From contig JABCZR010000003.1 of the NCBI GenBank assembly GCA_013289585.1, forward strand, positions 62,001-126,000: 64,000 nt of DNA, written 5' to 3'. Of the stretch, positions 1 through 64,000 are shown piece by piece. How positions within the stretch are numbered: the first letter of the stretch is position 1; every line of letters starts with the position of its first letter. A program made the translations under genes and the position numbers. Origin of the DNA: Acidobacteriota bacterium. Its GTDB lineage: Bacteria; Acidobacteriota; Terriglobia; Acidiferrales; UBA7541. The notes below the pieces were generated by a model. The model searched no databases and was not told the origin of the DNA. It saw only the letters and a program-made list of their open reading frames with translations.

Positions 1-630
1 CAATCGTTCGATCCCAACCAACAAGACGATCATTGCTATCCCGACGGCTAATGTCGTCAGCTTGGCCTCTGGAGTTCCACGCACGATAGCCAACACGTTA
101 TGGAAAAAAGAGGCCCTGGGAATATGAATGCCGAGGATCTTTGGAATCTGATCTAGCACGATGACAGTACCAATACCCGCCTTAAAGCCGACCAATACTG
201 GTTCGGAAATGAAATTAGCGATAAAGCCCAACCGCAACAACGAAGCAAGAACGAGGATGCCTCCAACCAATAGTGTCAACATTGCTGAAGCCTTAAGGAG
301 GGATGACGGATCTCCACCAGGCACGACTTGGCCGAGTTCTGTTGCGGTGAGAACTGCGATGGTGGTGGTGGTGCTTACACTCAGTGGGCGAGAGGTTCCC
401 AGCACAGCGTAAATCGCCAAGGGGACTAAGGCAGTGTATAGCCCCACCTGTACCGGAAGTCCTGCAATCGTTGCATATGCCATTGCCTTGGGAATGACCA
501 CGGCGGCCGTGGTCAGGCCGGCGATCAGATCCGGCCGCAACCACTCCTTCTGGTAACCGAATAACCAGTCTGCAATCGGTAGGTTGCTGTGGCTGGTATG
601 CCCTGTCGACAAGTCTTTCCCCAAACGCAT
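1..630 (-). CDS. SulP family inorganic anion transporter, N-terminal part (partial)
   Basis: The minus strand is open from an ATG at 630 to the window edge, giving about 210 residues of the membrane domain of a SulP/SLC26-type anion (sulfate, bicarbonate) permease. The family signature is visible early: a cytoplasmic start, then GLTTAAVVIPKAMAYATIAG followed by PVQVGLYTALVP, and further on FISEPVLVGFKAGIG. Full-length members have about 500-750 residues and end in a STAS domain, which would lie beyond the window. The ATG is the first Met after an in-frame stop; a GTG at 660 is an alternative, and no strong ribosome site precedes either. The CTAGGG inverted repeat at 772-787 lies 24 nt before an extended -10-like hexamer directed at this gene. 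Confidence 0.88.
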   Translation of the reverse strand, partial: MRLGKDLSTGHTSHSNLPIADWLFGYQKEWLRPDLIAGLTTAAVVIPKAMAYATIAGLPVQVGLYTALVPLAIYAVLGTSRPLSVSTTTTIAVLTATELGQVVPGGDPSSLLKASAMLTLLVGGILVLASLLRLGFIANFISEPVLVGFKAGIGTVIVLDQIPKILGIHIPRASFFHNVLAIVRGTPEAKLTTLAVGIAMIVLLVGIERL

Positions 631-1072
631 CTGCTGGGTTCGTCCATCAGCGCAGTTCACCGATATTCGATCAACGCCAAATCCGACGGGTGACAAACTC
701 AGCGGCGCTGGCTGAGCCTTGATGAAGCTGCCAAGATGCGAATGCTAGCAACCCAATATTTCTCTCAGCACCTAGGGATTTGCCTAGTGGCGCTCCGACG
801 CCCGAGTTGAACCCGCTCGACCAAAGAGGCCACAGCGACCGATGCCTGTGGTCACATTTTTGAATTCGGACTACAATTCAAGACTTCCGCCGGTGTTCTG
901 GAAGAACTAAGGCAAGTCTTCGAAGGGGTAGTTCGTGTAGGGGAATCGTCATTCATTTACGGTATCGATTCGAAAAAATGCGATCAATTTAGGAGCTCGA
1001 AAGAATTGGTCCACTCCCGTTGTATCGCGATGATTCCCAGGTTCAATTGCCTGAAAGCCCGGTAATTGGCAG
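631..1072. other. Divergent intergenic region between SulP gene and sensor kinase
   Basis: This 442-bp gap separates two divergent genes. It holds the inverted repeat at 772-787 and a minus-strand TGCTAGCAT extended -10-like element at 742-750. The 250 bp next to the kinase gene show no convincing -35/-10 pair, no second copy of the repeat and no protein-like open frame. Confidence 0.6.
772..787 (-). promoter_or_regulatory. CTAGGG inverted-repeat operator, site 1 (SulP promoter)
   Basis: CTAGGGATTTGCCTAG is an imperfect dyad (CTAGG / CCTAG arms). Reading towards the SulP gene, 24 nt separate it from TAGCAT at 747-742, which carries an upstream TGC. This places the dyad around -44, where a class II activator would sit. 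Three similar sites occur at 3041, 3690 and 9282. Confidence 0.6.
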
Positions 1073-2917
1073 ATGAATCTTGAAAATAGCTGGCTCCCCA
1101 GCCAGTCAAAACGTCTTGTCGGAAATGCGCGCCGGATCTCCCTGCTGCTGGTTCTGATTTCCTTGCACTTGGTGGGTGAGCCTAGGGGGAGTGCTCAAAC
1201 TCCCGCAAAGAAGAATATTCTAATTCTGAACGAGGTGGGCCCATCGCACGCTCTGACCAAGATAGTGGCCCAAGAACTTTTCACCGGAGTGCCTGATACG
1301 CCCGGTCGTCACGTCGAAATTTATTCAGAAAGCTTCGACATGCTCTCTTTTCCGGACAGCCTCTCCCCCTCGGAATTGCAGGAGTCGCTTGTTAAGCAAT
1401 ATGGCAGGCAAAAATTTGACGTTGTCGTAGCTGTGGGACCAGACACTATTAAGTTTCTCGGGGAACATGCCCAGTCTCTGTTCGTCAACGTTCCCATTGT
1501 CATTTGTGGAAGTTCCGCCGACCAGGCAGGCCATCCCAAGTTAGACTCCAGGTTCACGGGAACTTGGCAAAAGCTTGAATCAACGAAAACAATGGAGGTG
1601 GCCCTACGCCTTTTCCCGGCCACTCGGCATGTGTTTATAGTGGGAGGCACCTCTGATTTCGACCGGACCGTCATGTCATTGACAAGAAATTCCATGAGTT
1701 CCTTTGCGGCGAACGCAGATATTGTCTACCTGACAGACATGGCTATGGGAGAACTACTCGAAAAACTACAGAACCTACCTGAGAACTCGGTTGTCCTTTA
1801 TGTCTCCCTTTTTCAGGATACCGCCGGCCACAGTTTCCTCAATGCGACCAAGGCCCTCCCCATGGTTGCGTCGGCCGTGAATGTCCCCGTATTTGGAATG
1901 TCAGATACGTATTTGGGGCGTGGAATCGTCGGCGGGGATCTGATGAACTTTCAGGAACAGGGGAATGTCACGGCTCGGATCGTTTCGGAACTCCTCGATG
2001 GGAAAAGAGTCGAAGATCTTCCTATCAGGACTCTTCCTGGTATGTTCATGTTCGATTGGAATGAACTGAAACGTTGGCACATTCCAGAAAGCCGACTTCC
2101 TTCTGGGAGTATCATACTTTTTCGCGAACCAAGTCTTTGGGAGCGCACCAAATGGATTTGGACCACTGGACTCCTGATCATCCTGGGTCTTTCCGCTTTG
2201 GCCGCCTACCTGCAGCACGCCGGAAAACAGCTGAAATTGGCCAGAGAGAGGGAAGGGCACCTCAGTGGCATGCTGATCAATGCAGAGGAAAAGGAGCGCC
2301 AGCGGATAGCCTCGGAACTTCACGATGACTACAGCCAGAGACTGGCAGTACTCGCGTTGGGTTTGGAGAATGTGGATGAAGCAACGCCCGCTTCAGTCCC
2401 CGATGTTCATAAGCAATTGCGAGAGCTTGTAAAATCCACAAGCGAACTCGGTGCTGATCTCCACACCCTTTCTCACCAGCTGCATTCATCCACGCTCGAG
2501 AGCCTGGGACTTGTTCCTGCCCTCGCCGCCTTGTGCAAGGAATTTACTGACCAGCAAGACATCAAAGTAGAGTTTACCTCGGACGAGATTCCCCGATCGA
2601 TTCAACCTGAGTCAGCCCTTTGCATCTTTCGTATCGTTCAAGAAGGGCTTCGGAATTTGAAGAAGCACAGTGGTGTGGGAAAAGCGGAGGTGCACTTGCG
2701 AATGACACGCGGCACATTGGCCCTTACTTTGCGAGACGAAGGCAGCGGATTCGACTTAAAATCACTGCGCCACAATGAAGGGATAGGCATCCGAAGCATG
2801 GAGGAGCGCGCACGCTCGCTGGGTGGAAAATTCGAAATTCATTCACAATTTGGCAAAGGGACAACGCTCAAGGCTTGGGTGCCAGCCAAACCTGATCCGG
2901 GACTTGTTAAGAGCTAG
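1073..2917 (+). CDS. Sensor histidine kinase with ABC-substrate-binding-like sensor (HisKA_3 type)
   Basis: A membrane histidine kinase of 614 residues. A signal-like hydrophobic stretch lies near residues 20-40. It is followed by about 300 residues resembling the periplasmic ABC_sub_bind domain found in some acidobacterial and proteobacterial kinases. One transmembrane helix (TKWIWTTGLLIILGLSALAA) lies around residue 365. The dimerisation/phosphoacceptor box EKERQRIASELHDD puts the phosphorylated His at residue 417, as in NarX/DesK-type HisKA_3 kinases. A HATPase_c domain follows (N-box FRIVQEGLRNLKKHS, then LRDEGSGFD and GIGIRSMEER). The ligand is unknown. Kinases of this class normally signal to NarL/LuxR-type regulators; the receiver gene at 3167 is the likely partner. 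The start is the only ATG with a plausible signal peptide. Confidence 0.9.
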   Translation: MNLENSWLPSQSKRLVGNARRISLLLVLISLHLVGEPRGSAQTPAKKNILILNEVGPSHALTKIVAQELFTGVPDTPGRHVEIYSESFDMLSFPDSLSPSELQESLVKQYGRQKFDVVVAVGPDTIKFLGEHAQSLFVNVPIVICGSSADQAGHPKLDSRFTGTWQKLESTKTMEVALRLFPATRHVFIVGGTSDFDRTVMSLTRNSMSSFAANADIVYLTDMAMGELLEKLQNLPENSVVLYVSLFQDTAGHSFLNATKALPMVASAVNVPVFGMSDTYLGRGIVGGDLMNFQEQGNVTARIVSELLDGKRVEDLPIRTLPGMFMFDWNELKRWHIPESRLPSGSIILFREPSLWERTKWIWTTGLLIILGLSALAAYLQHAGKQLKLAREREGHLSGMLINAEEKERQRIASELHDDYSQRLAVLALGLENVDEATPASVPDVHKQLRELVKSTSELGADLHTLSHQLHSSTLESLGLVPALAALCKEFTDQQDIKVEFTSDEIPRSIQPESALCIFRIVQEGLRNLKKHSGVGKAEVHLRMTRGTLALTLRDEGSGFDLKSLRHNEGIGIRSMEERARSLGGKFEIHSQFGKGTTLKAWVPAKPDPGLVKS

Positions 2918-3040
2918 AGTCGTCACGAGCAAGTTGTATGTCCCTTCCGGCGTAAGCAGTCTGGAGATCCTCGAAGCGTCCAGGTCTGCACGAGCCGTAC
3001 ACTAACGGGGACAAAACTCTCTAAAATTACATTTTATGGG

Positions 3041-3056
3041 CTAGGGATTTCCCCAG
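3041..3056 (+). promoter_or_regulatory. CTAGGG inverted-repeat operator, site 2, with promoter of the receiver gene
   Basis: CTAGGGATTTCCCCAG lies directly before a weak -35-like TAGCCA (3057-3062), a 17-bp spacer and a -10-like TAACAT (3080-3085). The gap from the dyad to the -10 is 23 nt, the same as at sites 3 and 4. The receiver gene begins about 80 bp downstream of the -10. A poor -35 with an adjacent dyad is what an activator-dependent promoter looks like. Confidence 0.6.
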
Positions 3057-3166
3057 TAGCCAAGTACGTTCACACCCCCTAACATCCGGCCTAGATTGAT
3101 ACTGCACCCTTGTCCGTTAGCGCTACGAAAGCGAGTGTGCATGTTTGTTTTGGACGGAGGCGAACG

Positions 3167-3562
3167 TTGATTCGCCCACGCATACTCTTGGCTGATGACC
3201 ATTCCGACTTCCTGGAAGCGGAGATTGCTCTCCTGCGGCCCCACTTTGAGCTTGTAGGCACGGCAAGCGATGGGGTGTCGCTTGTATCAGAAGTGCAGCG
3301 TCTCAATCCGGACGTTGTTGTGGCTGATATCACTATGCCGGTAATGAACGGCATTGATGCCGTACATAGACTCAAAGAGTTAGGCTCAACCGCCAAGTTC
3401 GTATTCCTGACGATCAACACCGGTGAAGAATTCGTTAAGGCTTGCCAAAAGGAGGGCGCTCGGGGTTATGTCTGGAAATCCCGAATGAAGTCCCACCTGA
3501 TCCCAGCAATTTATGCGGCACTCGAGGACCTACCATATATTTCCCCGTTAACTTCCCCGTGA
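3167..3562 (+). CDS. Receiver-only response regulator
   Basis: A 131-residue CheY-like receiver with the acidic pair D10-D11, phosphoacceptor D54 (VVVADITMPVMNG), a Thr in VFLTINT and the conserved Lys in VWKS. The TTG at 3167 is chosen as start because GGAGG at 3156-3160 stands 6 nt before it and the receiver fold begins at residue 3; upstream TTG (3110) and GTG (3137) lack such a site. The alpha4-beta5-alpha5 surface resembles NarL/FixJ regulators, but translation stops just after the receiver at the point where the LuxR-type DNA-binding domain would begin. No helix-turn-helix remnant is visible in any frame downstream. It probably receives phosphate from the kinase upstream, and output would need another protein. 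Confidence 0.85.
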   Translation: MIRPRILLADDHSDFLEAEIALLRPHFELVGTASDGVSLVSEVQRLNPDVVVADITMPVMNGIDAVHRLKELGSTAKFVFLTINTGEEFVKACQKEGARGYVWKSRMKSHLIPAIYAALEDLPYISPLTSP

Positions 3563-3689
3563 CTACCGGAGATTTGTTTCGCCATTGAGAGTCGGCAGAA
3601 AGGATGCCACCGCAGGCATCGCTCTAAGGAAGAACAGAGATGGGTTTGGTCGAACAATACTGGCAAGGCGGAATGCGCGGACTTAATAA

Positions 3690-3705
3690 CTAGGGATTCC
3701 CCTAG
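3690..3705 (+). promoter_or_regulatory. CTAGGG inverted-repeat operator, site 3, with promoter
   Basis: CTAGGGATTCCCCTAG, extended by A and T to perfect 7-bp arms (3689-3706), abuts a -35-like TTGCTG (3706-3711), a 17-bp spacer and TAAATA (3729-3734). The dyad-to-(-10) gap is 23 nt. Transcription would start near 3741 and run into the leader of the DUF3300-DUF2950 genes. Confidence 0.62.
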
Positions 3706-3941
3706 TTGCTGGTGCTAAAGAGAAAGTCTAAATACCTAAGTAGGTGCCAGGGTCCTAGATTCACGATGGACGGCAAAGAGGCGGATCTTTGTGGTCCGGT
3801 GAAGCGCATGAAAATCACAACTGCCAAAATCGACCGGGAGCAACCTGCCGTTGGTAGGGCTTCTCTGTCTCTTGTGCATTTCTGCTTCGCTCGGGCTAGG
3901 TTTGTCCACGAGAATTTGGGACTTTAAGTTGCCCCCAAAGG

Positions 3942-3970
3942 GGAGGAGCAAGAGCAGTACGGGCTCCTCC
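3942..3970 (+). other. Perfect 8-bp hairpin in DUF3300 leader
   Basis: GGAGGAGC at 3942-3949 pairs perfectly with GCTCCTCC at 3963-3970 across a 13-nt loop. No T-run follows on the + strand, so it is not a standard intrinsic terminator. It may structure a leader RNA or form the 3' part of a small RNA starting near 3741. Confidence 0.4.
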
Positions 3971-4098
3971 TCACCCTCTGCGCGGCCGAGTGGAGGAGAG
4001 CGTTAGAAAACTGAGCACTGAGTTCTACTATTCGAGGTGAGCAGTCGAAGGTTGGCCCACAGGGACGTAAAGACAGAAATTGCGAAGGAAAGTCACCC

Positions 4099-5412
4099 AT
4101 GAAAAAGAAAACTGTCGGATTAAGATTGTTCCGCAAAGCCGCGCAAAGCTGTGTAGCCGTTTTGTGTTCTGCGCTTCTCGTTCCGGGAGACGTAATGCCA
4201 GCAACTTCGGCACAGGAACAGGCACCCGGGTCAGTTGAGCAGGATGCTCCGAAGATTCCTCCAGACCAACTTGACTCGCTCGTAGCCCCAATCGCGCTGT
4301 ACCCGGACCCAATGCTCGCTCAAGTCCTGGCTGCTTCGACGTACCCATTGGAACTTGTTCAACTCCAGCAATGGCTGGAGAAAAACAAGACTTTGAAAGA
4401 CAAGGCGCTGGCTGATGCCGTGCAAAAACAGCCTTGGGATCCCAGCGTCCAGGGCATGGCCGCAATGCCGGACCTGGTGAAGCGCCTGGCGGATGACATT
4501 CAGTGGACGACCGACATGGGTAACGCATTCCTGGCGCAGCAGAGCGATGTAATGGATGCCGTGCAGCGCATGCGCAAGAAGGCCCAGGACAAAGGCAATT
4601 TGAAATCGACCGAACAACAGAAAGTCGAAACCAAAGTCATCGAGAGCAAGAGTGTAATCGTGGTCGAACAGGCTAATCCGGAGGTTGTGTATGTACCATC
4701 GTATGATCCGGTCGTGGTCTACGGCCCACCTGTCTATCCCTACCCCCCAATCTACTATCCGCCGCCAGGATACTATGCCGCGGGAATGGCGATTTCTTTC
4801 GGAATCGGCCTTGCCATGGGAGCAGCGTGGGGCGGAGGCTGGGGTTACGGCTGCGGGTGGGGCGGCAACAACAACGTTACGATCAACAACAATAACAATT
4901 TCAACCGCAACAGCAACATAAACAGCGGCAACCGCCCCTCGAATCAACCAGCCCGAGGCGGCAATCGCGGCGGAGGCAATAATTGGCAGCACAATCCCCA
5001 GCACCGGGGCGGAACGCCCTATGGCAATAAAGCGACCGCCAATAAGTTCGGAGGAACAACCAGAGGGGCTTCGGTGTCGGATCGCCAAGCCGGTGCTCGC
5101 CAGAGTATTTCTCAGCAGGGCAACAGGCCACAAGCGAGCACGCGCGATGCCGGTTCGCGCGGACAGCAGCAAGGTGTTGGCGATCGTGCGAGTGGCGGTG
5201 CAAACCGCGGTGGGGGAGGGGGAGATCGCGTCGGCAATCGGAGCGTATCACCGAGCTCGGGCAGAGGTTCCAGGAGCGATGCGTTCGGTGGTGCTTCGAG
5301 GGGGAGTACCGGCAGTTCAGCACGCGCTAGTAGTTCGCGCGGCTCTTCCAGCATGGGGTCTCGTGGTGGCGGTGGGTCTCGCGGTGGCGGTGGCGGCGGG
5401 CGGCGGAGGTAG
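4099..5412 (+). CDS. DUF3300 domain-containing secreted protein with Gly/Ser/Arg-rich tail
   Basis: A 437-residue protein with a cleavable-looking signal peptide (residues 1-38, ending near ATSAQEQ). A DUF3300 region follows (about 53-200), opening DQLDSLVAPIALYPDPMLAQ and including QKQPWDPSVQGMAAMPDLVK and PEVVYVPSYDPVVVYG. Next come a Pro/Tyr-rich stretch, a Gly-rich hydrophobic segment (AISFGIGLAMGAAWGGG), an Asn-rich run and a roughly 150-residue low-complexity tail of Gly, Ser, Arg and Gln. The DUF3300 function is not established; secretion and the repetitive tail suggest an envelope or extracellular structural role. AAGGAAAG precedes the ATG. It is followed closely by a DUF2950 gene, a partnership seen in other genomes. 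Confidence 0.88.
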   Translation: MKKKTVGLRLFRKAAQSCVAVLCSALLVPGDVMPATSAQEQAPGSVEQDAPKIPPDQLDSLVAPIALYPDPMLAQVLAASTYPLELVQLQQWLEKNKTLKDKALADAVQKQPWDPSVQGMAAMPDLVKRLADDIQWTTDMGNAFLAQQSDVMDAVQRMRKKAQDKGNLKSTEQQKVETKVIESKSVIVVEQANPEVVYVPSYDPVVVYGPPVYPYPPIYYPPPGYYAAGMAISFGIGLAMGAAWGGGWGYGCGWGGNNNVTINNNNNFNRNSNINSGNRPSNQPARGGNRGGGNNWQHNPQHRGGTPYGNKATANKFGGTTRGASVSDRQAGARQSISQQGNRPQASTRDAGSRGQQQGVGDRASGGANRGGGGGDRVGNRSVSPSSGRGSRSDAFGGASRGSTGSSARASSSRGSSSMGSRGGGGSRGGGGGGRRR

Positions 5413-5437
5413 ACAAGTCATGAAGAGGGAACTTCAA

Positions 5438-6463
5438 ATGAAATCGAGAAAATTTAATTCGTTTGTGTGGATTACAGCCGGGAGATTGTCGATCATTGCC
5501 ACCCCTTGCGCGTTGGCGCTGCTCTGCGCTTTACCCTTGCTATCACAGCAGAAGCCCTCCCAGTCTTCATCGCAAAGCCAGAAAACCTTCGCTTCCTCGA
5601 AGGAGGCTGCCGAGGCACTCATTCAGGCTGCGGGGAGTTTTGATGTGCCTGCTCTGACGCAGATTCTCGGTCCCAGCGGCGAAGACTTGGTCGCTTCGGA
5701 GGACTCAGTCCGGGATAAGGAGTTCGCCGCCGCGTTTGCTGCGAAAGCTCACGATAAGAATTCGATTGTTGTAGACCCCAAAAATGCGGACCGCGCCACC
5801 CTTATTGTCGGAAGTGGGGACTGGCCGCTGCCAATTCCCATCGTCAAGCGAAACGGAAGGTGGTTCTTCGATACCAAAGCGGGCCGCCAGGAGATTCTCT
5901 ATCGTCGCATTGGGAGTAATGAACTGGATGCCATCGAAATCTGCCGGGGCTATGTGGACGCCCAACGCGAATATGCCTTGGAGAAACATGATGGTGCGGA
6001 GGCAAATCAGTACGCACAGCGAATTATCAGCACTCCCGGGAAGCAAGACGGCTTGGTCTGGCGGAATCCGGATGGGAGCTTGGCCGGGCCCATTGCTGAG
6101 GGTATCGCTGATGCCCTGGCGCAAGGCTACACGGACAAAGCCAAGCCGTACCACGGATATTTCTTCAAGATCCTGAAAGGGCAGGGCTCCGCGCAGCCGC
6201 TCGGCAAGTTGGACTTTGTTGTAGAGGGGGCAATGATCGGTGGCTTCGCTCTCGCCGCTGCTCCGGCAGACTATCGTGTCACTGGTGTCAAAACCTTCGT
6301 TGTGAGTTACGAAGGAGTTGTCTACCAGAAAGATCTAGGCCCAGACACGCTCAATATTTTCAAGGAAATGGAGCTTTATAATCCGGACAAATCCTGGAAG
6401 CCCACGAATGACAATTGGCCGACGGATGCGTTTGATACGTCCGCTTCCACAGGGAAAGACTGA
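5438..6463 (+). CDS. DUF2950 domain-containing secreted protein
   Basis: A 341-residue protein. The ATG at 5438 is preceded by AGAGGGA at 7-nt spacing; an in-frame ATG at 5420 is an alternative, and the frame also runs open far upstream inside the DUF3300 gene, which is not credible coding. A signal peptide (about residues 1-36) is followed by a Ser/Gln-rich linker and the DUF2950 domain. Characteristic segments are FASSKEAAEALIQAAGSFD, LYRRIGSNELDAIEICRGYV and GYFFKILKGQG. The biochemical role is unknown. It is only 25 bp after the DUF3300 gene on the same strand, so both are probably on one transcript and may form one envelope system. Confidence 0.88.
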   Translation: MKSRKFNSFVWITAGRLSIIATPCALALLCALPLLSQQKPSQSSSQSQKTFASSKEAAEALIQAAGSFDVPALTQILGPSGEDLVASEDSVRDKEFAAAFAAKAHDKNSIVVDPKNADRATLIVGSGDWPLPIPIVKRNGRWFFDTKAGRQEILYRRIGSNELDAIEICRGYVDAQREYALEKHDGAEANQYAQRIISTPGKQDGLVWRNPDGSLAGPIAEGIADALAQGYTDKAKPYHGYFFKILKGQGSAQPLGKLDFVVEGAMIGGFALAAAPADYRVTGVKTFVVSYEGVVYQKDLGPDTLNIFKEMELYNPDKSWKPTNDNWPTDAFDTSASTGKD

Positions 6464-6832
6464 ATGACTCAATGCGGGTGTCTGCGGACTTTCTGGTAAC
6501 CATGCGCCCCCATTAGCCGAGGAACCATTCAGCAGGGAGCCGCTATTGCGAGATCGATGCACGATGGCCGCCGCAGTCCGGAGACGAAACGAATGACCAC
6601 AGAATCTGTATACCGTATCCCGCTACCGCGGAACCAGTGGATTAGCAGTAGTGGGACATCTGCTCCTGCGCGATCACCTACTCCATAAGGGCGTCGATCG
6701 GCAAGTTGCTGAAAGTGGTTTCGCGGGCTAACGATCAGATCATTGGATGAATTCATGGAGGGCCGCAGCATCCTTTGATGGACATTCGGAGCCCCGGCGA
6801 AATTTCTATTCGCTAAGGAGAAGTCAATCCAG
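6464..6832. other. Intergenic region before ppk2
   Basis: This 369-bp gap has no protein-like frame on either strand, no CTAGGG dyad and no clear terminator. The only signal found is the ribosome site of ppk2 at its right end. Confidence 0.5.
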
Positions 6833-7642
6833 ATGGGCAAACAAGATGCGTCACAGGAAGAGAAATCCCTGAAGCGGAAAAAATACGAAAAAGAACTGCG
6901 GCGTCTCCAGGCAGAGCTCTGCAAATTACAGGACTGGGTAAAATACAAAGGACTGCGTGCCATTGTCATCTTTGAAGGACGGGACGCCGCCGGTAAAGGC
7001 GGCACTATTCGCGCGATTACGGAGCGGGTCAGTCCGCGCGTGTTCCGTCTAATTGCGTTGCCAGCCCCATCGGATCGTGAGAAAACTCAGATGTACATCC
7101 AGCGCTACATGCAGCATTTTCCAGCCGCTGGCGAGATTCTGATCTTCGACCGTAGTTGGTACAACCGGGCCGGTGTCGAGCATGTCATGGGATTTTGCAC
7201 CGACGAGCAGTACCGCCAGTTCCTCAAACTCTGTCCCACATTCGAAAAATATATCGTGGATGCCAGAATAATTCTCATCAAGTACTGGCTCGAAGTTGGA
7301 AAGAAGGAGCAGCAGCGCCGATTCGAGGCCCGCATCAAGGATCCTCTCCGCCAATGGAAACTCAGTCCGATGGATCTGGAATCCTACCGTCGCTGGAATG
7401 AATACTCGAAGGCTCGCGACAAAATGCTCGAAGCTACCGACTCCAAGCACGCACCTTGGTATCTTGTCCGCTCAGATGATAAACGCAAGGCCCGCCTGAA
7501 CTGCATTTCTCACTTACTGGGTATGATTCCGTACAAAAAAGCACCGCGGGAGAAAATCAAACTGCCGAAGCGTTCCGAAAAACATGGTTACGACGATCAA
7601 GGATCTGTTAAGGGGCGACGGTTCGTCCCGGAAAAATTTTGA
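6833..7642 (+). CDS. ppk2: Polyphosphate kinase 2 (PPK2) family protein
   Basis: A 269-residue single-domain PPK2, the usual length for the family. It shows the Walker A loop FEGRDAAGKGG (about residues 46-56), the lid/Walker B region IFDRSWYNRAGVEHVMGF, and KYWLEVGKKEQQRRFEARIKDP, all diagnostic. PPK2 enzymes transfer phosphate between polyphosphate and nucleoside di- or monophosphates in the cytoplasm; class I members favour NDP to NTP. AAGGAG stands upstream of the ATG, at slightly long spacing. It stands alone between a 369-bp gap and the convergent DUF2254 gene, so it may be involved in energy or phosphate stress. Substrate preference cannot be read from sequence. Confidence 0.93.
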   Translation: MGKQDASQEEKSLKRKKYEKELRRLQAELCKLQDWVKYKGLRAIVIFEGRDAAGKGGTIRAITERVSPRVFRLIALPAPSDREKTQMYIQRYMQHFPAAGEILIFDRSWYNRAGVEHVMGFCTDEQYRQFLKLCPTFEKYIVDARIILIKYWLEVGKKEQQRRFEARIKDPLRQWKLSPMDLESYRRWNEYSKARDKMLEATDSKHAPWYLVRSDDKRKARLNCISHLLGMIPYKKAPREKIKLPKRSEKHGYDDQGSVKGRRFVPEKF

Positions 7643-7698
7643 GTGAATCGGATCTCGAGAAGCATGACCCAGCAAGAAGGGAATTATGCGGTCAGATT

Positions 7699-9021
7699 TC
7701 AATATGCGCTGTTCTTATTACCCGGCCGAGAGATTCCGAGTCCCTGGCGGTCTTCTGCCGATGCATCCAGTTTGTCTTCCGTATCACCAAAAGACCGCTC
7801 GATGGTTGACTGGAGACGCTGCTGCCAGTACCGAAGCGCGTGATGACGCTCCTCGGGCAGGACGGAGACCATCTCACTGATGAGCGCCTTCATGCGACGC
7901 ATGACCTGCACACTGCTGGCGCCATAGAAACGAATTTCATCGAATGCCAAGCGCAGGAAATCCTCCCAGCTCGGAAAGGCAACAAGCACCCGGAGCTTGC
8001 CGTTAGGACCTCGAAACGCCCCGATCTCCAAACGGCGTCGCCCGAGACGGAGCAATAGATCTTCAATCTGGTCCAGTGCCTGCACCGCAGTGGTCGGGTC
8101 GTTAATTGCTGGGGAAAGGGCTTTGATGGCGATATCTACCAGCAAACGGATTGCATATTTGGGATCCTGCTCGAAAGTGCGCTCGCCGCCAAGCTCAATC
8201 GCTTTTCTCAATTGCGCCTCTGGAAGAGGGTCGACTCCTCCAAGAACTCGAAGTATCGGAGTCGATTCCAAGACGGAATCACCAACGGAAGCGGCCAACT
8301 CAATTATGCAATCGGCCCCGCTGGCAATGTGCACCAGGGTCGGCACGTCCACAGCTTGGACGATCTGCGGCCGCCCATGATGCATGAGTGTTTGGAGATT
8401 GGGAGCATGACACATTTCAGCCGAGCTTGGGGAGGCCGGAGCATCTAACCGTGGATAAAGATTCTCAATAATTTCTCGACCTTTATCCCCGGTGAAGATC
8501 AACATCCGGGCGACCTGGAGCATACTTATGCGTTGGATGAGGCTGATGAACATGATAATGCTGAGGATAAGCAGAGCGGTCACCACCACTACGTTCACAA
8601 GCGAAACTCGGCCGGAACCGCTCCGGTCGACCCAAGCTAGTGCCACCAACGCATATAGAAATGTGGCTGTAAACACTCCGATAGCGTGGGAGATCACGGG
8701 ATCGCGTGCTATCCAGAGAACGAGTCGCGGGGAGTAGGCGGTGGCGCTGAATTGCACCATGACAAAAGTCAGCGAGAATACGATCCCGGTGAGGGCGAGC
8801 ATGCCGGAGGCAATCGAAGAGTAAAAGCCGATCGCTGCGTTTACGCTGATGGTGGAAACGAAGCCTGGCAGAAACACATGTGCCAGACGTGCGCTTGTGA
8901 TGCCAAGCGTGAGCGCTGCTGCCGCGTAAACCAATGGAACAAGCCATACCTTGGCTTGTGTTTCTCGCACTCTGTAGAACATCGTCTCGCAATCCTCGTG
9001 CCAGGTGGGCTGGGCCGGCAT
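7699..9021 (-). CDS. DUF2254 family membrane protein
   Basis: About 440 residues. Four hydrophobic segments lie in the N-terminal third (VPLVYAAAALTLGI; FYSSIASGMLALTGIVFSLTFVMVQFSA; AIGVFTATFLYALVALAWV; NVVVVTALLILSIIMFISLI). A soluble C-terminal domain follows, containing the family hallmark KALSPAINDPTTAVQALDQI. DUF2254 proteins have no established function; the PAINDP motif is highly conserved. The start is uncertain: ATG at 9021 is used here, ATG at 8982 (with GAGG upstream) and TTG at 9063 are alternatives. The CTAGGG dyad at 9282-9297 and a properly spaced -10-like TTCAAT are directed at this gene, linking it to the SulP, receiver and DUF3300 promoters. Confidence 0.87.
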   Translation of the reverse strand: MPAQPTWHEDCETMFYRVRETQAKVWLVPLVYAAAALTLGITSARLAHVFLPGFVSTISVNAAIGFYSSIASGMLALTGIVFSLTFVMVQFSATAYSPRLVLWIARDPVISHAIGVFTATFLYALVALAWVDRSGSGRVSLVNVVVVTALLILSIIMFISLIQRISMLQVARMLIFTGDKGREIIENLYPRLDAPASPSSAEMCHAPNLQTLMHHGRPQIVQAVDVPTLVHIASGADCIIELAASVGDSVLESTPILRVLGGVDPLPEAQLRKAIELGGERTFEQDPKYAIRLLVDIAIKALSPAINDPTTAVQALDQIEDLLLRLGRRRLEIGAFRGPNGKLRVLVAFPSWEDFLRLAFDEIRFYGASSVQVMRRMKALISEMVSVLPEERHHALRYWQQRLQSTIERSFGDTEDKLDASAEDRQGLGISRPGNKNSAY

Positions 9022-9063
9022 ACCGCGGCCAGCTCCGCGTCCGAGCTTGTCGCGAAGCTGCAA

Positions 9064-9630
9064 CTCGGGATTCTCAGTTCAGCTCACTTTCTGGCGCATC
9101 GCATTTATCCCCTGCCCTCGATACGACAGAATTCTCAGCCAGAGCCAGTCCAGCTCAAACCATGGAACGCCTACGGCGCTCCATAACCAACTGGGAATGT
9201 CACGGGCGCCTCAAAATATACTCCTTTACCTTATTGCTGATGAACGATTCAGATTGAATCCTAGAACTGTGCTGGATGCGCCTAGGGCTTTCCCTAGTTC
9301 TCGCGATTCTCGTGCGCTGCCAAAAGTCACACCCGTGCTTAGCTCATAAGCACGTCGAGTGACATTTTGACTAAGCGAGACGCGATGCGGTCAAGCGATA
9401 GGGTCCGCCCGCGCCTTGTTCGCCGCGGCCATGATCGACATCTCCAACAATTTTTGTTTGGGCACGCACCAAAATATGTATTCGAGCGCTACGCCAAGGT
9501 ACGGGAAGAAGGGGGTCTTCCGATTGGAATTAGGTGGAAAAAATCGGATTCGGATTTGAACTACCACCCTCAATTGGACAACTCGGGCAACTTCGCATCG
9601 TTCCGAAAGTGGCCTAAGTTATTGAAAAGA
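9064..9630. other. Intergenic region between DUF2254 gene and tRNA-Ala
   Basis: This roughly 570-bp region contains operator site 4. No credible coding frame was seen; a 134-codon plus-strand frame here overlaps the tRNA antisense and lacks family features. The tRNA gene bounds its right end. Confidence 0.5.
9282..9297 (-). promoter_or_regulatory. CTAGGG inverted-repeat operator, site 4 (DUF2254 promoter)
   Basis: CTAGGGCTTTCCCTAG has perfect 6-bp arms. On the minus strand exactly 23 nt separate it from TTCAAT (9258-9253), which matches four of six bases of the -10 consensus. That is the same spacing as at sites 2 and 3. The putative start of transcription is about 220-265 nt before the DUF2254 start codon. 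Confidence 0.6.
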
Positions 9631-9706
9631 TGGTGGACGAGACCGGGATCGAACCGGCGACCTCCTCGTTGCGAACGAGGCGCTCTCCCAGCTGAGCTAC
9701 TCGCCC
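9631..9706 (-). tRNA. tRNA-Ala (CGC)
   Basis: The 76-nt minus-strand sequence begins GGGCGAGTAGCTCAGCTGGG and ends with an encoded CCA. It folds into a cloverleaf. The acceptor stem contains the G3-U70 wobble pair that specifies alanine. The anticodon stem CCTCG/CGAGG encloses the loop TTCGCAA, giving anticodon CGC (reads GCG). The T-loop is the standard GTTCGATCC. Confidence 0.96.
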
Positions 9707-9836
9707 ACGAGCAGCAACTGAATTTTAGCAAACGCCGCAGACCTTGCCAACACGTGATCGTCCGCGTGTAGTCAAAACTGGGGCGCTTGACTTGGCAGAA
9801 GCCCCCCATGAACCCTATCGTACTTCGTGCTGAAGC

Positions 9837-11450
9837 TTACGGCTGCTCGTTCGAAGCACCCGTGCGCTGCGCCGTGATTTTCTTCGCGTTCTGATACAGC
9901 GCCCGCGCCTGAGGAATCGCGTCCACGGCTTTCTGCACCTGCGGGTCGGATTCCAGCAATACCTTGAATCCTTCCTGCTGACCAAACGTGGACATAAACA
10001 CTTCCTGCTTGATCTTTCTCTTGATCCAATCGCCGGTTTCCGCCATTTCCGGTTCCGTGTACCGCACGTTGTGCTTGCTCAGGTACTCGCGGAACGTGCG
10101 CATCACGCTGTCGTCAACTTCAAACTCCTTGGTGATTGTCGGCTTCGTGCCCAGGTAGTAGCGCGTGAATCCGCCCACACCCGTCTCCGCCGGATAGAAC
10201 ACGTCGTTGCGATACAGAAGTTGTTCGAACTTCGTCAGCTTGGGAGCCGCCACCGTAATATCCGGCGCGATGCCGCCTCCGCCGGTAACTTGCCGCCCGC
10301 TGTCCGTCAGCTTCACTTCCGTCGGATGCTCGGGGACTTTCCGCTCGTAATGATATTCGTACAGCGAAACTGATTTGTAATCGCGTTGAATCAGCCGCCC
10401 GCTCGGCGTGTAGTAACGCGCCGTGGTCAGCGCCAGCCCGGTGTTTTCGCTCAGTGGCGTAACCGTCTGCACCAATCCCTTGCCGAAGGTTGTCTCGCCC
10501 ACCACCAACCCGCGATCGTGGTCCTGCACCGATCCTGCGACAATCTCCGTTGCCGATGCCGAGTTGTTATTCACCAGAATCACCAGCGGCACGGTCACGC
10601 CCTGATTCCCACGTACCGCGTAATAACGCCGCTCCGGTGAAGTCCGTCCATGATGTGAAACAATTAGCTGGTTCTTATCCAGGAACATGTCTCCCACGGC
10701 CACCGCTTCGTTTAGCAGCCCACCAGGATTCCCGCGCATATCCAGAATCAGTCCATCCAGCGAGGAAGCATTCAGTTGTTTCAGCGCTTCCGCTATTTCA
10801 CGGTCCGTCGTCTCATTAAATCCCGAAAGCCGGATATAGCCGATCCCCGGCTTAAGCAGGAACGCAATGTCCACCGAATGGCGAGGAATCTCGTCGCGCG
10901 TCACCGTAAATGTCAGTTGCTCCGGATAGCCTTCGCGCGATACCACAATCTTGACTACCGTCCCCTTGGGCCCCTTGAGCATGTCCGCGACTTCGGGCGT
11001 GCCGAGACCATCCGTGGACTTGTCATCCACCTTCAGGATCACGTCGCCAGGCCGCAGCCCCGCGTTATAGGCCGGTGCGCCCACATACGGCGCCATCACC
11101 ACGGTGTGGTTCTCGCGCGGCGCAACGATCATGCCCACGCCGTAGTACTTTCCGCGCTGGTCCTCGCGCAGCAACGCAAACTGCTTGGCATCAAAGAAAC
11201 TCGAGTGGGGATCCAGCATGCGCAGCATGCCCGGAATCGCGCCCTGATACACGGCTTTGTCTACATCCACAGTGTCGGCGTAATTGTTCTGGACCACATC
11301 CAGAACCCGCGTGAACTCCCGCACCGCCGTTTGATAGTCATCCGCCGAGGCGGTCGTCGCCCGGACGTTGGGCCCGTAGATCCCGCCCAAAACCGCAGAT
11401 AACAGCAGTACGCCTATAACGATCCCAAGTCCGCGACGTTCTGAATTCAT
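9837..11450 (-). CDS. S41 family carboxyl-terminal processing protease
   Basis: A 537-residue tail-specific protease. An N-terminal signal anchor (about residues 8-28) exports it to the periplasm. A PDZ domain lies near 95-185 (GVGMIVAPRE, AGLRPGDVILKVDD). The S41 domain carries the Ser-Lys catalytic dyad: Ser299 in NNNSASATEIV and Lys324 in TTFGKGLVQT, 25 residues apart as in Prc/CtpA. A further C-terminal region of about 170 residues is present. These proteases trim or degrade envelope proteins from exposed C-termini. GAGGTAAGA stands directly before the ATG. Divergent from tatB. Confidence 0.95.
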   Translation of the reverse strand: MNSERRGLGIVIGVLLLSAVLGGIYGPNVRATTASADDYQTAVREFTRVLDVVQNNYADTVDVDKAVYQGAIPGMLRMLDPHSSFFDAKQFALLREDQRGKYYGVGMIVAPRENHTVVMAPYVGAPAYNAGLRPGDVILKVDDKSTDGLGTPEVADMLKGPKGTVVKIVVSREGYPEQLTFTVTRDEIPRHSVDIAFLLKPGIGYIRLSGFNETTDREIAEALKQLNASSLDGLILDMRGNPGGLLNEAVAVGDMFLDKNQLIVSHHGRTSPERRYYAVRGNQGVTVPLVILVNNNSASATEIVAGSVQDHDRGLVVGETTFGKGLVQTVTPLSENTGLALTTARYYTPSGRLIQRDYKSVSLYEYHYERKVPEHPTEVKLTDSGRQVTGGGGIAPDITVAAPKLTKFEQLLYRNDVFYPAETGVGGFTRYYLGTKPTITKEFEVDDSVMRTFREYLSKHNVRYTEPEMAETGDWIKRKIKQEVFMSTFGQQEGFKVLLESDPQVQKAVDAIPQARALYQNAKKITAQRTGASNEQP

Positions 11451-11566
11451 TCTTACCTCGCCTTACGACTCAATCCGAAATTATACCACACCGCAAAGTC
11501 CGGTTTGACAGCGACTGACACCCTTTCTATGATGCCAATGAACCAGTTAGACGGTGCCTGGGCGCA

Positions 11567-12004
11567 ATGTTGAGCATTCCTCACATGATTGTCCTGTTTG
11601 TGGTCGTTCTGGTCGTTTTCGGGCCACAGAAGCTCCCGGAGCTCGCCCGTGGCCTCGGCAAGATCATGGCTGAGTTCCGCAAAGCCTCCTCGGACTTCCG
11701 TAGCGCCTTTGAGGAGGAAATGCGCGAAATGGAGCGCCAGACCCTGCAAGCCGCGCGCAAGAAGGCCGCTGAAACCGTCGCTGCCGGCGATTCCGCCCAA
11801 CCGGCCACCTTGGCTACTCCAAGTGGTTCTGAGACGCCTTCGATAGAATCTCAAGCCGATACTCGCGCCTCTGAAGCACCACTTCTCGCACCCTCAGCCG
11901 AGTCGGTACCCCGTGCTTCCGACGAGCACTCTGAAACCTCGGTCGAAACCGCCGCTGCATCCAATACACCCGACGTCCCCCATGACACCCAGCAACCAGC
12001 CTGA
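11567..12004 (+). CDS. tatB: Twin-arginine translocase subunit TatA/TatB
   Basis: A 145-residue protein with a short N-terminal membrane helix (IPHMIVLFVVVLVVF), the hinge FGPQKLPELARGLGK and an amphipathic helix, as in all TatA/B proteins. A long Ala/Ser/Glu/Pro-rich soluble tail follows (residues 65-145). The tail length and the position directly upstream of tatC favour a TatB-like name, though Acidobacteriota often use a single bifunctional TatA/B. It forms the folded-protein export channel with TatC. The gene overlaps tatC by 23 bp. Confidence 0.9.
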   Translation: MLSIPHMIVLFVVVLVVFGPQKLPELARGLGKIMAEFRKASSDFRSAFEEEMREMERQTLQAARKKAAETVAAGDSAQPATLATPSGSETPSIESQADTRASEAPLLAPSAESVPRASDEHSETSVETAAASNTPDVPHDTQQPA

Positions 12005-12803
12005 ATCCGCCGACAATTCCGCGCTCCCCGCTCCAGATAACGAGCCGGGCGGCGCCATGAGTTTTTTCGAGCACCTCGCCGAACTCCGCAAACGCATCAT
12101 CAACTCGCTCCTCTCGGTTGTCATCGGCGCAGGCATTGGCTGGTTTGCCGCTCCCCATTTTGTGAATTGGATCACCAAGCCCATGCTGGAAGCGCTGAAA
12201 GCCGCGAAACTCGAACAAAAATTGGTCTACACGCATCCCGCCGGGTATCTGAATCTTTTGATCTCCTTGAGCATTTATCTTGGCCTGGTTATTGCTTCCC
12301 CCTGGATTCTTTACCAGATTTGGCTTTTCGTCGCTCCCGCGCTCTACAAACACGAGCGCAGCGCCATCACTGGCTTTCTGTTCTCGACCGTTTTCCTATT
12401 TCTCTCCGGCATCGCGTTCGGATATTTCGTTTCGCTGCCCTACGTCCTTCGTTTTCTGATCAGTTTTCAGGGCCCGGTTGTCCCGCTCATCAGCATCAAC
12501 GAGTATTTCGATCTGATCCTCATGGTCCTTCTCGGCCTCGGCCTGGTGTTCGAATTGCCAATCCTCATTTTCTTTCTTTCGCTCTTTGGCATCGTTACGC
12601 CCAAGTTCTTGCTCAAGAATTTCCGCTATGCCATCTTGGTCATCGCCATTCTCGCGGCTGTCCTTACGCCCACCCCCGATGCTACGACCATGCTCGTTTT
12701 CATGGCCGTATTGGTCGCGCTCTACTTCGTGGGTATTGTAGTGTCTTGGGTAGTGGTGCGCCGCCGCGACCGGCGGCTGGCTGCTCCCGTGGAGGCGCAA
12801 TAA
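11982..12803 (+). CDS. tatC: Twin-arginine translocase subunit TatC
   Basis: A 273-residue polytopic membrane protein that binds twin-arginine signal peptides. The hallmark N-terminus MSFFEHLAELRKRI and later segments IASPWILYQIWLFVAPALYK, SGIAFGYFVSLPYVLRFL and AAVLTPTPDATTM identify TatC with its six helices. The start is taken at ATG 11982 inside the end of tatB, implying translational coupling. ATG 12057, directly before the conserved core, is an alternative, and neither has a strong ribosome site. The stop codon is immediately followed by the ATG of the next gene. Confidence 0.95.
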   Translation: MTPSNQPESADNSALPAPDNEPGGAMSFFEHLAELRKRIINSLLSVVIGAGIGWFAAPHFVNWITKPMLEALKAAKLEQKLVYTHPAGYLNLLISLSIYLGLVIASPWILYQIWLFVAPALYKHERSAITGFLFSTVFLFLSGIAFGYFVSLPYVLRFLISFQGPVVPLISINEYFDLILMVLLGLGLVFELPILIFFLSLFGIVTPKFLLKNFRYAILVIAILAAVLTPTPDATTMLVFMAVLVALYFVGIVVSWVVVRRRDRRLAAPVEAQ

Positions 12804-13832
12804 ATGACGAAAAGGCGTGCAATTCTCCTGCTTGCGACGTTTTTGTGCGTCTTTTTGCTGCTGCTTCGCTTGGTCGGTTACAAGGGCAAGCCCGTTTACC
12901 TTGCGAGCGCAAAGGTTGCTGAAGAGTCGACCAATCGCCCCCCGGCGCCTCAGCCGCCTTTCATGAGCGCTGTGGCCGTCCCTCCACCGCAAGCCGCCGA
13001 CGCCGCGCCCCCACCGGACAAGACTGGCGGCTTCGACGGCAACCGCGCTTACGCTCACGTCGCCAAGCAAGTCAGCTTCGGCCCGCGTCCTTCCGGCTCA
13101 CCAGCCATTGCCCGTTTGCAGGACTATTTGCAATCCGAATTGAAAAGCTACGGCTGCACCGTCGAGACCGACGCGTTCTCGGCTGACACTCCTGTCGGCC
13201 GTCTGCTCATGAAGAATTTCCTCGTCAAAATCCCCGGAGAGAAACCCGGCGTGATTCTTCTCGGAACACACTACGACACTCTTCTGAAAGAAAACTTCGT
13301 CGGCGCCGATGACGCCGGCTCTTCCACCGCCCTCATGCTGGAACTCGCCCGCCTCCTGTGCCCGCAGCACGGCAAATACGCCGTCTGGATCGCCTTCTTC
13401 GACGGCGAAGAAGCCATGAAGCAATGGAGCGAAACCGACAGCCGCTACGGCAGCCGCCAGATGGCCGCGCGACTGTCCACCAGCGGCGACATCAAAAAGA
13501 TTCGTGCATTCATGCTGGCGGACATCGTCGGCGGTCGCAATGCCCAATTCCCGCGCGAATCCAGCTCTACGCCAGCATTGATCGATCTGGTTTGGAACAC
13601 CGCGGCCAAGCTGGGCTACTCCGCCATTTTTCTAAATACTTCGGCATCCGCAGAAGATGATCACGATTCCTTCATGAAGCGCGGTGTGCCCGCCGTGGAT
13701 GTCATCGGAGACTTCGTCAACAACGGTTACTGGCACACGCCGCAGGACTCCCTCGACAAAATCAGCGCCAAAACCCTCGCCATCGTCGGTCACGTCTTCC
13801 TCGAGTCCACAAAACAGCTGCAAACAAAATAA
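12804..13832 (+). CDS. M28 family zinc peptidase (glutaminyl-cyclase-like)
   Basis: 342 residues with an N-terminal hydrophobic anchor (ILLLATFLCVFLLLLRLVG) and a Pro/Ala-rich linker, then an M28 catalytic domain from about residue 75. Likely zinc ligands are the His in LLGTHYDT, the Asp in VGADDAGSS, a Glu in FFDGEEA, the Asp in LADIVGG and the His in YWHTPQDS. The arrangement matches M28 aminopeptidases and secretory glutaminyl-peptide cyclotransferases; WHTPQD and DGEEA with the preceding FF lean towards the cyclase branch. It would act in the envelope. Its ATG directly follows the tatC stop, so it is in the tat operon. Confidence 0.88.
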   Translation: MTKRRAILLLATFLCVFLLLLRLVGYKGKPVYLASAKVAEESTNRPPAPQPPFMSAVAVPPPQAADAAPPPDKTGGFDGNRAYAHVAKQVSFGPRPSGSPAIARLQDYLQSELKSYGCTVETDAFSADTPVGRLLMKNFLVKIPGEKPGVILLGTHYDTLLKENFVGADDAGSSTALMLELARLLCPQHGKYAVWIAFFDGEEAMKQWSETDSRYGSRQMAARLSTSGDIKKIRAFMLADIVGGRNAQFPRESSSTPALIDLVWNTAAKLGYSAIFLNTSASAEDDHDSFMKRGVPAVDVIGDFVNNGYWHTPQDSLDKISAKTLAIVGHVFLESTKQLQTK

Positions 13833-13843
13833 GCTCTACCTTG

Positions 13844-13868
13844 GTAGGGGCGAAGCATCGCGGCGCCC
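13844..13868. repeat. Short dispersed intergenic repeat, copy 1
   Basis: A 25-bp segment containing GTAGGGGCGAAGCAT. Its reverse complement matches 23 of 25 positions at 33668-33692 in another intergenic gap, at the 3' end of two unrelated genes. This is typical of small REP-like repeats. Confidence 0.5.
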
Positions 13869-13889
13869 TCTTCACTCTGTGCGGGGCAT

Positions 13890-13926
13890 TTGTAGGGACT
13901 GCCTTTCTGGGCGGGCCGCTCTTCTT
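13890..13926. repeat. REP-like intergenic repeat (second family), copy 1
   Basis: Contains GTAGGGACTGCCTTTCTGGG followed by GCGGGCCGCTCTTC. A related copy (GTAGGGCCCGCCTTCTGAGG, then CGAACGGCTCTTGC) lies at 15938-15972 in the next convergent gap. The family appears as short GC-rich dyads between genes. Confidence 0.4.
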
Positions 13927-13992
13927 GCTTGTGTTGCCGCGCGCGCATAGGAATCCCTCAAACCCGTGTGTTACATTGAAAATGTCTCGCAA

Positions 13993-15123
13993 ATGAAACT
14001 CAAACGCATTTCCGTGAAGTCATCCCTTGGAAATTACTCCGTCATCGCCGGCGCAGGAACCGTTCATCGGGCCGCACAGGAAATCGCCAAGCTCGGTCGT
14101 TTTTCCAGCATCCACGTGGTCTCCTCAACAAAAGTCTGGCGCGCCCTCAGTAAATCCATCCAGCGTGGTCTGCAACTTCCCGGCAAAGTTCATTTTCACC
14201 GAATGAACGACGGGGAATCTGCAAAAAACTTGCGCACCGCCGAGTTATTAAGCCGGGTACTAGTGAAATCCGGGGCGGACCGCAAATCTCTTCTTATTGC
14301 AGTCGGCGGCGGAGTCGTCGGCGACGTCGCTGGATTCGTCGCCGCCATCTATTTGCGTGGCGTCGCCCTGGTACACGTGCCGACGACGCTCGTCGCCCAG
14401 GTGGATAGCTCCATCGGCGGAAAGACCGGCGTCAATCTTCCCGAAGGGAAAAACCTCGTCGGCGCGTTCTATCCCCCGCGCCTCGTCCTAATCGATCCGG
14501 AGTTGCTTCGCACCCTCCCGGACCGCGAATTCCGTGGCGGCCTCGCCGAAGTCATCAAGCATGCCATCATCGCCGATGCTCCGATGTTTGGCATGCTCGA
14601 ACAGAATATGGAGAAAATCCTGCGTCGCGATCGCACTGCTCTCGGCCTGCTCATTCCGCGCAACGTCGCAATCAAGGCCCGCGTCGTTAGCCGCGATGAA
14701 CGCGAATCGGGCCTCCGTGAAATCCTGAACTTCGGCCATACCTTCGCGCACGCCCTCGAAAGCGTCACCAGGTACCGCCGTTATCAGCATGGCGAAGCTG
14801 TCGCCTGGGGCATGATCGCCGCGGCCTTCCTCGGCCACGAACTCGGCCTCACACGGACCGCCGACGTCTCCCGGATCGTCGCGCTGATCCGCCGTCTTGG
14901 CCCTCTACCCGGATGGCCCCAAGTTCCGGCCACGACTCTTCTCAACGCCATGCGCTCGGACAAGAAAACGCGCAGTGGAATTCTGCGCTTCGTGCTCTCA
15001 CCACGCATTGGCGAAGCCCGCTCGTACGACACCGTTCCTTTGCATGTCGTCGAGCGTGTTCTCCATTTCACGCCTCGCCTCATCGACGCCAGCGCCGGTC
15101 CCTTGGGAAAATACCGTGGTTGA
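13993..15123 (+). CDS. aroB: 3-dehydroquinate synthase
   Basis: 376 residues, a normal AroB length. It converts DAHP to 3-dehydroquinate in the shikimate pathway, using NAD and a divalent metal. Visible motifs are the nucleotide-binding stretch AVGGGVVGDVAGFVAAIYLR, the substrate segment PTTLVAQVDSSIGGKTGVN, and metal ligands in GGLAEVIKHAII, ILNFGHTFAHALE and QHGEAVAWGM. The ATG at 13993 is the first Met of the conserved fold; an upstream GTG would add nine residues of no family character. Its 3' end overlaps the downstream methyltransferase gene. Confidence 0.96.
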   Translation: MKLKRISVKSSLGNYSVIAGAGTVHRAAQEIAKLGRFSSIHVVSSTKVWRALSKSIQRGLQLPGKVHFHRMNDGESAKNLRTAELLSRVLVKSGADRKSLLIAVGGGVVGDVAGFVAAIYLRGVALVHVPTTLVAQVDSSIGGKTGVNLPEGKNLVGAFYPPRLVLIDPELLRTLPDREFRGGLAEVIKHAIIADAPMFGMLEQNMEKILRRDRTALGLLIPRNVAIKARVVSRDERESGLREILNFGHTFAHALESVTRYRRYQHGEAVAWGMIAAAFLGHELGLTRTADVSRIVALIRRLGPLPGWPQVPATTLLNAMRSDKKTRSGILRFVLSPRIGEARSYDTVPLHVVERVLHFTPRLIDASAGPLGKYRG

Positions 15124-15898
15124 GGCCACCGCACCGGTGAAGGGAACTCGTCCTGAAGGCGCCGTCACCGAAGCCGACGCCTCCGAAAAAGTCCGGGAGA
15201 TGTTCACGCGCATCGCCCCGCGCTACGATCTGCTCAATCATCTTCTCTCTCTGCAGCACGACCGCCTCTGGCGCGCACGCGCCACAAAGCGCCTCCGCCC
15301 CATTCTCAATCGTCCCGGCAGTCTTGTCCTCGATCTTTGCTGCGGAACAGGTGATCTTGCTTTTTCCCTCGCTCGTGCAGGCCAAGCCCGGATCATCGGC
15401 GCCGACTTTGCCCACACGATGCTGGTCCGCGCGAAAGAAAAGGGCGAGGCGCTCGCCTCCGCCATGGGAGAAAACGCTGTAAAGTCCGTGCCATTTTTCG
15501 AAGCCGACGCCATGCGCTTGCCCTTCGCCGACGCCTCTTTCGATCTCGTCGCCACCGCCTTCGGCTTTCGTAATCTCGCAAACTACGAAGCTGGCTTGCG
15601 CGAAATTCAGCGCGTGCTCAAGCCCGGCGGCACCATCGCCATCCTTGAATTCACCGAACCGCCTGCTGGAATGTTAGGGAATCTCTACCGCTGGTATTTC
15701 TGTGAAGTTCTACCCAAAATCGGCGGCTTGATCTCCGGCGAACCCGCCGCCTACTCCTACCTGCCCAAATCCGTCGCTCGCTTCTTCCGCCCGGCCGAAC
15801 TGGCGTCTCTCATCACCGCCGTCGGCTTTCAATCCGTTGACTATCGCGTCTGGACGCTCGGCACTGTTGCGCTCCACACCGCAGTACGCCCGCTCTGA
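15116..15898 (+). CDS. ubiE: Demethylmenaquinone/ubiquinone methyltransferase (UbiE/MenG)
   Basis: About 260 residues of a class I SAM-dependent methyltransferase, completing menaquinone (MenG) or methylating a ubiquinone intermediate. Evidence: VREMFTRIAPRYDLLNHLLSL at the N-terminus (UbiE signature), SAM motif I LDLCCGTGDLAFSL, motif II FFEADAMRLPFADASFDLV, and ATAFGFRNLANYEAGLREIQ. An anaerobic or microaerobic acidobacterium would normally use menaquinone. The start is ambiguous: GTG 15116 is chosen, overlapping aroB by 8 bp; ATG 15044 would give a longer N-terminus and an 80-bp overlap. Confidence 0.93.
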   Translation: MVEATAPVKGTRPEGAVTEADASEKVREMFTRIAPRYDLLNHLLSLQHDRLWRARATKRLRPILNRPGSLVLDLCCGTGDLAFSLARAGQARIIGADFAHTMLVRAKEKGEALASAMGENAVKSVPFFEADAMRLPFADASFDLVATAFGFRNLANYEAGLREIQRVLKPGGTIAILEFTEPPAGMLGNLYRWYFCEVLPKIGGLISGEPAAYSYLPKSVARFFRPAELASLITAVGFQSVDYRVWTLGTVALHTAVRPL

Positions 15899-15937
15899 TC
15901 CACACCTATGATAGTTATCTATCCCGCAGGGATTCCC

Positions 15938-15972
15938 GTAGGGCCCGCCTTCTGAGGCGAACGGCTCTTGCC
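15938..15972. repeat. REP-like intergenic repeat (second family), copy 2
   Basis: The degenerate second copy of the element at 13890-13926, lying between the convergent ubiE and sigma-54 regulator genes. It shares the GTAGGG...GCCTT.CTG.GGCG and GCTCTTGC blocks. Confidence 0.4.
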
Positions 15973-15982
15973 GCGCCTCCCG

Positions 15983-17371
15983 CTACTCTTCTAGACCCGC
16001 CCCGCGGAGTTTTGCTAACAACGTCTTCGGCGAAATCCCCAGCTTCTCCGCCGCTCTCGTCTTATTCCACTTGCAATCCCGCATTGTGCTCTCGATCAGA
16101 ACTTTCTCCACATGGTCCGCCGCACGCCCCGTCACTTCTTCGAGCGACCCTTCCCACTTGAAATCCTCCGGCAGCATTCCCCCTGGCATTCCCTCCGTGT
16201 CCGGCTTGGTGGCCGGTAACTGCAATCCATTCGCTGGGACGCTCAATCCATCTGCCAGAATCACCGCGCGCTCCAGCGTATTCTGCAATTCGCGCACATT
16301 ACCCGGCCAACGGTAGTGAAGCAATCGGTCCTTCGCTTCCGCCGATAACTCCAGCCCTGCCTTCCCAAACTCCCGCTTGAATTGTTCCAGAAAGTGTTCC
16401 GCCAGCAGCAGCACATCGTTTCCACGCTCGCGCAGCGGCGGAATCGTCATCGGCACCGCTGAAATTCGAAAGTACAGATCCTCGCGGAACATTTTCTCCG
16501 CCACCATCTTCTGCAGATCGCGATTGGTCGCCACCACGATTCGAACGTCTACATCGATCGACTGCGTCCCGCCGACTCGTTCGAATCGCCGCTCTTCCAG
16601 CACCCGCAGCAATTTCGCCTGTATCGCCAGCGGCAACTCGCCAATCTCATCCAGAAAAAGCGTTCCGCGATGCGCCAGGTCCATCTTCCCGACCTTACGA
16701 GCTCCCGCCCCCGTGAATGCACCTCGCTCATGCCCGAACAGCTCATTCTCTACGAGCCCTTCCGGGATCGCCGCGCAATTCAGTGCCACAAACGCCTTTT
16801 CACGCCGCGGAGAAAGATGGTGCACCGCCAGCGCAAACAGCTCTTTTCCAGTGCCGCTCTCCCCCAGCAACAGACAAGTTGAATCCGTCGCCGCCACCTT
16901 CTGAATCTGCTGGCTCACTTCCCGGATCGAAGCGTCTTCTCCCACGATGCGCGGAAATCCATATCGCGTCGCGTACTCCTCGCGCAGAAGTATATTTTCC
17001 CGCTGCAATTCCTGTTGTTGCGCCGCCCGCTGCACCAGCAGCTTCAAGTGGTCCAGGTCCACCGGTTTTTGCAGGAAGTCGAACGCCCCCTCTTTCATCG
17101 CTGCCACGGCTTCTTCCACTGAACCAAATGCCGTAAGCAGAATCACTGGAATCGTCGCATCGGCTTGCTTGGTTTCCCGAAGCACGTCCAGCCCGGAAGC
17201 CCCGGGCATCTTCAAATCCGTAATCACCAGCAGATACCTTCGCGCGCGCACCTTCTGGATCGCTGCTGCCCCATCCGGCGCTTCGTCCACGTCGTAGCCC
17301 GCGCGCTCCAATGCCTTCCGCAGCATCGCGCGCAACTCATTCTTATCTTCCACAAGGAGGAGTGGTTCCAT
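15983..17371 (-). CDS. Sigma-54-dependent response regulator (NtrC family)
   Basis: 462 residues in three domains. The receiver (1-120) has D9, phosphoacceptor D52 in VITDLKMPG and K in FLQKPVD. The AAA+ activator domain (about 140-375) has Walker A GESGTGKE, the sigma-54-contacting loop GAFTGA, Walker B GTLFLDEIGE and the arginine segment FREDLYFRI. A Fis-type helix-turn-helix ends the protein (WNKTRAAEKLGISPKTLLAKL). It remodels RNA polymerase-sigma54 at enhancer-linked promoters once phosphorylated. ATG 17371 is preferred to GTG 17389 because the receiver starts two residues later. Two genes upstream is an NtrB-like kinase, the likely partner. Confidence 0.94.
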   Translation of the reverse strand: MEPLLLVEDKNELRAMLRKALERAGYDVDEAPDGAAAIQKVRARRYLLVITDLKMPGASGLDVLRETKQADATIPVILLTAFGSVEEAVAAMKEGAFDFLQKPVDLDHLKLLVQRAAQQQELQRENILLREEYATRYGFPRIVGEDASIREVSQQIQKVAATDSTCLLLGESGTGKELFALAVHHLSPRREKAFVALNCAAIPEGLVENELFGHERGAFTGAGARKVGKMDLAHRGTLFLDEIGELPLAIQAKLLRVLEERRFERVGGTQSIDVDVRIVVATNRDLQKMVAEKMFREDLYFRISAVPMTIPPLRERGNDVLLLAEHFLEQFKREFGKAGLELSAEAKDRLLHYRWPGNVRELQNTLERAVILADGLSVPANGLQLPATKPDTEGMPGGMLPEDFKWEGSLEEVTGRAADHVEKVLIESTMRDCKWNKTRAAEKLGISPKTLLAKLRGAGLEE

Positions 17372-17581
17372 CTCTACCGTTTCTACCACGATTCCCGCCA
17401 GCCCCGGCGAACTACCACTGTCGCATGTGCAGAGAAGGGAAGTAGCACATCAGCGCGTTCCATCAGCGCAGCGCCGCGTCTGCTCAAGCAGGCAAAGTAT
17501 TGCGGCGCAATCTTATTCTTGGTATTGAAGCAGAAAAGTTCTCTAAAAACTTACAACGAATAAGTTACGAAGGTTTTTCTT

Positions 17582-18166
17582 CTACCGCGCCCACCCCGGA
17601 TCCCCGCCCGACTTCCTTAATTGATCCTCAAGGTCATCCAGCCCCTGTTTCAGTTGCGCAATCTCCTGTTTCTTGGCGTCAATCTTCGCCGTCTTGTCGT
17701 TGATCTCTTTGCGGGTATTCTGCTCGGTCATCGCCTTCTGCGGGTCAGGGTAATACTCCGTCTGTGCCTTCTGCAGTTCGCGCTCCAGGATGTCCAGCTC
17801 CGTTTCGGCTTTCGAAATCTTATCGTGCTGCTCTTTAAATCTTTTCCTCCAGGCCGCTTCGCCGTTAGGGTCCTCGGCTGCCGCGGCATCTCCCGCTTTC
17901 TGCTGCCCCGTCGTTCCCGTGGCCCCCGCCGCGGCGCCAGTATTCTCCGTAGCCGCACTAGCCGCAGGCTTCACATCGTCGTCCGTATAAACTTTCTTTG
18001 GCTTCGCCGCATTCTTCTTGTCCTCGCGCGCCTTTCGCGCCGCATCTGCCACGGGGTCGGTTCCCGATTGCTGCGAAGAATTCTGCTGCTGCGCATACAG
18101 TGGCAATCCTGCCAGACACAGCACCGCAATACTCACTAGATGCTTGATCCACGTTTTCGCTCGCAT
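17582..18166 (-). CDS. Secreted coiled-coil protein of unknown function
   Basis: 194 residues with a signal peptide (HLVSIAVLCLAGLPLYAQ, cleaved near residue 26). A Lys/Ala-rich linker (VADAARKAREDKKNAAKPKK) and an Ala/Thr/Gly-rich stretch follow, then a charged helical region (about 100-185) with heptad-like spacing such as ISKAETELDILERELQKAQ and AKIDAKKQEIAQLKQGLDDL. It resembles the secreted coiled-coil proteins common in acidobacterial genomes; no enzymatic motif was seen. It lies between the kinase and its response regulator on the same strand. Confidence 0.8.
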   Translation of the reverse strand: MRAKTWIKHLVSIAVLCLAGLPLYAQQQNSSQQSGTDPVADAARKAREDKKNAAKPKKVYTDDDVKPAASAATENTGAAAGATGTTGQQKAGDAAAAEDPNGEAAWRKRFKEQHDKISKAETELDILERELQKAQTEYYPDPQKAMTEQNTRKEINDKTAKIDAKKQEIAQLKQGLDDLEDQLRKSGGDPGWAR

Positions 18167-18210
18167 ACGATCCTGCTTTCCCGGAGCAGCTGGAAGTCCC
18201 CGAAAATCCC

Positions 18211-19575
18211 TTAAGCGCTATCCTTCTTCAATTCTACCGCTTCCAGCACCCTTCGCGGCAGCGGTAACGTAACTATAAATGCGGCCCCTCCCCTGCTCTC
18301 ATTTCGCGCTTCCACCTGCCCGCCGTGTTGCACGATGATCTTTTGCACCACCGCCAGCCCCAGCCCCGTGCCATTCGCCTTCGTCGTAAAAAACGGCCGA
18401 AAGAGCTTCGGCATTGCGTCTGCCCCGATTCCCGGGCCGTTATCACTGATGGTTATGCGCTGAACCCCGGCCTCGTCTCCCCGCGTGACATCGCCGCGAA
18501 CCAGCACGTGCCCGCCTCCCACTGCCTCCGCACAAGCTTCCGCCGCGTTCCGTGCCAGATTCAGCAGGGCCTGCCGCAGAAATCCCTCGTCTCCCCCCAC
18601 ATCTCCAAACGCCCCCTCGCAGCGAATCTTCACCTGCGGAATCGCCTCTCCCACTTCCGTCACTACCCGCTCCACAACCGTTTCCAGCCCGACAGTTTCA
18701 TCCGAAATCTCCAGCGGCCGCGCATATTTCAAAAACTCGGTCACGACATGCGTGATGTTCCGCGTCTGCTCCAGAATCCTCTTCGCATAATCGCTGGCCT
18801 CGCTCTCCGTGCCCTCTGATTGGATCAATTGCGCGTAACCCGAAATCGTCGCCAGCGCATTCTTGAACTCGTGCGCGATGCCGGCCGACAATTCGCCCAG
18901 TGCTGCCAGATTTTCCTTCAGACGGATCCGTTGCTGGAGCGCCGCCAGCTCCGTCAAGTCCGTCAGCAGGCAGATTGCCCCGCTGATGTTCTCCGTGCCG
19001 CGCCGGATCGGCGAAATAGTCACGCCCAGGTGTCGCGTGTCGCCCGCCGGAGGAACATGCTCCACCTCTTCGCGCCGGAATATCTTTCCCGTCGCCAGGC
19101 ATTCCCCCACCAGCCTCGTCAGGTCCGAGGAAGCCCCCAGCGCTTCGCTGTATCGCCGGAATCCCAGCCCCCGTATACCCAGCACCAGCTCCGCCGCAGG
19201 ATTCGACGTCGAGATAATCCCTGTCGCATTCACCACCAGCAGCCCTGCTGGCATGTTTCTCGTAACTTCTTCGCTCAGCCGCTCTGTCTGTTCCGCACGC
19301 TCTTTCTCGATCCGATGCAACCGTTCCAGTTCTTTCTCCTGCTCACGTAGTTTCTGAATCACGCCTTGCATCGACGCCGCCATGAACGCCGAAGGATTCT
19401 CCGTTCGGGGCGCGCTCGTGGCGAACTCTTCGCCATGCTCATCACGCGTGCTCTGGAAGAATTTCCGCATCAGCAGCGCCACCACTGCCGTGATCGCCAG
19501 GAACGCAATCCCCAGCTCCGCCGCTAGCGTCCACAGATGTTGCGTATTATTTCCGGATTGGAATCCCGCCAACAT
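18211..19575 (-). CDS. NtrB-like PAS sensor histidine kinase
   Basis: 454 residues: one N-terminal membrane helix (about 17-37), a coiled segment (QGVIQKLREQEKELERLHR), a PAS domain (about 105-215; NMPAGLLVVNATGIISTSNPAAE), a HisKA box with the phosphorylated His in ELSAGIAHEFKNALATISGY, and HATPase_c (N-box LLNLARNAAEA, G1 ISDNGPGI, G2 GTGLGLAVVQKI). The cytoplasmic PAS suggests sensing of an internal or membrane signal. With the sigma-54 activator downstream it forms a two-component pair, and with the prepilin peptidase gene 74 bp upstream a PilS/PilR-like role in type IV pilus control is plausible. Confidence 0.93.
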   Translation of the reverse strand: MLAGFQSGNNTQHLWTLAAELGIAFLAITAVVALLMRKFFQSTRDEHGEEFATSAPRTENPSAFMAASMQGVIQKLREQEKELERLHRIEKERAEQTERLSEEVTRNMPAGLLVVNATGIISTSNPAAELVLGIRGLGFRRYSEALGASSDLTRLVGECLATGKIFRREEVEHVPPAGDTRHLGVTISPIRRGTENISGAICLLTDLTELAALQQRIRLKENLAALGELSAGIAHEFKNALATISGYAQLIQSEGTESEASDYAKRILEQTRNITHVVTEFLKYARPLEISDETVGLETVVERVVTEVGEAIPQVKIRCEGAFGDVGGDEGFLRQALLNLARNAAEACAEAVGGGHVLVRGDVTRGDEAGVQRITISDNGPGIGADAMPKLFRPFFTTKANGTGLGLAVVQKIIVQHGGQVEARNESRGGAAFIVTLPLPRRVLEAVELKKDSA

Positions 19576-19649
19576 TATTTCCGAATTCTGACTCCTTCCT
19601 CTGCTCCTCCGTGACCCTCTGAGTTCTCTGTGTTAAACTTTTTTTCTCT

Positions 19650-20561
19650 TTAACCTATAATCCCCCTGAAAATCGCCCACCGGGCCGCCACCACCGGCGT
19701 CGCATACACAATCAGCAATCCGCCAATGCCCAAAAACGTTCCCAGCGGCAACTGATACTGGCTCGCAATCGCCCAACGCAGTCCGTTTTCTGTCCCCAGC
19801 CCACGTGTGCTTGCCCGTTTCGCCAGCCCGCTCTTCCAGCCTCCCGCATACAGCGCCAGAACCACCGCCAGCCCGACAAGGCTTCCTAGAAGGCTCCCCA
19901 CCAATATCGTCAAAAATGTACCCCGCAACCCCAGGAACGCTCCCACCATCGCCATCATTTTCACATCGCCCATTCCCATGCCTTCGCGTCCCCGCGCCGC
20001 CTTGTACGCCTTCGCCAGTCCGAACAAAAGGAAACTCCCAAACGCCGCCCCGAGCAATCCATCCAGAATCCCCGCTGCATATCCCGGCAGACGCGCCTGA
20101 AACAATCGATATCCGAGAAACCGCGCAAACCCATCGTTCGGCGGTACAACCGCCGAAAACAGCAACCCCGCCGCAAACCCCGGCCAGGTAATCACATCCG
20201 GCAACAGCCGCACGCGCAAGTCCGTGACGGTTAGTACGATTACCAGGCAGGTAAAGAACAGCCATTTCACGGTAGCTTGCGTGACGCCAAAATCCAGTAA
20301 CGCCCCCACGAACAAAAGCCCGGTACTCATCTCAATGATGGGATACATCGGCGAAATGGGCTGCCCGCAAGCGCGGCACTTGCCCCCCAGCCATAGCCAC
20401 GCGAACACCGGCACATTGTCATATGGTTTGATGGGCGTTTTGCATCGTGGACAGTGCGACCCCGGCGAAACAATGGAAATCTCCTCCGGAATCCGCGTGA
20501 TGCAGACATTCAGGAAGCTTCCAATCACAATCCCTAATAGAAAAAAGAAGATGATGACCAC
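19650..20561 (-). CDS. pilD: Prepilin peptidase / N-methyltransferase (PilD-like)
   Basis: 303 residues, an aspartic membrane protease that cleaves and N-methylates type IV prepilins. The N-terminus GIVIGSFLNVCITRIP is diagnostic. Two CxxC pairs (CPRC and CRAC) form the zinc-binding methyltransferase loop. The catalytic aspartates are in VTDLRVRLLPD and GMGDVKMMAMVG. About eight hydrophobic segments are present. The start is GTG at 20561, two codons before the first hydrophobic helix. A pilin-like substrate is encoded at 53380. It heads a minus-strand block with a two-component system. Confidence 0.94.
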   Translation of the reverse strand: MVIIFFFLLGIVIGSFLNVCITRIPEEISIVSPGSHCPRCKTPIKPYDNVPVFAWLWLGGKCRACGQPISPMYPIIEMSTGLLFVGALLDFGVTQATVKWLFFTCLVIVLTVTDLRVRLLPDVITWPGFAAGLLFSAVVPPNDGFARFLGYRLFQARLPGYAAGILDGLLGAAFGSFLLFGLAKAYKAARGREGMGMGDVKMMAMVGAFLGLRGTFLTILVGSLLGSLVGLAVVLALYAGGWKSGLAKRASTRGLGTENGLRWAIASQYQLPLGTFLGIGGLLIVYATPVVAARWAIFRGIIG

Positions 20562-20790
20562 AGTTCGACTCTCTCATAGTCATCTCACTCCCTCAACAAA
20601 CCCCGCCGCCTCTCGTGCCTCATCCCTAACGCTTGCTCCTCTTTGGCCCCCGTTTTTCCGGTCCCTTGTGCTCTCTGTATTAGCTTTCTCTCCTTCGCAT
20701 TTGCAGGTCGATCCGCTTTCTATTTGCTCAGCGATTCCCTGTAAACTGTTCCTTGATCACTGATCACCGATCTCTGATCACTTCCTATCC

Positions 20791-21807
20791 ATGAACTGGT
20801 TCGAACGCAAAATCCGCCGCTACGAGCACCGCCGCTGGACCACTGACGACAATCGCCGTGTCCAGCCCTTCCATTGGGGCCTCGAACACATCGGCGGCTC
20901 CCCTGATGAACCCGATCCCGGTGCCTTCATTCGCCAATACTCCCAAAATGCCATCGAATCCAGCCGCGAATGGTACGAGGCAACCGCCGCCACCGATTAC
21001 CGCCTTGACGCGCAAAACGTCCTCACCTTCACCAGCTCCATCCAATCCCCCTGGCCCGAAAACAACACCGTCCACGGTCAATTCTTCCGCGCTAGCGGTT
21101 CTGGCCCCGCAGTACTCCTTCTCCCCAACTGGAACGCCAAATGGCACGGCCAGAATGGCCTCTGCCACTGGATTCAGCGCCTCGGCATTACCGTCCTCAA
21201 AATGAGCATGCCCTATCACGACCGCCGAATGGCCCACGGCCACGAGCGCGCCGACCAGATTTGTGGCCCTAATATCGGCCTCACCCTCCAGGCGAACCGC
21301 CAAGCCGTCCAGGATGCCCGCCGCTGCCTCCACTGGCTTGAACAGCAGGGCTACAGCAAGCTCGGCATCCTCGGCACCAGCATCGGCTCCTCCGTCGGCT
21401 ACATCACTCTCGTTCACGATGAACGCCTCCGCGCCGGCGGTTTCTTCCACGTCTCCACCTACTACGCCGACGTCATCAGCCAGGGCATGACCACCAACCA
21501 TGTCTGGGAAGGCCTCCGCAATCACGTCACCGTTGACGAGCTCCGCGAATACTGGTCTCCCATTAGCCCCATGCCCTACGTCGAACGAAGTATGGGAGCC
21601 GGCCGAAACACCTACATGGTCTTCGGCAAATACGATCCCACCATGCTCCCCAATCTCACCCGCCAGATGCTCGACTCTCTCCGCCGCCACGGTGCCGACC
21701 CCCGCACCCTCGAACTCCCCTGCGGCCACTACTCCCTCGAACTCGCCCCCTTCTCCTACATCGCTGGCTATCGCATGCTCACCTTCTTCCTGGAATCCCT
21801 TGCTTAG
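20791..21807 (+). CDS. Alpha/beta hydrolase, ABHD18-like
   Basis: 338 residues. The conserved opening (FERKIRRYEHRRWTTDDNRRVQPFHWG) and the core VLLLPNWNAKWHGQ / MSMPYHDRRM match a family that includes eukaryotic ABHD18. The nucleophile elbow is LGTSIGSSVG, with acid Asp in VFGKYDPTM and His in CGHYSLELAPF, a complete triad in the normal order. No signal peptide, so probably cytoplasmic. The substrate is unknown. Its third codon positions are strikingly C-rich even for this part of the window. No clear ribosome site was seen. Confidence 0.82.
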   Translation: MNWFERKIRRYEHRRWTTDDNRRVQPFHWGLEHIGGSPDEPDPGAFIRQYSQNAIESSREWYEATAATDYRLDAQNVLTFTSSIQSPWPENNTVHGQFFRASGSGPAVLLLPNWNAKWHGQNGLCHWIQRLGITVLKMSMPYHDRRMAHGHERADQICGPNIGLTLQANRQAVQDARRCLHWLEQQGYSKLGILGTSIGSSVGYITLVHDERLRAGGFFHVSTYYADVISQGMTTNHVWEGLRNHVTVDELREYWSPISPMPYVERSMGAGRNTYMVFGKYDPTMLPNLTRQMLDSLRRHGADPRTLELPCGHYSLELAPFSYIAGYRMLTFFLESLA

Positions 21808-21867
21808 CCCCGAACCGCCGAAGTAGGTGCTCACGTCTGGGAATGGGGCTGAACGTTCTACCGAGAA

Positions 21868-21903
21868 TTGACACGGGATCCGTGTCACACTATATTCGTG
21901 TCA
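21868..21903 (+). promoter_or_regulatory. vapBC promoter overlapping a perfect inverted-repeat operator
   Basis: TTGACA (21868-21873), a 17-bp spacer and TATATT (21891-21896) form a near-consensus sigma-70 promoter. TGACACGGGATCCGTGTCA (21869-21887), with perfect 8-bp arms, spans the -35 and spacer, and a third half-site CGTGTCA (21897-21903) overlaps the start codon. This is the expected layout for autorepression by an antitoxin-toxin complex. The ATG begins 7 nt after the -10, so the mRNA is probably leaderless. Confidence 0.78.
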
Positions 21904-22154
21904 TGAAAACCCGTCGTCTTCGCAATATCACCATCACTCTCGAGGAATCTGTTGCTCGATGGGCTCGCATCGAGGCCGCCACTCAGGAGACTAGCGTCTC
22001 GCGTTTCCTTGCAAATATTTTGAAAGAGCGAATGAGGGAAAAGGATGAGTACGACGCCGCAAGACGCCGTGCTCTGGCACGTAAGCCTTTCCTGAAGTCG
22101 GACGGCCGCTATCTGACCCGCGAGGAGGTCCATGACCGCGCCCGTCTTCGTTGA
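21903..22154 (+). CDS. vapB: VapB-type ribbon-helix-helix antitoxin
   Basis: 83 residues. The N-terminal half (RRLRNITITLEESVARWARIEAATQETSVSRFLANIL) fits a ribbon-helix-helix DNA-binding domain. The C-terminal half is charged and probably wraps the toxin. ATG 21903 is preferred over an upstream start at 21843 because the promoter -10 ends at 21896 and the fold begins at residue 6. It would neutralise the PIN toxin encoded next and repress its own promoter through the dyad upstream. It overlaps vapC by 23 bp. Confidence 0.85.
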   Translation: MKTRRLRNITITLEESVARWARIEAATQETSVSRFLANILKERMREKDEYDAARRRALARKPFLKSDGRYLTREEVHDRARLR

Positions 22155-22569
22155 TACCAACGTATTAATCTACGCCGTGGATTTGGGAGAACCAACGAAA
22201 CAACGTCTGGCTGATAATTGGCTAAAGGAACTATGGAAAAGCAAGACGGGTCGCCTCAGTTTTCAGGTCCTGCAGGAATTCTACGCTAAGGCTAGCCGCA
22301 AAGGCCCTTCTGCCGTCGACGACATTCGTTCCGAAATTCGAGATCTCATGGCATGGGATCCTGTCCCCGTCACCGCTCGCCTTCTGGAACAAGGATGGAA
22401 GATTCAAGACCGTTACCAGCTTTCCTTCTGGGACTCTCTCATCATCGCTGCTGCACAATCTGCTTCTTGCCGCTACCTCCTCACCGAAGATCTGCAAGCG
22501 GGGCAGGACTTTGACGGTCTTTTGGTAATAAATCCTTTTCTCAGCGATCCTGCCTCAGTCACCAAGTGA
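22132..22569 (+). CDS. vapC: VapC-type PIN-domain ribonuclease toxin
   Basis: 145 residues of a PIN domain. The first catalytic acid is Asp8 in VFVDTNVLIYAVD. Further conserved acids are the Glu in LQEFYAKA, the Asp in LSFWDSLIIAAAQ and the acids in LLTEDLQAG. These would coordinate Mg2+ for endoribonuclease cleavage of tRNA or rRNA. The order antitoxin-toxin, the overlap and the autoregulatory promoter support a vapBC module. No transposon or integrase flanks it, but the neighbouring gene remnant indicates a turnover hotspot. Confidence 0.92.
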   Translation: MTAPVFVDTNVLIYAVDLGEPTKQRLADNWLKELWKSKTGRLSFQVLQEFYAKASRKGPSAVDDIRSEIRDLMAWDPVPVTARLLEQGWKIQDRYQLSFWDSLIIAAAQSASCRYLLTEDLQAGQDFDGLLVINPFLSDPASVTK

Positions 22570-22570
22570 A

Positions 22571-22732
22571 GTCCTCCTCTTCGGCGCCAGCGGCATGGTA
22601 GGTTAAGGCGTCCTACGCGAATGCTTGGTCGACCCAATCGTTAAGCACGTTTTATCAATTGTTCGCAGCCATACATCTATGAAGTTGCCTGCCGCAGACA
22701 GCCGGCGTTACGAAGAGCCAGGTGGGTGAGTT
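22571..22732 (+). pseudogene. Remnant of an NAD(P)-binding epimerase/oxidoreductase
   Basis: Immediately after vapC the + strand reads VLLFGASGMVG, a stop (TAA at 22604), then GVLRECLVDPIVKHVLSIVRS in the same frame. This is the Rossmann-type N-terminus (GASGMVG dinucleotide loop plus first helix and second strand) of an SDR-like epimerase. It has an internal stop, no start codon and no C-terminal domain. It decays after about 50 residues. The rest of the gene is absent, so this is a deletion scar, perhaps from the event that placed vapBC here. Confidence 0.6.
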
Positions 22733-22746
22733 CCCCTAAGTTCCAG

Positions 22747-23307
22747 TCAGCGCGGGCGCGTGGTAAGCCCGGCTTTTTTCCAGAGCTTCTCCCATTGCCA
22801 GATGCCGGGTGTTTTATCGAGGACGCGGTAGCCGAGCTGGTGGGCGAGCATCAAAATCTGGCCGCGATGATGCGCTTCGTGCGCGAACATGTAAGCAAAC
22901 ATGGTCCCTCCGGCGGGCCACGTTGGCATCCAGCTGTCGCGTGAGAACTTTGCCACGCGGCGATTCGGAGCGGCCGAAAGAGCATCCGTCAACATGCGTA
23001 GACACTGCGCGCCACTTCTCCTGTGCGCGGCAGCAGCCTGCCTAATGGTGCAGCGGTGGGGATCGAGCGGCGGCGGACACTTCAGATGCGGCGCATTCTG
23101 TTTCAGCCATTTAAGACGGCAGTTGTGCAGGTGTGCGAAGATGGCCGCGATGGTCCGGCCACTGCCTTTTTGACCGGGCGGCTGGGCGCGCCACGCACGA
23201 GGGTCGAGATCGGAGAGGATGAGCTGATTCATTGCTTCGTTGCCCGCGTAGGTTTCCAGCAGGGTGTCGCGAATCTCGACAAGCGCCGCGTAGGATTGGA
23301 GTTCCAT
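22747..23307 (-). CDS. DinB family protein
   Basis: 186 residues of a DinB/YfiT-like four-helix bundle metalloprotein. The expected metal-binding histidines appear in AAIFAHLHNCRLKW and in FAHEAHHRGQILMLAHQLGY. Family members include thiol-dependent transferases (bacillithiol or mycothiol S-transferases) and many uncharacterised stress proteins. The N-terminal helix includes LETYAGNEAMNQLIL. The arginine-rich middle (HRRSGAQCLRML) is somewhat unusual. It is convergent with the vapC side and runs on the same strand as hutH. Confidence 0.86.
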   Translation of the reverse strand: MELQSYAALVEIRDTLLETYAGNEAMNQLILSDLDPRAWRAQPPGQKGSGRTIAAIFAHLHNCRLKWLKQNAPHLKCPPPLDPHRCTIRQAAAAHRRSGAQCLRMLTDALSAAPNRRVAKFSRDSWMPTWPAGGTMFAYMFAHEAHHRGQILMLAHQLGYRVLDKTPGIWQWEKLWKKAGLTTRPR

Positions 23308-23364
23308 GGAAGTTCCGCCAATTTGCTTACTTAGTCGTCGAATGTGATAGACGAATCAGCCGGC

Positions 23365-24888
23365 TCAGCGGAGTATCGCTGAAAACGTGCCATCGGCCAC
23401 CAGCGTTGACACCGCTTCAATCTCCGGCGCGAGCGGTCGGTCGTCGGTCACTTTGGCTGACTTGGCGCGCACCGCCGCATGTGCTTTCTTGGCCAGAGCC
23501 CCGGTCTGCAGCGGCGCAAGCAAATCGACGCCCTGGCACGCGCATAGCAGCTCAATCGCGATGATATGGCGGAGGTTCAGCAGCATGCGCTCGAGCCGCC
23601 TGGCTCCGCTCATCCCCATCGAGACGTAATCTTCCTGATTGCCCGAGGTAGAAATCGAATCTACCGAATGAGGCGTCGCCAGCGCCTTGTTCTCGCTGGT
23701 CAGCGCCGCCGCCGTTACCTGGGCAATCATGAATCCGGAATTCAGTCCCGGCTCCGGCGTCAAAAACGCCGGCAGCATGCTCGTCAAAGGATTCGTCATC
23801 TGCTCAATACGCCGCTCGACAATTCCTCCGAGCGTAGCGATGGCAATCGCCACCTGGTCCGCGGCCATCGCCAGCGGCTGCCCGTGAAAATTTCCTCCGC
23901 TGATGATGTCCCCGTCGTTCTCGTCTCGCACAAACACCAGCGGATTATCCGTCGCGCTGTTGAGTTCCACCGCGGCCATCTCCCGCGCCTGCGCCAGCGA
24001 ATCGCGCACTGCGCCATGCACCTGCGGCGTACATCGCAGACTATAAGCATCCTGCACACGGGCGTCTTTATCGGCGGAACGGTGCGACTCGCGAATCTGG
24101 CTGCCCTCATTCAGTTGCGCAAGATTTCGCGCCGTCGTAGCGGCTCCCGCGTATGCCCGCGCGTGCATGATCCGGGAATCGAATGCCCCCGGACTGCCGC
24201 GCAGCGCGTCCAGTGAAAGGGAAGCCGCCACATCCGCTGCGTCCACCAGATTATCCGCCTCGCGCAACGCCAGGCTCAGCAGCGCCAGCATTCCCTGCGT
24301 ACCGTTCAACAGCGAAAGCCCTTCCTTCGCTTCCAGTGGAACCGGGGTGATGACCGCGCGCTTCATCGCTTCGCTGCCAGCCAGAGTCTCTCCGCCAAAA
24401 ATTGCGCGGCCCTCGCCAATCACTACCTGCGCGAGATGTGCCAGTGGTGCAAGATCGCCGGAAGCTCCAACAGATCCTTGCGACGGAATCACAGGATGCA
24501 CTTTCGCATTCAACATCGCGCAAAGAGTTTCCACGACTTGCGGTCGAATTCCGCTCAATCCTTTTGCCAGCGCATTCGCGCGCAGCAGCATCATCGCGCG
24601 CGTCTCCGCCTCGCTCAGCGGCGCTCCAACGCCGCTTGCGTGCGAGCGCACCAGATTGACTTGCAACTGGCGGACTTGTTCCGTGGAAATGCGCACCGAG
24701 GCGAGTTTTCCGAAACCCGTATTGATGCCATAGGCTGTCGCGCCGGACCTCACCACGCGATCGACCACTGCGCGGGACGCCTTCATCCGCACGATTGCTT
24801 CAGGCGCCAGCGCGACGGCCTCTCCGTGCAGGGCCACCGCATAGAGTTGCTGAAACGTCAGATCATTGCCGTTCAGCGTGACGGTCAT
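23365..24888 (-). CDS. hutH: Histidine ammonia-lyase
   Basis: 507 residues, the usual HutH length. It deaminates histidine to urocanate using a self-made MIO cofactor from Ala142-Ser143-Gly144 in QGSVGASGDLAPLAH. TAYGINTGFGKLASV and NSATDNPLVF support HAL over related lyases. ATG 24888 is chosen because GGAG precedes it and it shares ATGA with the stop of the thioesterase gene; a longer frame upstream lies inside that gene. No other hut gene is in the window, so its place at the end of a leucine/acyl-CoA operon is unexpected. Confidence 0.94.
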   Translation of the reverse strand: MTVTLNGNDLTFQQLYAVALHGEAVALAPEAIVRMKASRAVVDRVVRSGATAYGINTGFGKLASVRISTEQVRQLQVNLVRSHASGVGAPLSEAETRAMMLLRANALAKGLSGIRPQVVETLCAMLNAKVHPVIPSQGSVGASGDLAPLAHLAQVVIGEGRAIFGGETLAGSEAMKRAVITPVPLEAKEGLSLLNGTQGMLALLSLALREADNLVDAADVAASLSLDALRGSPGAFDSRIMHARAYAGAATTARNLAQLNEGSQIRESHRSADKDARVQDAYSLRCTPQVHGAVRDSLAQAREMAAVELNSATDNPLVFVRDENDGDIISGGNFHGQPLAMAADQVAIAIATLGGIVERRIEQMTNPLTSMLPAFLTPEPGLNSGFMIAQVTAAALTSENKALATPHSVDSISTSGNQEDYVSMGMSGARRLERMLLNLRHIIAIELLCACQGVDLLAPLQTGALAKKAHAAVRAKSAKVTDDRPLAPEIEAVSTLVADGTFSAILR

Positions 24889-25337
24889 GCCATGCTCCGG
24901 TCCGGTTGTGGCGCGGCCACGGCATTGAAGATGCTGTGGTATTTCTTCGGCAGCATTTTCGGCCGTCCGTTGCGCCCGCAAATCACGTGCGTCGTCTCCC
25001 CATTTGCCAGGACTTTTCCATCGGCGTCGCGAATCACTTCATAGGAAAACTTGACCACGCGGTTGCGCGATTCCGCAATGCGCGTGCGAATGCGCAAAAC
25101 TTCGTCGTACACCGCCGAATGGTGATACCGGCAGTGCGCATCGGCAACCACGATGCGGCAATCGTCCTCTGCCTCCATGCGTTTGTATTCGAAGCCCAGC
25201 GCGCGCATCAGTTCGACGCGTCCGACCTCAAACCACACCAGGTAATTTGCGTGGTACACCACCCCCATCTGATCCGTCTCCGCATAGCGCACTCGTACCG
25301 TCGCGTCATGATATTCAATCATTCTCACGTCCGTCAT
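24885..25337 (-). CDS. Acyl-CoA thioesterase, hotdog fold (YbgC/4HBT type)
   Basis: 150 residues. The N-terminal VRVRYAETDQMGVVYHANYLVWFEVGR contains the catalytic Asp and the motif of 4-hydroxybenzoyl-CoA thioesterase-like proteins. It hydrolyses short-chain or aromatic acyl-CoA in the cytoplasm. Its start (25337) shares ATGA with the stop of the enoyl-CoA hydratase gene and its stop shares ATGA with hutH, so three genes are translationally coupled. It probably frees CoA during branched-chain degradation. Confidence 0.92.
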   Translation of the reverse strand: MTDVRMIEYHDATVRVRYAETDQMGVVYHANYLVWFEVGRVELMRALGFEYKRMEAEDDCRIVVADAHCRYHHSAVYDEVLRIRTRIAESRNRVVKFSYEVIRDADGKVLANGETTHVICGRNGRPKMLPKKYHSIFNAVAAPQPDRSMA

Positions 25338-26122
25338 TTTTCCGTGTCGCCCTGCCACACCGGCTTGCGCTTCTCGAGAAACGACGCAACACCTTCCTGA
25401 AAATCGGGTGTGCAGCGAATGCGCGCATTCTCCAGGATGGCGCGCTCCAAATCGTGATCCACGCTCGCCGCCGCTGAGGAGACGAGCAGCCGCTTCGAAC
25501 GAGCGAGACTGCTCGGACTCGCTGCGATCAGCAGGTCCGCAAGTTCATGTGCGCGTTCCATCAAGTGTTCAACGGGAACGACTTCGGACACGAGGCCGAA
25601 TTCCCTCGCTTCCGCCGCTTCGATGATGCGGCCCGTCAGCAGGAGATCGCGGCAGCGCTTCTCGCCGATCTGCCGCGTCAGGAATACCGAAACAATCGCC
25701 GGCAGGAATCCGATCTTTACTTCCGTGTAGCCGAATTTCGCTTCCGGCACGGCCAGGGTGAAATCGCACAGCGTCGCAAGCCCGCAGCCTCCTGCGTAAG
25801 CCGCGCCGTTCACTGCTGCGATCAGCGGTCGTGGATAGCTCCAAACCCTGCGAAAAAGTTTGGCAATTCGCCGCGAATCCTCCTGGTTTTCCGCGGGAGA
25901 TTGTTTGGCGATCGCCGCAAGCATGTCCAGATCCATGCCGGCGCAAAAGGCTTTTCCCGCGCCGGTCAGGATCACCACGCGGGCGTGAGTTTTTTCGATT
26001 TCATCCAGTGCCGTCTGCACTTCCGCCATCATTGTTGTGGAGATGGCGTTGCGCTTGTCTGGCCGATTCAGCGTGATGCTGGCGAGATTTCCGGTAATAT
26101 CGAGAAGAAGTGTTGAATACAT
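25334..26122 (-). CDS. Enoyl-CoA hydratase/isomerase (methylglutaconyl-CoA hydratase-like)
   Basis: 262 residues of the crotonase fold: oxyanion-hole segments KAFCAGMDLDML and NGAAYAGGCGLATLCDF, with FGYTEVKIGFLPAIVSVFL nearby. The operon also encodes a biotin-dependent carboxyltransferase and HMG-CoA lyase, the enzymes before and after 3-methylglutaconyl-CoA hydration in leucine catabolism. That step is therefore the most likely reaction, inferred from context. It lies 15 bp after the lyase gene, with GAGGGG upstream of the ATG. Confidence 0.92.
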   Translation of the reverse strand: MYSTLLLDITGNLASITLNRPDKRNAISTTMMAEVQTALDEIEKTHARVVILTGAGKAFCAGMDLDMLAAIAKQSPAENQEDSRRIAKLFRRVWSYPRPLIAAVNGAAYAGGCGLATLCDFTLAVPEAKFGYTEVKIGFLPAIVSVFLTRQIGEKRCRDLLLTGRIIEAAEAREFGLVSEVVPVEHLMERAHELADLLIAASPSSLARSKRLLVSSAAASVDHDLERAILENARIRCTPDFQEGVASFLEKRKPVWQGDTEK

Positions 26123-26137
26123 AGCGAGAACCCCTCC

Positions 26138-27034
26138 TCAGTTCGCAAGTGGCGCATGCGCGTATTTCGCGCGAATTTCGTTGGTCATTTCGAGTACCTT
26201 GCTCAACCGCGACGATTCGATGCCGGGATCGGCGCCCGCTTTGCGTAACGCGGCCAAAACATCCTCGGTCGCGATGTTGCCGACCAGATTGTCTCCTGCA
26301 AAGGGGCATCCGCCAAGCCCCGTCAGCGCGCTCTCAAACTTTCTGCAGCCCGCTTCGTACGCCGCGAGAATCTTTTCCTCCGCATTCTCGGGTCTGCTGT
26401 GCAAATGCACGCCCAACTCGATCCCCGCAACGTGATCCCTTACGCTGCGATACAAATCGCCGACAAGCTGAGGTGACGCATTGCCCACGGTATCGGCCAG
26501 CGAAACCGTTCGTACGCGAATATCTTTGAGCCATTCCAGAGTGTCCGCAACAATTTCTGGTCCCCACGGCTCATCGTACGGATTTCCAAACGCCATCGAA
26601 ATGTAGATCACCAGATCGCGCTTCGCCGCGGTCGTTTCCTTCCTGAGTTTCTCCACCAGCTTTCGCGATTCGTCGCGCGTCATGTTGGCATTCGCCCGCC
26701 GGAAATACGCGGAAATCGAATACGGATAACCAATCGTCGTCACGCCCGGCGTCGCCAGCGCCCGCTCCAATCCTTTTTCATTCACCACAATCCCGATGAT
26801 TTCTGGCGGCTCAATTCCAGCGGGAAGGGAAACATTCAGTTTCGCCATCACCTCTTCACTGTCCGCCATCTGCTTCACATGTTTCGGCGAAACAAAACTA
26901 ACTGCATCAATGTGCCTGAATCCGGCGGCAATCAATTCGTTTAAGTATTCCGCTTTGTACTCCGTAGGAATCAGGTCCGGCAATCCCTGCCAAGCATCCC
27001 GCGGGCATTCCACCAACTTAACCACTTGGCTCAT
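26138..27034 (-). CDS. Hydroxymethylglutaryl-CoA lyase
   Basis: 298 residues. A TIM-barrel HMGL-like enzyme cleaving HMG-CoA to acetyl-CoA and acetoacetate, the last step of leucine degradation. Typical segments are VKLVECPRDAWQG at the N-terminus (the usual EVGPRDGLQ region; here VECPRDAWQ), FRHIDAVSFVSPKHV, GVHLHSRPENAEEKI and the signature FESALTGLGGCPFAGDNLVGNIATE with its catalytic Cys. ATG 27034 with AAAGGA upstream is used. Its start overlaps the end of the small membrane-protein gene by 17 bp. Confidence 0.94.
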   Translation of the reverse strand: MSQVVKLVECPRDAWQGLPDLIPTEYKAEYLNELIAAGFRHIDAVSFVSPKHVKQMADSEEVMAKLNVSLPAGIEPPEIIGIVVNEKGLERALATPGVTTIGYPYSISAYFRRANANMTRDESRKLVEKLRKETTAAKRDLVIYISMAFGNPYDEPWGPEIVADTLEWLKDIRVRTVSLADTVGNASPQLVGDLYRSVRDHVAGIELGVHLHSRPENAEEKILAAYEAGCRKFESALTGLGGCPFAGDNLVGNIATEDVLAALRKAGADPGIESSRLSKVLEMTNEIRAKYAHAPLAN

Positions 27035-27260
27035 CAATGTTCCTTTGTCTCCAGCGTGCGAAATCAACGGCCGCCAGTACAGCGCCCAAAGACACTGCAA
27101 CGAGAGAGACCCAAGTCAGGATTGCTACATAGGTTGGTGACGTCGCCTCAAGAGCCATCGGGCTAGATTTCATTTTTTGGATCCAGTGATGCTCTTGCCA
27201 AAACGAGAAACTCAACCAGCATAGAGCTGGCAAGAAAATAACAAGCCCTCGCAGTCTCAT
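27018..27260 (-). CDS. Small two-helix membrane protein in leucine operon
   Basis: 80 residues with two hydrophobic segments (LVIFLPALCWLSFSFW near the N-terminus and YVAILTWVSLVAVSLGAVLAAV near residues 43-65) and a charged end. Its ATG overlaps the stop of the carboxyltransferase gene (TAATG), and its 3' end overlaps the HMG-CoA lyase gene. The coupling on both sides supports real translation. No family is recognised. It could be a membrane anchor for the pathway or an unrelated passenger. Confidence 0.6.
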   Translation of the reverse strand: MRLRGLVIFLPALCWLSFSFWQEHHWIQKMKSSPMALEATSPTYVAILTWVSLVAVSLGAVLAAVDFARWRQRNIDEPSG

Positions 27261-28936
27261 TAGGTTTGCAGAACCCCCGTCTTAAATTCACGGATGTCGG
27301 GGTTTAGCGCGGCGGCCTCGAGGGCCCAAATCAGTGCGTCGCGCGTGTGGGCGGGATCAATGATGGCATCGACCCAGAGGCGGGCGGCGGCGTAGCGCGG
27401 GTCGGTTTGATGTTCGTAAGTAGCGCGGACGGAGTCGTACAATTCTTTTTTTAGTTTTTCATCGACTTTTTTGCCGGCGCGTTCAAGTTGCTTCAATTTT
27501 ATTTCAACTAGGGTGCTGGCGGCGGCGTCACCGCTCATTACTGCAAAACGCGCGGTGGGCCAGGCGAACATGAAGCGCGGGTCGTAGGCTTTGCCACACA
27601 TGGCGTAATTTCCCGCACCGAAACTGCCTCCGCAAATCACCGTGATTTTCGGAACGACGCTGTTCGCCACGGCGTTCACCATTTTCGCGCCGGCGCGGAT
27701 GATGCCGCTCCACTCCGCATCTTTCCCGACCATAAATCCGTTCACGTCGTGGAGAAAAATGAGCGGAATACGATTCTGGTTGCAGTCCAGAATAAACCGC
27801 GCGGCTTTTTCCGCGGACTCGGTGTAAATCACGCCGCCGAATTCCATGCGCTTCTGATCCGAGCCGCGCGCCAGTGTCTGCACGTGTTTTTTCTGATTTG
27901 CGACGATGCCGACGGCCCAACCGCCGATTCGTGAATAGCCGCAGAGCAGCGTTTCGCCATACTCCGCGCGATATTCTTCGAATTCCCCGGCGTCCACGAT
28001 GCGGGCAAGGATTTCGCGCATATCGTATTGCTTGCCGGGATCGCTCGAGAAAATTCCGTAAATCTCTTCGCGGGAATAGAGCGGGTCTCGCGCCTTAGTA
28101 TGGCTGAACGGCGAAGGATTGGGCGCGCCCATTTTGTCCACCAGCGCGCGGATTCGAACGATACACGCGTCATCATCGGGCTCGCGGAAATCAACCGTAC
28201 CGCTGATCTGGGCGTGCATTTTTGCCCCGCCCAGGTCTTCGGCGGAAGTTTTCTGGCCGATGGCCGCCTGCACCAGCGCCGGTCCGGCAAGAAATAATCC
28301 GGAACCCTCGGTCATCAAAATGTGATCGCACATCACCGGGAGATACGCGCCGCCGGCGACGCACATGCCCATGATGGCGGTGATTTGCGGGATACCCATA
28401 GCGCTCATGACCGCGTTGTTTCGAAACACACGGCCAAAATCATCGGTATCTGGGAAAACGTCTTCCTGGAGCGGCAAAAAAACACCTGCGGAATCCACCA
28501 GGTAAATCGTAGGAATTCTGTTTTCGACGGCGATGTTTTGCGCGCGAATCACTTTCTTCGCGGTCATGGGGAAAAATGCGCCGGCTTTTACGGTGGCGTC
28601 GTTGGCGATGAGCATGAAGGTGCGCCCGCAAACTTTCGCAAGCCCGGTCACGGTTCCTGCTGACGGAGCGCCGCCCCATTCTTCATACATTTCGAACGCG
28701 GCGTAGATTCCGAGTTCGAAGAACTGCGAACCCGGGTCGATCAGCTTGGCGATGCGTTCACGCGCAGTCAGACGACCTTTTTTGTGCTGCGCTTCGATGG
28801 CCTTCGCGCCACCGCCCTGGAGAATTTGCTCTTCCTCATTCTTGATGCTGGTCAGCAAATCGACGACGTTGCGGGCATTCTTGGCAAATTCAGCCGATTT
28901 GGAATTGACGCTCGTCTTCAGAACCGAAGCGGACAC
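27260..28936 (-). CDS. Biotin-dependent acyl-CoA carboxylase, carboxyltransferase subunit
   Basis: 558 residues with both carboxyltransferase halves. The N-terminal half has KKGRLTARERIAKLIDPGS, GTVTGLAKVCGR and YLVDSAGVFLPLQ; the C-terminal half has IPLIFLHDVNGFMVG and CGGSFGAGNYAMCGKAYDPRFMFAWP. Both resemble the beta subunit of 3-methylcrotonyl-CoA carboxylase more than propionyl-CoA carboxylase. GTG start with GTGAGG upstream. Adjacent HMG-CoA lyase and hydratase genes support leucine degradation. The biotin-carrying alpha subunit is not in this window. Confidence 0.92.
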   Translation of the reverse strand: MSASVLKTSVNSKSAEFAKNARNVVDLLTSIKNEEEQILQGGGAKAIEAQHKKGRLTARERIAKLIDPGSQFFELGIYAAFEMYEEWGGAPSAGTVTGLAKVCGRTFMLIANDATVKAGAFFPMTAKKVIRAQNIAVENRIPTIYLVDSAGVFLPLQEDVFPDTDDFGRVFRNNAVMSAMGIPQITAIMGMCVAGGAYLPVMCDHILMTEGSGLFLAGPALVQAAIGQKTSAEDLGGAKMHAQISGTVDFREPDDDACIVRIRALVDKMGAPNPSPFSHTKARDPLYSREEIYGIFSSDPGKQYDMREILARIVDAGEFEEYRAEYGETLLCGYSRIGGWAVGIVANQKKHVQTLARGSDQKRMEFGGVIYTESAEKAARFILDCNQNRIPLIFLHDVNGFMVGKDAEWSGIIRAGAKMVNAVANSVVPKITVICGGSFGAGNYAMCGKAYDPRFMFAWPTARFAVMSGDAAASTLVEIKLKQLERAGKKVDEKLKKELYDSVRATYEHQTDPRYAAARLWVDAIIDPAHTRDALIWALEAAALNPDIREFKTGVLQT

Positions 28937-29122
28937 GCGGCAACCTCACGAACAAACGATCTGGAAATGTAAGCCAGGATACAGACAGCCCGACAAACCA
29001 AGTGTCACAGTATACGAGGTTTGGCCGGGATTGTGCGAACCGTGGGAAGCTCCGGGAAAGCGCAGGCCTGCGCGCTTGTCTCGCAGCGAGCGCTCGCGAG
29101 GCCTACGCTTCGTGGCCGGGCG

Positions 29123-29587
29123 CTAGCGTCCGTAAGCCAGGCGGTAGACCAGCCAGCAGCAAAGCGAAGTCAAGAAACGGAAGTTGAGAAGCGGGAATAA
29201 GACTTCGAGAACAAGCGACAACATCTGGTCCTCGGTCGGAGAAGCAATGGCTGCGGCGAGAGTGAGCGGCAGGGCAAGGAAGATGCAGGAGGTAAGATCC
29301 TGAAGGAGCTGCAGAATCACCGGAAGTGGGTGTGATGCAGTACCCTCGGGCTTGGCCGCGAGATTCTTCTGGCGCTCGATGGTTCGGGCGATCAGCCCGA
29401 CCACGCCGATGCCAAAGAACATCGGCCAGTGGAAGAAAAAATGTTCGAGAGGGCGGAACAGCCAGACGAGCAGACCGATGCCTGCGCCAAGGAGATACAG
29501 CTCGGGGCGCAAAGGCTTTGCCAGATTTCTTAGATAGAGTGAATCAAAGAACTGGCTCTTCAAGGATTTTCTTTCGAAAACGGGCAT
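29123..29587 (-). CDS. Hypothetical membrane protein
   Basis: 154 residues, not assigned to a family. Hydrophobic segments at about residues 30-45 (LYLLGAGIGLLVWLF), 52-66 (WPMFFGIGVVGLIA), 98-113 (CIFLALPLTLAAAIAS) and 120-150 suggest four helices. AAGGAACAG before the ATG supports the start. It stands alone between two gaps, with GC-rich palindromes just downstream (for example GCGCAGGCCTGCGC at 29060-29073). Confidence 0.62.
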   Translation of the reverse strand: MPVFERKSLKSQFFDSLYLRNLAKPLRPELYLLGAGIGLLVWLFRPLEHFFFHWPMFFGIGVVGLIARTIERQKNLAAKPEGTASHPLPVILQLLQDLTSCIFLALPLTLAAAIASPTEDQMLSLVLEVLFPLLNFRFLTSLCCWLVYRLAYGR

Positions 29588-29873
29588 GGATCTGTTCCTT
29601 ATTGTTTATTTATCACGCGGTCAGACATTCGAGGGCGAAATCCATGCCTGGCGGTGAGGAGTTGCCAATAGCTGTTCGAAGACAAGCTAAGCCAGATGCA
29701 AGCTCGCAGATTTCAGACTGGCTGCACGAATCTCGCGAACCGCATTGAAGCGCAATTGCGAGCTATTTGAGCTGACACAGAAGCAAGGTAAGCTATTCGA
29801 CGGGTTTCTGGACCGATAGCGGTTGGTGACTGTTACCGAAGCATTGCGTCAGATGGCATCGAGAGGAAAAGTC

Positions 29874-32771
29874 ATGAATCGTTTCTGCAGGAAAGAATTT
29901 CAGGTTGCGCTGCTGTGCGCGCTAGCGATGGTGACGGGCGCATCCGGGCAGACGCAGGCACCACCGAAGACGCCAGCAAAGACATCAGCGCAGGCGCCAG
30001 CAACGGCGAAACCCGCGGCCAAACCTGCGCCCAAAATGCCCCCGCTGGAAGTGCCAGAGCTGAAGTTCGAAAAATACACGCTCGATAACGGACTGGAAGT
30101 TATCCTTTCCGAGGATCACCGGCTGCCGATGGTGGCGGTGAACCTGTGGTATCACGTCGGTCCGGCAAACGAACTGCCGGGGAGAACGGGGTTCGCGCAC
30201 TTGTTCGAACACATGATGTTCGAAGGATCGAGGCACGTGCCGGGCAGCGCACACTTCCACCAACTCGAAGCGGCAGGCGCTTCGGACATCAACGGCACAA
30301 CGGATTTTGACCGGACGAACTATTTCGAGACGCTGCCTTCGAATCAACTGGAATTGGCGTTATGGCTGGAATCCGACCGCATGGGTTATCTGCCGGACAA
30401 GCTGGACCAAGCCAACCTTTCGAATCAGCAGGACGTGGTCCGAAACGAGCGGCGGCAAAGCGTAGAGAACGCTCCATACGGCGTGGTGGAAGAAGGGATG
30501 TTTCACCAACTATTTCCGAAGGAGCATCCATATTACGCCGACGTGATCGGGTCGCACCAGGACATTCAGTCGGCACAGCTTCAGGACGTGCGAAATTTCT
30601 TCAAACTCTATTACGCGCCAAACAACGCGAGCCTGGCGATCGTCGGCGATTTCGATCCCGAAAAGGCGCGTGAACTGGTGCAGAAATATTTCGGGCCGCT
30701 GAAGCGCGGCGAGGATGTGCCCAAGATCAAGGCGCACACTCCGCCAATTACCTCCGAGCGGCGCGCCATCATCCAGGACAACGTGCAATTGCCGCGCGTG
30801 TACATGGCGTGGCTGACGTCTCCGATCTACAAACCCGGCGACGCGGAAGCGGACCTGGCGGCAACGATTCTGGGAGGAGGAAAGTCCAGCCTGCTGTACA
30901 AGAAACTGGTTTATGAGAAACAGATTGCTCTCGACGTCTCCGCGAACCAGCAGTCGCTGATTCTAGGATCGGTCTTCGAGATTCAAGCGACGGCCAAGCC
31001 GGGCGTGAAGCCCGAGGAGCTGGAGAAGGCCATCAACGCGGAACTCGAATTATTCCGCAAAGAAGGTCCGACGGCGGCGGAACTCAGCCGGGCGCAAAAC
31101 GTCATCGAGTCCAGAATCATCGCGAGACTGGAAACGCTCGGCGGATTTGGAGGAGTGGCGGACCGCCTGAACGGCTACAACCATTATCTGGGCACGCCGG
31201 ATTTTCTGGCTGCGGATATCGCGCGGTATGAGGATGCGTCCGCTGCGGCGGTAAAAGCCTTTGCCCAGGGCCAGCTCAACTCGAACCAGCGAGTGGTGGT
31301 GTATGGAATTCCTGGCAAGCAGGATCTCGGCGCGGAAGTGCCGACACCGAAAGCGGAGCAAAAAGACACTGCCAAGAACGGTGGGGAGCCTGTAAACGCG
31401 GACGCACCCTGGCGCAACGAAGCGCCCAAGCCCGGGCCGGCGAGCGCGCTGCATTTGCCGGTGCCAGAGCAATTCAAGCTTTCGAACGGGATGACGGTGC
31501 TTTTCACGGAACGGCCAGGACTGCCGCTAGTGGCGGCGGATCTGGTTTTCCGGGCAGGAAGCGGAGCGAATCCCGTGGACCGTCCGGGGCTGGCAAGCGT
31601 GACGGCGCGGATGTTGCAGCAAGGGACGACGAAGCGAAACGCGCTGCAGATTGCGGATCGCGCCGCGGATCTCGGCGCAACGCTGGGTTCGAATGCTTCG
31701 ACGGATGATTCCGTGGTATCAACGCGGTCGCTGACGAGAAGTTTTTCGGAAGCGCTGGAGCTGCTCGCGGACGTGGCGCTGCATCCGAACTTCCCGCAAG
31801 CAGAGCTGGAGAGAGTGCGGTCTGAGAGACTGGCCGCATTGGTTCAGGAAAAAGACGATCCGAATGCAGCGGCGATGCGAGTTGCACTTCTGTCGCTCTA
31901 TGGCGCACACAGTACGTATGGCTATCCGGGTTCAGGAACGGCCGAGTCCCTCAAGGCGATTTCGCGCGAGGAGCTCCAGTACTTTTGGCAACAATACTAT
32001 GTTCCGAATGAAGCGGCGCTGGTCGTGGCTGGGAATATCAAGCTGGCGGTGCTGAAGCCGCTGCTCGAAAAAGAGTTTGGTGAATGGAAGGCGAGCAAAT
32101 CGTCGCTGCCGGCGATCGCAGCGCCGGAGACGACGGATGCGCGGCTGATCATCGTGGACCGCCCGGGAGCGCCGCAAACTACCGTAGCGTGTATCGAGAT
32201 TGGAGCGGCGCGCTCCACACCGGACTATCCACAGCTTGAAGTGATGAATACGGATCTGGGAGGGCTGTTTTCCAGCCGAATCAACATGAACCTGCGCGAG
32301 GTGCACGGGTATACGTACGGAGCGGGCTCCTTGTTTATCTATTACCGCGCTCCAGGGCCGTTCATAGCATACTCCGACGTGCGAACGGATGTGACGGCGC
32401 CGGCGACTTCAGAGATATTCAACGAATTGAAGCGCGCCCGGGATACGGAGATGGTTCCAGCGGAACTGATCCTTTCAAAAGACTCGATTGCGCGGTCGCT
32501 GCCGGGACGATTCGAACGGGGGTCGGAAGCAGCGGGGAGCTTTGCGGAACTTTTCACGTACAATTTGCCGCTGGATTACTTTTCAAATCTGCCGGACAAG
32601 ATAAATGCGGTTACGGCGGCGCAGGCACAGGCAGCGGCGCAGAAGTATATTCATCCGGAGAAAATGATCGTGCTGGCGGTGGGCGACCGCGCGAAAATCG
32701 AGGCCGACCTGAAAAAATTGAACCTCGGCAAGATCGAGATTCGCGACAGCGAGGGAAAGATAGTTCCTTAG
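29874..32771 (+). CDS. M16 family zinc peptidase, fused two-domain form
   Basis: 965 residues with a signal peptide (cleaved near ASG-Q26) and a Pro/Ala/Lys-rich linker. The first M16 half has the inverted zinc motif H109-L-F-E112-H113 (GFAHLFEHMMFEG) and the distal Glu in VVRNERRQS. The second half, from about residue 540 (FKLSNGMTVLFTERPG), lacks HxxEH, as in the inactive partner subunit of PMPCB/PqqF-type proteases. The fusion gives one catalytic and one structural half, probably in the periplasm. ATG 29874 has AGAGGA upstream. The gap to the acetyltransferase gene is 33 bp. Confidence 0.93.
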   Translation: MNRFCRKEFQVALLCALAMVTGASGQTQAPPKTPAKTSAQAPATAKPAAKPAPKMPPLEVPELKFEKYTLDNGLEVILSEDHRLPMVAVNLWYHVGPANELPGRTGFAHLFEHMMFEGSRHVPGSAHFHQLEAAGASDINGTTDFDRTNYFETLPSNQLELALWLESDRMGYLPDKLDQANLSNQQDVVRNERRQSVENAPYGVVEEGMFHQLFPKEHPYYADVIGSHQDIQSAQLQDVRNFFKLYYAPNNASLAIVGDFDPEKARELVQKYFGPLKRGEDVPKIKAHTPPITSERRAIIQDNVQLPRVYMAWLTSPIYKPGDAEADLAATILGGGKSSLLYKKLVYEKQIALDVSANQQSLILGSVFEIQATAKPGVKPEELEKAINAELELFRKEGPTAAELSRAQNVIESRIIARLETLGGFGGVADRLNGYNHYLGTPDFLAADIARYEDASAAAVKAFAQGQLNSNQRVVVYGIPGKQDLGAEVPTPKAEQKDTAKNGGEPVNADAPWRNEAPKPGPASALHLPVPEQFKLSNGMTVLFTERPGLPLVAADLVFRAGSGANPVDRPGLASVTARMLQQGTTKRNALQIADRAADLGATLGSNASTDDSVVSTRSLTRSFSEALELLADVALHPNFPQAELERVRSERLAALVQEKDDPNAAAMRVALLSLYGAHSTYGYPGSGTAESLKAISREELQYFWQQYYVPNEAALVVAGNIKLAVLKPLLEKEFGEWKASKSSLPAIAAPETTDARLIIVDRPGAPQTTVACIEIGAARSTPDYPQLEVMNTDLGGLFSSRINMNLREVHGYTYGAGSLFIYYRAPGPFIAYSDVRTDVTAPATSEIFNELKRARDTEMVPAELILSKDSIARSLPGRFERGSEAAGSFAELFTYNLPLDYFSNLPDKINAVTAAQAQAAAQKYIHPEKMIVLAVGDRAKIEADLKKLNLGKIEIRDSEGKIVP

Positions 32772-32804
32772 AAGGTCGACTGCAAGAAAAGCCATGAAAC
32801 CCAT

Positions 32805-33647
32805 ATGGAGCTGCTGGTAAGAAGCAACTATCCATTGCTAAGCCTGGAACTGGCCCGGCGAATCGAGCTGGCGGAAGCGTGTGCGGCGGTCGAGGGAGCG
32901 GAGACGCTGGCGCGTCTGCGGCCGCAAAGCGGAGCGGCGATTGAGCGGATCGCGGGCGGCTTCGCAGTTTATTGCGGGGCGAACTCGCCAATCACGCAGG
33001 CGGTCGGAATGGGGCTTGCCGGTGCAGTGAGCGAAGAAGAGTTCGATCAGCTGGAAACTTTTTATCGCACCCGAGGTGAACCGGTACGCGTGGAGACTTG
33101 CCCACTGGCGGATCCTTCCTTCATCGAGCAGTTTGGAAAACGCGGGTATCGCGTGACCGAGTTTTCGAACGTGATGGCGCTGCCGCTGGATGGCGGGAAC
33201 GGCGCACATCGCTGGCCGGCGCTACCGGAGGGGATGAGCATCGAAAAGATTAGGCATGACGAGATCGATTTGTGGACGCTGACTGTGTCACAGGGGTTCG
33301 CGGAACATTTTCCGGCGACACAGGAGATTCTCGAAGTGATGAAAATGTTTGCGCTGGGGCCAAGCGCGGAATGTTACTTGGCACGGATTGATGGAAAAGT
33401 GGCGGGCGGCGCGACGCTGGCGATTCGAAACGGAGTGGCGGGATTGTTTGGAGCGAGCACCTTGCCAGCGTTTCGGGCGAGGGGCGTGCAAACCGCGTTG
33501 CTGCACGCGCGGCTGGCTCGGGCGGCGGAGGCGGGTTGTGAACTGGCAGTATCACTGGCATTGCCGGGGAGCACTTCGCAGCGGAACATCGTGCGGCAGG
33601 GATTCAACGTTCTTTACACGCGGGTCAAATTCGAGAAGGAAATTTAA
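32805..33647 (+). CDS. GNAT family N-acetyltransferase
   Basis: 280 residues. The C-terminal half is a GNAT domain, with a beta-strand run LARIDGKVAGGATLAIRNGVAGLFGASTLPAFRARGVQTALLHARL containing the acetyl-CoA pyrophosphate loop (R-A-R-G-V-Q). The terminal QRNIVRQGFNVLYTRVKFEK is typical of the final GNAT strands. The N-terminal half (about 1-130) looks like a degenerate second GNAT-like region. The acceptor is unknown. It probably shares a transcript with the M16 gene upstream. Confidence 0.85.
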   Translation: MELLVRSNYPLLSLELARRIELAEACAAVEGAETLARLRPQSGAAIERIAGGFAVYCGANSPITQAVGMGLAGAVSEEEFDQLETFYRTRGEPVRVETCPLADPSFIEQFGKRGYRVTEFSNVMALPLDGGNGAHRWPALPEGMSIEKIRHDEIDLWTLTVSQGFAEHFPATQEILEVMKMFALGPSAECYLARIDGKVAGGATLAIRNGVAGLFGASTLPAFRARGVQTALLHARLARAAEAGCELAVSLALPGSTSQRNIVRQGFNVLYTRVKFEKEI

Positions 33648-33667
33648 TCCGGCGATCTTGGTAAACA

Positions 33668-33692
33668 GGGCGCAGCAATGCTTCGCCCCTAC
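33668..33692. repeat. Short dispersed intergenic repeat, copy 2
   Basis: Contains ATGCTTCGCCCCTAC; as a 25-mer it is the reverse complement of 13844-13868 with two mismatches. It lies in the 57-bp convergent gap between the acetyltransferase gene and the mutase small subunit. Confidence 0.5.
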
Positions 33693-33704
33693 AATGAGAT
33701 CGCG

Positions 33705-34103
33705 CTAGCGGGTTATGCGCTTGTGGATGAACTCGATGATGTCCTGGGTGGAAGTTCCGGGCAGGAAAATTTCCGCGATGCCGGATTTTTTCAGGGGCGC
33801 GATATCGGCTTCGGGAATAATGCCGCCGACAAGGACGGTAACGTCGTTCATGCCTTTTTCGCGGAGCAGGGCCATGAGCTGCGGGCAGATGGTGTTGTGG
33901 GCGCCGGAGAGGATGGAGAGACCGATGACGTCCACGTCTTCCTGGACGGCGGCGGAGGCGATCATCTCCGGGGTCTGGCGCAGACCGGTGTAAATGACTT
34001 CCATGCCGGCGTCGCGGAGGGCGCGGGCGATGATTTTGGCGCCGCGGTCGTGACCATCCAGACCTGGCTTAGCAATCAAGACTCTTATTTTTTTTTCTGG
34101 CAT
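33705..34103 (-). CDS. Methylmalonyl-CoA mutase, cobalamin-binding subunit
   Basis: 132 residues of a stand-alone B12-binding domain. The lower axial His sits in [14 protein letters not shown] (DxHxxG), with [14 protein letters not shown] and [11 protein letters not shown] as the SxL and GG motifs of the same fold. It pairs with the catalytic subunit encoded 3 bp upstream to interconvert methylmalonyl-CoA and succinyl-CoA. The split organisation resembles archaeal and many anaerobic mutases. Confidence 0.95.
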
Positions 34104-34106
34104 GAG

Positions 34107-35825
<1,719 letters not shown>

Positions 35826-35965
35826 GCGCATCGCTCCCGGAGGCGGATTCGAACAAGCTTGGAAAATGCCGCCAAATTCAATGCTATTCGAAAGATACCA
35901 CGGGGGGCAAGCGCGGGGTGGCGGCAAGGCAAGCAAAAGGCAATCTGTAAAAGAAACTATGAGAG

Positions 35966-36003
35966 TAAAGAAAAAGCCGGCCCAGGTTTTGGCTGAGCCG
36001 GCT
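35966..36003 (-). terminator. Intrinsic terminator of the TolC-like gene
   Basis: On the minus strand, 20 nt after the TolC-like stop, AGCCGGC (36003-35997) pairs with GCCGGCT (35981-35975). A T-rich tract (reverse complement of AAAGAAAAA, 35974-35966) follows. Confidence 0.7.
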
Positions 36004-36022
36004 GGAAGAAACTGACCTGCGG

Positions 36023-38038
36023 TTACTTTTGGCCGGAGCTGGCGAAGATTTTGTCGACCCCGACGACCTGACCGTGCAAAGTGCCGGGGATAAGTGTCTC
36101 GCGCTCGGCTTGACCTGACTTGCCGTCCGCGATTGTGACGCGATTGACTTCGAGGGTGCGCCCGACGGCTCGCTCGTAATTGGCTTTGGCTTCGACGAGA
36201 TTGGCGAGGGCGCGAAGCTCGGTGCCCTGAGCAGCGATAAGGTCGCGCTGCGTCTGAATGACGAGGTAAACGGTGGATGCGCCAAGCTGATATTTTTTCT
36301 GCTCGGCGTCGAAGGTTTGCTGTTGCAGTTCGCGCGCCTTGCTGGCGGCATCGACCTGGGCGCGATCCTGCGTGAGCGCGATGTAGCTGTTGCGAACGTC
36401 GAGCAACGCGGCGTTCTTCAACTGCTGCAATTGCGCTTCGAGCTGGCGTTGCGTCAGGATGGCGTGCTGGTTATCGGCCTGCGCGGAACGGTTGCGGATC
36501 GGGATGGAAACGTTTAATTGCACGGAGTAGTCGGGAAAATTGTTGTGAAATACGGTGCTCATGGCGTCGGGGAAGCCGGCTTCGGCGGTGCCTGTCTGAG
36601 TCACGGTAGCCGAAGGAAGAAAAAGCCCGGGAACGGGCTGTCCATTGGGACCAACTATCGGCGCTCCCGGCGCTGGAGTAGAGGAGAACAGTCGCTGGTT
36701 ACCGGCGAGCCCCGTGGTTCCGTATTGCGCTTGCAGCGTGGCCGTCGGCAAAAGCGCATTGCGCGTGGCCTTGATGTCCACGGCGCCATTCAAGAGGTTC
36801 AGCGCCTGCTCTTGTAGTTCCGGCCTTTTCGCGAACGCTTCCTTGGCGGCTTCCTCGAACGAAGGCGCTTCGATGGCCTCCGGCCGATTGGGCAGGTCGG
36901 TGGGAATGATTTCGACATTCACCCAGTTCGGAGCCAGAGGATTCTTGCTGATGGCGTTCTTCAGGATTTGTTCATTCTGAAGTTGAGTGGTTTGCGCCAC
37001 GATGAGGTTCTGGCGGTCAGTGGCGAGCTCCGATTCGGCGCGAGTCACATCAAGGGGCGCCATCGTTCCGATCTCCAACTGCTTCTTGTTGTCATTGTAG
37101 AGTTTCTGTGCGACGGTGACGGCTTGCTGCTGAACCTTGACGTTTTCCCGCGCAAAGACCAGTTCCCAGTAGTCCGTGATGGTGTTCGTTACGGTGGTGA
37201 TGGCTTGCTGCGTGAAAACCCAATCCGCGATCTTGCGGTTATTCTTGGAGATGACGATGTTCCGGGTATTGACAGTGCGCCCGAAACCGTTGAGAAGTTG
37301 CTGCGTGAAGCCGACAAAGATCGAGGATTGAACGGAGGGGTTAAACAAGTTCGCGCCCGAGGTAGAGGAACTGCGCGTATTATCCCAGGTGGTGAAGAAG
37401 CTCGTTCCGGTTGTGAAGCCCTGGGTATATTGCGTGTTGAAGGTTGAAGTGTGCAAGGACAGGCCAGTGAGGGCCAATAGTCCTGTGCCGGTACCGGAAG
37501 TCAAGGGGTTGTTGACCGGCACGATGCGGCTATCGATCCCGATGGTCGACGTGACGATCGGATCGTAACTCAATAGCGGGTTATTCGCCGTCGAAGCTAG
37601 AAAGATGGCCCCAGGGATGGCCGCCCCAATGCTGCCCGCCTCAGCCTTCAGTATGGTGGTGTCGGCAAGCCACGGATTGTAGCGCTGCACCACGATGTCC
37701 AGGCTGTTTTCCAATGCCAGCTCGACGGCTTCCTGCAGGCTCAACTGCAGCTTGCCGTCGCTGATGAGCTGGTCGATTCGGGGAGAATTGGTGAGCCCGG
37801 GCTCGTCAATTTTGATGGGCCTGTAAGGAGCGGAAATGTTCGGGAACGCCCTGGGCGCCCGGGTGTAGTTGTACTTCGCCAAGCCAAGCGAGACGGGCAC
37901 TGCCGTGGGGGCGGCCGGAGCTGGAGCGGGCTGTGGATTCTGCGGTGCGTCCTGCCCGAAGGCCGGGGAAATGGGCCCCCCAACGAGCGTCACCGCCAAC
38001 AGGGCGGCCAACAGCGGTCGAGCAAACGGCGTCTTCAT
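36023..38038 (-). CDS. TolC family outer membrane protein
   Basis: 671 residues with a signal peptide ([24 protein letters not shown]), a Pro/Ala-rich linker, and two TolC-type repeats of long helices. The first opens [26 protein letters not shown]; others are [27 protein letters not shown] and [23 protein letters not shown]. These match OEP-family trimeric efflux tunnels. An insert of about 120 residues ([15 protein letters not shown] to [19 protein letters not shown]) lies between the first helix and the barrel strands, larger than in E. coli TolC. ATG 38038 has GAGGAGC upstream. No adaptor or pump gene is adjacent, so its partner is elsewhere. Confidence 0.92.
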
Positions 38039-38333
38039 AGTGCTCCTCACCCTCGAGATGATGTCCCCCAAGGGACTAAATTTATTCTCATTCAACTATG
38101 TAAAACGTTCAGGAGATGGATTTTGTTTCACTTCTGGGCAGTCTCATTCGCGATTTGACCGTTCCAGGTCGATCCGACAACGGGCGGTTCGGGCCCCTCA
38201 CCTGGGCTGCGCCGCGTCAGCCAGACGAAAACGAAAGTTTAACAGGCGTCCTGTTCCTTGACAACGCGGTAGACGGCAGCTTAGGCTGCTGACATTTCGA
38301 CGGTTAGGAGAAGCCAGCGGTTAGCTGGCCGGA

Positions 38334-38951
38334 ATGTTGAAGCGCGAAGAGCTGCTGAGAATATTTGAATCCGTGGGAGCAATCCGCCACGGGCATTTTG
38401 AGTTGTCCAGCGGGCTGCATAGCGGCACGTATGTGCAGTGCGCTCTGGTGCTTCAGTATCCGCGCTTTGCCGAGAAGCTTGGGCAAGCATTGGCGGCGCT
38501 CTTTTCGGATGCGCGAATCGATGCCGTTGTGTCGCCCGCGATCGGAGGCCTGATCATCGGCCAGGAAGTGGCGCGTGCCTTGCCGGAGCCGAGACTGTCC
38601 AGTGGAGGGGGAGTGCCTGCAGTATTTGTGGAGCGCGACGCTAGTGGCATGATGACGCTCCGTCGGGGCTTCTCGCTTAATCCGGAGCAGCATGTGCTGG
38701 TGGTCGAAGACGTTTGGACCACCGGCGGATCCACGCAAGAAGCGATTCGAGTCGTCGAAGAGGCGGGGGCGCGCGTGGTGGCCGCGGGCGCGTTGATCGA
38801 CCGAAGCGGCGGGAAGATTGACTTCGAGGTTGAAACCCAATCGCTGATTCAATTGCCAATCGCCAGTTATGAACCCGAAGATTGCCCGCTCTGCCGCCAA
38901 GGCAGCATGGCCATCAAGCCGGGCAGCCGCTACGTGCGCTCTGTTTCGTAG
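38334..38951 (+). CDS. pyrE: Orotate phosphoribosyltransferase
   Basis: 205 residues. It adds ribose-phosphate to orotate in pyrimidine synthesis. The PRPP-binding loop is VLVVEDVWTTGGSTQEAI, and HFELSSGLHSGTYVQ and AIGGLIIGQEVARAL are the other PyrE signatures. A C-terminal extension with two Cys (EDCPLCRQGSMAIKPGSR) is common in acidobacterial and thermophile PyrE proteins. truA follows 17 bp later. Confidence 0.95.
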   Translation: MLKREELLRIFESVGAIRHGHFELSSGLHSGTYVQCALVLQYPRFAEKLGQALAALFSDARIDAVVSPAIGGLIIGQEVARALPEPRLSSGGGVPAVFVERDASGMMTLRRGFSLNPEQHVLVVEDVWTTGGSTQEAIRVVEEAGARVVAAGALIDRSGGKIDFEVETQSLIQLPIASYEPEDCPLCRQGSMAIKPGSRYVRSVS

Positions 38952-38968
38952 CCGACGGTTCCCTTCGA

Positions 38969-39751
38969 ATGCGCTATTTCAAGCTAACTATCGCCTATGA
39001 CGGTACGGACTTCCACGGCTGGCAAATGCAGACCGGGAAGCCCACGATTCAAGGGGAAATCGTCAATGTTTTGCGGAGGCTGACGCAGGAAAACACCGCA
39101 CTGCACGGTGCGGGCCGCACGGATGCGGGAGTTCACGCTCTTGGCCAGGTCGGGAGCTTTCGAACGCAATCGGGGTTGTCGGCGGAGGAATTTCAGCGCG
39201 CTCTGAATGCGCTGCTTCCCCACAGCATTCGAATCGTGGCGGCGGAAGAGGTTGGACCGGAGTTCAATGCGCGGTGGTCGGCGCGCGGCAAAATTTATCG
39301 CTACCGTTTGTATCGCGGCAGGGTGGTGCCGCCGATGATCTGGCGTTACGTGCTTCACTATCCCTTTCCGCTGGATGAAGAAGCGATGCGCGACGCAGCA
39401 GCACGTTTTGTGGGCATGCATGACTTTGCTTCGTTTGCGGCGTCGACGGGATCCGAGGACGACGACAAGGAGCGATCCACGGAGCGGGAGATTTATTCGA
39501 CGGAGCTCGTTCGAACGCCAGACAAGGAAGAGCTGGTCTTCACCGTTTGCGGCCGGTCGTTTCTGCGCTACATGGTCCGCAAGATGGTCGGAACGCTCCT
39601 GGACGTGGGCCGGGGAAGGCTGAAGCCGGAAGACGTTGAGCGGCTATACGAGCTGCGGGACCGCTCGAAATCCGGGCCGACAGTGCCGCCACAAGGGCTG
39701 GTGATGGTCGAAGTGCAGCATGAAGAAGCCTGGCGGCTCGGGCGTCCGTAA
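38969..39751 (+). CDS. truA: tRNA pseudouridine(38-40) synthase
   Basis: 260 residues. It isomerises uridines in the anticodon stem-loop of tRNAs. The catalytic Asp52 lies in HGAGRTDAGVHALGQV. FKLTIAYDGTDFHGWQ at the N-terminus and FTVCGRSFLRYMVRKMVGTL near residue 200 are diagnostic. ATG 38969 begins the fold; the open frame upstream lies within the end of pyrE. An acidic loop (STGSEDDDKERSTE) is present around residue 155. Confidence 0.95.
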   Translation: MRYFKLTIAYDGTDFHGWQMQTGKPTIQGEIVNVLRRLTQENTALHGAGRTDAGVHALGQVGSFRTQSGLSAEEFQRALNALLPHSIRIVAAEEVGPEFNARWSARGKIYRYRLYRGRVVPPMIWRYVLHYPFPLDEEAMRDAAARFVGMHDFASFAASTGSEDDDKERSTEREIYSTELVRTPDKEELVFTVCGRSFLRYMVRKMVGTLLDVGRGRLKPEDVERLYELRDRSKSGPTVPPQGLVMVEVQHEEAWRLGRP

Positions 39752-39834
39752 GGGCTTAAGCCATTCGTTGAGTAGAAGCAGCAGTGAGTGCTGTTCCTGT
39801 TTGCTGGGGCGCGATTTCGGATAGAATTGCAGCT

Positions 39835-41406
39835 ATGGCGGCAACGGCCATTCCCATCGATACGCTTCCTTCCATCAATCCCGCTACGGGCGAGGTCGCC
39901 GGATATTTTGAAAAAACTTCTCCGGCGCTTGTGGCCGAGATGGTTTCGCGGGCGCGGATGGCCCAGCGGTCATGGGCGGAGCTTCCTATCCGCGAGCGTT
40001 GCGCGAAAATACGAGATCTGGGCGAGCGCATCATGGGTGCGCGCAAGGAACTGGCGGATGCCGTGGTGCGAGAGTCAGGCAAGCCGCGTGTGGAAGCGCT
40101 CTTCGCCGATATTTTCGTCGCGCTGGATTCGGCAAAATACTGGGCAGAAAACGCCGCCGCTGCGCTTCGTTCACAGCGCGTGCCGCATCACAACCTGGCT
40201 GCGAAAGCCAAGGGCGGGTATCTGGTGTATGAACCGCTCGGAGTGCTCGCGATTATTTCTTCCTGGAATTATCCCCTGGCGATTCCGCTGAGTCAGATCA
40301 TTCCCGCGGTTGCAGCGGGGAATGCGGTGGTCTGCAAAACGAGCGATTTCACTCCGCAGTGTGGTGAACTAATCGCGAAACTTTTTCTCGACGCGGGCTT
40401 TCCAAAAGATCTCGTCCGCGTGGTGCAGGGAGGAGGGGAAGTGGGCCAGGCGCTGATTGATGCTGCGCCGGACAAAGTCATGTTTACGGGAAGTGTGGCT
40501 TCGGGACGGCGCGTGGCGGAGGCCTGCGCCAGGAAACTGATTCCATCAGTGCTGGAGCTTGGCGGGAAAGATGCCATGATCGTTCTCGCAGACGCCGATC
40601 TGGGCGTCGCAGCAAGCGCGGCGGTGTGGGGTAGCTACACGAATTGCGGGCAGGTGTGCCTTTCGGTCGAGCGGCTGTTCGTCGAGGAATCGATAAGCGA
40701 AAGGTTTGCGGCGCGCTGCGTGGAGAAGACAAAAAAGCTGCGCATGGGCCCGGGGAGCGATCCGGCGAGTGATGTTGGGCCACTGATTCGGCCGCAGCAC
40801 GTACAGCGCATGAGCGAGCTCATTGAGGATGCGGAATCGCGCGGCGCAAAGGTATTGTGCGGAGGTAGCGGGCGGCTCGATCTGGGACCGAACTTTTTTG
40901 AGCCCACGGTGATTTCGGGCGTGAATTCGTCCATGAAACTCTTTCAGGAAGAAACGTTTGGGCCGATACTGGCGATGCAAAGTGTGCGTGACGCTGAAGA
41001 GGCCATCACGCGCGCGAACGATTCTGTTTTTTCGCTGGCGGCGAGCGTGTGGACGAGCGATGCGCGGCGCGGCGAGACGATTGCCAAGCGGTTGCGTGCG
41101 GGCGCTGTCATGGTCAACGATGCCATCAGCTATTTTGGGATTGCCGAAGCTCCGCATGGGGGCTGCGGCGCGAGCGGCTGGGGTCGCACGCATGGGAAAG
41201 CAGGACTGCTCGAAATGGTGCAAACGAAATATATCGACGTTGACCGTCTACCGCGCAGGGAAAAGCCGTGGTGGTACCGCTACGGGGCGGAGCTGGAGCG
41301 CGCGGCCGATGCTTTTCTGCGATTCGAATTTTCGGGCGGCATCGCCGCGAAGCTCGGCAACGCCCGAAGCGCGCTTAAGACGATGTTTCGAGACCACGGA
41401 TTGTAG
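39835..41406 (+). CDS. Aldehyde dehydrogenase (NAD(P)+-dependent)
   Basis: 523 residues of the ALDH superfamily. The N-terminus IPSINPATGEV-like (here LPSINPATGEVAGYF) is followed by SSWNYPLAIPLSQIIPAVAAGNAVVCK, the catalytic Glu in LELGGKDAMIVL and the catalytic Cys in YTNCGQVCLSVERLF. A roughly 70-residue C-terminal extension (DVDRLPRREKPWWYRYGAELER onward) recalls membrane-associated long-chain aldehyde dehydrogenases. Substrate unassigned. ATG 39835 is used; an upstream GTG frame lacks family residues. Confidence 0.92.
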   Translation: MAATAIPIDTLPSINPATGEVAGYFEKTSPALVAEMVSRARMAQRSWAELPIRERCAKIRDLGERIMGARKELADAVVRESGKPRVEALFADIFVALDSAKYWAENAAAALRSQRVPHHNLAAKAKGGYLVYEPLGVLAIISSWNYPLAIPLSQIIPAVAAGNAVVCKTSDFTPQCGELIAKLFLDAGFPKDLVRVVQGGGEVGQALIDAAPDKVMFTGSVASGRRVAEACARKLIPSVLELGGKDAMIVLADADLGVAASAAVWGSYTNCGQVCLSVERLFVEESISERFAARCVEKTKKLRMGPGSDPASDVGPLIRPQHVQRMSELIEDAESRGAKVLCGGSGRLDLGPNFFEPTVISGVNSSMKLFQEETFGPILAMQSVRDAEEAITRANDSVFSLAASVWTSDARRGETIAKRLRAGAVMVNDAISYFGIAEAPHGGCGASGWGRTHGKAGLLEMVQTKYIDVDRLPRREKPWWYRYGAELERAADAFLRFEFSGGIAAKLGNARSALKTMFRDHGL

Positions 41407-41417
41407 AGAGGATCCCC

Positions 41418-41660
41418 ATGCCCGAAGAGACTGCGGCGTCGCCAAAAATCAAAACGCGGAAACCCAAGCAGCGCGCCTGCGATGAAAAGGATGAGAAGGG
41501 CAAGCTCTGCAATGGGCACTTGAAGCGGTATTACGATTACCCGAAGGAAACCGCCGCGGTGATAGGTCCGAAGGCGGAAATTTATCGCTGCGAATTCTGC
41601 AAGACGCTGTACCGCCCGGATCCGGTGCAGCAGCCGCAGAGTTATACGTTGCGCAACTAG
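41418..41660 (+). CDS. Small zinc-ribbon-like protein of unknown function
   Basis: 80 residues, lysine-rich at the start. Four Cys (in QRACDEKDEKGKLCNGHLK and YRCEFCKTLY) could form one zinc site; the first pair is widely spaced and the second is CxxC. GAGAGGAT precedes the ATG. It begins 12 bp after the aldehyde dehydrogenase gene, so it is probably co-transcribed. No function can be assigned; a nucleic-acid or protein-binding role is only a guess. Confidence 0.68.
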   Translation: MPEETAASPKIKTRKPKQRACDEKDEKGKLCNGHLKRYYDYPKETAAVIGPKAEIYRCEFCKTLYRPDPVQQPQSYTLRN

Positions 41661-41691
41661 AGCTGTCGCTACGAACGCGAACGAGGCCCTC

Positions 41692-42927
41692 GTGCACCAA
41701 AACGAATGGATATACGACTGGAACGTGGCCACGCCGCCGGCAATTCCGCCGGGCGTGCGTGTACTGCTGAATGATGAAACACTTCGCGACGGCTTGCAGA
41801 ATCCCTCCGTCTTCGATCCCAGCATTGAAGAGAAAATCGAAATACTGCACCTGATGGAAGCGCTGGGCATTGATGCGGTGAATATTGGATTGCCTGGAGC
41901 TGGCTCGCGAGCGCTGGCTCACACAGAAGCTCTCGCTCGAGAGATTTCGACGCAGCGCATGAGGATCAAGCCCAACTGCGCCGCGCGTACGCATGAGAAC
42001 GACATTCGGCCCATCCTGGAAATTTCCCAGCGCGTGGGTATCGCGATTGAAGCGGCTACGTTTCTCGGGTCCAGTCCGATTCGGAGGCTGGTGGAAGACT
42101 GGACCGTGGAGCATCTGGAGCGGACTACGGAGAAGGCGGTTAAGTTCGCGGTGGATCATGGGCTTCCGTGCATGTACGTCACGGAAGATACGGTCCGCAC
42201 CGATCCCGACACGGTGAAGCGTCTCTATTCGACGGCAATCCGCAACGGGGCGCGCGCCATCGTTCTCTGCGATACGGTTGGGCATGCAACGCCGAACGGG
42301 GCCTTTAATCTTGTGAAATTTGCGATCGACGAAGTGGTGAAACCCTCGGGCGAGAAAATTCGCTTGGATTGGCATGGGCACAATGACCGCGGGCTTTCTA
42401 TCGCCAATTCGCTAGCCGCGGTTGCCGCGGGCGCGCATCAAGTACACGCCGCGGCAAATGCGCTGGGTGAACGCGTCGGCAATACGCCGATGGAATTGAT
42501 GTTGGTAAATCTTCGGTTGATGGGACTGATCGAGCAGGAGCTTTCGCTGCTCAAGGAGTATTGCGAGAAGGTCGCACTCGCCACGCACACGAAAATTCCG
42601 CCGAACTATCCGGTTGTTGGCCACGACGCTTTTCGAACGGCAACGGGTGTGCACGCCGCAGCACTGATCAAAGCCTTTCGAAAGAATGACCTTGAGCTTG
42701 CGAATGCGGTTTACAGCGGCGTGCCCGCACATTTGTTTGGGCTGGATCAGGTGATCGAGATTGGTCCCATGAGTGGGAAATCCAACGTGCTCTTCTGGCT
42801 TGAGAAACACGACATTCCTGCGGACGACACCGTGGTCAATCGCATCTTCGACGCGGCGAAACAATCCGCGCGCGTGCTGACCGATGCGGAAATCCTTGCG
42901 CTCTGCACCGAGGGCGCACGCCGTTGA
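41692..42927 (+). CDS. 2-isopropylmalate synthase-like acyltransferase (HMGL-like family)
   Basis: 411 residues of the HMGL-like TIM barrel with the Claisen-condensing signature LLNDETLRDGLQNPSVFD at the N-terminus and LDWHGHNDRGLSIANSLAAVAAG further on, giving Asp/His/His metal ligands. It lacks the C-terminal LeuA allosteric domain, so feedback inhibition by leucine of the usual kind is not expected. Candidates are a short LeuA, homocitrate or citramalate synthase. leuC and leuD in the same window make isopropylmalate synthesis the simplest reading. GTG start; the stop overlaps the next gene's TTG. Confidence 0.85.
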   Translation: MHQNEWIYDWNVATPPAIPPGVRVLLNDETLRDGLQNPSVFDPSIEEKIEILHLMEALGIDAVNIGLPGAGSRALAHTEALAREISTQRMRIKPNCAARTHENDIRPILEISQRVGIAIEAATFLGSSPIRRLVEDWTVEHLERTTEKAVKFAVDHGLPCMYVTEDTVRTDPDTVKRLYSTAIRNGARAIVLCDTVGHATPNGAFNLVKFAIDEVVKPSGEKIRLDWHGHNDRGLSIANSLAAVAAGAHQVHAAANALGERVGNTPMELMLVNLRLMGLIEQELSLLKEYCEKVALATHTKIPPNYPVVGHDAFRTATGVHAAALIKAFRKNDLELANAVYSGVPAHLFGLDQVIEIGPMSGKSNVLFWLEKHDIPADDTVVNRIFDAAKQSARVLTDAEILALCTEGARR

Positions 42928-44234
42928 GCCTGGAACCGCCGTACAAGCTGACGGTGAAACGCGCTCTCGTTTGCGTTATCCTCTTGGCTATGCCGGTTCG
43001 TTCCATTGCCTCTCCTCACGCCGCTCGTTCCGCGCAAACTTCACGGCTTTCCGACAATGCGCAAGTCCGCGCGGCGCTTGATTGGTTTGCGCCGAATATT
43101 TCCTGGGTCAACGACCAGCAGGCGCGCCTGACGGCAATCCCTGCGCCTCCTTTTCAGGAAGCGGCGCGTGCGGCAGCGGTAAAGACATTGCTCGCAGAAA
43201 CGGGGCTCTCCGTCGAGATCGATAAGGCCGGCAATGTCATCGGCGAACTGCAGGGCGCGAACGAGAAAGAGATCATCATTGTTGCGGCCCATCTCGATAC
43301 TGTTTTCCCGGCCGGGACGGATGTGAAGGTCCACCGCGAGGGCACGCGGATGACGGCGCCTGGGATTTCGGACAATGGCGCCGGATTGGCGGCGCTCCTG
43401 GCGATGGTGCGCGCGGTGCAATCCGCGCATCTGAAGCCGCAGCGAACCATTTTGTTTGTGGCAGACGTCGGCGAAGAGGGTGAAGGCAATCTTCGCGGGA
43501 TGCGCGCTCTGGTTGAGGCTTGCCGTTCGAAGCTAAAGGCGGTCGTTGTTCTCGACGGTTCCGGCACCGACCATGTCACGACAAAGGCGCTGGCTTCGCG
43601 GCGGCTGGAGGCGCTTATCAGTGGACCGGGAGGACACAGCTGGTCGGACTTCGGCATGCCCAATCCAATCAATGCGATGGTCCGCGGTTCAGTGCGCTTT
43701 ATTAACACGAAAGTGCCGGTCAGCCCGCGAACAACCTTTAATATCGGCCAGATCGAGGGCGGAACGTCGGTAAACTCCATCCCCCACGAAGCGCGAATCA
43801 AAGTGGATATTCGCTCGGAGAGCGAGGACGAACTGGTGCGTTTGGAAACGGCATTGCGCGAATGCATCGCGGCGGGCGTGCGGGATGAGATGGAGTCCGC
43901 GAGAGATCGTTCGAGAGGCAAACTGGAATGGAAAGTGGATTTGCTGGGCAGCCGTCCCGGCGGGGAATTGTCCGCCGATTCACCGCTGCTTTCCGCACTT
44001 CGCGCGGCGGATGATGCCGTGGGCAATCAATCCCGCGTCGAGCGATCTTCCACGGACGCGAACATCCCGCTTTCCCAGGGAATCGACGCCGTCTCCATCG
44101 GCGTGGGCGGCAGCGGGGGCGGAGCCCACTCGCTGGCGGAATGGTACGATTCGGCGGGCCGGGAAGCGGGATTGAAGCGCGTGCTGCTCACCGTACTTGG
44201 AGTTTCAGGAATCGCAGAGGAGAAATCCCGTTGA
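42924..44234 (+). CDS. M20 family zinc peptidase (PepT-like), secreted
   Basis: 436 residues with a signal peptide (LTVKRALVCVILLAMPVRSIAS) and an M20/M28-type dinuclear zinc domain. Likely ligands are the His-x-Asp in IVAAHLDTVFPAG, the Asp in GISDNGAGLAALLAM, the Glu pair in ADVGEEGEGNLRG and the C-terminal His in GGSGGGAHSLAEW. A dimerisation-domain segment (ISGPGGHSWSDFGMPNPINA) is present. It overlaps the upstream synthase (TTGA) and the downstream amidohydrolase (TGATG). The TTG start is accepted because it gives a complete signal peptide. Confidence 0.88.
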   Translation: MSLEPPYKLTVKRALVCVILLAMPVRSIASPHAARSAQTSRLSDNAQVRAALDWFAPNISWVNDQQARLTAIPAPPFQEAARAAAVKTLLAETGLSVEIDKAGNVIGELQGANEKEIIIVAAHLDTVFPAGTDVKVHREGTRMTAPGISDNGAGLAALLAMVRAVQSAHLKPQRTILFVADVGEEGEGNLRGMRALVEACRSKLKAVVVLDGSGTDHVTTKALASRRLEALISGPGGHSWSDFGMPNPINAMVRGSVRFINTKVPVSPRTTFNIGQIEGGTSVNSIPHEARIKVDIRSESEDELVRLETALRECIAAGVRDEMESARDRSRGKLEWKVDLLGSRPGGELSADSPLLSALRAADDAVGNQSRVERSSTDANIPLSQGIDAVSIGVGGSGGGAHSLAEWYDSAGREAGLKRVLLTVLGVSGIAEEKSR

Positions 44235-45946
44235 TGACCAAGTCCGCTGGCCGGCGTTCTGTTGCTGGAATATGTTCTCTGGCCGCGGTGGCGGCGATTG
44301 CCGCGTTTCATGCGAAAGCGCGGGCGCAGCAGCCGGCCGTGCATACGACTTACTACGTCCACGGACGCATTTACACAAACGATCCAGCGCAGCCCTGGGC
44401 GGAAGCCATGGCGATTGCCGATGGAAAAATCAGTTGCATCGGTAAGATGGACCACGTGCTGCTGGATTGTGGCGGCGGTGCCGAAGGCGCGGAAACGGTA
44501 CAGTTGCACGGGCAGTTTGTCATGCCAGGATTCGACGACGCGCACGTGCACCTGGGTGGAGCGGCGGCTGATCTCCTCGCGGTGCCGCTCACTGGCGTCC
44601 CCTCCGTGGAAGAGTTGCAGAAACGCGTCGCGGACGCGGTGGCGCAACATAAAGAAGGCGAGTGGATCACCGGAGGCGGCTGGGACCACACCATGTGGCC
44701 GGACAAAAGATTTCCGAACCGCCAGCAACTGGACGCCGTCTCTCCCAAGAATCCCGTCATCCTGACGCACATTTCCGGCCACGTAGCGGTGGCGAATTCG
44801 CTGGCGCTGCAGCGCGCGGAGATTGACAAGAACACGCCCAATCCGCCGGGCGGCGAAATCGAGCGCGACGCGCTCGGTGAGCCGACGGGCATGCTGAAGG
44901 AATATGCGGCGATGAATCTGGTGAATGTAAGGATTCCCGATCCTTCGCCGGAGCAGCGGCGCAAGGGAATCGAACTGGTGCTCCAGAATGTGGCGAAGAA
45001 TGGCGTCACTTCGGTGCAGGATTTTTCCGATTGGGAAGATTACAAGATGTTCCGGCAGATCAAGGAGGACGGAAAGCTCACCGTTCGAATCACGGAGTGG
45101 CTGCCGTTCAACCTGGACCTCAACGATTTGCAGAATATGCGGGCGCAGGGCGGCATGACGGATCCGTGGGTAAAAACCGGGGCGCTGAAGGCATTTGTGG
45201 ATGGCGCGATGGGCTCGCGGACGGCGGCGATGCTGGAGCCATACTCCGATGATCCATCCACCAGCGGAATCCTGACGAATGACCCTGAAAAACTGAGGGC
45301 GATGGCGATTGCCCGGGACAAAGCCGGGTTCCAACTGAATTTTCATGCCATCGGCGATCGCGCCAACCGCGTAGCCCTCGATGTGTTCGAGGCCGTTGCA
45401 AAAGCCAATGGCCCGCGGGATCGCCGCGACCGCGTCGAACATGCTCAACTCGTTTCGATGGAAGATATTCCCCGCTTTGCGCAATTGAAGGTGATTGCCT
45501 CGATGCAGCCTTCGCATCAGACCACGGATATGCGCTGGGCGGAGGATCGGGTCGGGCGCGATCGGATTAAAGGTGCTTATGCGTGGGCCTCCATGCTTAA
45601 GAATGGCGTGCGCCTGGCGTTTGGCACGGATTACGATGTGGAGCCCATCAGCCCTTTCCGCGGACTTTATGCTTGCGTGACGCGCGAGCGTCCGGAGGGC
45701 GGCCCAAAGAGCGGCTGGGAGCCGCAGGAAAAGATCACGCTCGAGGAATGCATTCGCGCGTATACCAGCGGCTCGGCTTATGCGGAATTCGCGGAAGGGA
45801 AGAAGGGCGAACTCAAGGCGGGGGAATACGCGGACTTCATTATTCTTTCGAACGATCTCACCAAGGTTGCGCCTTTGCAGTACACCAAAACCAGCGTGCT
45901 GCGCACGGTCGCGGGTGGGCGGACGGTCTATCAAGCTGTGAACTAG
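44234..45946 (+). CDS. Secreted metal-dependent amidohydrolase (YtcJ-like)
   Basis: 570 residues. A signal peptide is followed by an amidohydrolase fold: HVHLGG-type first metal motif in MPGFDDAHVHLG, FHAIGDRANRVALDVFEAV, MQPSHQTTDMRWAEDRVG, and the Asp of AFGTDYDVEPISPFRGLYACVTR. The family (amidohydrolase_3) cleaves amide or related bonds and includes D-aminoacylase-like and YtcJ proteins; the substrate is unknown. ATG overlaps the preceding stop, with GAGGAG upstream. It ends the operon that starts with the LeuA-like gene. Confidence 0.9.
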   Translation: MTKSAGRRSVAGICSLAAVAAIAAFHAKARAQQPAVHTTYYVHGRIYTNDPAQPWAEAMAIADGKISCIGKMDHVLLDCGGGAEGAETVQLHGQFVMPGFDDAHVHLGGAAADLLAVPLTGVPSVEELQKRVADAVAQHKEGEWITGGGWDHTMWPDKRFPNRQQLDAVSPKNPVILTHISGHVAVANSLALQRAEIDKNTPNPPGGEIERDALGEPTGMLKEYAAMNLVNVRIPDPSPEQRRKGIELVLQNVAKNGVTSVQDFSDWEDYKMFRQIKEDGKLTVRITEWLPFNLDLNDLQNMRAQGGMTDPWVKTGALKAFVDGAMGSRTAAMLEPYSDDPSTSGILTNDPEKLRAMAIARDKAGFQLNFHAIGDRANRVALDVFEAVAKANGPRDRRDRVEHAQLVSMEDIPRFAQLKVIASMQPSHQTTDMRWAEDRVGRDRIKGAYAWASMLKNGVRLAFGTDYDVEPISPFRGLYACVTRERPEGGPKSGWEPQEKITLEECIRAYTSGSAYAEFAEGKKGELKAGEYADFIILSNDLTKVAPLQYTKTSVLRTVAGGRTVYQAVN

Positions 45947-46034
45947 AAATCAGAAAATAGAAAATAGAAACATCCCGCGACAATCGGCACCGTTGATGAT
46001 TCGCTCGCCAGATTTCCCTCCAGTTCAGCCTTAA

Positions 46035-46061
46035 AAATTGAGGGGGCCTTGCGGCCCCCTC
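46035..46061 (-). terminator. Intrinsic terminator of the Oar-like receptor gene
   Basis: A 9-bp GC-rich stem (GAGGGGGCC at 46040-46048, GGCCCCCTC at 46053-46061) with a TTGC loop. On the minus strand it is followed by AATTTTTAA. It lies 45 nt after the receptor stop and may also stop readthrough from the amidohydrolase gene. Confidence 0.75.
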
Positions 46062-46105
46062 GGTTGAACGAATTGTTGTTTGAGTTTGCGTCGTTTCCGC
46101 TGCTC

Positions 46106-49100
46106 TTACCAGCGGAAGCGGAACGCCAACTGCATGATGCGCGGTGTTACCGTGGCCGCGGGACCGCCCAACCCCAGGAAATTCTTCGCTTGGTCGTAGC
46201 TGGCGCTCTGGAAGTTGCTGACGTTCAAGAGCTTTCCGTTAAGTCCAAGATATTGACCATTCAAGGGGTTAATACAGCCTGCCGTGCATGTGTAGTTCGG
46301 GTTGGGAATCAAGGGGCTATTAGAGTTACCCGGGATCGAGTGAACTTGCAGCGCCGGAAGTGAGAAGAAGTTCAGCACATCGTTGGCGTCGTTGGAGATG
46401 AAGAGTGGATGGTTGAACACGTTGAACACGTCCATTTTGAGTTCCAGGCTGGCCGATTCCCACTTGGGAATCTTAATGGCCTTGGTCAAGGAGATGTCAA
46501 AGCGGTAGAGCGCGCTAGTCTGCCCTGCATTGCGGACCAGGTTGCCGCTGATGAATTGGAAGTCCACCGGTATCTTAGTGTTAAGGCTGTCTTTCGGACC
46601 AGCGGTGCTGGCCCCCAGGGGTGCAGCGAAGGTAGTCGGAACGGTGGGGCAACCGACGACCCCCAGGCTATTGCAATAAGCGATTCCGGCTGCGCTGATC
46701 TCATAATTGCTGCCGGAGATCGACCCGATGTTGGTGCTGACGAGTGTGCCGACCGGCACTCCGGCGCAGCCCGGTATCGTCGACCCGGCCGTGCAGACGT
46801 TGGGACGCTGGTTGGTTTCCGCGCCCAGGGCTGGGAAATTTGACCCGGTGAAAGCGCCATCCCCGGTGGAGATCGGGTACGGACGGCCGGACTGAAGTGT
46901 GCTCAACATGCCGAACGTCCAGTTATTAACGATCGCACTCACGTACTTCATGTGGAACAGATTCTTGGTATCTGCCACAAAGCTAAAGTTGGCCAGATTA
47001 CGAATATCCTGTTGGGATAAAGCCTTCTCCAGGCTAAGCGGTGCCAGCGGATTCCCAGGCTCGGAAAGACCGAAGAAGTCTTCACCACTTGCGAAGGTTT
47101 TTGAATAGGTATAGCTACCCTGGAACTGGAAATGGTGCGACAACCGCTTTTCGGCAGTTACATACCCACCGTTGTAGCTAGTCGTACGGTTGCTAAAGTT
47201 TGTCCGGATGGCCCCAAAATTTGGGTTTGGCCTATCTGCAGGCGAACCTGGGATCGACGCGAAATAGAAGTATCCCGGATGGGCTGGATCCGCGACAGGC
47301 GTCGGGAAGTTGGTGTCGGTTTCGCCAAAGAGCCCATGGCCAAAGACGCCTTGGTAGCCGACGCTAACCAGGAAAGTGTTGCCAATCTGTCGGCTGACCG
47401 AGAGCGACGCCATGTAGATCGTCGGGTTCTTGATCGTCGGTGAAATTGGACGGACACGGCCGAAGAACGTGCCGCCCCCGCCCGTGAAGGGCAGCAAAGA
47501 GGCCGTTGATGGAGCATTCGGATAGGCAGTCAAAACTGCGCACGCTTCCTTCTGTTGTGGGGCCGCGGGCGTGTCGATGACGCCGGGATTAGGTTGCCCG
47601 TTCGGGAGAAAACAAGTTGCGGCTGGTGCCGCGATCGATACCGTGTTCAAGTTCTTGCCGTCGAAATTGAGGGAATCCAGCACGACGTTCAAATACGCCA
47701 TCTGGGTCACAACGGCTCCGGCTGCCCGGATCACAGACTTACCCGGATCGCCGAACAAAGTGTGCATAAAGCCTGAGGTGTAGCTGGGGCTCCAGGCGAT
47801 GCCGAGACGCGGTTGCCAGTTGTTCTTGTCTGAGCCGCACGCAGGAATCAGGCCATTGGCCTGCGCGCAGCCACCTGGGAGGCTGGAGTTCTGAATAGTG
47901 CCGCCCTTAAATGCTCCGCTCTCGAAGTCATAACGAAGCCCGTAATTGATGGTGAGATTATGCGTAAGTTGCCAGGTGTCCTGGGCATAGAGGCCATAAA
48001 TGGTGTCCGCAGCACTGACGAAACCAGGACCGGAGCCGGTCGTAAACTGGCTGGGACACAAATTCTGGGCCCCCGCGTTGGTAAACAATGAGTTGGTGCA
48101 GCCGCCAGTCGCGAACGACTGGTAGGCCCCATAGTGATACTGCTGAAAGAGCGAGTCGTAGGGGAAGTGGCTGATACTCACGCCAGCTTTGATCGTATGC
48201 GTTCCACGCGTATAAGAAAAGTTGTCAATGTATTGGTAACGGTTCTGCAAAGCTCCTTGTGGGCAGCAAAAGTCTGCTCCCACATAGGCCGTCGGCAAGA
48301 TTTCGCCGGGCAACGTGGAGGCGGTCGGAGTCTGGGACAAGAAACGGTGCCAGAAGAATCGCGCTTCGTTCACTGTGTGTGGTGTCAGCGTAGAAACCAG
48401 AGCAACATTTAGTCCGTTGTCATGGACCACCGAGGAAACGAAGCCACTCGGGTCAGTGTTCGGGCCGGTTTGCACCAACAGGTTTGCCTGCGTGTCGCGT
48501 TGCAGGTTGTAGCGGATCGTAACCATATGCTTATCGGTGAGTTTTGCATCGATTTTGGCAGATCCAAGGATTTCGTTGGTCGGCGCGGTGACGGTAACAG
48601 CGGTTCCAAACGGCGTGGTAGTGGCCGGAAAACCTTGGGCGGACTTTTCCCAGCTTCCGAACCAGAACACGCGATCCTTGATGGCCGGTCCGCCGATAGT
48701 GAAGCCGTTCTCGTGCTTAAAGAAAGGAGCGCGATCGGCCGGATTGTTGAGATTGTAAAAGAAGTCGGAAGCGCCAAGGTTGCGGCCACGGAAATAGCTG
48801 TGCCAGTCTCCATGAATGCTATTCGTTCCGGACTTGGTGACTACGTTCAGGACGACGTTGCCGGCCTGTCCGTATTCCGCGTTGTAATTGTTGGTCAGAA
48901 CCTGGAATTCCTTCACTTCTTCGACGCTGGCGCCGAGGGCATCACGGCTTGAGACAACCTGGTCGGAGATGTTACCGCCATCCATATTGACCACGATGCC
49001 GCGCGAGTTGGTGGCACCGGGACCGACGATATCACTTGAGTTACCTGTATAATCGTACCGGACGCCCGGTGCGCTCGTGGCTAGTCCTTCATAGTCGTTA

Positions 49101-49600
49101 GAGATGCCGCCGATTCCTTGATACGAAGTGGTAGTGGGCAGATCGGCCACGGCCTTGTCGTCAATCACCGTGGAGACGTCAGTTTTGGTCGCTTCGATGA
49201 GAGGCACTTCCGAAGTAACGACGACGGACTGCCTCTGGCCGGCCAATTCGAGGTTCATATTAACATCGCGGTGTTCGCCGACCTGCAACTTGACCGCTTT
49301 TGCTTCGGCTTTTGAAAAACCGGGAGCATCGACAGCGACGTCATAGATACCCGGCGGCAAATCATCAAACTGATAGAGGCCGTCGGAAGTTGTCTTGGTG
49401 GTGCGCACGATTCCGGTTTCCGTATTCGTCGCGGTGACGTCCACATTCGGAACCGACGCGCCCTTTGGATCCAGAATGCGTCCAGTGATGGTGGCAAACG
49501 CCGCGCTCTGGCCGTAAGAAACATTAGCCAGGCTCAGCGTGAGCATAAGGCAAAATAAAACAGATAACCCCAACATCCCCACTTTGAGGATTCGATTCAT
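46106..49600 (-). CDS. TonB-dependent receptor with carboxypeptidase-regulatory domain (Oar-like)
   Basis: 1164 residues. ATG 49600 has GGGGAGGAAA upstream. A signal peptide (to SYGQ, about residue 31) is followed by a carboxypeptidase-regulatory-like beta-sandwich (ITGRILDPKGASVPNVDVTA to LPPGIYDVAVDAPGF), a plug domain (PGVRYDYTGNSSDIVG to NVVLNVVTKSGTNSIHGD) and a long barrel ending FRFRW, an outer-membrane C-terminal signature. Such proteins take up large or complex substrates, probably carbohydrates, and are abundant in Acidobacteriota. It is monocistronic with its own terminator. Confidence 0.94.
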   Translation of the reverse strand: MNRILKVGMLGLSVLFCLMLTLSLANVSYGQSAAFATITGRILDPKGASVPNVDVTATNTETGIVRTTKTTSDGLYQFDDLPPGIYDVAVDAPGFSKAEAKAVKLQVGEHRDVNMNLELAGQRQSVVVTSEVPLIEATKTDVSTVIDDKAVADLPTTTSYQGIGGISNDYEGLATSAPGVRYDYTGNSSDIVGPGATNSRGIVVNMDGGNISDQVVSSRDALGASVEEVKEFQVLTNNYNAEYGQAGNVVLNVVTKSGTNSIHGDWHSYFRGRNLGASDFFYNLNNPADRAPFFKHENGFTIGGPAIKDRVFWFGSWEKSAQGFPATTTPFGTAVTVTAPTNEILGSAKIDAKLTDKHMVTIRYNLQRDTQANLLVQTGPNTDPSGFVSSVVHDNGLNVALVSTLTPHTVNEARFFWHRFLSQTPTASTLPGEILPTAYVGADFCCPQGALQNRYQYIDNFSYTRGTHTIKAGVSISHFPYDSLFQQYHYGAYQSFATGGCTNSLFTNAGAQNLCPSQFTTGSGPGFVSAADTIYGLYAQDTWQLTHNLTINYGLRYDFESGAFKGGTIQNSSLPGGCAQANGLIPACGSDKNNWQPRLGIAWSPSYTSGFMHTLFGDPGKSVIRAAGAVVTQMAYLNVVLDSLNFDGKNLNTVSIAAPAATCFLPNGQPNPGVIDTPAAPQQKEACAVLTAYPNAPSTASLLPFTGGGGTFFGRVRPISPTIKNPTIYMASLSVSRQIGNTFLVSVGYQGVFGHGLFGETDTNFPTPVADPAHPGYFYFASIPGSPADRPNPNFGAIRTNFSNRTTSYNGGYVTAEKRLSHHFQFQGSYTYSKTFASGEDFFGLSEPGNPLAPLSLEKALSQQDIRNLANFSFVADTKNLFHMKYVSAIVNNWTFGMLSTLQSGRPYPISTGDGAFTGSNFPALGAETNQRPNVCTAGSTIPGCAGVPVGTLVSTNIGSISGSNYEISAAGIAYCNSLGVVGCPTVPTTFAAPLGASTAGPKDSLNTKIPVDFQFISGNLVRNAGQTSALYRFDISLTKAIKIPKWESASLELKMDVFNVFNHPLFISNDANDVLNFFSLPALQVHSIPGNSNSPLIPNPNYTCTAGCINPLNGQYLGLNGKLLNVSNFQSASYDQAKNFLGLGGPAATVTPRIMQLAFRFRW

Positions 49601-49892
49601 TCTATTTTCCTCCCCGGAAAGAAAAAAAGAGACCAAACTCGCCACATCGGGACTCTGTCCCTAAGTTGCGGATACCATACGCCTTGCACCACTTCGAGTC
49701 AACAGGTAATGAATAAAATAAAGATAGATAAAATGGATGAGCCGGATAGCTAAATTCTATCTCACCCGCGGCTTGACGGCTGCTGCTTCGTGAATTTTCG
49801 AAAAATTATTGCAGTTTTTTCACTCAAGATTGATATCCGATGCTTCGCGGACTACACTCGCATGCTCTTTCTCCTTCCTGGACCCTTTGGCG

Positions 49893-50855
49893 ATGACCCG
49901 ACGATTGCGCGCGGACTTATCACTGGCGCTGTGCTCGCTCCTATGGGGCGCGACGTTTGTGGTCGTCAAGAACGCGCTCGAACATGCTTCCGTCTTTATT
50001 TTTCTGGCGGTGCGCTTTACGGTCGCGGCGGTGCTGATGCTGGCGATCAGCTGGCGCGCCTTCCGCCGCTTCCAGCGTGAAGATCTCTTCGCAGGGCTGC
50101 GGCTGGGCGGCTTTATGTTTTTGGGATACGCGTTTCAGACCGCGGGTCTGCAGTACACAACTCCGTCGAAGTCGGGATTCGTGACCGGCTCGAGCGTGGT
50201 GCTCGTGCCGCTGCTGCTGGCGATCTTTTGGGGGCGGCGGCTGACGCGCGGCGCTTATGCGGGCGCGCTGGTGGCGGTTTTCGGCTTGTATTACCTGACG
50301 ATTCCGGCGGAGGGGCTGGCGTATCTCAACCGCGGTGATGTGCTGACGTTTGTGGCGGCGGGTCTGTATGCGGTGCACATCATTCTGGTGGGAGAGTACA
50401 CACGGCAGCATTCCGCGACGATGCTCAGCCTGGTGCAGGTCGCGGCGTGCGCGGTGATGGCCTGGGTGATGGCGGGTGTCGCGGCGGCGATTCGATGGCA
50501 ACCGGCGCGATTCGAATGGCGCTGGGAGTTGCTTCTGGGGATTTTGATCTGCGCGGTGTTTGCCACGGCGGTGGCGTTTTCGATTCAGCTCTGGGCACAA
50601 AGGGACACGACGCCAAGCCACGCTGCGATCTTATTCACCCTGGAGCCGGTGTTTGCGGTGATTACTTCGTTCCTGCTGATTGGCGAGCGTTTGAGTAAAA
50701 GATCGATGGTTGGCGCGTTGTTTGTTCTTGCAGGAATTCTTGTTGCCGAGATGCTCGGGCCGCCGGCAGCGCCGGAATCACCGGAGCCGACGTTCGAAGG
50801 GCGTGTCTATTTTGAGCCGTGGTGGCGCCTGGAAAAAACCAAAACCGAAGACTGA
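49893..50855 (+). CDS. EamA family (DMT superfamily) transporter
   Basis: 320 residues with ten hydrophobic segments in two EamA repeats. The first repeat opens LALCSLLWGATFVVVKNAL and contains SKSGFVTGSSVVLVPLLLAI; the second contains LEPVFAVITSFLLIGERLSKRSMVGALFVLAG, the family hallmark. Probably exports an amino acid or other metabolite. ATG 49893 begins the first helix; upstream codons in frame lack family character. Confidence 0.9.
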   Translation: MTRRLRADLSLALCSLLWGATFVVVKNALEHASVFIFLAVRFTVAAVLMLAISWRAFRRFQREDLFAGLRLGGFMFLGYAFQTAGLQYTTPSKSGFVTGSSVVLVPLLLAIFWGRRLTRGAYAGALVAVFGLYYLTIPAEGLAYLNRGDVLTFVAAGLYAVHIILVGEYTRQHSATMLSLVQVAACAVMAWVMAGVAAAIRWQPARFEWRWELLLGILICAVFATAVAFSIQLWAQRDTTPSHAAILFTLEPVFAVITSFLLIGERLSKRSMVGALFVLAGILVAEMLGPPAAPESPEPTFEGRVYFEPWWRLEKTKTED

Positions 50856-50892
50856 AGAGTTTGAATTGAAAAATGAAACCTGAAAAACCGCT

Positions 50893-51534
50893 CTAGTGGC
50901 CATTGGAGTAGTACTTCACGTCGACGGCGTCGAACATGGTGGCTGTGGCGGCGTGAGATTTTTCATAGGCGGTGATGTCCGGTTCGTGAAGAAGGGTGGT
51001 GCCGATGTCATCGAGGCCTTTGAGCAAGACTTCCTTACGAGACGGGGCAATTTCGAATTTGAACATCAAGCCGTGTTTGTCGGCGATGGTCTGGTTCGGC
51101 AAATTCACTGTCAGCGAATAGCCTTCTTCTTTTTCCGTGCGCTGGAAAAGCTCCTCGATCTGCTCTTCCGGCAACGTCGCAGGAAGAATGCCATTCTTGA
51201 AGCAATTGTTGTAGAAAATGTCGGCATAGCTCGGCGCAACGACTACGCGGAAACCGTAGTCCTTGACGCCCCACGGAGCGTGCTCACGGCTGGAGCCGCA
51301 GCCGAAGTTGGCGCGCGCTAGCAAGACCGAAGCGCCCTTGTAACGCGGGAAGTTCAAGACAAATTCCGGGTTGGGCTTTTCTCCAGGGAGATAACGCCAG
51401 TCGTAGAAGAGAATCCGGCCGAAGCCTTCGCGCGTGAGTGCTTTGAGGAATTGCTTGGGCACCATCTGGTCGGTGTCGACGTTTACGCGGTCGAGCGGCA
51501 TCACCATGCCGGTGTGTGTGCTAAACGGTTGCAT
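50893..51534 (-). CDS. leuD: 3-isopropylmalate dehydratase, small subunit
   Basis: 213 residues of LeuD. With LeuC it isomerises 2- to 3-isopropylmalate in leucine synthesis. Visible: [14 protein letters not shown] near the N-terminus, [22 protein letters not shown], and [13 protein letters not shown]. It is separated from leuC by one small open frame. Length and motifs are normal for bacterial LeuD. Confidence 0.95.
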
Positions 51535-51539
51535 GTGAT

Positions 51540-51785
51540 TCAGTCTCCCAAGACTTCAAATTTCTCAATCTCGCCAAACGCGGTCCAATACGCGGTGCCG
51601 GGGTCTCTCTTTCCATCCAAACGATTCGTGGAGATCAAGACGTAAGTAATGCCGCAGCAGGGTTCGGGCTTGGCGCAAACGGTCAACTCATGCAGACGAA
51701 TTTGCAATGATTCTCCATCTGCAAGCTCGACCTGCATTCGCTTGCCTAGGTGTTCCTGATTCAAACCGCGCGTGTCGACCTGCAT
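51540..51785 (-). CDS. Small protein between leuC and leuD
   Basis: 81 residues. It starts 12 nt after the leuC stop and ends 5 nt before the leuD start. AGGG stands upstream of the ATG. The sequence is protein-like: a short beta-rich N-terminus ([21 protein letters not shown]), a Cys-rich patch [17 protein letters not shown] and an aromatic end. No family is recognised. Tight packing between two subunits of one enzyme suggests co-translation; a chaperone or modulator of the dehydratase is a guess. Confidence 0.6.
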
Positions 51786-51797
51786 TAGCGATTTGCC

Positions 51798-53234
51798 CTA
51801 CTCGACGGAAGAAACGTCGTCGAGGGAACGCACATCCACAAAATGGCCGGCGATGGCTGCAGCAGCAGCCATCACCGGGCTAACGAGGTGCGTCCGGCTG
51901 TCTTTGCCCTGGCGGCCTTCGAAATTACGATTGCTGGTGCTGGCACTGCGTTCGTGCGGCGGTAGGACATCCGCGTTCATGCCGATGCACATGCTGCAGC
52001 CAGCATCGCGCCACTCGAATCCTGCGGCAGTGAAAATCTTGTCGAGGCCTTCCTTTTCGGCTTGCGTCTTGATGCCGCGCGAGCCGGGGACGATCAGCGC
52101 CTGCTTGATGCTCTTGGCGATGTGCTTGCCTTCGACAAAATGCGCAGCCGCACGGAGATCGTCGAGGCGCGAATTGGTGCAGGAGCCGATGAACACGCGA
52201 TCCACGGGAATATCCACAATCGGCGTGCCGGCCTTCAGCCCCATGTATTTGAGCGCGCTTTCCGTGGCCTTCTGATCGTTGAGATCCTTGAAGTCGTGCG
52301 GATCAGGCACGCGAGAGGTCACGCTGCTGACCATGCCGGGATTCGTGCCCCAGGTTACTTGCGGAGCAATCTGTTCGGCGTGCAGCTCCACGGTCATGTC
52401 AAACTTGGCGCCTTCGTCTGACTTTAGCAGTTTCCAGCGATCGACGGCCTCCTGAAATGCTTTTCCTCTCGGCACAAACGGACGGCCCTCAAGAAAAGCG
52501 AAAGTGGTTTCATCGGGAGCGATCATGCCGGCGCGCGCTCCGCCTTCGATAGTCATGTTGCAAACAGTCATGCGGCCGTCCATGGAGAGAGAGCGAATAG
52601 CCTCGCCCCCGTATTCGGCGACGTGGCCGTTGCCGCCTCCGATGCCAATCTTTCCGATGATGGCGAGGATGAGGTCCTTGGCAGTGACGCCCTTGGGGCG
52701 CTTGCCGTGGACCAGAATGTGGAGCGTCTTGGAGCGCGACTGGACGAGACACTGTGTGGCGAGGACGTGCTCCACCTCGCTGGTGCCGATGCCGAAAGCC
52801 AGGGTGCCGAAAGCGCCGTGCGTGGAGGTGTGGCTGTCCCCGCAAACGATAGTCTGACCGGGCTGCGTAATCCCGAGTTCCGGGCCAATGATGTGCACGA
52901 TGCCCTGATTCTTGCTGTTCATGTCGAAAAGGCGAACACCGGATTCGCGGCAGTTTTTCTCCAAGGCATCAAACTGGAGTTTGGCATCGTTATCAAGGAT
53001 GGGCAGCGTGCGGTCGGTGGTGGAGACAGAATGGTCCATCACCGCGAACGTCAAATCGGGACGGCGCACCTTGCGGCCTTCCGCTCGCAATCCCGCGAAG
53101 GCCTGGGGCGAAGTGCCCTCGTGGATGAGGTGGCGGTCGATATAGATGATGGAAGGCTGGCCCGGGTCTTCGCGAACCACGTGAGAGTCCCAGATTTTTT
53201 GATAGAGCGTCTTGTGCGAATTATTGGCTGTCAT
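51798..53234 (-). CDS. leuC: 3-isopropylmalate dehydratase, large subunit
   Basis: 478 residues of LeuC (aconitase family). The [4Fe-4S] ligands are the Cys in [14 protein letters not shown] and the two Cys in [12 protein letters not shown]. Other markers are [32 protein letters not shown] and [16 protein letters not shown]. It partners with LeuD encoded downstream. The leuA-like gene is 9 kb away on the other strand, so the leucine genes are split. Confidence 0.96.
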
Positions 53235-53379
53235 AGGCGTTCACTGGCGAGTGTAACACCGGAGAAATATATGTCCAAGTGGGGCGAGGATTACTCGAAT
53301 CTAGAAAAGAAGGAAATCGTTTAAAACGCGCCGAACCCTACGAGGCACATGCGAGCCTGAGCACAATTGCCAGCGAAGG

Positions 53380-53853
53380 CTAATCCAGCGCGGCGCTCGC
53401 GTTGGTACAGCCATTACCGGAAGGATCGTAGCGGATTACGCCAGTTTGGTCAGTGCAAAACATGCGCTGGCCAGACGAGCCGACCACCTGGGGAGTACCG
53501 GAAACTGTGTAGGTAACCGAAGGAACCGCGCCATCTCCTGCCCATACAAAAGTGTATCCACTTTTTGTACCTTGAGCGAGAAAATCATCCACCAGACAGG
53601 CTTGCGCGGAAGTCGCAGAACAAGGATTCGCGCCACCTAGTGCCGCGAGCGTAGCTGGGTAGCCCATATCTGGGTAAGTCATTGAATATGTGACTGCGGC
53701 GGTGTTTATGTTGCGAATCGAAGCGACCGCTGAAGATTCGTTGGCCCGCTGCCTGGAGCGAAGGAAGTTAGGAACTGCAATGGCCGAGATAATCAGGATG
53801 ACGGCGACGACGAGAAGCAATTCGATCAGCGAGAACCCGTTCCGGTTTCTCAT
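53380..53853 (-). CDS. Type IV pilin-like protein
   Basis: 157 residues. The class III signal GFSLIELLLVVAVILIISAI is cleaved after Gly by prepilin peptidase; Glu5 of the mature protein is present. The N-terminal helix continues AVPNFLRSRQRANESSAVASIRNINTAAVTYS. The globular domain has two Cys pairs (NPCSATSAQACLVDD; MFCTDQ...GNGCTN) suggesting disulfides. CAGGAG precedes the ATG. It may be a major or minor pilin or pseudopilin; the prepilin peptidase is at 19650. Confidence 0.9.
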   Translation of the reverse strand: MRNRNGFSLIELLLVVAVILIISAIAVPNFLRSRQRANESSAVASIRNINTAAVTYSMTYPDMGYPATLAALGGANPCSATSAQACLVDDFLAQGTKSGYTFVWAGDGAVPSVTYTVSGTPQVVGSSGQRMFCTDQTGVIRYDPSGNGCTNASAALD

Positions 53854-54136
53854 AAATTCTCCTGAAGCCGACTCGAGCGCTTAAATGAACTGTACGCCCT
53901 GATGCCGCTTCGGTTCTTTAGATGCGGGCGGGCACCGCGCGGGGATTATAGTCCAGTTTCTCAGCAGAAATACAGGAAAAGAAAAGGCTTGAACAAGGCC
54001 CCAGTGGAAATTTCATCGCCGGTGAAGGTTGGTTCTAGTACGGCCATGAACGAGTCTCCTGAAAAATCCCACTTTCATGCGGCATTGACGGAGCCGCGAG
54101 GTGGACCTAAGATGCCTGCGCCAAGAAGGAGAACCA

Positions 54137-54481
54137 ATGATCCTCACGATTGGCACCAAAGAGATTGATCCGGACATCGCCGTGATGGAGATGAATGGGC
54201 GGATTGTACTGGGGAACGATTCGAAAAACGTCGAATGGAAACTGGCGGAGTTTCTGAAGGGAAACCGGAAAAAAGTGATCTTTGATCTGGCAGGTGTCAC
54301 CGTGCTGGATAGCACGGGAGTGGGAATTATCGTCATGTGCCACGTAAAGTTGAAAAAATGCGGCGGAGCCCTGCATATCGCGGGAGCTACCGGGATGGTG
54401 GGAGATACGCTGAAGCTCGCAAGCGTTGATAAGCTGATCGATTTTTATCCGACGGCGGCCGAGGCTGCCGCCGGTTTCTGA
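54137..54481 (+). CDS. STAS-domain anti-sigma factor antagonist
   Basis: 114 residues. It resembles SpoIIAA/RsbV-type anti-anti-sigma factors: strand GRIVLGNDSKNVEWKLAEFL, then KVIFDLAGVTVLDSTGVGIIVMCH, in which the Ser of LDSTG is the usual phosphorylation site, and GDTLKLASVDKLIDFYPTAAEA. ATG 54137 has GAAGGAG at proper spacing. No anti-sigma kinase or sigma factor is adjacent. It would act in a partner-switching pathway controlled elsewhere. Confidence 0.92.
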   Translation: MILTIGTKEIDPDIAVMEMNGRIVLGNDSKNVEWKLAEFLKGNRKKVIFDLAGVTVLDSTGVGIIVMCHVKLKKCGGALHIAGATGMVGDTLKLASVDKLIDFYPTAAEAAAGF

Positions 54482-54679
54482 ATAACCGGCGAACCATTCA
54501 GCAAGAAGAGTACGGAAGCCGCGGTGGCTAAGCGTTGAGAAGTAAGCGAATCTTCTCCACCAGGTCCAATCCTGCAGAACCCGCATCGCGTGAAAATCGG
54601 AAGAGAGCAGGAAAAGGGCTGATGTGTAGAGTAGCCCCAGGCGCGGCGAGGGATACCGAAAAGCGAAGAGGGGTTCCCG

Positions 54680-55696
54680 ATGACCGGTGGGAAAGTGAGA
54701 TGGGGAGTGCTGGGCGCCGCGTCCATTGCGGTGCGCAAGGTGATTCCCGGGATGCAAAAAGGGGAATGGAGCGATGTGACAGCCATTGCTTCGCGTGATT
54801 TGCCGAAGGCCGAAGATGCCGCGCACAGGCTAGGCATTGCGAAAGCCTACGGGTCGTACGATGAATTGCTCGCTGATCCGGGCGTTGAAGCGATTTACAA
54901 TCCGCTGCCCAATCACTTGCACGTGCCGTGGTCAATTAAAGCAGCGGAAGCGGGGAAGCACGTGCTTTGCGAGAAGCCTTTAAGCTTGTCTGTGGCGGAG
55001 GCGAAGACGCTGCTCGCGGCGCGGGACCGCTGCAACGTGAAGATTGGTGAAGCGTTCATGGTGAAGACCCATCCGCAGTGGCTGAGGACGCGCGAGCTGG
55101 TCCGGCACGGAGTGATCGGGGAACTGCGAGCGATCATGGGTGCGTTCAGCTACTTCAACCGCGATCCGAAAAATGTTCGGCACGTCGCGGAATGGGGTGG
55201 TGGAGGCTTGATGGATATCGGGTGTTATCCGATTACAACTTCACGCTGGATTTTTGGCGAAGAGCCATTGCGAGTTGCGGGAATTGCGGAAAGAGATCCT
55301 GAGTTTGGCACGGACCGGCTGACCTCGGCGATGATGGAGTTTCCGTCGGGGCAGGCGGTGTTTACGTGCAGCACGCAACTGGTGCCGTACCAGCGGATGC
55401 AATTCCTGGGGACAAAGGGAAGAATTGAGATCGAAATACCGTTTAACGCACCGAACGACCGCCCGACGCGGATTTTCATCGATGACGGGCGCGATGTTTT
55501 CGGGACCGGGATTCGAACGGAGACGATACCCGACTGCGATCAATATACAGTGCAGGGGGACGCGTTCTCGCGCGCGATTCGCGAGGGTGGCGAAGTTCCG
55601 GTGCCCCTCGAAGACGCCATCGCGAACATGGCGGTGATGGAAGCAATCTTTCGTGCGGCGGATTCAGGAAAATGGGAACGGCCGGAAAGGGCCTAG
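54680..55696 (+). CDS. Gfo/Idh/MocA family oxidoreductase
   Basis: 338 residues. The N-terminal Rossmann fold (VRWGVLGAASIAVRKVIPGM) and the second-half signature HVLCEKPLSLSVAEAKTLL (catalytic Lys in EKP) are diagnostic, with GGGLMDIGCYPI nearby. It oxidises a sugar or cyclitol with NAD(P). GAGGGG precedes the ATG. The deformylase gene follows 15 bp later, so the two may be co-transcribed without an obvious pathway link. Confidence 0.92.
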   Translation: MTGGKVRWGVLGAASIAVRKVIPGMQKGEWSDVTAIASRDLPKAEDAAHRLGIAKAYGSYDELLADPGVEAIYNPLPNHLHVPWSIKAAEAGKHVLCEKPLSLSVAEAKTLLAARDRCNVKIGEAFMVKTHPQWLRTRELVRHGVIGELRAIMGAFSYFNRDPKNVRHVAEWGGGGLMDIGCYPITTSRWIFGEEPLRVAGIAERDPEFGTDRLTSAMMEFPSGQAVFTCSTQLVPYQRMQFLGTKGRIEIEIPFNAPNDRPTRIFIDDGRDVFGTGIRTETIPDCDQYTVQGDAFSRAIREGGEVPVPLEDAIANMAVMEAIFRAADSGKWERPERA

Positions 55697-55711
55697 GGCG
55701 AGGCGGCGGCG

Positions 55712-56260
55712 ATGGCGATTCGAACGGTGCTACAACTTGGAGATCCGGGCCTGCGCGAGGTGGCGAAGCGCGTCGAAGATCCCACGACGCCAGAGATTCG
55801 CGCCTTGGGGGACGACCTTGCGGATACTCTCGCCTATTGGCGCAAGGAGACAGGGTACGGGCGAGGTATAGCAGCGCCGCAGATTGGCGCGAACTTGCGT
55901 GTGATTTTTTTAAGGTTGCCCGGCGAGGACCCGTGGCCCATCGTGAATCCGGTGATCACAGAGCGAAGCACGGAAAAAATCGTAGTTTGGGACGCGTGCT
56001 TAAGTTTCCTGTCCATCTTTATGCAGGTGGAACGACACCGCGAGATCACCGTGCGGTATCAGGATTTGCGCGGAAAGTGGCACGAAATCCGCGCGGGCGA
56101 GGAGCGCAATCTCTCCGAGTTGCTGCAGCATGAGATTGATCACCTCGATGGGATACTGGCGGTGGATCGCATTACGGACATTCGAACGCTCTGCACTCGC
56201 GAGGAATTTGAGAAGAGATACCGGGCTGCAAGTCCCTACGCGGTACAGAGCGTCAGGTAA
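55712..56260 (+). CDS. def: Peptide deformylase
   Basis: 182 residues. It removes the N-formyl group from nascent proteins. Motif I is GRGIAAPQIG and motif III is QHEIDHLDG with metal ligands His140 and His144 and catalytic Glu141. Motif II, normally EGCLS, reads WDACLSF here; the metal-binding Cys96 is retained but Glu-Gly is replaced by Asp-Ala. Activity is likely but the variant motif places it in an atypical subclass. It is followed 10 bp later by ogt. Confidence 0.9.
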   Translation: MAIRTVLQLGDPGLREVAKRVEDPTTPEIRALGDDLADTLAYWRKETGYGRGIAAPQIGANLRVIFLRLPGEDPWPIVNPVITERSTEKIVVWDACLSFLSIFMQVERHREITVRYQDLRGKWHEIRAGEERNLSELLQHEIDHLDGILAVDRITDIRTLCTREEFEKRYRAASPYAVQSVR

Positions 56261-56270
56261 GGAAACACGA

Positions 56271-56798
56271 ATGAACGGACTGGGAGCGGCGGCGAAACGG
56301 CAAGTAAAGAGCGGGATGTCCTATACAAGGATGGAAAGCCCCGTTGGCAAATTGCTTTTGGCCGCGGATGCGCAGGGTTTGCGACAGCTAAGTTTTGAGA
56401 GCAGCAAACGAGCCGCTTCGGTGCAACCCGGTTGGAGCGAAGACAAAGCGCCGTTTGCAGAGGTGATTCGGCGGTTGCGTGCTTACTTTGGCGGCGAACT
56501 GAAAGTGTTTGATTTGCCGCTGGCCCCTGAAGGAACAGAGTTCCAACTGCTGGTCTGGAACAGTCTGCGCACGATTCCCTATGGCGAAACCATTTCGTAC
56601 GCGCAACTGGCGCAACAGGTCGGTAACCCGAAGGCAGTGCGGGCAGTAGGACTAGCCAACGGTTGCAATCCCATCCCAATCATTATTCCTTGCCACCGCG
56701 TGATTGGCAGCGACGGCAGTCTAACCGGCTTCGGCGGCGGCTTGCTTAACAAGAAAAAATTGCTCGCTCTCGAAAGCAGACAGCTAAGTCTGCTCTAG
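56271..56798 (+). CDS. ogt: Methylated-DNA--protein-cysteine methyltransferase
   Basis: 175 residues. It transfers the methyl group from O6-methylguanine to its own Cys141 in IPIIIPCHRVIGSDG, an irreversible repair reaction. FQLLVWNSLRTIPYGETISYAQLAQQVG is the DNA-binding helix-turn-helix, and TGFGGGLLNKKKLLALE ends the domain. No Ada-type regulatory domain. AAGG precedes ATG 56271; longer in-frame starts overlap def. Confidence 0.94.
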   Translation: MNGLGAAAKRQVKSGMSYTRMESPVGKLLLAADAQGLRQLSFESSKRAASVQPGWSEDKAPFAEVIRRLRAYFGGELKVFDLPLAPEGTEFQLLVWNSLRTIPYGETISYAQLAQQVGNPKAVRAVGLANGCNPIPIIIPCHRVIGSDGSLTGFGGGLLNKKKLLALESRQLSLL

Positions 56799-56834
56799 GT
56801 GGATACGCGACGGCGGAGAATTCCCGCGAAAAAA

Positions 56835-56868
56835 AGCGGCTGGCGACCTGCAAACCGCCACTCTTTTT
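56835..56868. terminator. Possible bidirectional terminator between ogt and aldolase genes
   Basis: TGGCG (56841-56845) pairs with CGCCA (56856-56860), flanked by an A-run on the left (56829-56835) and CTCTTTTT on the right. The 5-bp stem is short, but the arrangement suits two convergent genes. Confidence 0.4.
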
Positions 56869-56886
56869 GCGGAGACGAGATTCAGC

Positions 56887-57732
56887 CTAAAACAGAGCAG
56901 TCGTTCGGCGCGTCCAGCTCTTGCCCTTGGACTTGGCGATGCCTTCGACGTCATTGACGTAGGCACCGGCCTGCGTGAGCAAGTGATGCAGGTCGTTCCC
57001 GATGCTGATGAAGGTGAAGCCCTTGTCGAGAAACTCGCCGACGCGCGCGGTGCCGAAAAGAAATAGACCGAGGATAACGTTGTTCTTGCGCGCCTCAGCG
57101 ACCAGTTTTTCGGTAGCGGCGCCGAGTTCCGGAGATGTGTACATGTGGGGGAATTCATACTTTTCGTAGAGGCCCATGGACATGCAGAGATCGTTCTGGC
57201 CCAGGAACAGAATGTCCACGCCCGGAACCGCGGCGATTTCCGCCATATTCTTGATGCAATCGGCAGTCTCGACTTGCAGGGCGACGATCAGATTGGTATT
57301 GGCGCCGCCGGCGTAGCCGAGAAGCCCAGCCTTGTTCATGCTGCGCTGCGGGAAGTAGACGGAGCGCGTTCCCGTAGTGGGGTACTTCGTGCAACTTACC
57401 GCCTGGCGCGCTTCTTCCGCGGAATTGATGTAGGGGATCAGCACGCCGTCGGCGCCGAGGTCCAAAGCCTGCTGGATGCCGGGGCGGTCGGCGAACCCGC
57501 CGACGCGCACCATCGATTTTGCGCCACCATTCGAAATGCCCGAAAGCATCGCGGAAAGTTTTTCGTAGCCCATCGGGCCATGCTGCGTGTCTACCAGCAA
57601 CCAGTCATAGCCGCTATGTGCCAACTGCTCGGCGACCGTGGGGCTGTGTGCGTTGAGGAACAGGCCAAGTTTGGGCTGGCCGGCGCGCAGTTGCTTCTTG
57701 AATTCTGCGCCACTTAGGGCGGCTCCGGACAT
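56887..57732 (-). CDS. HpcH/HpaI aldolase family protein
   Basis: 281 residues of the phosphoenolpyruvate/pyruvate TIM-barrel aldolase family. LGLFLNAHSPTVAEQLAHSGYDWLLVDTQHGPM contains the catalytic base region, and LDLGADGVLIPYINSAEEA and VALQVETADCIKN (metal-binding Glu) are typical; GVDILFLGQNDLCMSMG completes the metal site. It cleaves a 2-keto-3-deoxy (or 4-hydroxy-2-oxo) acid to pyruvate plus aldehyde. No partner catabolic genes are adjacent. Confidence 0.9.
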   Translation of the reverse strand: MSGAALSGAEFKKQLRAGQPKLGLFLNAHSPTVAEQLAHSGYDWLLVDTQHGPMGYEKLSAMLSGISNGGAKSMVRVGGFADRPGIQQALDLGADGVLIPYINSAEEARQAVSCTKYPTTGTRSVYFPQRSMNKAGLLGYAGGANTNLIVALQVETADCIKNMAEIAAVPGVDILFLGQNDLCMSMGLYEKYEFPHMYTSPELGAATEKLVAEARKNNVILGLFLFGTARVGEFLDKGFTFISIGNDLHHLLTQAGAYVNDVEGIAKSKGKSWTRRTTALF

Positions 57733-58054
57733 AAAGGTCTCCTTAGGAAGATAGCGTAAGAAAATGCGGAAAGTAGTGTAACCGAAGAAGGTCTACTCAC
57801 GAATGAATTTGGCGTGAAGGCGAGAGGCGGCTTGCCTATGTCCAGAACTCGCGGAACTCCGAAATCAGCGAGGCAGCCGCTCGAACCGGCGCGTGCCACG
57901 CCAGTAGGAGCAGGGAAGCCAAAGCGTAAATGAGTAATCTAAACCTCATACCTTTAGAAACACACCCCGCCGCGAAATGTTGCGATGAATTGCGCGGAAC
58001 CTGGAAGGAGGGCATGCCATCTGAGGAGGTGATTTCAAAAGAGCGAACGGGGAA
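57733..58054. other. Intergenic region with no clear gene
   Basis: This 322-bp gap separates the aldolase from the APC permease. A 37-codon minus-strand frame (57836-57949) encodes a signal-peptide-like sequence (LLIYALASLLLLAWHA), but its ribosome site is too close to the ATG and it has no mature part. I do not call it a gene. No operator or terminator is evident. Confidence 0.4.
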
Positions 58055-59509
58055 CTATTTGGGAGCCAGCGCGGTTGGCAAATTGCTCCGATGACGGCGC
58101 TTGCCCAGCTGGTATACAAGAACACCGACCGCATTCGCTCCCGCCACAATACATACCGTTTTCAAAGAATACAGCCAATGGCTCCGAACCTGAATGATCG
58201 GAAACGCCGAAAGAAGGACGAACAGCAGCGTCACCAAAAAACCGGAAGCCGCGGCCAGTCGCAGCCAGAGACCAGGCCGAAGGCCGCGGTCTCTGTGGGC
58301 CAGGAGGGGAATTGCAAACATCGCCAGATAGGAGAGGCCGTAGAATGTAAAACTCCAGGTCAGCAGAAGTTCGTAGGCTTCTTCCGCCCCGACTCCAATC
58401 AGGGCCACGACGGCGGCGGCAAACGCAACCGCTCCAACGAATAGAATCGAATTGACGGGCGTCTTGTATTTCTGATGAAGCCGAGTGAACCATTCCGGCA
58501 GCAGATGATCCCATCCGGCGACCATGGGAAGCCGCGTATTCGCCGTGAAATTGAGGCTGAAGCTGGAAAAATAATTCGCCAGCAACAACAGGATAACGAC
58601 GGGCACAATGAATTTTGCGATGCCAAAGGCCTCAGCGCCCCGGCTAAGGGCCTGCGGAATGGGGCCGATCACGTCGAGTGAATCGGGCGAGACGAAGGCA
58701 AGAATGGCGCTCGTCCCCAGAATGTAGAAAAGTGCGATGACTGGCGCGGCGATGCCGATGGACCTCGCGTAATTTCGTGCCGGATCGCGCGATTCCCCGG
58801 CGAAGATGGCCACATATTCGAGGCTGGTAAGCGCGCCAAAAGTCATTTTGCCGAAAACGCTGAGGCTGAAAAAAGTCAGCGGCGGTGCTACCAGACGCAA
58901 CGGATGATATTCCTGCAGCGCGCCACGCCAGAGCGCCACAACCGGCATGACAACCAAAACACTGAGTGTGGCCAGAATGCAAAGCGCACCGAAATTGGTT
59001 ACCCATTTGCCGACCCGAAGTCCGAGCCGGGCGATGAATATGAGGACGACCATGAAAACGGCCGAAGCGAACAAGATGAACATTCTATTCGACGCCATCC
59101 AGACCGCGCCGGCGCCCAGTACATAGGCCAGAAAAGTTGTGGCGATCAGCCCGATGACCGCTGTGTAAAGTGTCCCGAACAGCCAGAGATTCCATGCTAC
59201 GAGGAATCCGATACCATCATTGAACGCAAGGCGGGCCCATTCATAGAGTCCTCCTTCGAGCGGCATCAAGCGATTCAGATGCGCGACCAGAAGCGCCTGG
59301 GGAATGAAGAACAGGAGTATAGCCAGCAGCCACAGCACCACATGGGCCGGACCTGCTTTCACCGCCGTGCCAAAAAAATCCGGAACTACAACCGCGAGAA
59401 TTTGGGCCAGGATGAGGTCGCGGATGCCCAGCTCTTTTCGCAGTTCCGCACTTCGGGTTTGGATCGCCGCTCTGGCGGTTGCGAGCAGGCTGGAGTTTGC
59501 GGTGGACAA
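58055..59509 (-). CDS. APC family amino acid permease
   Basis: 484 residues with about 12 hydrophobic helices. The N-terminal cytoplasmic segment leads to LGIRDLILAQILAVVVPDFFG, and LMPLEGGLYEWARLAFNDGIGFLVAWNLWL contains the Gly-rich substrate motif of APC carriers. FTANTRLPMVAGWDHLLPEWFTRLHQKYKTP matches amino acid permeases of the AGT/ABT kind. It probably imports amino acids or amines; specificity unknown. Alone on its strand, with no obvious regulator. Confidence 0.9.
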   Translation of the reverse strand: MSTANSSLLATARAAIQTRSAELRKELGIRDLILAQILAVVVPDFFGTAVKAGPAHVVLWLLAILLFFIPQALLVAHLNRLMPLEGGLYEWARLAFNDGIGFLVAWNLWLFGTLYTAVIGLIATTFLAYVLGAGAVWMASNRMFILFASAVFMVVLIFIARLGLRVGKWVTNFGALCILATLSVLVVMPVVALWRGALQEYHPLRLVAPPLTFFSLSVFGKMTFGALTSLEYVAIFAGESRDPARNYARSIGIAAPVIALFYILGTSAILAFVSPDSLDVIGPIPQALSRGAEAFGIAKFIVPVVILLLLANYFSSFSLNFTANTRLPMVAGWDHLLPEWFTRLHQKYKTPVNSILFVGAVAFAAAVVALIGVGAEEAYELLLTWSFTFYGLSYLAMFAIPLLAHRDRGLRPGLWLRLAAASGFLVTLLFVLLSAFPIIQVRSHWLYSLKTVCIVAGANAVGVLVYQLGKRRHRSNLPTALAPK

Positions 59510-59694
59510 GATGCTGGCGCGTACCTCGCAAGGATTTCGCCGGCCAGAGCCAAGGAATGATTCGGACTAGTCTGCCGTGGTGCGGACGAGGAATCAATTC
59601 AAATCACGAGCAGGGAAACAATTGCTGGGCAACGGCTTCTCGGCTCTCTTAGGCTGCAATCTAAGTTGCACGGATTCGCTGAGATCAGGGTTTG

Positions 59695-59979
59695 CTAGCA
59701 GCCGCCGGCGATTGAAGGAACGAGCAGGACGCGATCGCCTTCCTTCACGGAGCAAGACTCGCCACCGAGAAATCGGATGTCTTCCTCATTGAGATACACG
59801 TTGAGAAATTGGCGAATCTGTCCCTGTTCGTCGCGGACATGCCGCGAAAGGTCGGGAAAGCGCGTGGTGAGCTGATTCAGCGCTTCCGCAATCGTAGTGG
59901 CGCTACAGTCGATTTTCGGCGCGCCATTGGTGAAGCGGCGAAACGCAGTCGGAATTTCAACAGTGATTGGCATGTTCAT
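59695..59979 (-). CDS. MoaD/ThiS-like sulfur-carrier protein ending in Gly-Gly-Cys
   Basis: 94 residues of the ubiquitin-like beta-grasp fold. ITVEIPTAFRRFTNG and RQFLNVYLNEEDIRFLGGES recall mycobacterial CysO and actinobacterial relatives. The protein ends IAGGC; one Cys follows the Gly-Gly that family members adenylate and thiocarboxylate. Known relatives with extra C-terminal residues (for example QbsE) need a JAMM protease to expose Gly-Gly, and CysO-cysteine has the same GGC end. GAGAGG stands before the ATG, 8 bp after the threonine-synthase-like stop. It is predicted to deliver sulfur to that enzyme. Confidence 0.87.
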   Translation of the reverse strand: MNMPITVEIPTAFRRFTNGAPKIDCSATTIAEALNQLTTRFPDLSRHVRDEQGQIRQFLNVYLNEEDIRFLGGESCSVKEGDRVLLVPSIAGGC

Positions 59980-59987
59980 CGGTCCTC

Positions 59988-61244
59988 TCAGTTTCCTTTT
60001 CCTGCAGCGGCGGCAAACTGCTGATCGAGCAGCGCCTCGAAGGCTTCGAGCCGCGGAGCGATGGCTTCGGTAGCGGGGAATTCGGCGGCGATGGCGTCCG
60101 TGGTTTTCAGGCCATTGCCGGTAATGCAGACAACCGTGGTTTCACCGGCCTTGATGCGATTCTGGGTGATGAGTTTTTGCGTGACGCCAACGGTTACTCC
60201 GCCTGCGGTTTCCGTGAAGATACCTTCCGTCTCTGCGAGCAGCTTGATGGCGGAGACGATTTCAGGATCGGAAACATCTTCCGCCCAGCCGCCGGATTCG
60301 CGGATCAGCTTGATGGCGTAAGGACCGTCGGCGGGATTGCCGATGGCGAGCGAACGCGCGATGGTGTCGGGTTTTTGCGGTTCGAACCGCGAGAGGTTGC
60401 GCTTCACACCGTCGGAAATCGGCGAGCAGCCAGTGGCTTGCGCACCGAAAAACTTTACCGGCTTATCTTCGACCCAACCAAGGGTGACGAGTTCCTTAAA
60501 TGCCTTGGCGATCTTGCCGATCAGCGAGCCGCCCGCCATGGGCACAACCACATTGTCAGGCAGCTTCCAGCCAAGCTGCTCGGCGATTTCATACCCATGA
60601 GTCTTCGAGCCTTCGGAGTAATAGGGGCGCAAGTTGACGTTGACGAGGCCCCACTGGAAGCGGTCGGCGATTTGCGCGCACAATCGGTTGACCTGATCGT
60701 AGTTGCCGTTGATACGCACTATGCGAGCGCCGTAGACCGCGGTGTTGAGAACTTTGGCGGGCTCGAGGTCCGCGGGGATGAAGACGCAAGCGTCGAAGCC
60801 CTGTTGCGCGGCTTGCGCGGCGACGGCGTTGGCGAGATTGCCGGTAGAGGAGCAGCCGACGGTCTTGAAATCAAACCGGCGCGCGGCTGCGAGAGCTGTG
60901 GCGACGACGCGATCCTTGAAGGACAGAGAAGGGAAGCACACGGCGTCGTTTTTGAAATAGAGATTTTTCAGGCTCCAGCGGGAGGCGAGGTTGCGCGAAG
61001 CGACCAGAGGCGTGCCGCCGACGGCGTTCGGCCCGGCGAAACCTTCAGAGAGCGGCAGAAGCTCCGAGTAGCGCCACATATTGAAATCGCGGGAAGCCAG
61101 ATTTTCGCGGTGGACAATTTTTTTCAGGGAATCGTAGTCATAGCTGACTTCGAGAGGGGAGAAGCAATCTTCGCAGAACGAGCGCGGCGCGTTGCCCCAG
61201 GTTTTCCCGCATTCCCTACATCGGAGTTCGTAATGAACGGACAT
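59988..61244 (-). CDS. thrC: Threonine synthase-family PLP enzyme (possible homocysteine synthase)
   Basis: 418 residues of a fold-type II PLP enzyme. An N-terminal zinc ribbon (Cys9, Cys12, Cys24, Cys27) precedes the catalytic domain, with PLP Lys in PSLSFKDRVVATALAA, phosphate loop SSTGNLANAVAAQAA and VVPMAGGSLIGKI. Standard annotation would be threonine synthase acting on O-phosphohomoserine. Two context facts argue for another product: a SAM-II riboswitch lies upstream, and a MoaD/ThiS-like carrier gene follows. SAM control fits homocysteine or methionine synthesis, with protein thiocarboxylate replacing phosphate. I recall a related threonine-synthase-like enzyme with a ubiquitin-like carrier described in Streptomyces, but cannot verify that here. 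AAAGGTG precedes the ATG. Confidence 0.85.
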   Translation of the reverse strand: MSVHYELRCRECGKTWGNAPRSFCEDCFSPLEVSYDYDSLKKIVHRENLASRDFNMWRYSELLPLSEGFAGPNAVGGTPLVASRNLASRWSLKNLYFKNDAVCFPSLSFKDRVVATALAAARRFDFKTVGCSSTGNLANAVAAQAAQQGFDACVFIPADLEPAKVLNTAVYGARIVRINGNYDQVNRLCAQIADRFQWGLVNVNLRPYYSEGSKTHGYEIAEQLGWKLPDNVVVPMAGGSLIGKIAKAFKELVTLGWVEDKPVKFFGAQATGCSPISDGVKRNLSRFEPQKPDTIARSLAIGNPADGPYAIKLIRESGGWAEDVSDPEIVSAIKLLAETEGIFTETAGGVTVGVTQKLITQNRIKAGETTVVCITGNGLKTTDAIAAEFPATEAIAPRLEAFEALLDQQFAAAAGKGN

Positions 61245-61382
61245 TTTGAATCACCTTTCAGAGCGTGCGTGTAGCGAATAACGGCTTTCGAGCACCCTTG
61301 GCAGACCAGAACGAGCAACCCGGCGCTACAAGGCCGTGTCAATAGCGTGGAATTCGATTGGGGCAGCGCGGAGGTGCAAACG

Positions 61383-61413
61383 AAAAACCCTCCGTGCCAA
61401 AGTGCTCGGAGGG
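61383..61413 (-). terminator. Intrinsic terminator downstream of the SAM-II riboswitch
   Basis: On the minus strand CCCTCCG (61413-61407) pairs with CGGAGGG (61394-61388), followed by TTTTT. It lies between the riboswitch and the threonine-synthase-like gene with no minus-strand gene upstream to terminate, so it looks like a regulatory attenuator. A small CAGAA/TTCTG hairpin (61430-61417) lies between aptamer and terminator. Confidence 0.75.
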
Positions 61414-61443
61414 TCTCAGAAAATCTTCTGGGAAACTCGAAAA

Positions 61444-61492
61444 GCCCTTTAGCAGTTTTTTACGTGGAGCAAGTTGCCCTAAATCGCCACGT
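61444..61492 (-). ncRNA. SAM-II riboswitch (aptamer)
   Basis: The minus strand shows stem ACGTGG/CCACGT, the loop GATTTAGGGCAACTTGC, an A-run and CTGCTAAAGGGC. The loop segment TTTAG can pair with CTAAA to form the pseudoknot that defines SAM-II (SAM_alpha). The motifs GATTTA, CTTGC and GCTAAAG are the conserved core seen in alphaproteobacterial metA/metX leaders. SAM binding normally represses the downstream gene, which here is the threonine-synthase-like gene 200 nt away. Confidence 0.78.
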
Positions 61493-61536
61493 TTTTAAGT
61501 GTGACTTCCACACTCGCCGCAACGCCGGCTCCTTCT

Positions 61537-61565
61537 TTTATGCTTGAGCGCAGGGTGAAAGTCAA
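61537..61565 (-). promoter_or_regulatory. Promoter of the riboswitch-controlled transcript
   Basis: TTGACT (61565-61560), a 17-bp spacer and CATAAA (61542-61537) place a sigma-70 start near 61530, about 38 nt before the SAM-II stem. No minus-strand gene lies upstream, so this is the natural start of the operon. Confidence 0.5.
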
Positions 61566-61646
61566 GAGAGATCTGTTTCCGGTAGCGTTTCAGTTTGAAA
61601 TTCAAGATCAACGCTAGCATTATCGAACGATTCAGGAGGACCTGGT

Positions 61647-62054
61647 ATGACCCGGCCGATGCTAAAATGCATCGCACCACTATTCATTGTCCGCGACGCT
61701 TCAGCCGCCGTCTCATTTTATCGCGACAAACTTGGCTTCGACATCACCCACCAGAATGCCGAATGGGCCACTGATCCCTTTTTTGCGATCGTTTGCCGCG
61801 ACGATGCGATGCTCATGGTCAAGAACGTCGGAGTGGACGCGGTGCCCAACTCCACACGCGGCGATCACTTTGCCCGGTGGGATGCTTACATCTGTGTGCC
61901 TGATCCTGATGCACTAGCTGCCGAGTTCACGTCGCGTGGTGTCATGTTTTCCGAACCGCTAAAGGACACCAGTGATGGCCTGCGTGGATTCGAGCTGAAA
62001 GATGCTGACGGCTATGTCTTATTTTTCGGTCGCCCTCGCGAAAATTCAAACTGA
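61647..62054 (+). CDS. VOC family protein (glyoxalase/bleomycin-resistance fold)
   Basis: 135 residues: two betaalphabetabetabeta modules. IAPLFIVRDASAAVSFYRDKLGFDITH opens the first and AYICVPDPDALAAEFTSRGVMF the second; FELKDADGYVLFFGRP is the typical C-terminal strand. Such proteins bind a metal or a hydrophobic ligand; substrates vary and cannot be told here. AGGAGG stands ahead of the ATG. It is divergent from the SAM-II leader, starting 82 bp from its promoter. Confidence 0.9.
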   Translation: MTRPMLKCIAPLFIVRDASAAVSFYRDKLGFDITHQNAEWATDPFFAIVCRDDAMLMVKNVGVDAVPNSTRGDHFARWDAYICVPDPDALAAEFTSRGVMFSEPLKDTSDGLRGFELKDADGYVLFFGRPRENSN

Positions 62055-62164
62055 GACACCACCCTGTTTCCAGTCAAGAAGAGGGGGAGAGCTGGGTTCG
62101 CACTAGTAAGGGTGCAGCCCGCCGCGGCGGGCCGCGCCCCTGCAGCTGGCAACTGTTCGTCGCC

Positions 62165-62881
62165 TCACTTTGGGGCCGAGTTTTTGGCGAGCATCGCAGA
62201 CACGGTCTGGCTTTGCTGGCCCAGGAAGGGAGTCGCCAAGTTTTGCGCAAGGAGGGAATCGCTCTTCGCGCCGGCGATGGCTTTCTGTGCGTGCTGCCGG
62301 TGTTCCTCTTGCGGACCGGAAAGCGTAATCAGCGCGGCGGCAAACTCCATTTGCGGATCCGCCCCGCGCAGAGTGATTGCCTTCTTCACCAGGGCATAGC
62401 CGTCGACGCCGGCAGCAGGATTGGGATCCATTCGCATGCCGTCCGTCATGTGCGGCAAATTCTGTCCCAGCCATTGTTTGTAGGCTTCCGCCAGATAGCC
62501 GGCGTCGAACCAAGCCAGCGCATCGGAGTGGCCGGATGATTCCGCGGAAGTCGCCCGCGCGTGAAGTCTCGCGAGAAGTTCCTTCGCCACCAAGGGATCC
62601 TTGCGCGCGTAGAGCGTGGCGCGCCGAAGCGTTTCCATGCGCACCAGCACGGGCGTGTCCGGGCCGAGAATGTCCAGCGTGTCTCGAACGAGGTTCTTCA
62701 CATCGTAGTTCTCGCCACCGCTGAGGTTCCAGCTGTGGCTGATCCACGGCAAGGACTTTGCTTGGCCGATCTCAATCGTATGGCAGATGAGCGGAGGACC
62801 TGCTTGAGCGATGCTCGCAAAGCACAGCACGATGGCCAGGAATGCTGCGTGTTTTAGCGAATGATGAAGTGGATGTCTCAT
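62165..62881 (-). CDS. Secreted protein of unknown function beside FecR-domain gene
   Basis: 238 residues with a signal peptide (HPLHHSLKHAAFLAIVLCFASIAQAGPP; cleavage near residue 28). No family is recognised. The mature part is largely helical, with repeated Ala/Leu-rich turns (LVRMETLRRATLYARKDPLVAKELLARLHAR and ALITLSGPQEEHRQHAQKAIAGA) that resemble a TPR-like or heat-repeat arrangement. AAGGAG stands 12 nt before ATG 62881; a longer in-frame start lies inside the next gene. It follows the FecR-domain gene closely and may be part of the same unit. Confidence 0.72.
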   Translation of the reverse strand: MRHPLHHSLKHAAFLAIVLCFASIAQAGPPLICHTIEIGQAKSLPWISHSWNLSGGENYDVKNLVRDTLDILGPDTPVLVRMETLRRATLYARKDPLVAKELLARLHARATSAESSGHSDALAWFDAGYLAEAYKQWLGQNLPHMTDGMRMDPNPAAGVDGYALVKKAITLRGADPQMEFAAALITLSGPQEEHRQHAQKAIAGAKSDSLLAQNLATPFLGQQSQTVSAMLAKNSAPK

Positions 62882-62957
62882 GCGTTTTCTAATCTCCTTC
62901 CGAATTGACTGAACCTTCGAAAGACAAGACGCCCACAGAGAGACAGCTGTTAACAAC

Positions 62958-64000
62958 TTACTTGCCGGTGGGCGCCGGCTGGGACCAAACATGTTCATAC
63001 GTGCGCCACAAGTAGATGTCGCCGTAGCCGAGGGAGTTCCACCAGGTATCGAGCATCTGGCGGTCGAGGTGCAGAATGCCTTCGCGAGTTACGCCCGCCG
63101 GGGGCGGAGCGAGCGCCGCAAGACGGTCATAAACACCGGGGCGGTCTGCATCACTGACGCCGGAGAGCAGATGCCAAAGTGTGAGTGCGTCGCTTTTGCG
63201 CGCGTCTACAAGGATGATCCCAAGCAGGGCATTTCGTTCCGCAGGCGTATTCGAAGAGAAATCAAATCTAGACAGCGCGTCACGAAATGCGGGCGTGGCG
63301 TCCTCTAGATACGGAGTTCCCGGGCCGATCTTCGGTCGCGTGGCGCAGACGGCGCCCGCGGGAATGAAGGATTCGTGGCCATTCAGTTTGAAGCCGACCC
63401 ATCCCATAGTAGTGCGCAGAAGGCCGGCTCCGGATTCGTCCACGTGCAGCGTGTAAACGCATCCCAAATCCACCGCGACAGCGGAAGGCGTGTCCACGAC
63501 AAACTGGCCGGGAGGCGCCCAGATGGTGGCATGAATCGTGCCGAGTTCCAGCGAGAGGCGCTTGCGGCCTGGGCCGTTGGTGACCAGCTGGAGACGCGAG
63601 CCTGCGTCAACCTCAACGCGGCCGGTTTCATCCAGCGAAATTGTGGCTCTCGAGGAACTGTCGGTCACCAGTGTTTCCCCAACGCCAAGTTTCTCAACGC
63701 CAGAGTTCGCGCCCATCGTTTTCGATCCAACCCGCGGGGCGCCCTCTACGCGCGCGACATCCCAGGCCGTACCAAGATTGGGAACCGTGCGAGTTCGCAC
63801 ATAAACAAATGCCATGGCCGCAATGAGGAGAACGGCTGCTGCCCCGAACGCGAAGGACAGCCGGAAATTCAGAAAGCGGAGGCGCGTTTTCTCTATCCGA
63901 AGATCCGCGATCCGTTCGAACGTCGGTGCGGGACGATCGTGCCGATAACGCCCCAGCGCACTCTCGAGTTTTTGAATCTCGGGATCAGGCTCGCCGGAGC
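62958..64000 (-). CDS. FecR-domain membrane protein (partial, 5' end beyond window)
   Basis: The minus-strand frame is open from the window edge, giving at least 347 residues. A cytoplasmic stretch (PDPEIQKLESALGRYRHDRPAPTF) leads to one membrane helix (FRLSFAFGAAAVLLIAAMAFVYV) and a FecR-like periplasmic beta domain (GETLVTDSSSRATISLDETGRVEVDAGSRL to HATIWAPPGQFVVDTPSAVAVDLGC). An internal ATG at 63815 lies within the membrane helix and is not the real start. A roughly 100-residue Ala/Leu-rich C-terminus ends in WSQPAPTGK. In Acidobacteriota such proteins often follow an extracytoplasmic sigma factor gene, which would be just outside the window. Confidence 0.8.
   Translation of the reverse strand, partial: SGEPDPEIQKLESALGRYRHDRPAPTFERIADLRIEKTRLRFLNFRLSFAFGAAAVLLIAAMAFVYVRTRTVPNLGTAWDVARVEGAPRVGSKTMGANSGVEKLGVGETLVTDSSSRATISLDETGRVEVDAGSRLQLVTNGPGRKRLSLELGTIHATIWAPPGQFVVDTPSAVAVDLGCVYTLHVDESGAGLLRTTMGWVGFKLNGHESFIPAGAVCATRPKIGPGTPYLEDATPAFRDALSRFDFSSNTPAERNALLGIILVDARKSDALTLWHLLSGVSDADRPGVYDRLAALAPPPAGVTREGILHLDRQMLDTWWNSLGYGDIYLWRTYEHVWSQPAPTGK

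Follow-up and report, generated by a model that had tools for sequence, protein, structure and literature searches.

A probable SAM-II-controlled metM-metO operon for homocysteine synthesis from carrier-bound sulfur in an acidobacterium

On the minus strand of a 64,000-nucleotide stretch of acidobacterial DNA (the window), a gene of the threonine synthase family is followed by a gene for a small sulfur carrier and preceded by a SAM-II aptamer and an intrinsic terminator. Judged from sequence, this locus is very probably a SAM-II-controlled metM-metO operon whose products make homocysteine from O-phosphohomoserine and carrier-bound sulfur. The metM product is named threonine synthase by profile models, while its most likely role is that of an O-phosphohomoserine-dependent homocysteine synthase.

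Results

The first-pass annotation had described a minus-strand unit of promoter, SAM-II aptamer, terminator, PLP gene and carrier gene, and all of these elements are present, the promoter being weak. The metM-like gene (59988-61244) encodes a 418-residue PLP enzyme of fold-type II that belongs to the threonine synthase family, and the metO-like gene (59695-59979), which begins 8 bp later on the same strand, encodes a 94-residue sulfur carrier of the ThiS/MoaD/CysO type. An amino-acid permease gene lies downstream of metO. The promoter-like site, TTGACT-17-CATAAA at 61565-61537, agrees with the sigma-70 consensus at 9 of 12 positions and breaks the last-base rule of the scan; a real promoter here is plausible, if weakly so. 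Consensus scans for promoters and terminators returned nothing on the minus strand at the operon. The host is a soil acidobacterium.

The aptamer (61493-61439, minus strand) is composed of P1 (ACGTGG/CCACGT), the core segments GATTTA, TTGC and GCTAAA, and a pseudoknot. Against Rfam it scored 25.0 bits with RF00521 (gathering threshold 36) and 25.2 bits with RF01726 (gathering threshold 44), both on the correct strand and below threshold, and the sole match in the whole window at gathering was a tRNA. We searched the window with a model, R2, built from 21 aptamers that all come from outside its genus. This model found 61493-61439 at 70.7 bits (E 1.5e-14, rough calibration), and the runner-up scored 10.2 bits. 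Two of the R2 source sites, one before metH (L106, 52.5 bits) and one before metM (L044, 36.3 bits), exceed the RF00521 threshold, the latter being alone in this among the SAM-II-bearing metM loci of one Rfam scan. P1, the two-part pseudoknot and the invariant core are common to the window aptamer and its relatives that pass gathering.

In the first alignment, A2, the base-pair covariation score was matched by 26 of 500 shuffles, which is weak support, and the pair counts add little because the genus is nearly invariant. Across the R2 rows (n = 21), 89.0% of 210 cells pair; the covariation score was matched by 1 of 500 shuffles, but 251 of 500 matched the count of pairs changed on both sides. 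A further model, R1, which includes aptamers of the window's genus, was run on 33 fetched metM loci from that genus. It found the aptamer on the same strand, 113-309 nt upstream, in 31 of them, one (L072) being cut by a contig end. In the two loci missed, L075 and L083, the sequence reaches less than 200 nt upstream. Under the threshold and filters applied, metM is the only gene in the window's genome with a SAM-II upstream.

Between the aptamer and metM lies an intrinsic terminator (61413-61383, minus strand) with the stem CCCTCCG/CGGAGGG, its hairpin at 61413-61388 reading CCCTCCGAGCACTTTGGCACGGAGGG and followed by TTTTT. It was found by inspection, the consensus scan having missed it because it permits only loops of 3-8, and a similar terminator occurs in 29 of the 30 genus loci examined. 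The hairpin apex, CACTTT, is complementary to AAAG in the aptamer tail, and tail and apex covary. At low SAM, the aptamer's 3' tail, AAAGGGC, would pair with the terminator apex and allow the polymerase to read through. With SAM bound, the tail would be held in the pseudoknot and the terminator would fold, so that SAM would switch metM-metO off. The covariation offers a testable model for SAM-II-driven transcription termination. According to PMC9373788, the effects of SAM-II on gene expression had been unstudied before that report.

The metM product matches Pfam PALP at 223.9 bits, an assignment by which it is a fold-type II enzyme, and NCBIfam thrC (TIGR00260) at 273.8 bits, above the cut-off of 167.1. 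TIGR00260 does not discriminate, since all 18 metM genomes tested have a match over the cut-off and most have several. A four-cysteine motif (C9, C12, C24, C27) lies at the N-terminus, and among solved structures the closest by sequence are threonine synthases. At the arginine of the P-x-R-x-EG motif, which in the Thermus threonine synthase is the phosphate-contacting Arg160, the protein has Tyr209, and Arg206 is present. The same holds in 98 of 99 loci: Tyr (the pattern also permits Phe) takes the place of the Arg in the PYR of the threonine synthases used for comparison, and a further Arg lies three positions earlier. In a tree that had Nonomuraea as actinobacterial proxy in place of the S. 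albulus MetM sequence, metM, Nonomuraea and cyanobacterial relatives stand apart from canonical ThrC on a long branch (support 88/87).

The metO product belongs to the ThiS family (46.1 bits) and ends in PSIAGGC, that is, IAGG plus one cysteine. Its best PDB matches are 4n6e_B, a ThiS/MoaD family protein (65.5 bits), and 3dwg_C of Mycobacterium tuberculosis, which we take to be CysO (64.6 bits). The metO product shares 45% identity with the CysO-like protein of the same genome. The GGC end, which the first-pass annotation took to look new in this phylum, is not fixed, as the residues past GG vary freely within the genus, from none to four or more. A same-strand carrier match accompanies 69 of the 99 loci from Acidobacteriota and, in a genome-wide scan, 71 of the best 80. 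The other 30 Acidobacteriota loci have no carrier match, some of them being cut by contig ends; for the members of the family without an adjoining carrier, the carrier may act from elsewhere in the genome, or these enzymes may have another function.

We next consider the remaining methionine, threonine and sulfur genes of the genome, which is 97% complete, so that an absence may be a gap. Two further threonine synthases are present, where the first-pass annotation had proposed looking for a second one: one of 433 residues (C20; TIGR00260, 292.7 bits) and one of 397 (C3; PRK08197, 580.3 bits, cut-off 303). The suggestion that the usual methionine genes would be absent fared less evenly. MetA was not found in the genome and MetX has no credible candidate there, but two strong Cys_Met_Meta_PP proteins (C1 and C2) are present. 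A MetX-like match on C17 (140.7 bits, compared with 346-460 in the four best of 61 genomes) has a start resembling a signal peptide and was dismissed as an exported hydrolase; a second one, on C1, is partial and weaker (96 bits). Neither of the two Cys_Met_Meta_PP proteins reaches a cut-off among the families listed. C2 matches best the family of cystathionine gamma-lyase/homocysteine desulfhydrase, a reverse-direction enzyme. Seven further matches are weak (26-39 bits). A plant-type cystathionine synthase that uses O-phosphohomoserine exists, and one may be among these proteins. Methionine synthase candidates are present, and a CysM-JAMM-CysO-MoeZ cluster occupies a separate genomic site. Eight stretches were scanned for riboswitches, covering the surroundings of the methionine synthase candidates, of the remaining Cys/Met loci and of the other threonine synthases, and none gave a match at gathering.

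Across 247 genomes of the phylum, 54 have metM only, 70 an acyltransferase only, 6 both (6 of the 60 metM genomes) and 117 neither. The avoidance is significant when kinship is ignored (Fisher p 4e-5), and the presence of metM cannot be deduced simply from the lack of an acyltransferase, because so many genomes have neither. One family of 25 genomes divides into 20 with metM, 4 with MetX, 1 with neither and none with both. Among the 61 relatives, MetA occurs in three of the genomes with metM, and a MetX of 346.6 bits in one (G301).

SAM-II matches occur in 30 genomes of the phylum, counting the best site of each. The gene types, called from translations and agreeing in type for the ten genes scanned with NCBIfam, are metM at 5 sites, sulfhydrylase or CGS-type genes at 9, aspartate kinase at 1, and methionine synthase or homocysteine methyltransferase genes at 14, two of these at 576 nt; the weakest site (G091) has no recognised gene. 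Of 73 different orthologous metM loci scanned against Rfam, 36 have SAM-I upstream of the gene, 34 of them at about 43-280 nt. Of 10 cyanobacterial metM loci scanned, 0 had a SAM riboswitch at gathering. SAM riboswitches therefore precede metM-carrier pairs both within the phylum and outside it, which bears out the expectation that such control would be found elsewhere. In Nonomuraea, SAM-I precedes a MetM 53.9% identical to that of the window and a carrier ending in AVAGG; the gene order is the same, with SAM-I there and SAM-II in the window. A Nitrospira MAG has, in a row, SAM-I (1 kb upstream), metM, NIL, CysM and JAMM (by eye) and a carrier.

Discussion

We propose that a JAMM protease would clip MetO behind Gly-Gly and a MoeZ-like adenylyltransferase-rhodanese would charge it to the thiocarboxylate, both enzymes coming from the separate CysM-JAMM-CysO-MoeZ cluster. 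On the PLP of MetM, O-phosphohomoserine would then be bound and lose its phosphate, and its gamma carbon would take up the sulfur from the carrier. Hydrolysis of the carrier-homocysteine adduct would release homocysteine, and methionine synthase would finish the route.

That the gene encodes a threonine synthase, or a synthase/deaminase, merely beside a CysO-like carrier, with SAM control balancing the O-phosphohomoserine branch point, we regard as distinctly improbable. It would agree with the TIGR00260 score, the closest solved structures and a Microcystis relative reported to yield threonine in vitro (PMC12172450), but the genome holds two other threonine synthases, at least two thrC-family members over the cut-off (metM counted) occur in 16 of 18 metM genomes tested, and the long branch and the Tyr for Arg set metM apart from canonical enzymes. 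Moreover, SAM-II precedes metM as it does other methionine genes, and SAM-I does so in other lineages. A sulfur product other than homocysteine, such as cysteine made from O-phosphoserine by a second CysM/CysO system, is highly improbable. The identity of the carrier to the CysO-like protein and the presence of CysO among its closest PDB matches are what such a system would predict; however, a separate CysM-JAMM-CysO-MoeZ cluster is present, the enzyme falls in the threonine synthase family and outside CysM, and SAM control points to methionine.

It is also rather unlikely that methionine comes mainly by another route, either uptake or trans-sulfuration from O-phosphohomoserine by Cys_Met_Meta_PP proteins, with metM-metO auxiliary. 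The permease gene after metO and the two strong proteins without firm family assignment are in keeping with this, but C1 and C2 have no riboswitch at gathering in the stretches scanned, the best family of C2 works in the reverse direction, and the only SAM-II of the genome, under the threshold and filters applied, is at metM. Homocysteine synthesis by MetM and MetO remains our preferred reading, and the analysis supports the first-pass annotation in this.

Related systems place this locus in context. CysM, CysO, Mec and MoeZ of M. tuberculosis form a carrier-based sulfur system with a fold-type II PLP partner. The window resembles it in the CysO-type carrier, the fold-type II partner and the JAMM and MoeZ-like genes of the genome, but no CysM-type enzyme lies beside the carrier: the enzyme is threonine-synthase-like and its regulation points to methionine. 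In Wolinella succinogenes, a protein thiocarboxylate reportedly donates the methionine sulfur, the HcyS carrier is said to extend beyond GG by one residue, which is cut off by a JAMM protein, and the PLP enzyme is reportedly the fold-type I MetY, with O-acetylhomoserine as substrate. The window enzyme, in contrast, is a PALP protein of fold-type II. A title on HcyS, HcyD, HcyF and MetY of this organism appears in the reference list of PMC5764234.

The first-pass annotation raised the possibility of an analogous Streptomyces system, and there is one: the threonine-synthase-like homocysteine synthase MetM of Streptomyces albulus, with its carrier gene metO (Hasebe et al. 2024, doi 10.1128/aem.01247-24, as cited in PMC12172450). 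The latter also places a SAM riboswitch upstream of S. albulus metM, so that riboswitch control, which had looked new, is not new in kind. As described there, the S. albulus system shares with the window a threonine-synthase-like enzyme, a sulfur carrier gene and an upstream SAM riboswitch; the window differs in the residue past GG and in its phylum, Acidobacteriota. The core MetM/MetO idea and its SAM control are thus already known. Newer are the exchange of SAM-I and SAM-II, the tail-apex covariation, the drift of carrier tails past GG and the breadth. Among the open-licence papers listed in literature searches, none dealt with acidobacterial MetM/MetO or with a SAM-II riboswitch at metM.

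In Microcystis aeruginosa, a ThrC encoded beside a carrier, probably of the same family as the window MetM, acts in vitro as threonine synthase (Km 4.4 μM) and threonine deaminase. It gave no rise of methionine in the host, its expression falls with methionine, and its authors report no riboswitch and favour a synthase/deaminase, all as reported in PMC12172450. Like the window, Microcystis has a threonine-synthase-family PLP gene beside a carrier and a second threonine synthase in the genome.

In Alphaproteobacteria, SAM-II precedes metA and metZ, the metZ riboswitch being a predicted transcription terminator (PMC9373788). The window aptamer is of the same class, though below Rfam gathering and before metM, and, unlike in that description, its tail-to-apex pairing is backed by covariation. 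Tandem SAM-II riboswitches are a known class, with 44 cases given in PMC9481103.

By sequence similarity, genes of the metM route are spread over many bacterial phyla. The chances seem about even that the carrier-sulfur homocysteine route is a major one across phyla, hidden under the name threonine synthase, with CysO and MetO as parallel carriers served by one shared MoeZ and one tail-clipping JAMM, and with SAM-I and SAM-II exchanged in either direction while the same gene was kept under control. If the homocysteine reading of this locus is right, many proteins that profile models name threonine synthases, among the 588 related loci of one scan, would be homocysteine synthases, and some genomes now counted as unable to make methionine because they lack MetA and MetX could be prototrophs. 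SAM-I and SAM-II before orthologous genes offer a clean natural case of RNA regulator replacement.

Anatomy of the operon

The minus-strand unit holds a metM-like gene (61244-59988, 418 aa, which its PALP and TIGR00260 matches place in the threonine synthase family) and, starting 8 bp past its end on the same strand, a metO-like gene (59979-59695) for a 94-aa carrier of the ThiS/MoaD type with the C-terminus IAGGC. The SAM-II aptamer ahead of them scores 25 bits in both Rfam SAM-II families, under gathering, and is not listed by Rfam at gathering. Because of this low score we used 21 aptamers from outside the window's genus to build a model, R2, which matches 61493-61439 (minus strand) at 70.7 bits (E 1.5e-14 on a rough calibration), the runner-up match in the window scoring 10.2 bits. 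The unit described in the first-pass annotation, with its aptamer, enzyme gene and closely following carrier, is thus upheld. An amino-acid permease gene lies downstream of metO on the same strand (58055-59509), and a divergent gene of the glyoxalase/bleomycin-resistance fold lies upstream of the unit (61647-62054).

In the 21 R2 rows P1, P2a and P2b are paired in 89.0% of 210 cells, compared with 27-45% when slid by 1-3 columns, a gain that is partly expected as the SAM-II structure was itself derived from such sequences. Of 500 shuffles, one reaches the covariation score and 6 the count of doubly changed cells; doubly changed pairs number two, which 251 of 500 shuffles reach. The aptamer is present in 31 of 33 fetched metM loci of the genus, and the other two each have less than 200 nt of upstream sequence. 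Within the same genus, metM occurs only in fragments in genome G274 and gave no match in G268 and G280.

The MetM protein family

A genome-wide scan returned 588 related loci. The best 80 of these come, by record title, from Acidobacteria, Nitrospinota, Desulfobacterota, Omnitrophota, KSB1, Neomarinimicrobiota, Planctomycetota, Cyanobacteria, Armatimonadetes, Verrucomicrobia, Nitrospira and Kiritimatiellae, among others, and 71 of the 80 have a same-strand carrier match at most 1.6 kb away. In a 60-row tree (one short row omitted; locus L003 a long branch) a long branch (support 88/87) separates the family from the canonical threonine synthases, and the presence or absence of a neighbouring carrier does not divide the loci cleanly in two. 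Of 99 Acidobacteriota loci, 98 have the motif N[VI]NLR..[YF].EG[SA]K; in the exception, L159, the predicted frame does not contain it. Outside this phylum its Leu becomes Ile, Met or Phe; for three rows the pattern used yields no readable motif. At this place five threonine synthases that we compared have PYR, the Arg of which holds the substrate phosphate in the Thermus enzyme. One group of loci (L124-L127, L129-L148) encodes MetM 45-52% identical to the window's with no carrier match nearby, and four of its genomes also carry MetX or MetA.

Methionine and sulfur genes of the genome

The first-pass annotation had proposed checking for a second thrC and for missing homoserine acylation and sulfhydrylation genes. 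The genome (4.73 Mb, 97% complete) has three thrC-family proteins over the cut-off, namely the window's, a 433-aa protein on contig C20 and a 397-aa PRK08197-type protein on C3, so that two further candidates exist. MetA was not found in this 97% complete genome, and MetX-like matches reach only 140.7 and 96 bits, where the four top-scoring genomes among 61 reach 346-460; this agrees with the expected absence of an acyltransferase. The 140.7-bit protein was rejected as MetX, as it opens with a signal-peptide-like stretch. Two strong Cys_Met_Meta_PP proteins exist, beside seven weak matches; neither of the two is over a cut-off among the families listed, and the one on C2 is nearest to cystathionine gamma-lyase among those families. 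A methionine synthase candidate has an open frame of 1219 aa.

Contig C16 holds a cluster (locus L085, 3244-6247) of a CysM-like enzyme, a JAMM protease (no other Prok-JAB match occurs in the genome), a carrier of the CysO type that shares 45% identity with the window's and has RS as its tail, and a ThiF-rhodanese protein resembling MoeZ. The helpers needed by a thiocarboxylate route are therefore present in the genome. They adjoin a further carrier and a further PLP enzyme that accepts sulfur, and are likely shared with the window's carrier.

Of 247 genomes of the phylum, 58 have metM with a score of at least 390 bits and two more have it in fragments; MetX is found at E 1e-70 in 56 and MetA in 20. 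Six genomes have metM with an acyltransferase (MetX or MetA), 54 metM alone, 70 an acyltransferase alone and 117 neither, an avoidance with Fisher p 4e-5, uncorrected for kinship. Among genomes with full-length metM, an acyltransferase occurs in 2 of 31 with a carrier in the locus (Fisher p 0.001) and in 4 of 27 without one. The best sampled family (25 genomes) has metM in 20, MetX in four, neither in one and both in none. Among the 61 relatives, MetA occurs in three metM genomes (G247, G249, G278) and MetX exceeds 340 bits in four, one of which (G301) also has metM.

Comparison with MetM/MetO

PMC12172450 describes MetM as a homocysteine synthase of Streptomyces found by Hasebe et al. 2024; it mentions metO, cyanobacterial homologues and, for S. 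albulus, a SAM riboswitch. As S. albulus metM already has a SAM riboswitch by that account, riboswitch control as such is not new, contrary to the first-pass annotation. For the relative from Microcystis the same paper reports both threonine synthase and deaminase activity in vitro, and it questions whether MetM's full role applies there, a result that counts against a simple MetM reading. It also reports that threonine induced Microcystis thrC and its carrier neighbour and that methionine brought thrC back, a response that, as we read it, would be as expected of a methionine gene. Judged from its sequence and gene context, the window's pair most probably makes homocysteine. The operon is a variant of MetM/MetO, with SAM-II control in the window's lineage, rather than a new kind of system; what is new is that SAM-II control, the exchange of SAM-I and SAM-II, the covariation between aptamer tail and terminator, the drift of the carrier tails, and the breadth.

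Carrier tails

The GGC end had been taken as a feature of the carrier, but it is not fixed. After IAGG, metM-adjacent carriers have no residue, C, CV, CC, SL, SF, AI, TI, SE, SGS, SEL, SSL, SQCS or longer tails, and these vary even among genus members with MetM about 90% identical to the window's. Such free drift at a position where a bare Gly-Gly is chemically required suggests that the tail is removed by cleavage, for which QbsE/QbsD and HcyS/HcyD are precedents. In some other phyla the carrier runs on into a NIL domain (ThiS 5-91 and NIL 100-163 in L185), which would also call for cleavage. MetM-linked carriers with a C-terminal extension occur in L185, L195, L200, L205 and L216, the NIL domain being confirmed by Pfam in L185 and alike by eye in the other four. 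In L235 a separate NIL protein lies between metM on one side and CysM/JAMM-like ORFs and the carrier on the other.

Covariation of aptamer tail and terminator

In terminators that follow SAM-II aptamers the apex is commonly complementary to the aptamer's tail, such that tail AAAG tends to go with apex CTT and AAAC with GTT. The window's aptamer-terminator stretch (61493-61383, minus strand) and 28 further ones make 29 distinct pairs, 16 of 68 sites having been excluded as the script detected no terminator or exact GCTAAA. Tail and terminator fit in 23 of the 29 (mean 12.6 under permutation), and the longest Watson-Crick runs sum to 136 (compared with 110), neither value being reached in 10000 permutations; these statistics are uncorrected for kinship. 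The pattern was first spotted on metM loci (12 of 13 pairs, compared with 6.2; 13/10000 as high) and was retested using just the 16 pairs that precede genes other than metM, where 11 fit against 6.4 expected (39/10000) and runs sum to 77 against 63 (11/10000). When the leader is folded, cut ahead of the terminator 3' arm, AAG.GCTT..GAG pairs with CTC..GAGC.CTT. Since the tail is held in the pseudoknot when SAM is bound, its pairing with the apex is best read as an antiterminator that would form in the SAM-free state.

Riboswitch classes

Searched with a model that included the genus (R1), SAM-II turns up within the phylum in 30 genomes out of 247, and once in the window's genome. The best site of each of the 30 precedes metM in five, a sulfhydrylase/cystathionine-synthase-type gene in nine, a methionine synthase/homocysteine methyltransferase gene in 14 (starting 576 nt past the aptamer in L110 and L113), aspartate kinase in one and no recognised gene in one; types were read from translations by the author, and the ten that were scanned all agree.

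We scanned 76 metM locus entries (73 different loci; L208 and L210 entered twice, L171 identical to L022) at Rfam gathering, and 36 of the 73 have an upstream SAM-I in the same orientation, about 43-280 nt from the match start in 34 and 1.0-2.2 kb in L185 and L235. SAM_alpha was found at gathering in L044, and the 10 cyanobacterial loci among the 73 have no SAM riboswitch at gathering. The sister family, f2, has SAM-I in 19 of 19 fetched loci (L017-L035), compared with SAM-II in 31 of 33 in the window's genus (L016, L055-L082, L149-L151), so that orthologous metM-metO operons of two families within one class differ in riboswitch class.

SAM-II before metM in other Acidobacteriota, which the first-pass annotation had suggested seeking, extends beyond these genus loci to six with two aptamers in tandem. 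Each aptamer has its own terminator in L042 (1201-1380), L043 (1185-1358) and L121 (1746-1940); a terminator was detected after the first alone in L159 (1714-1890) and L211 (2726-2902); and the pair in L044 (3602-3799) lies 865-1006 nt upstream of metM. Tandem SAM-II is already a known class, according to PMC9481103. In the tree the sister-family and own-genus MetM proteins are adjacent (100/98) and the clade with the tandem loci is placed elsewhere (100/98), and by this topology SAM-II seems to have come, or been retained, more than once. One genome with SAM-II upstream of metM has another before an aspartate kinase gene (L091, 469-1404), and in a relative an Acido-Lenti-1 RNA (RF01687, 51.3 bits; L080, 1156-1201) lies in the flank downstream of metM.
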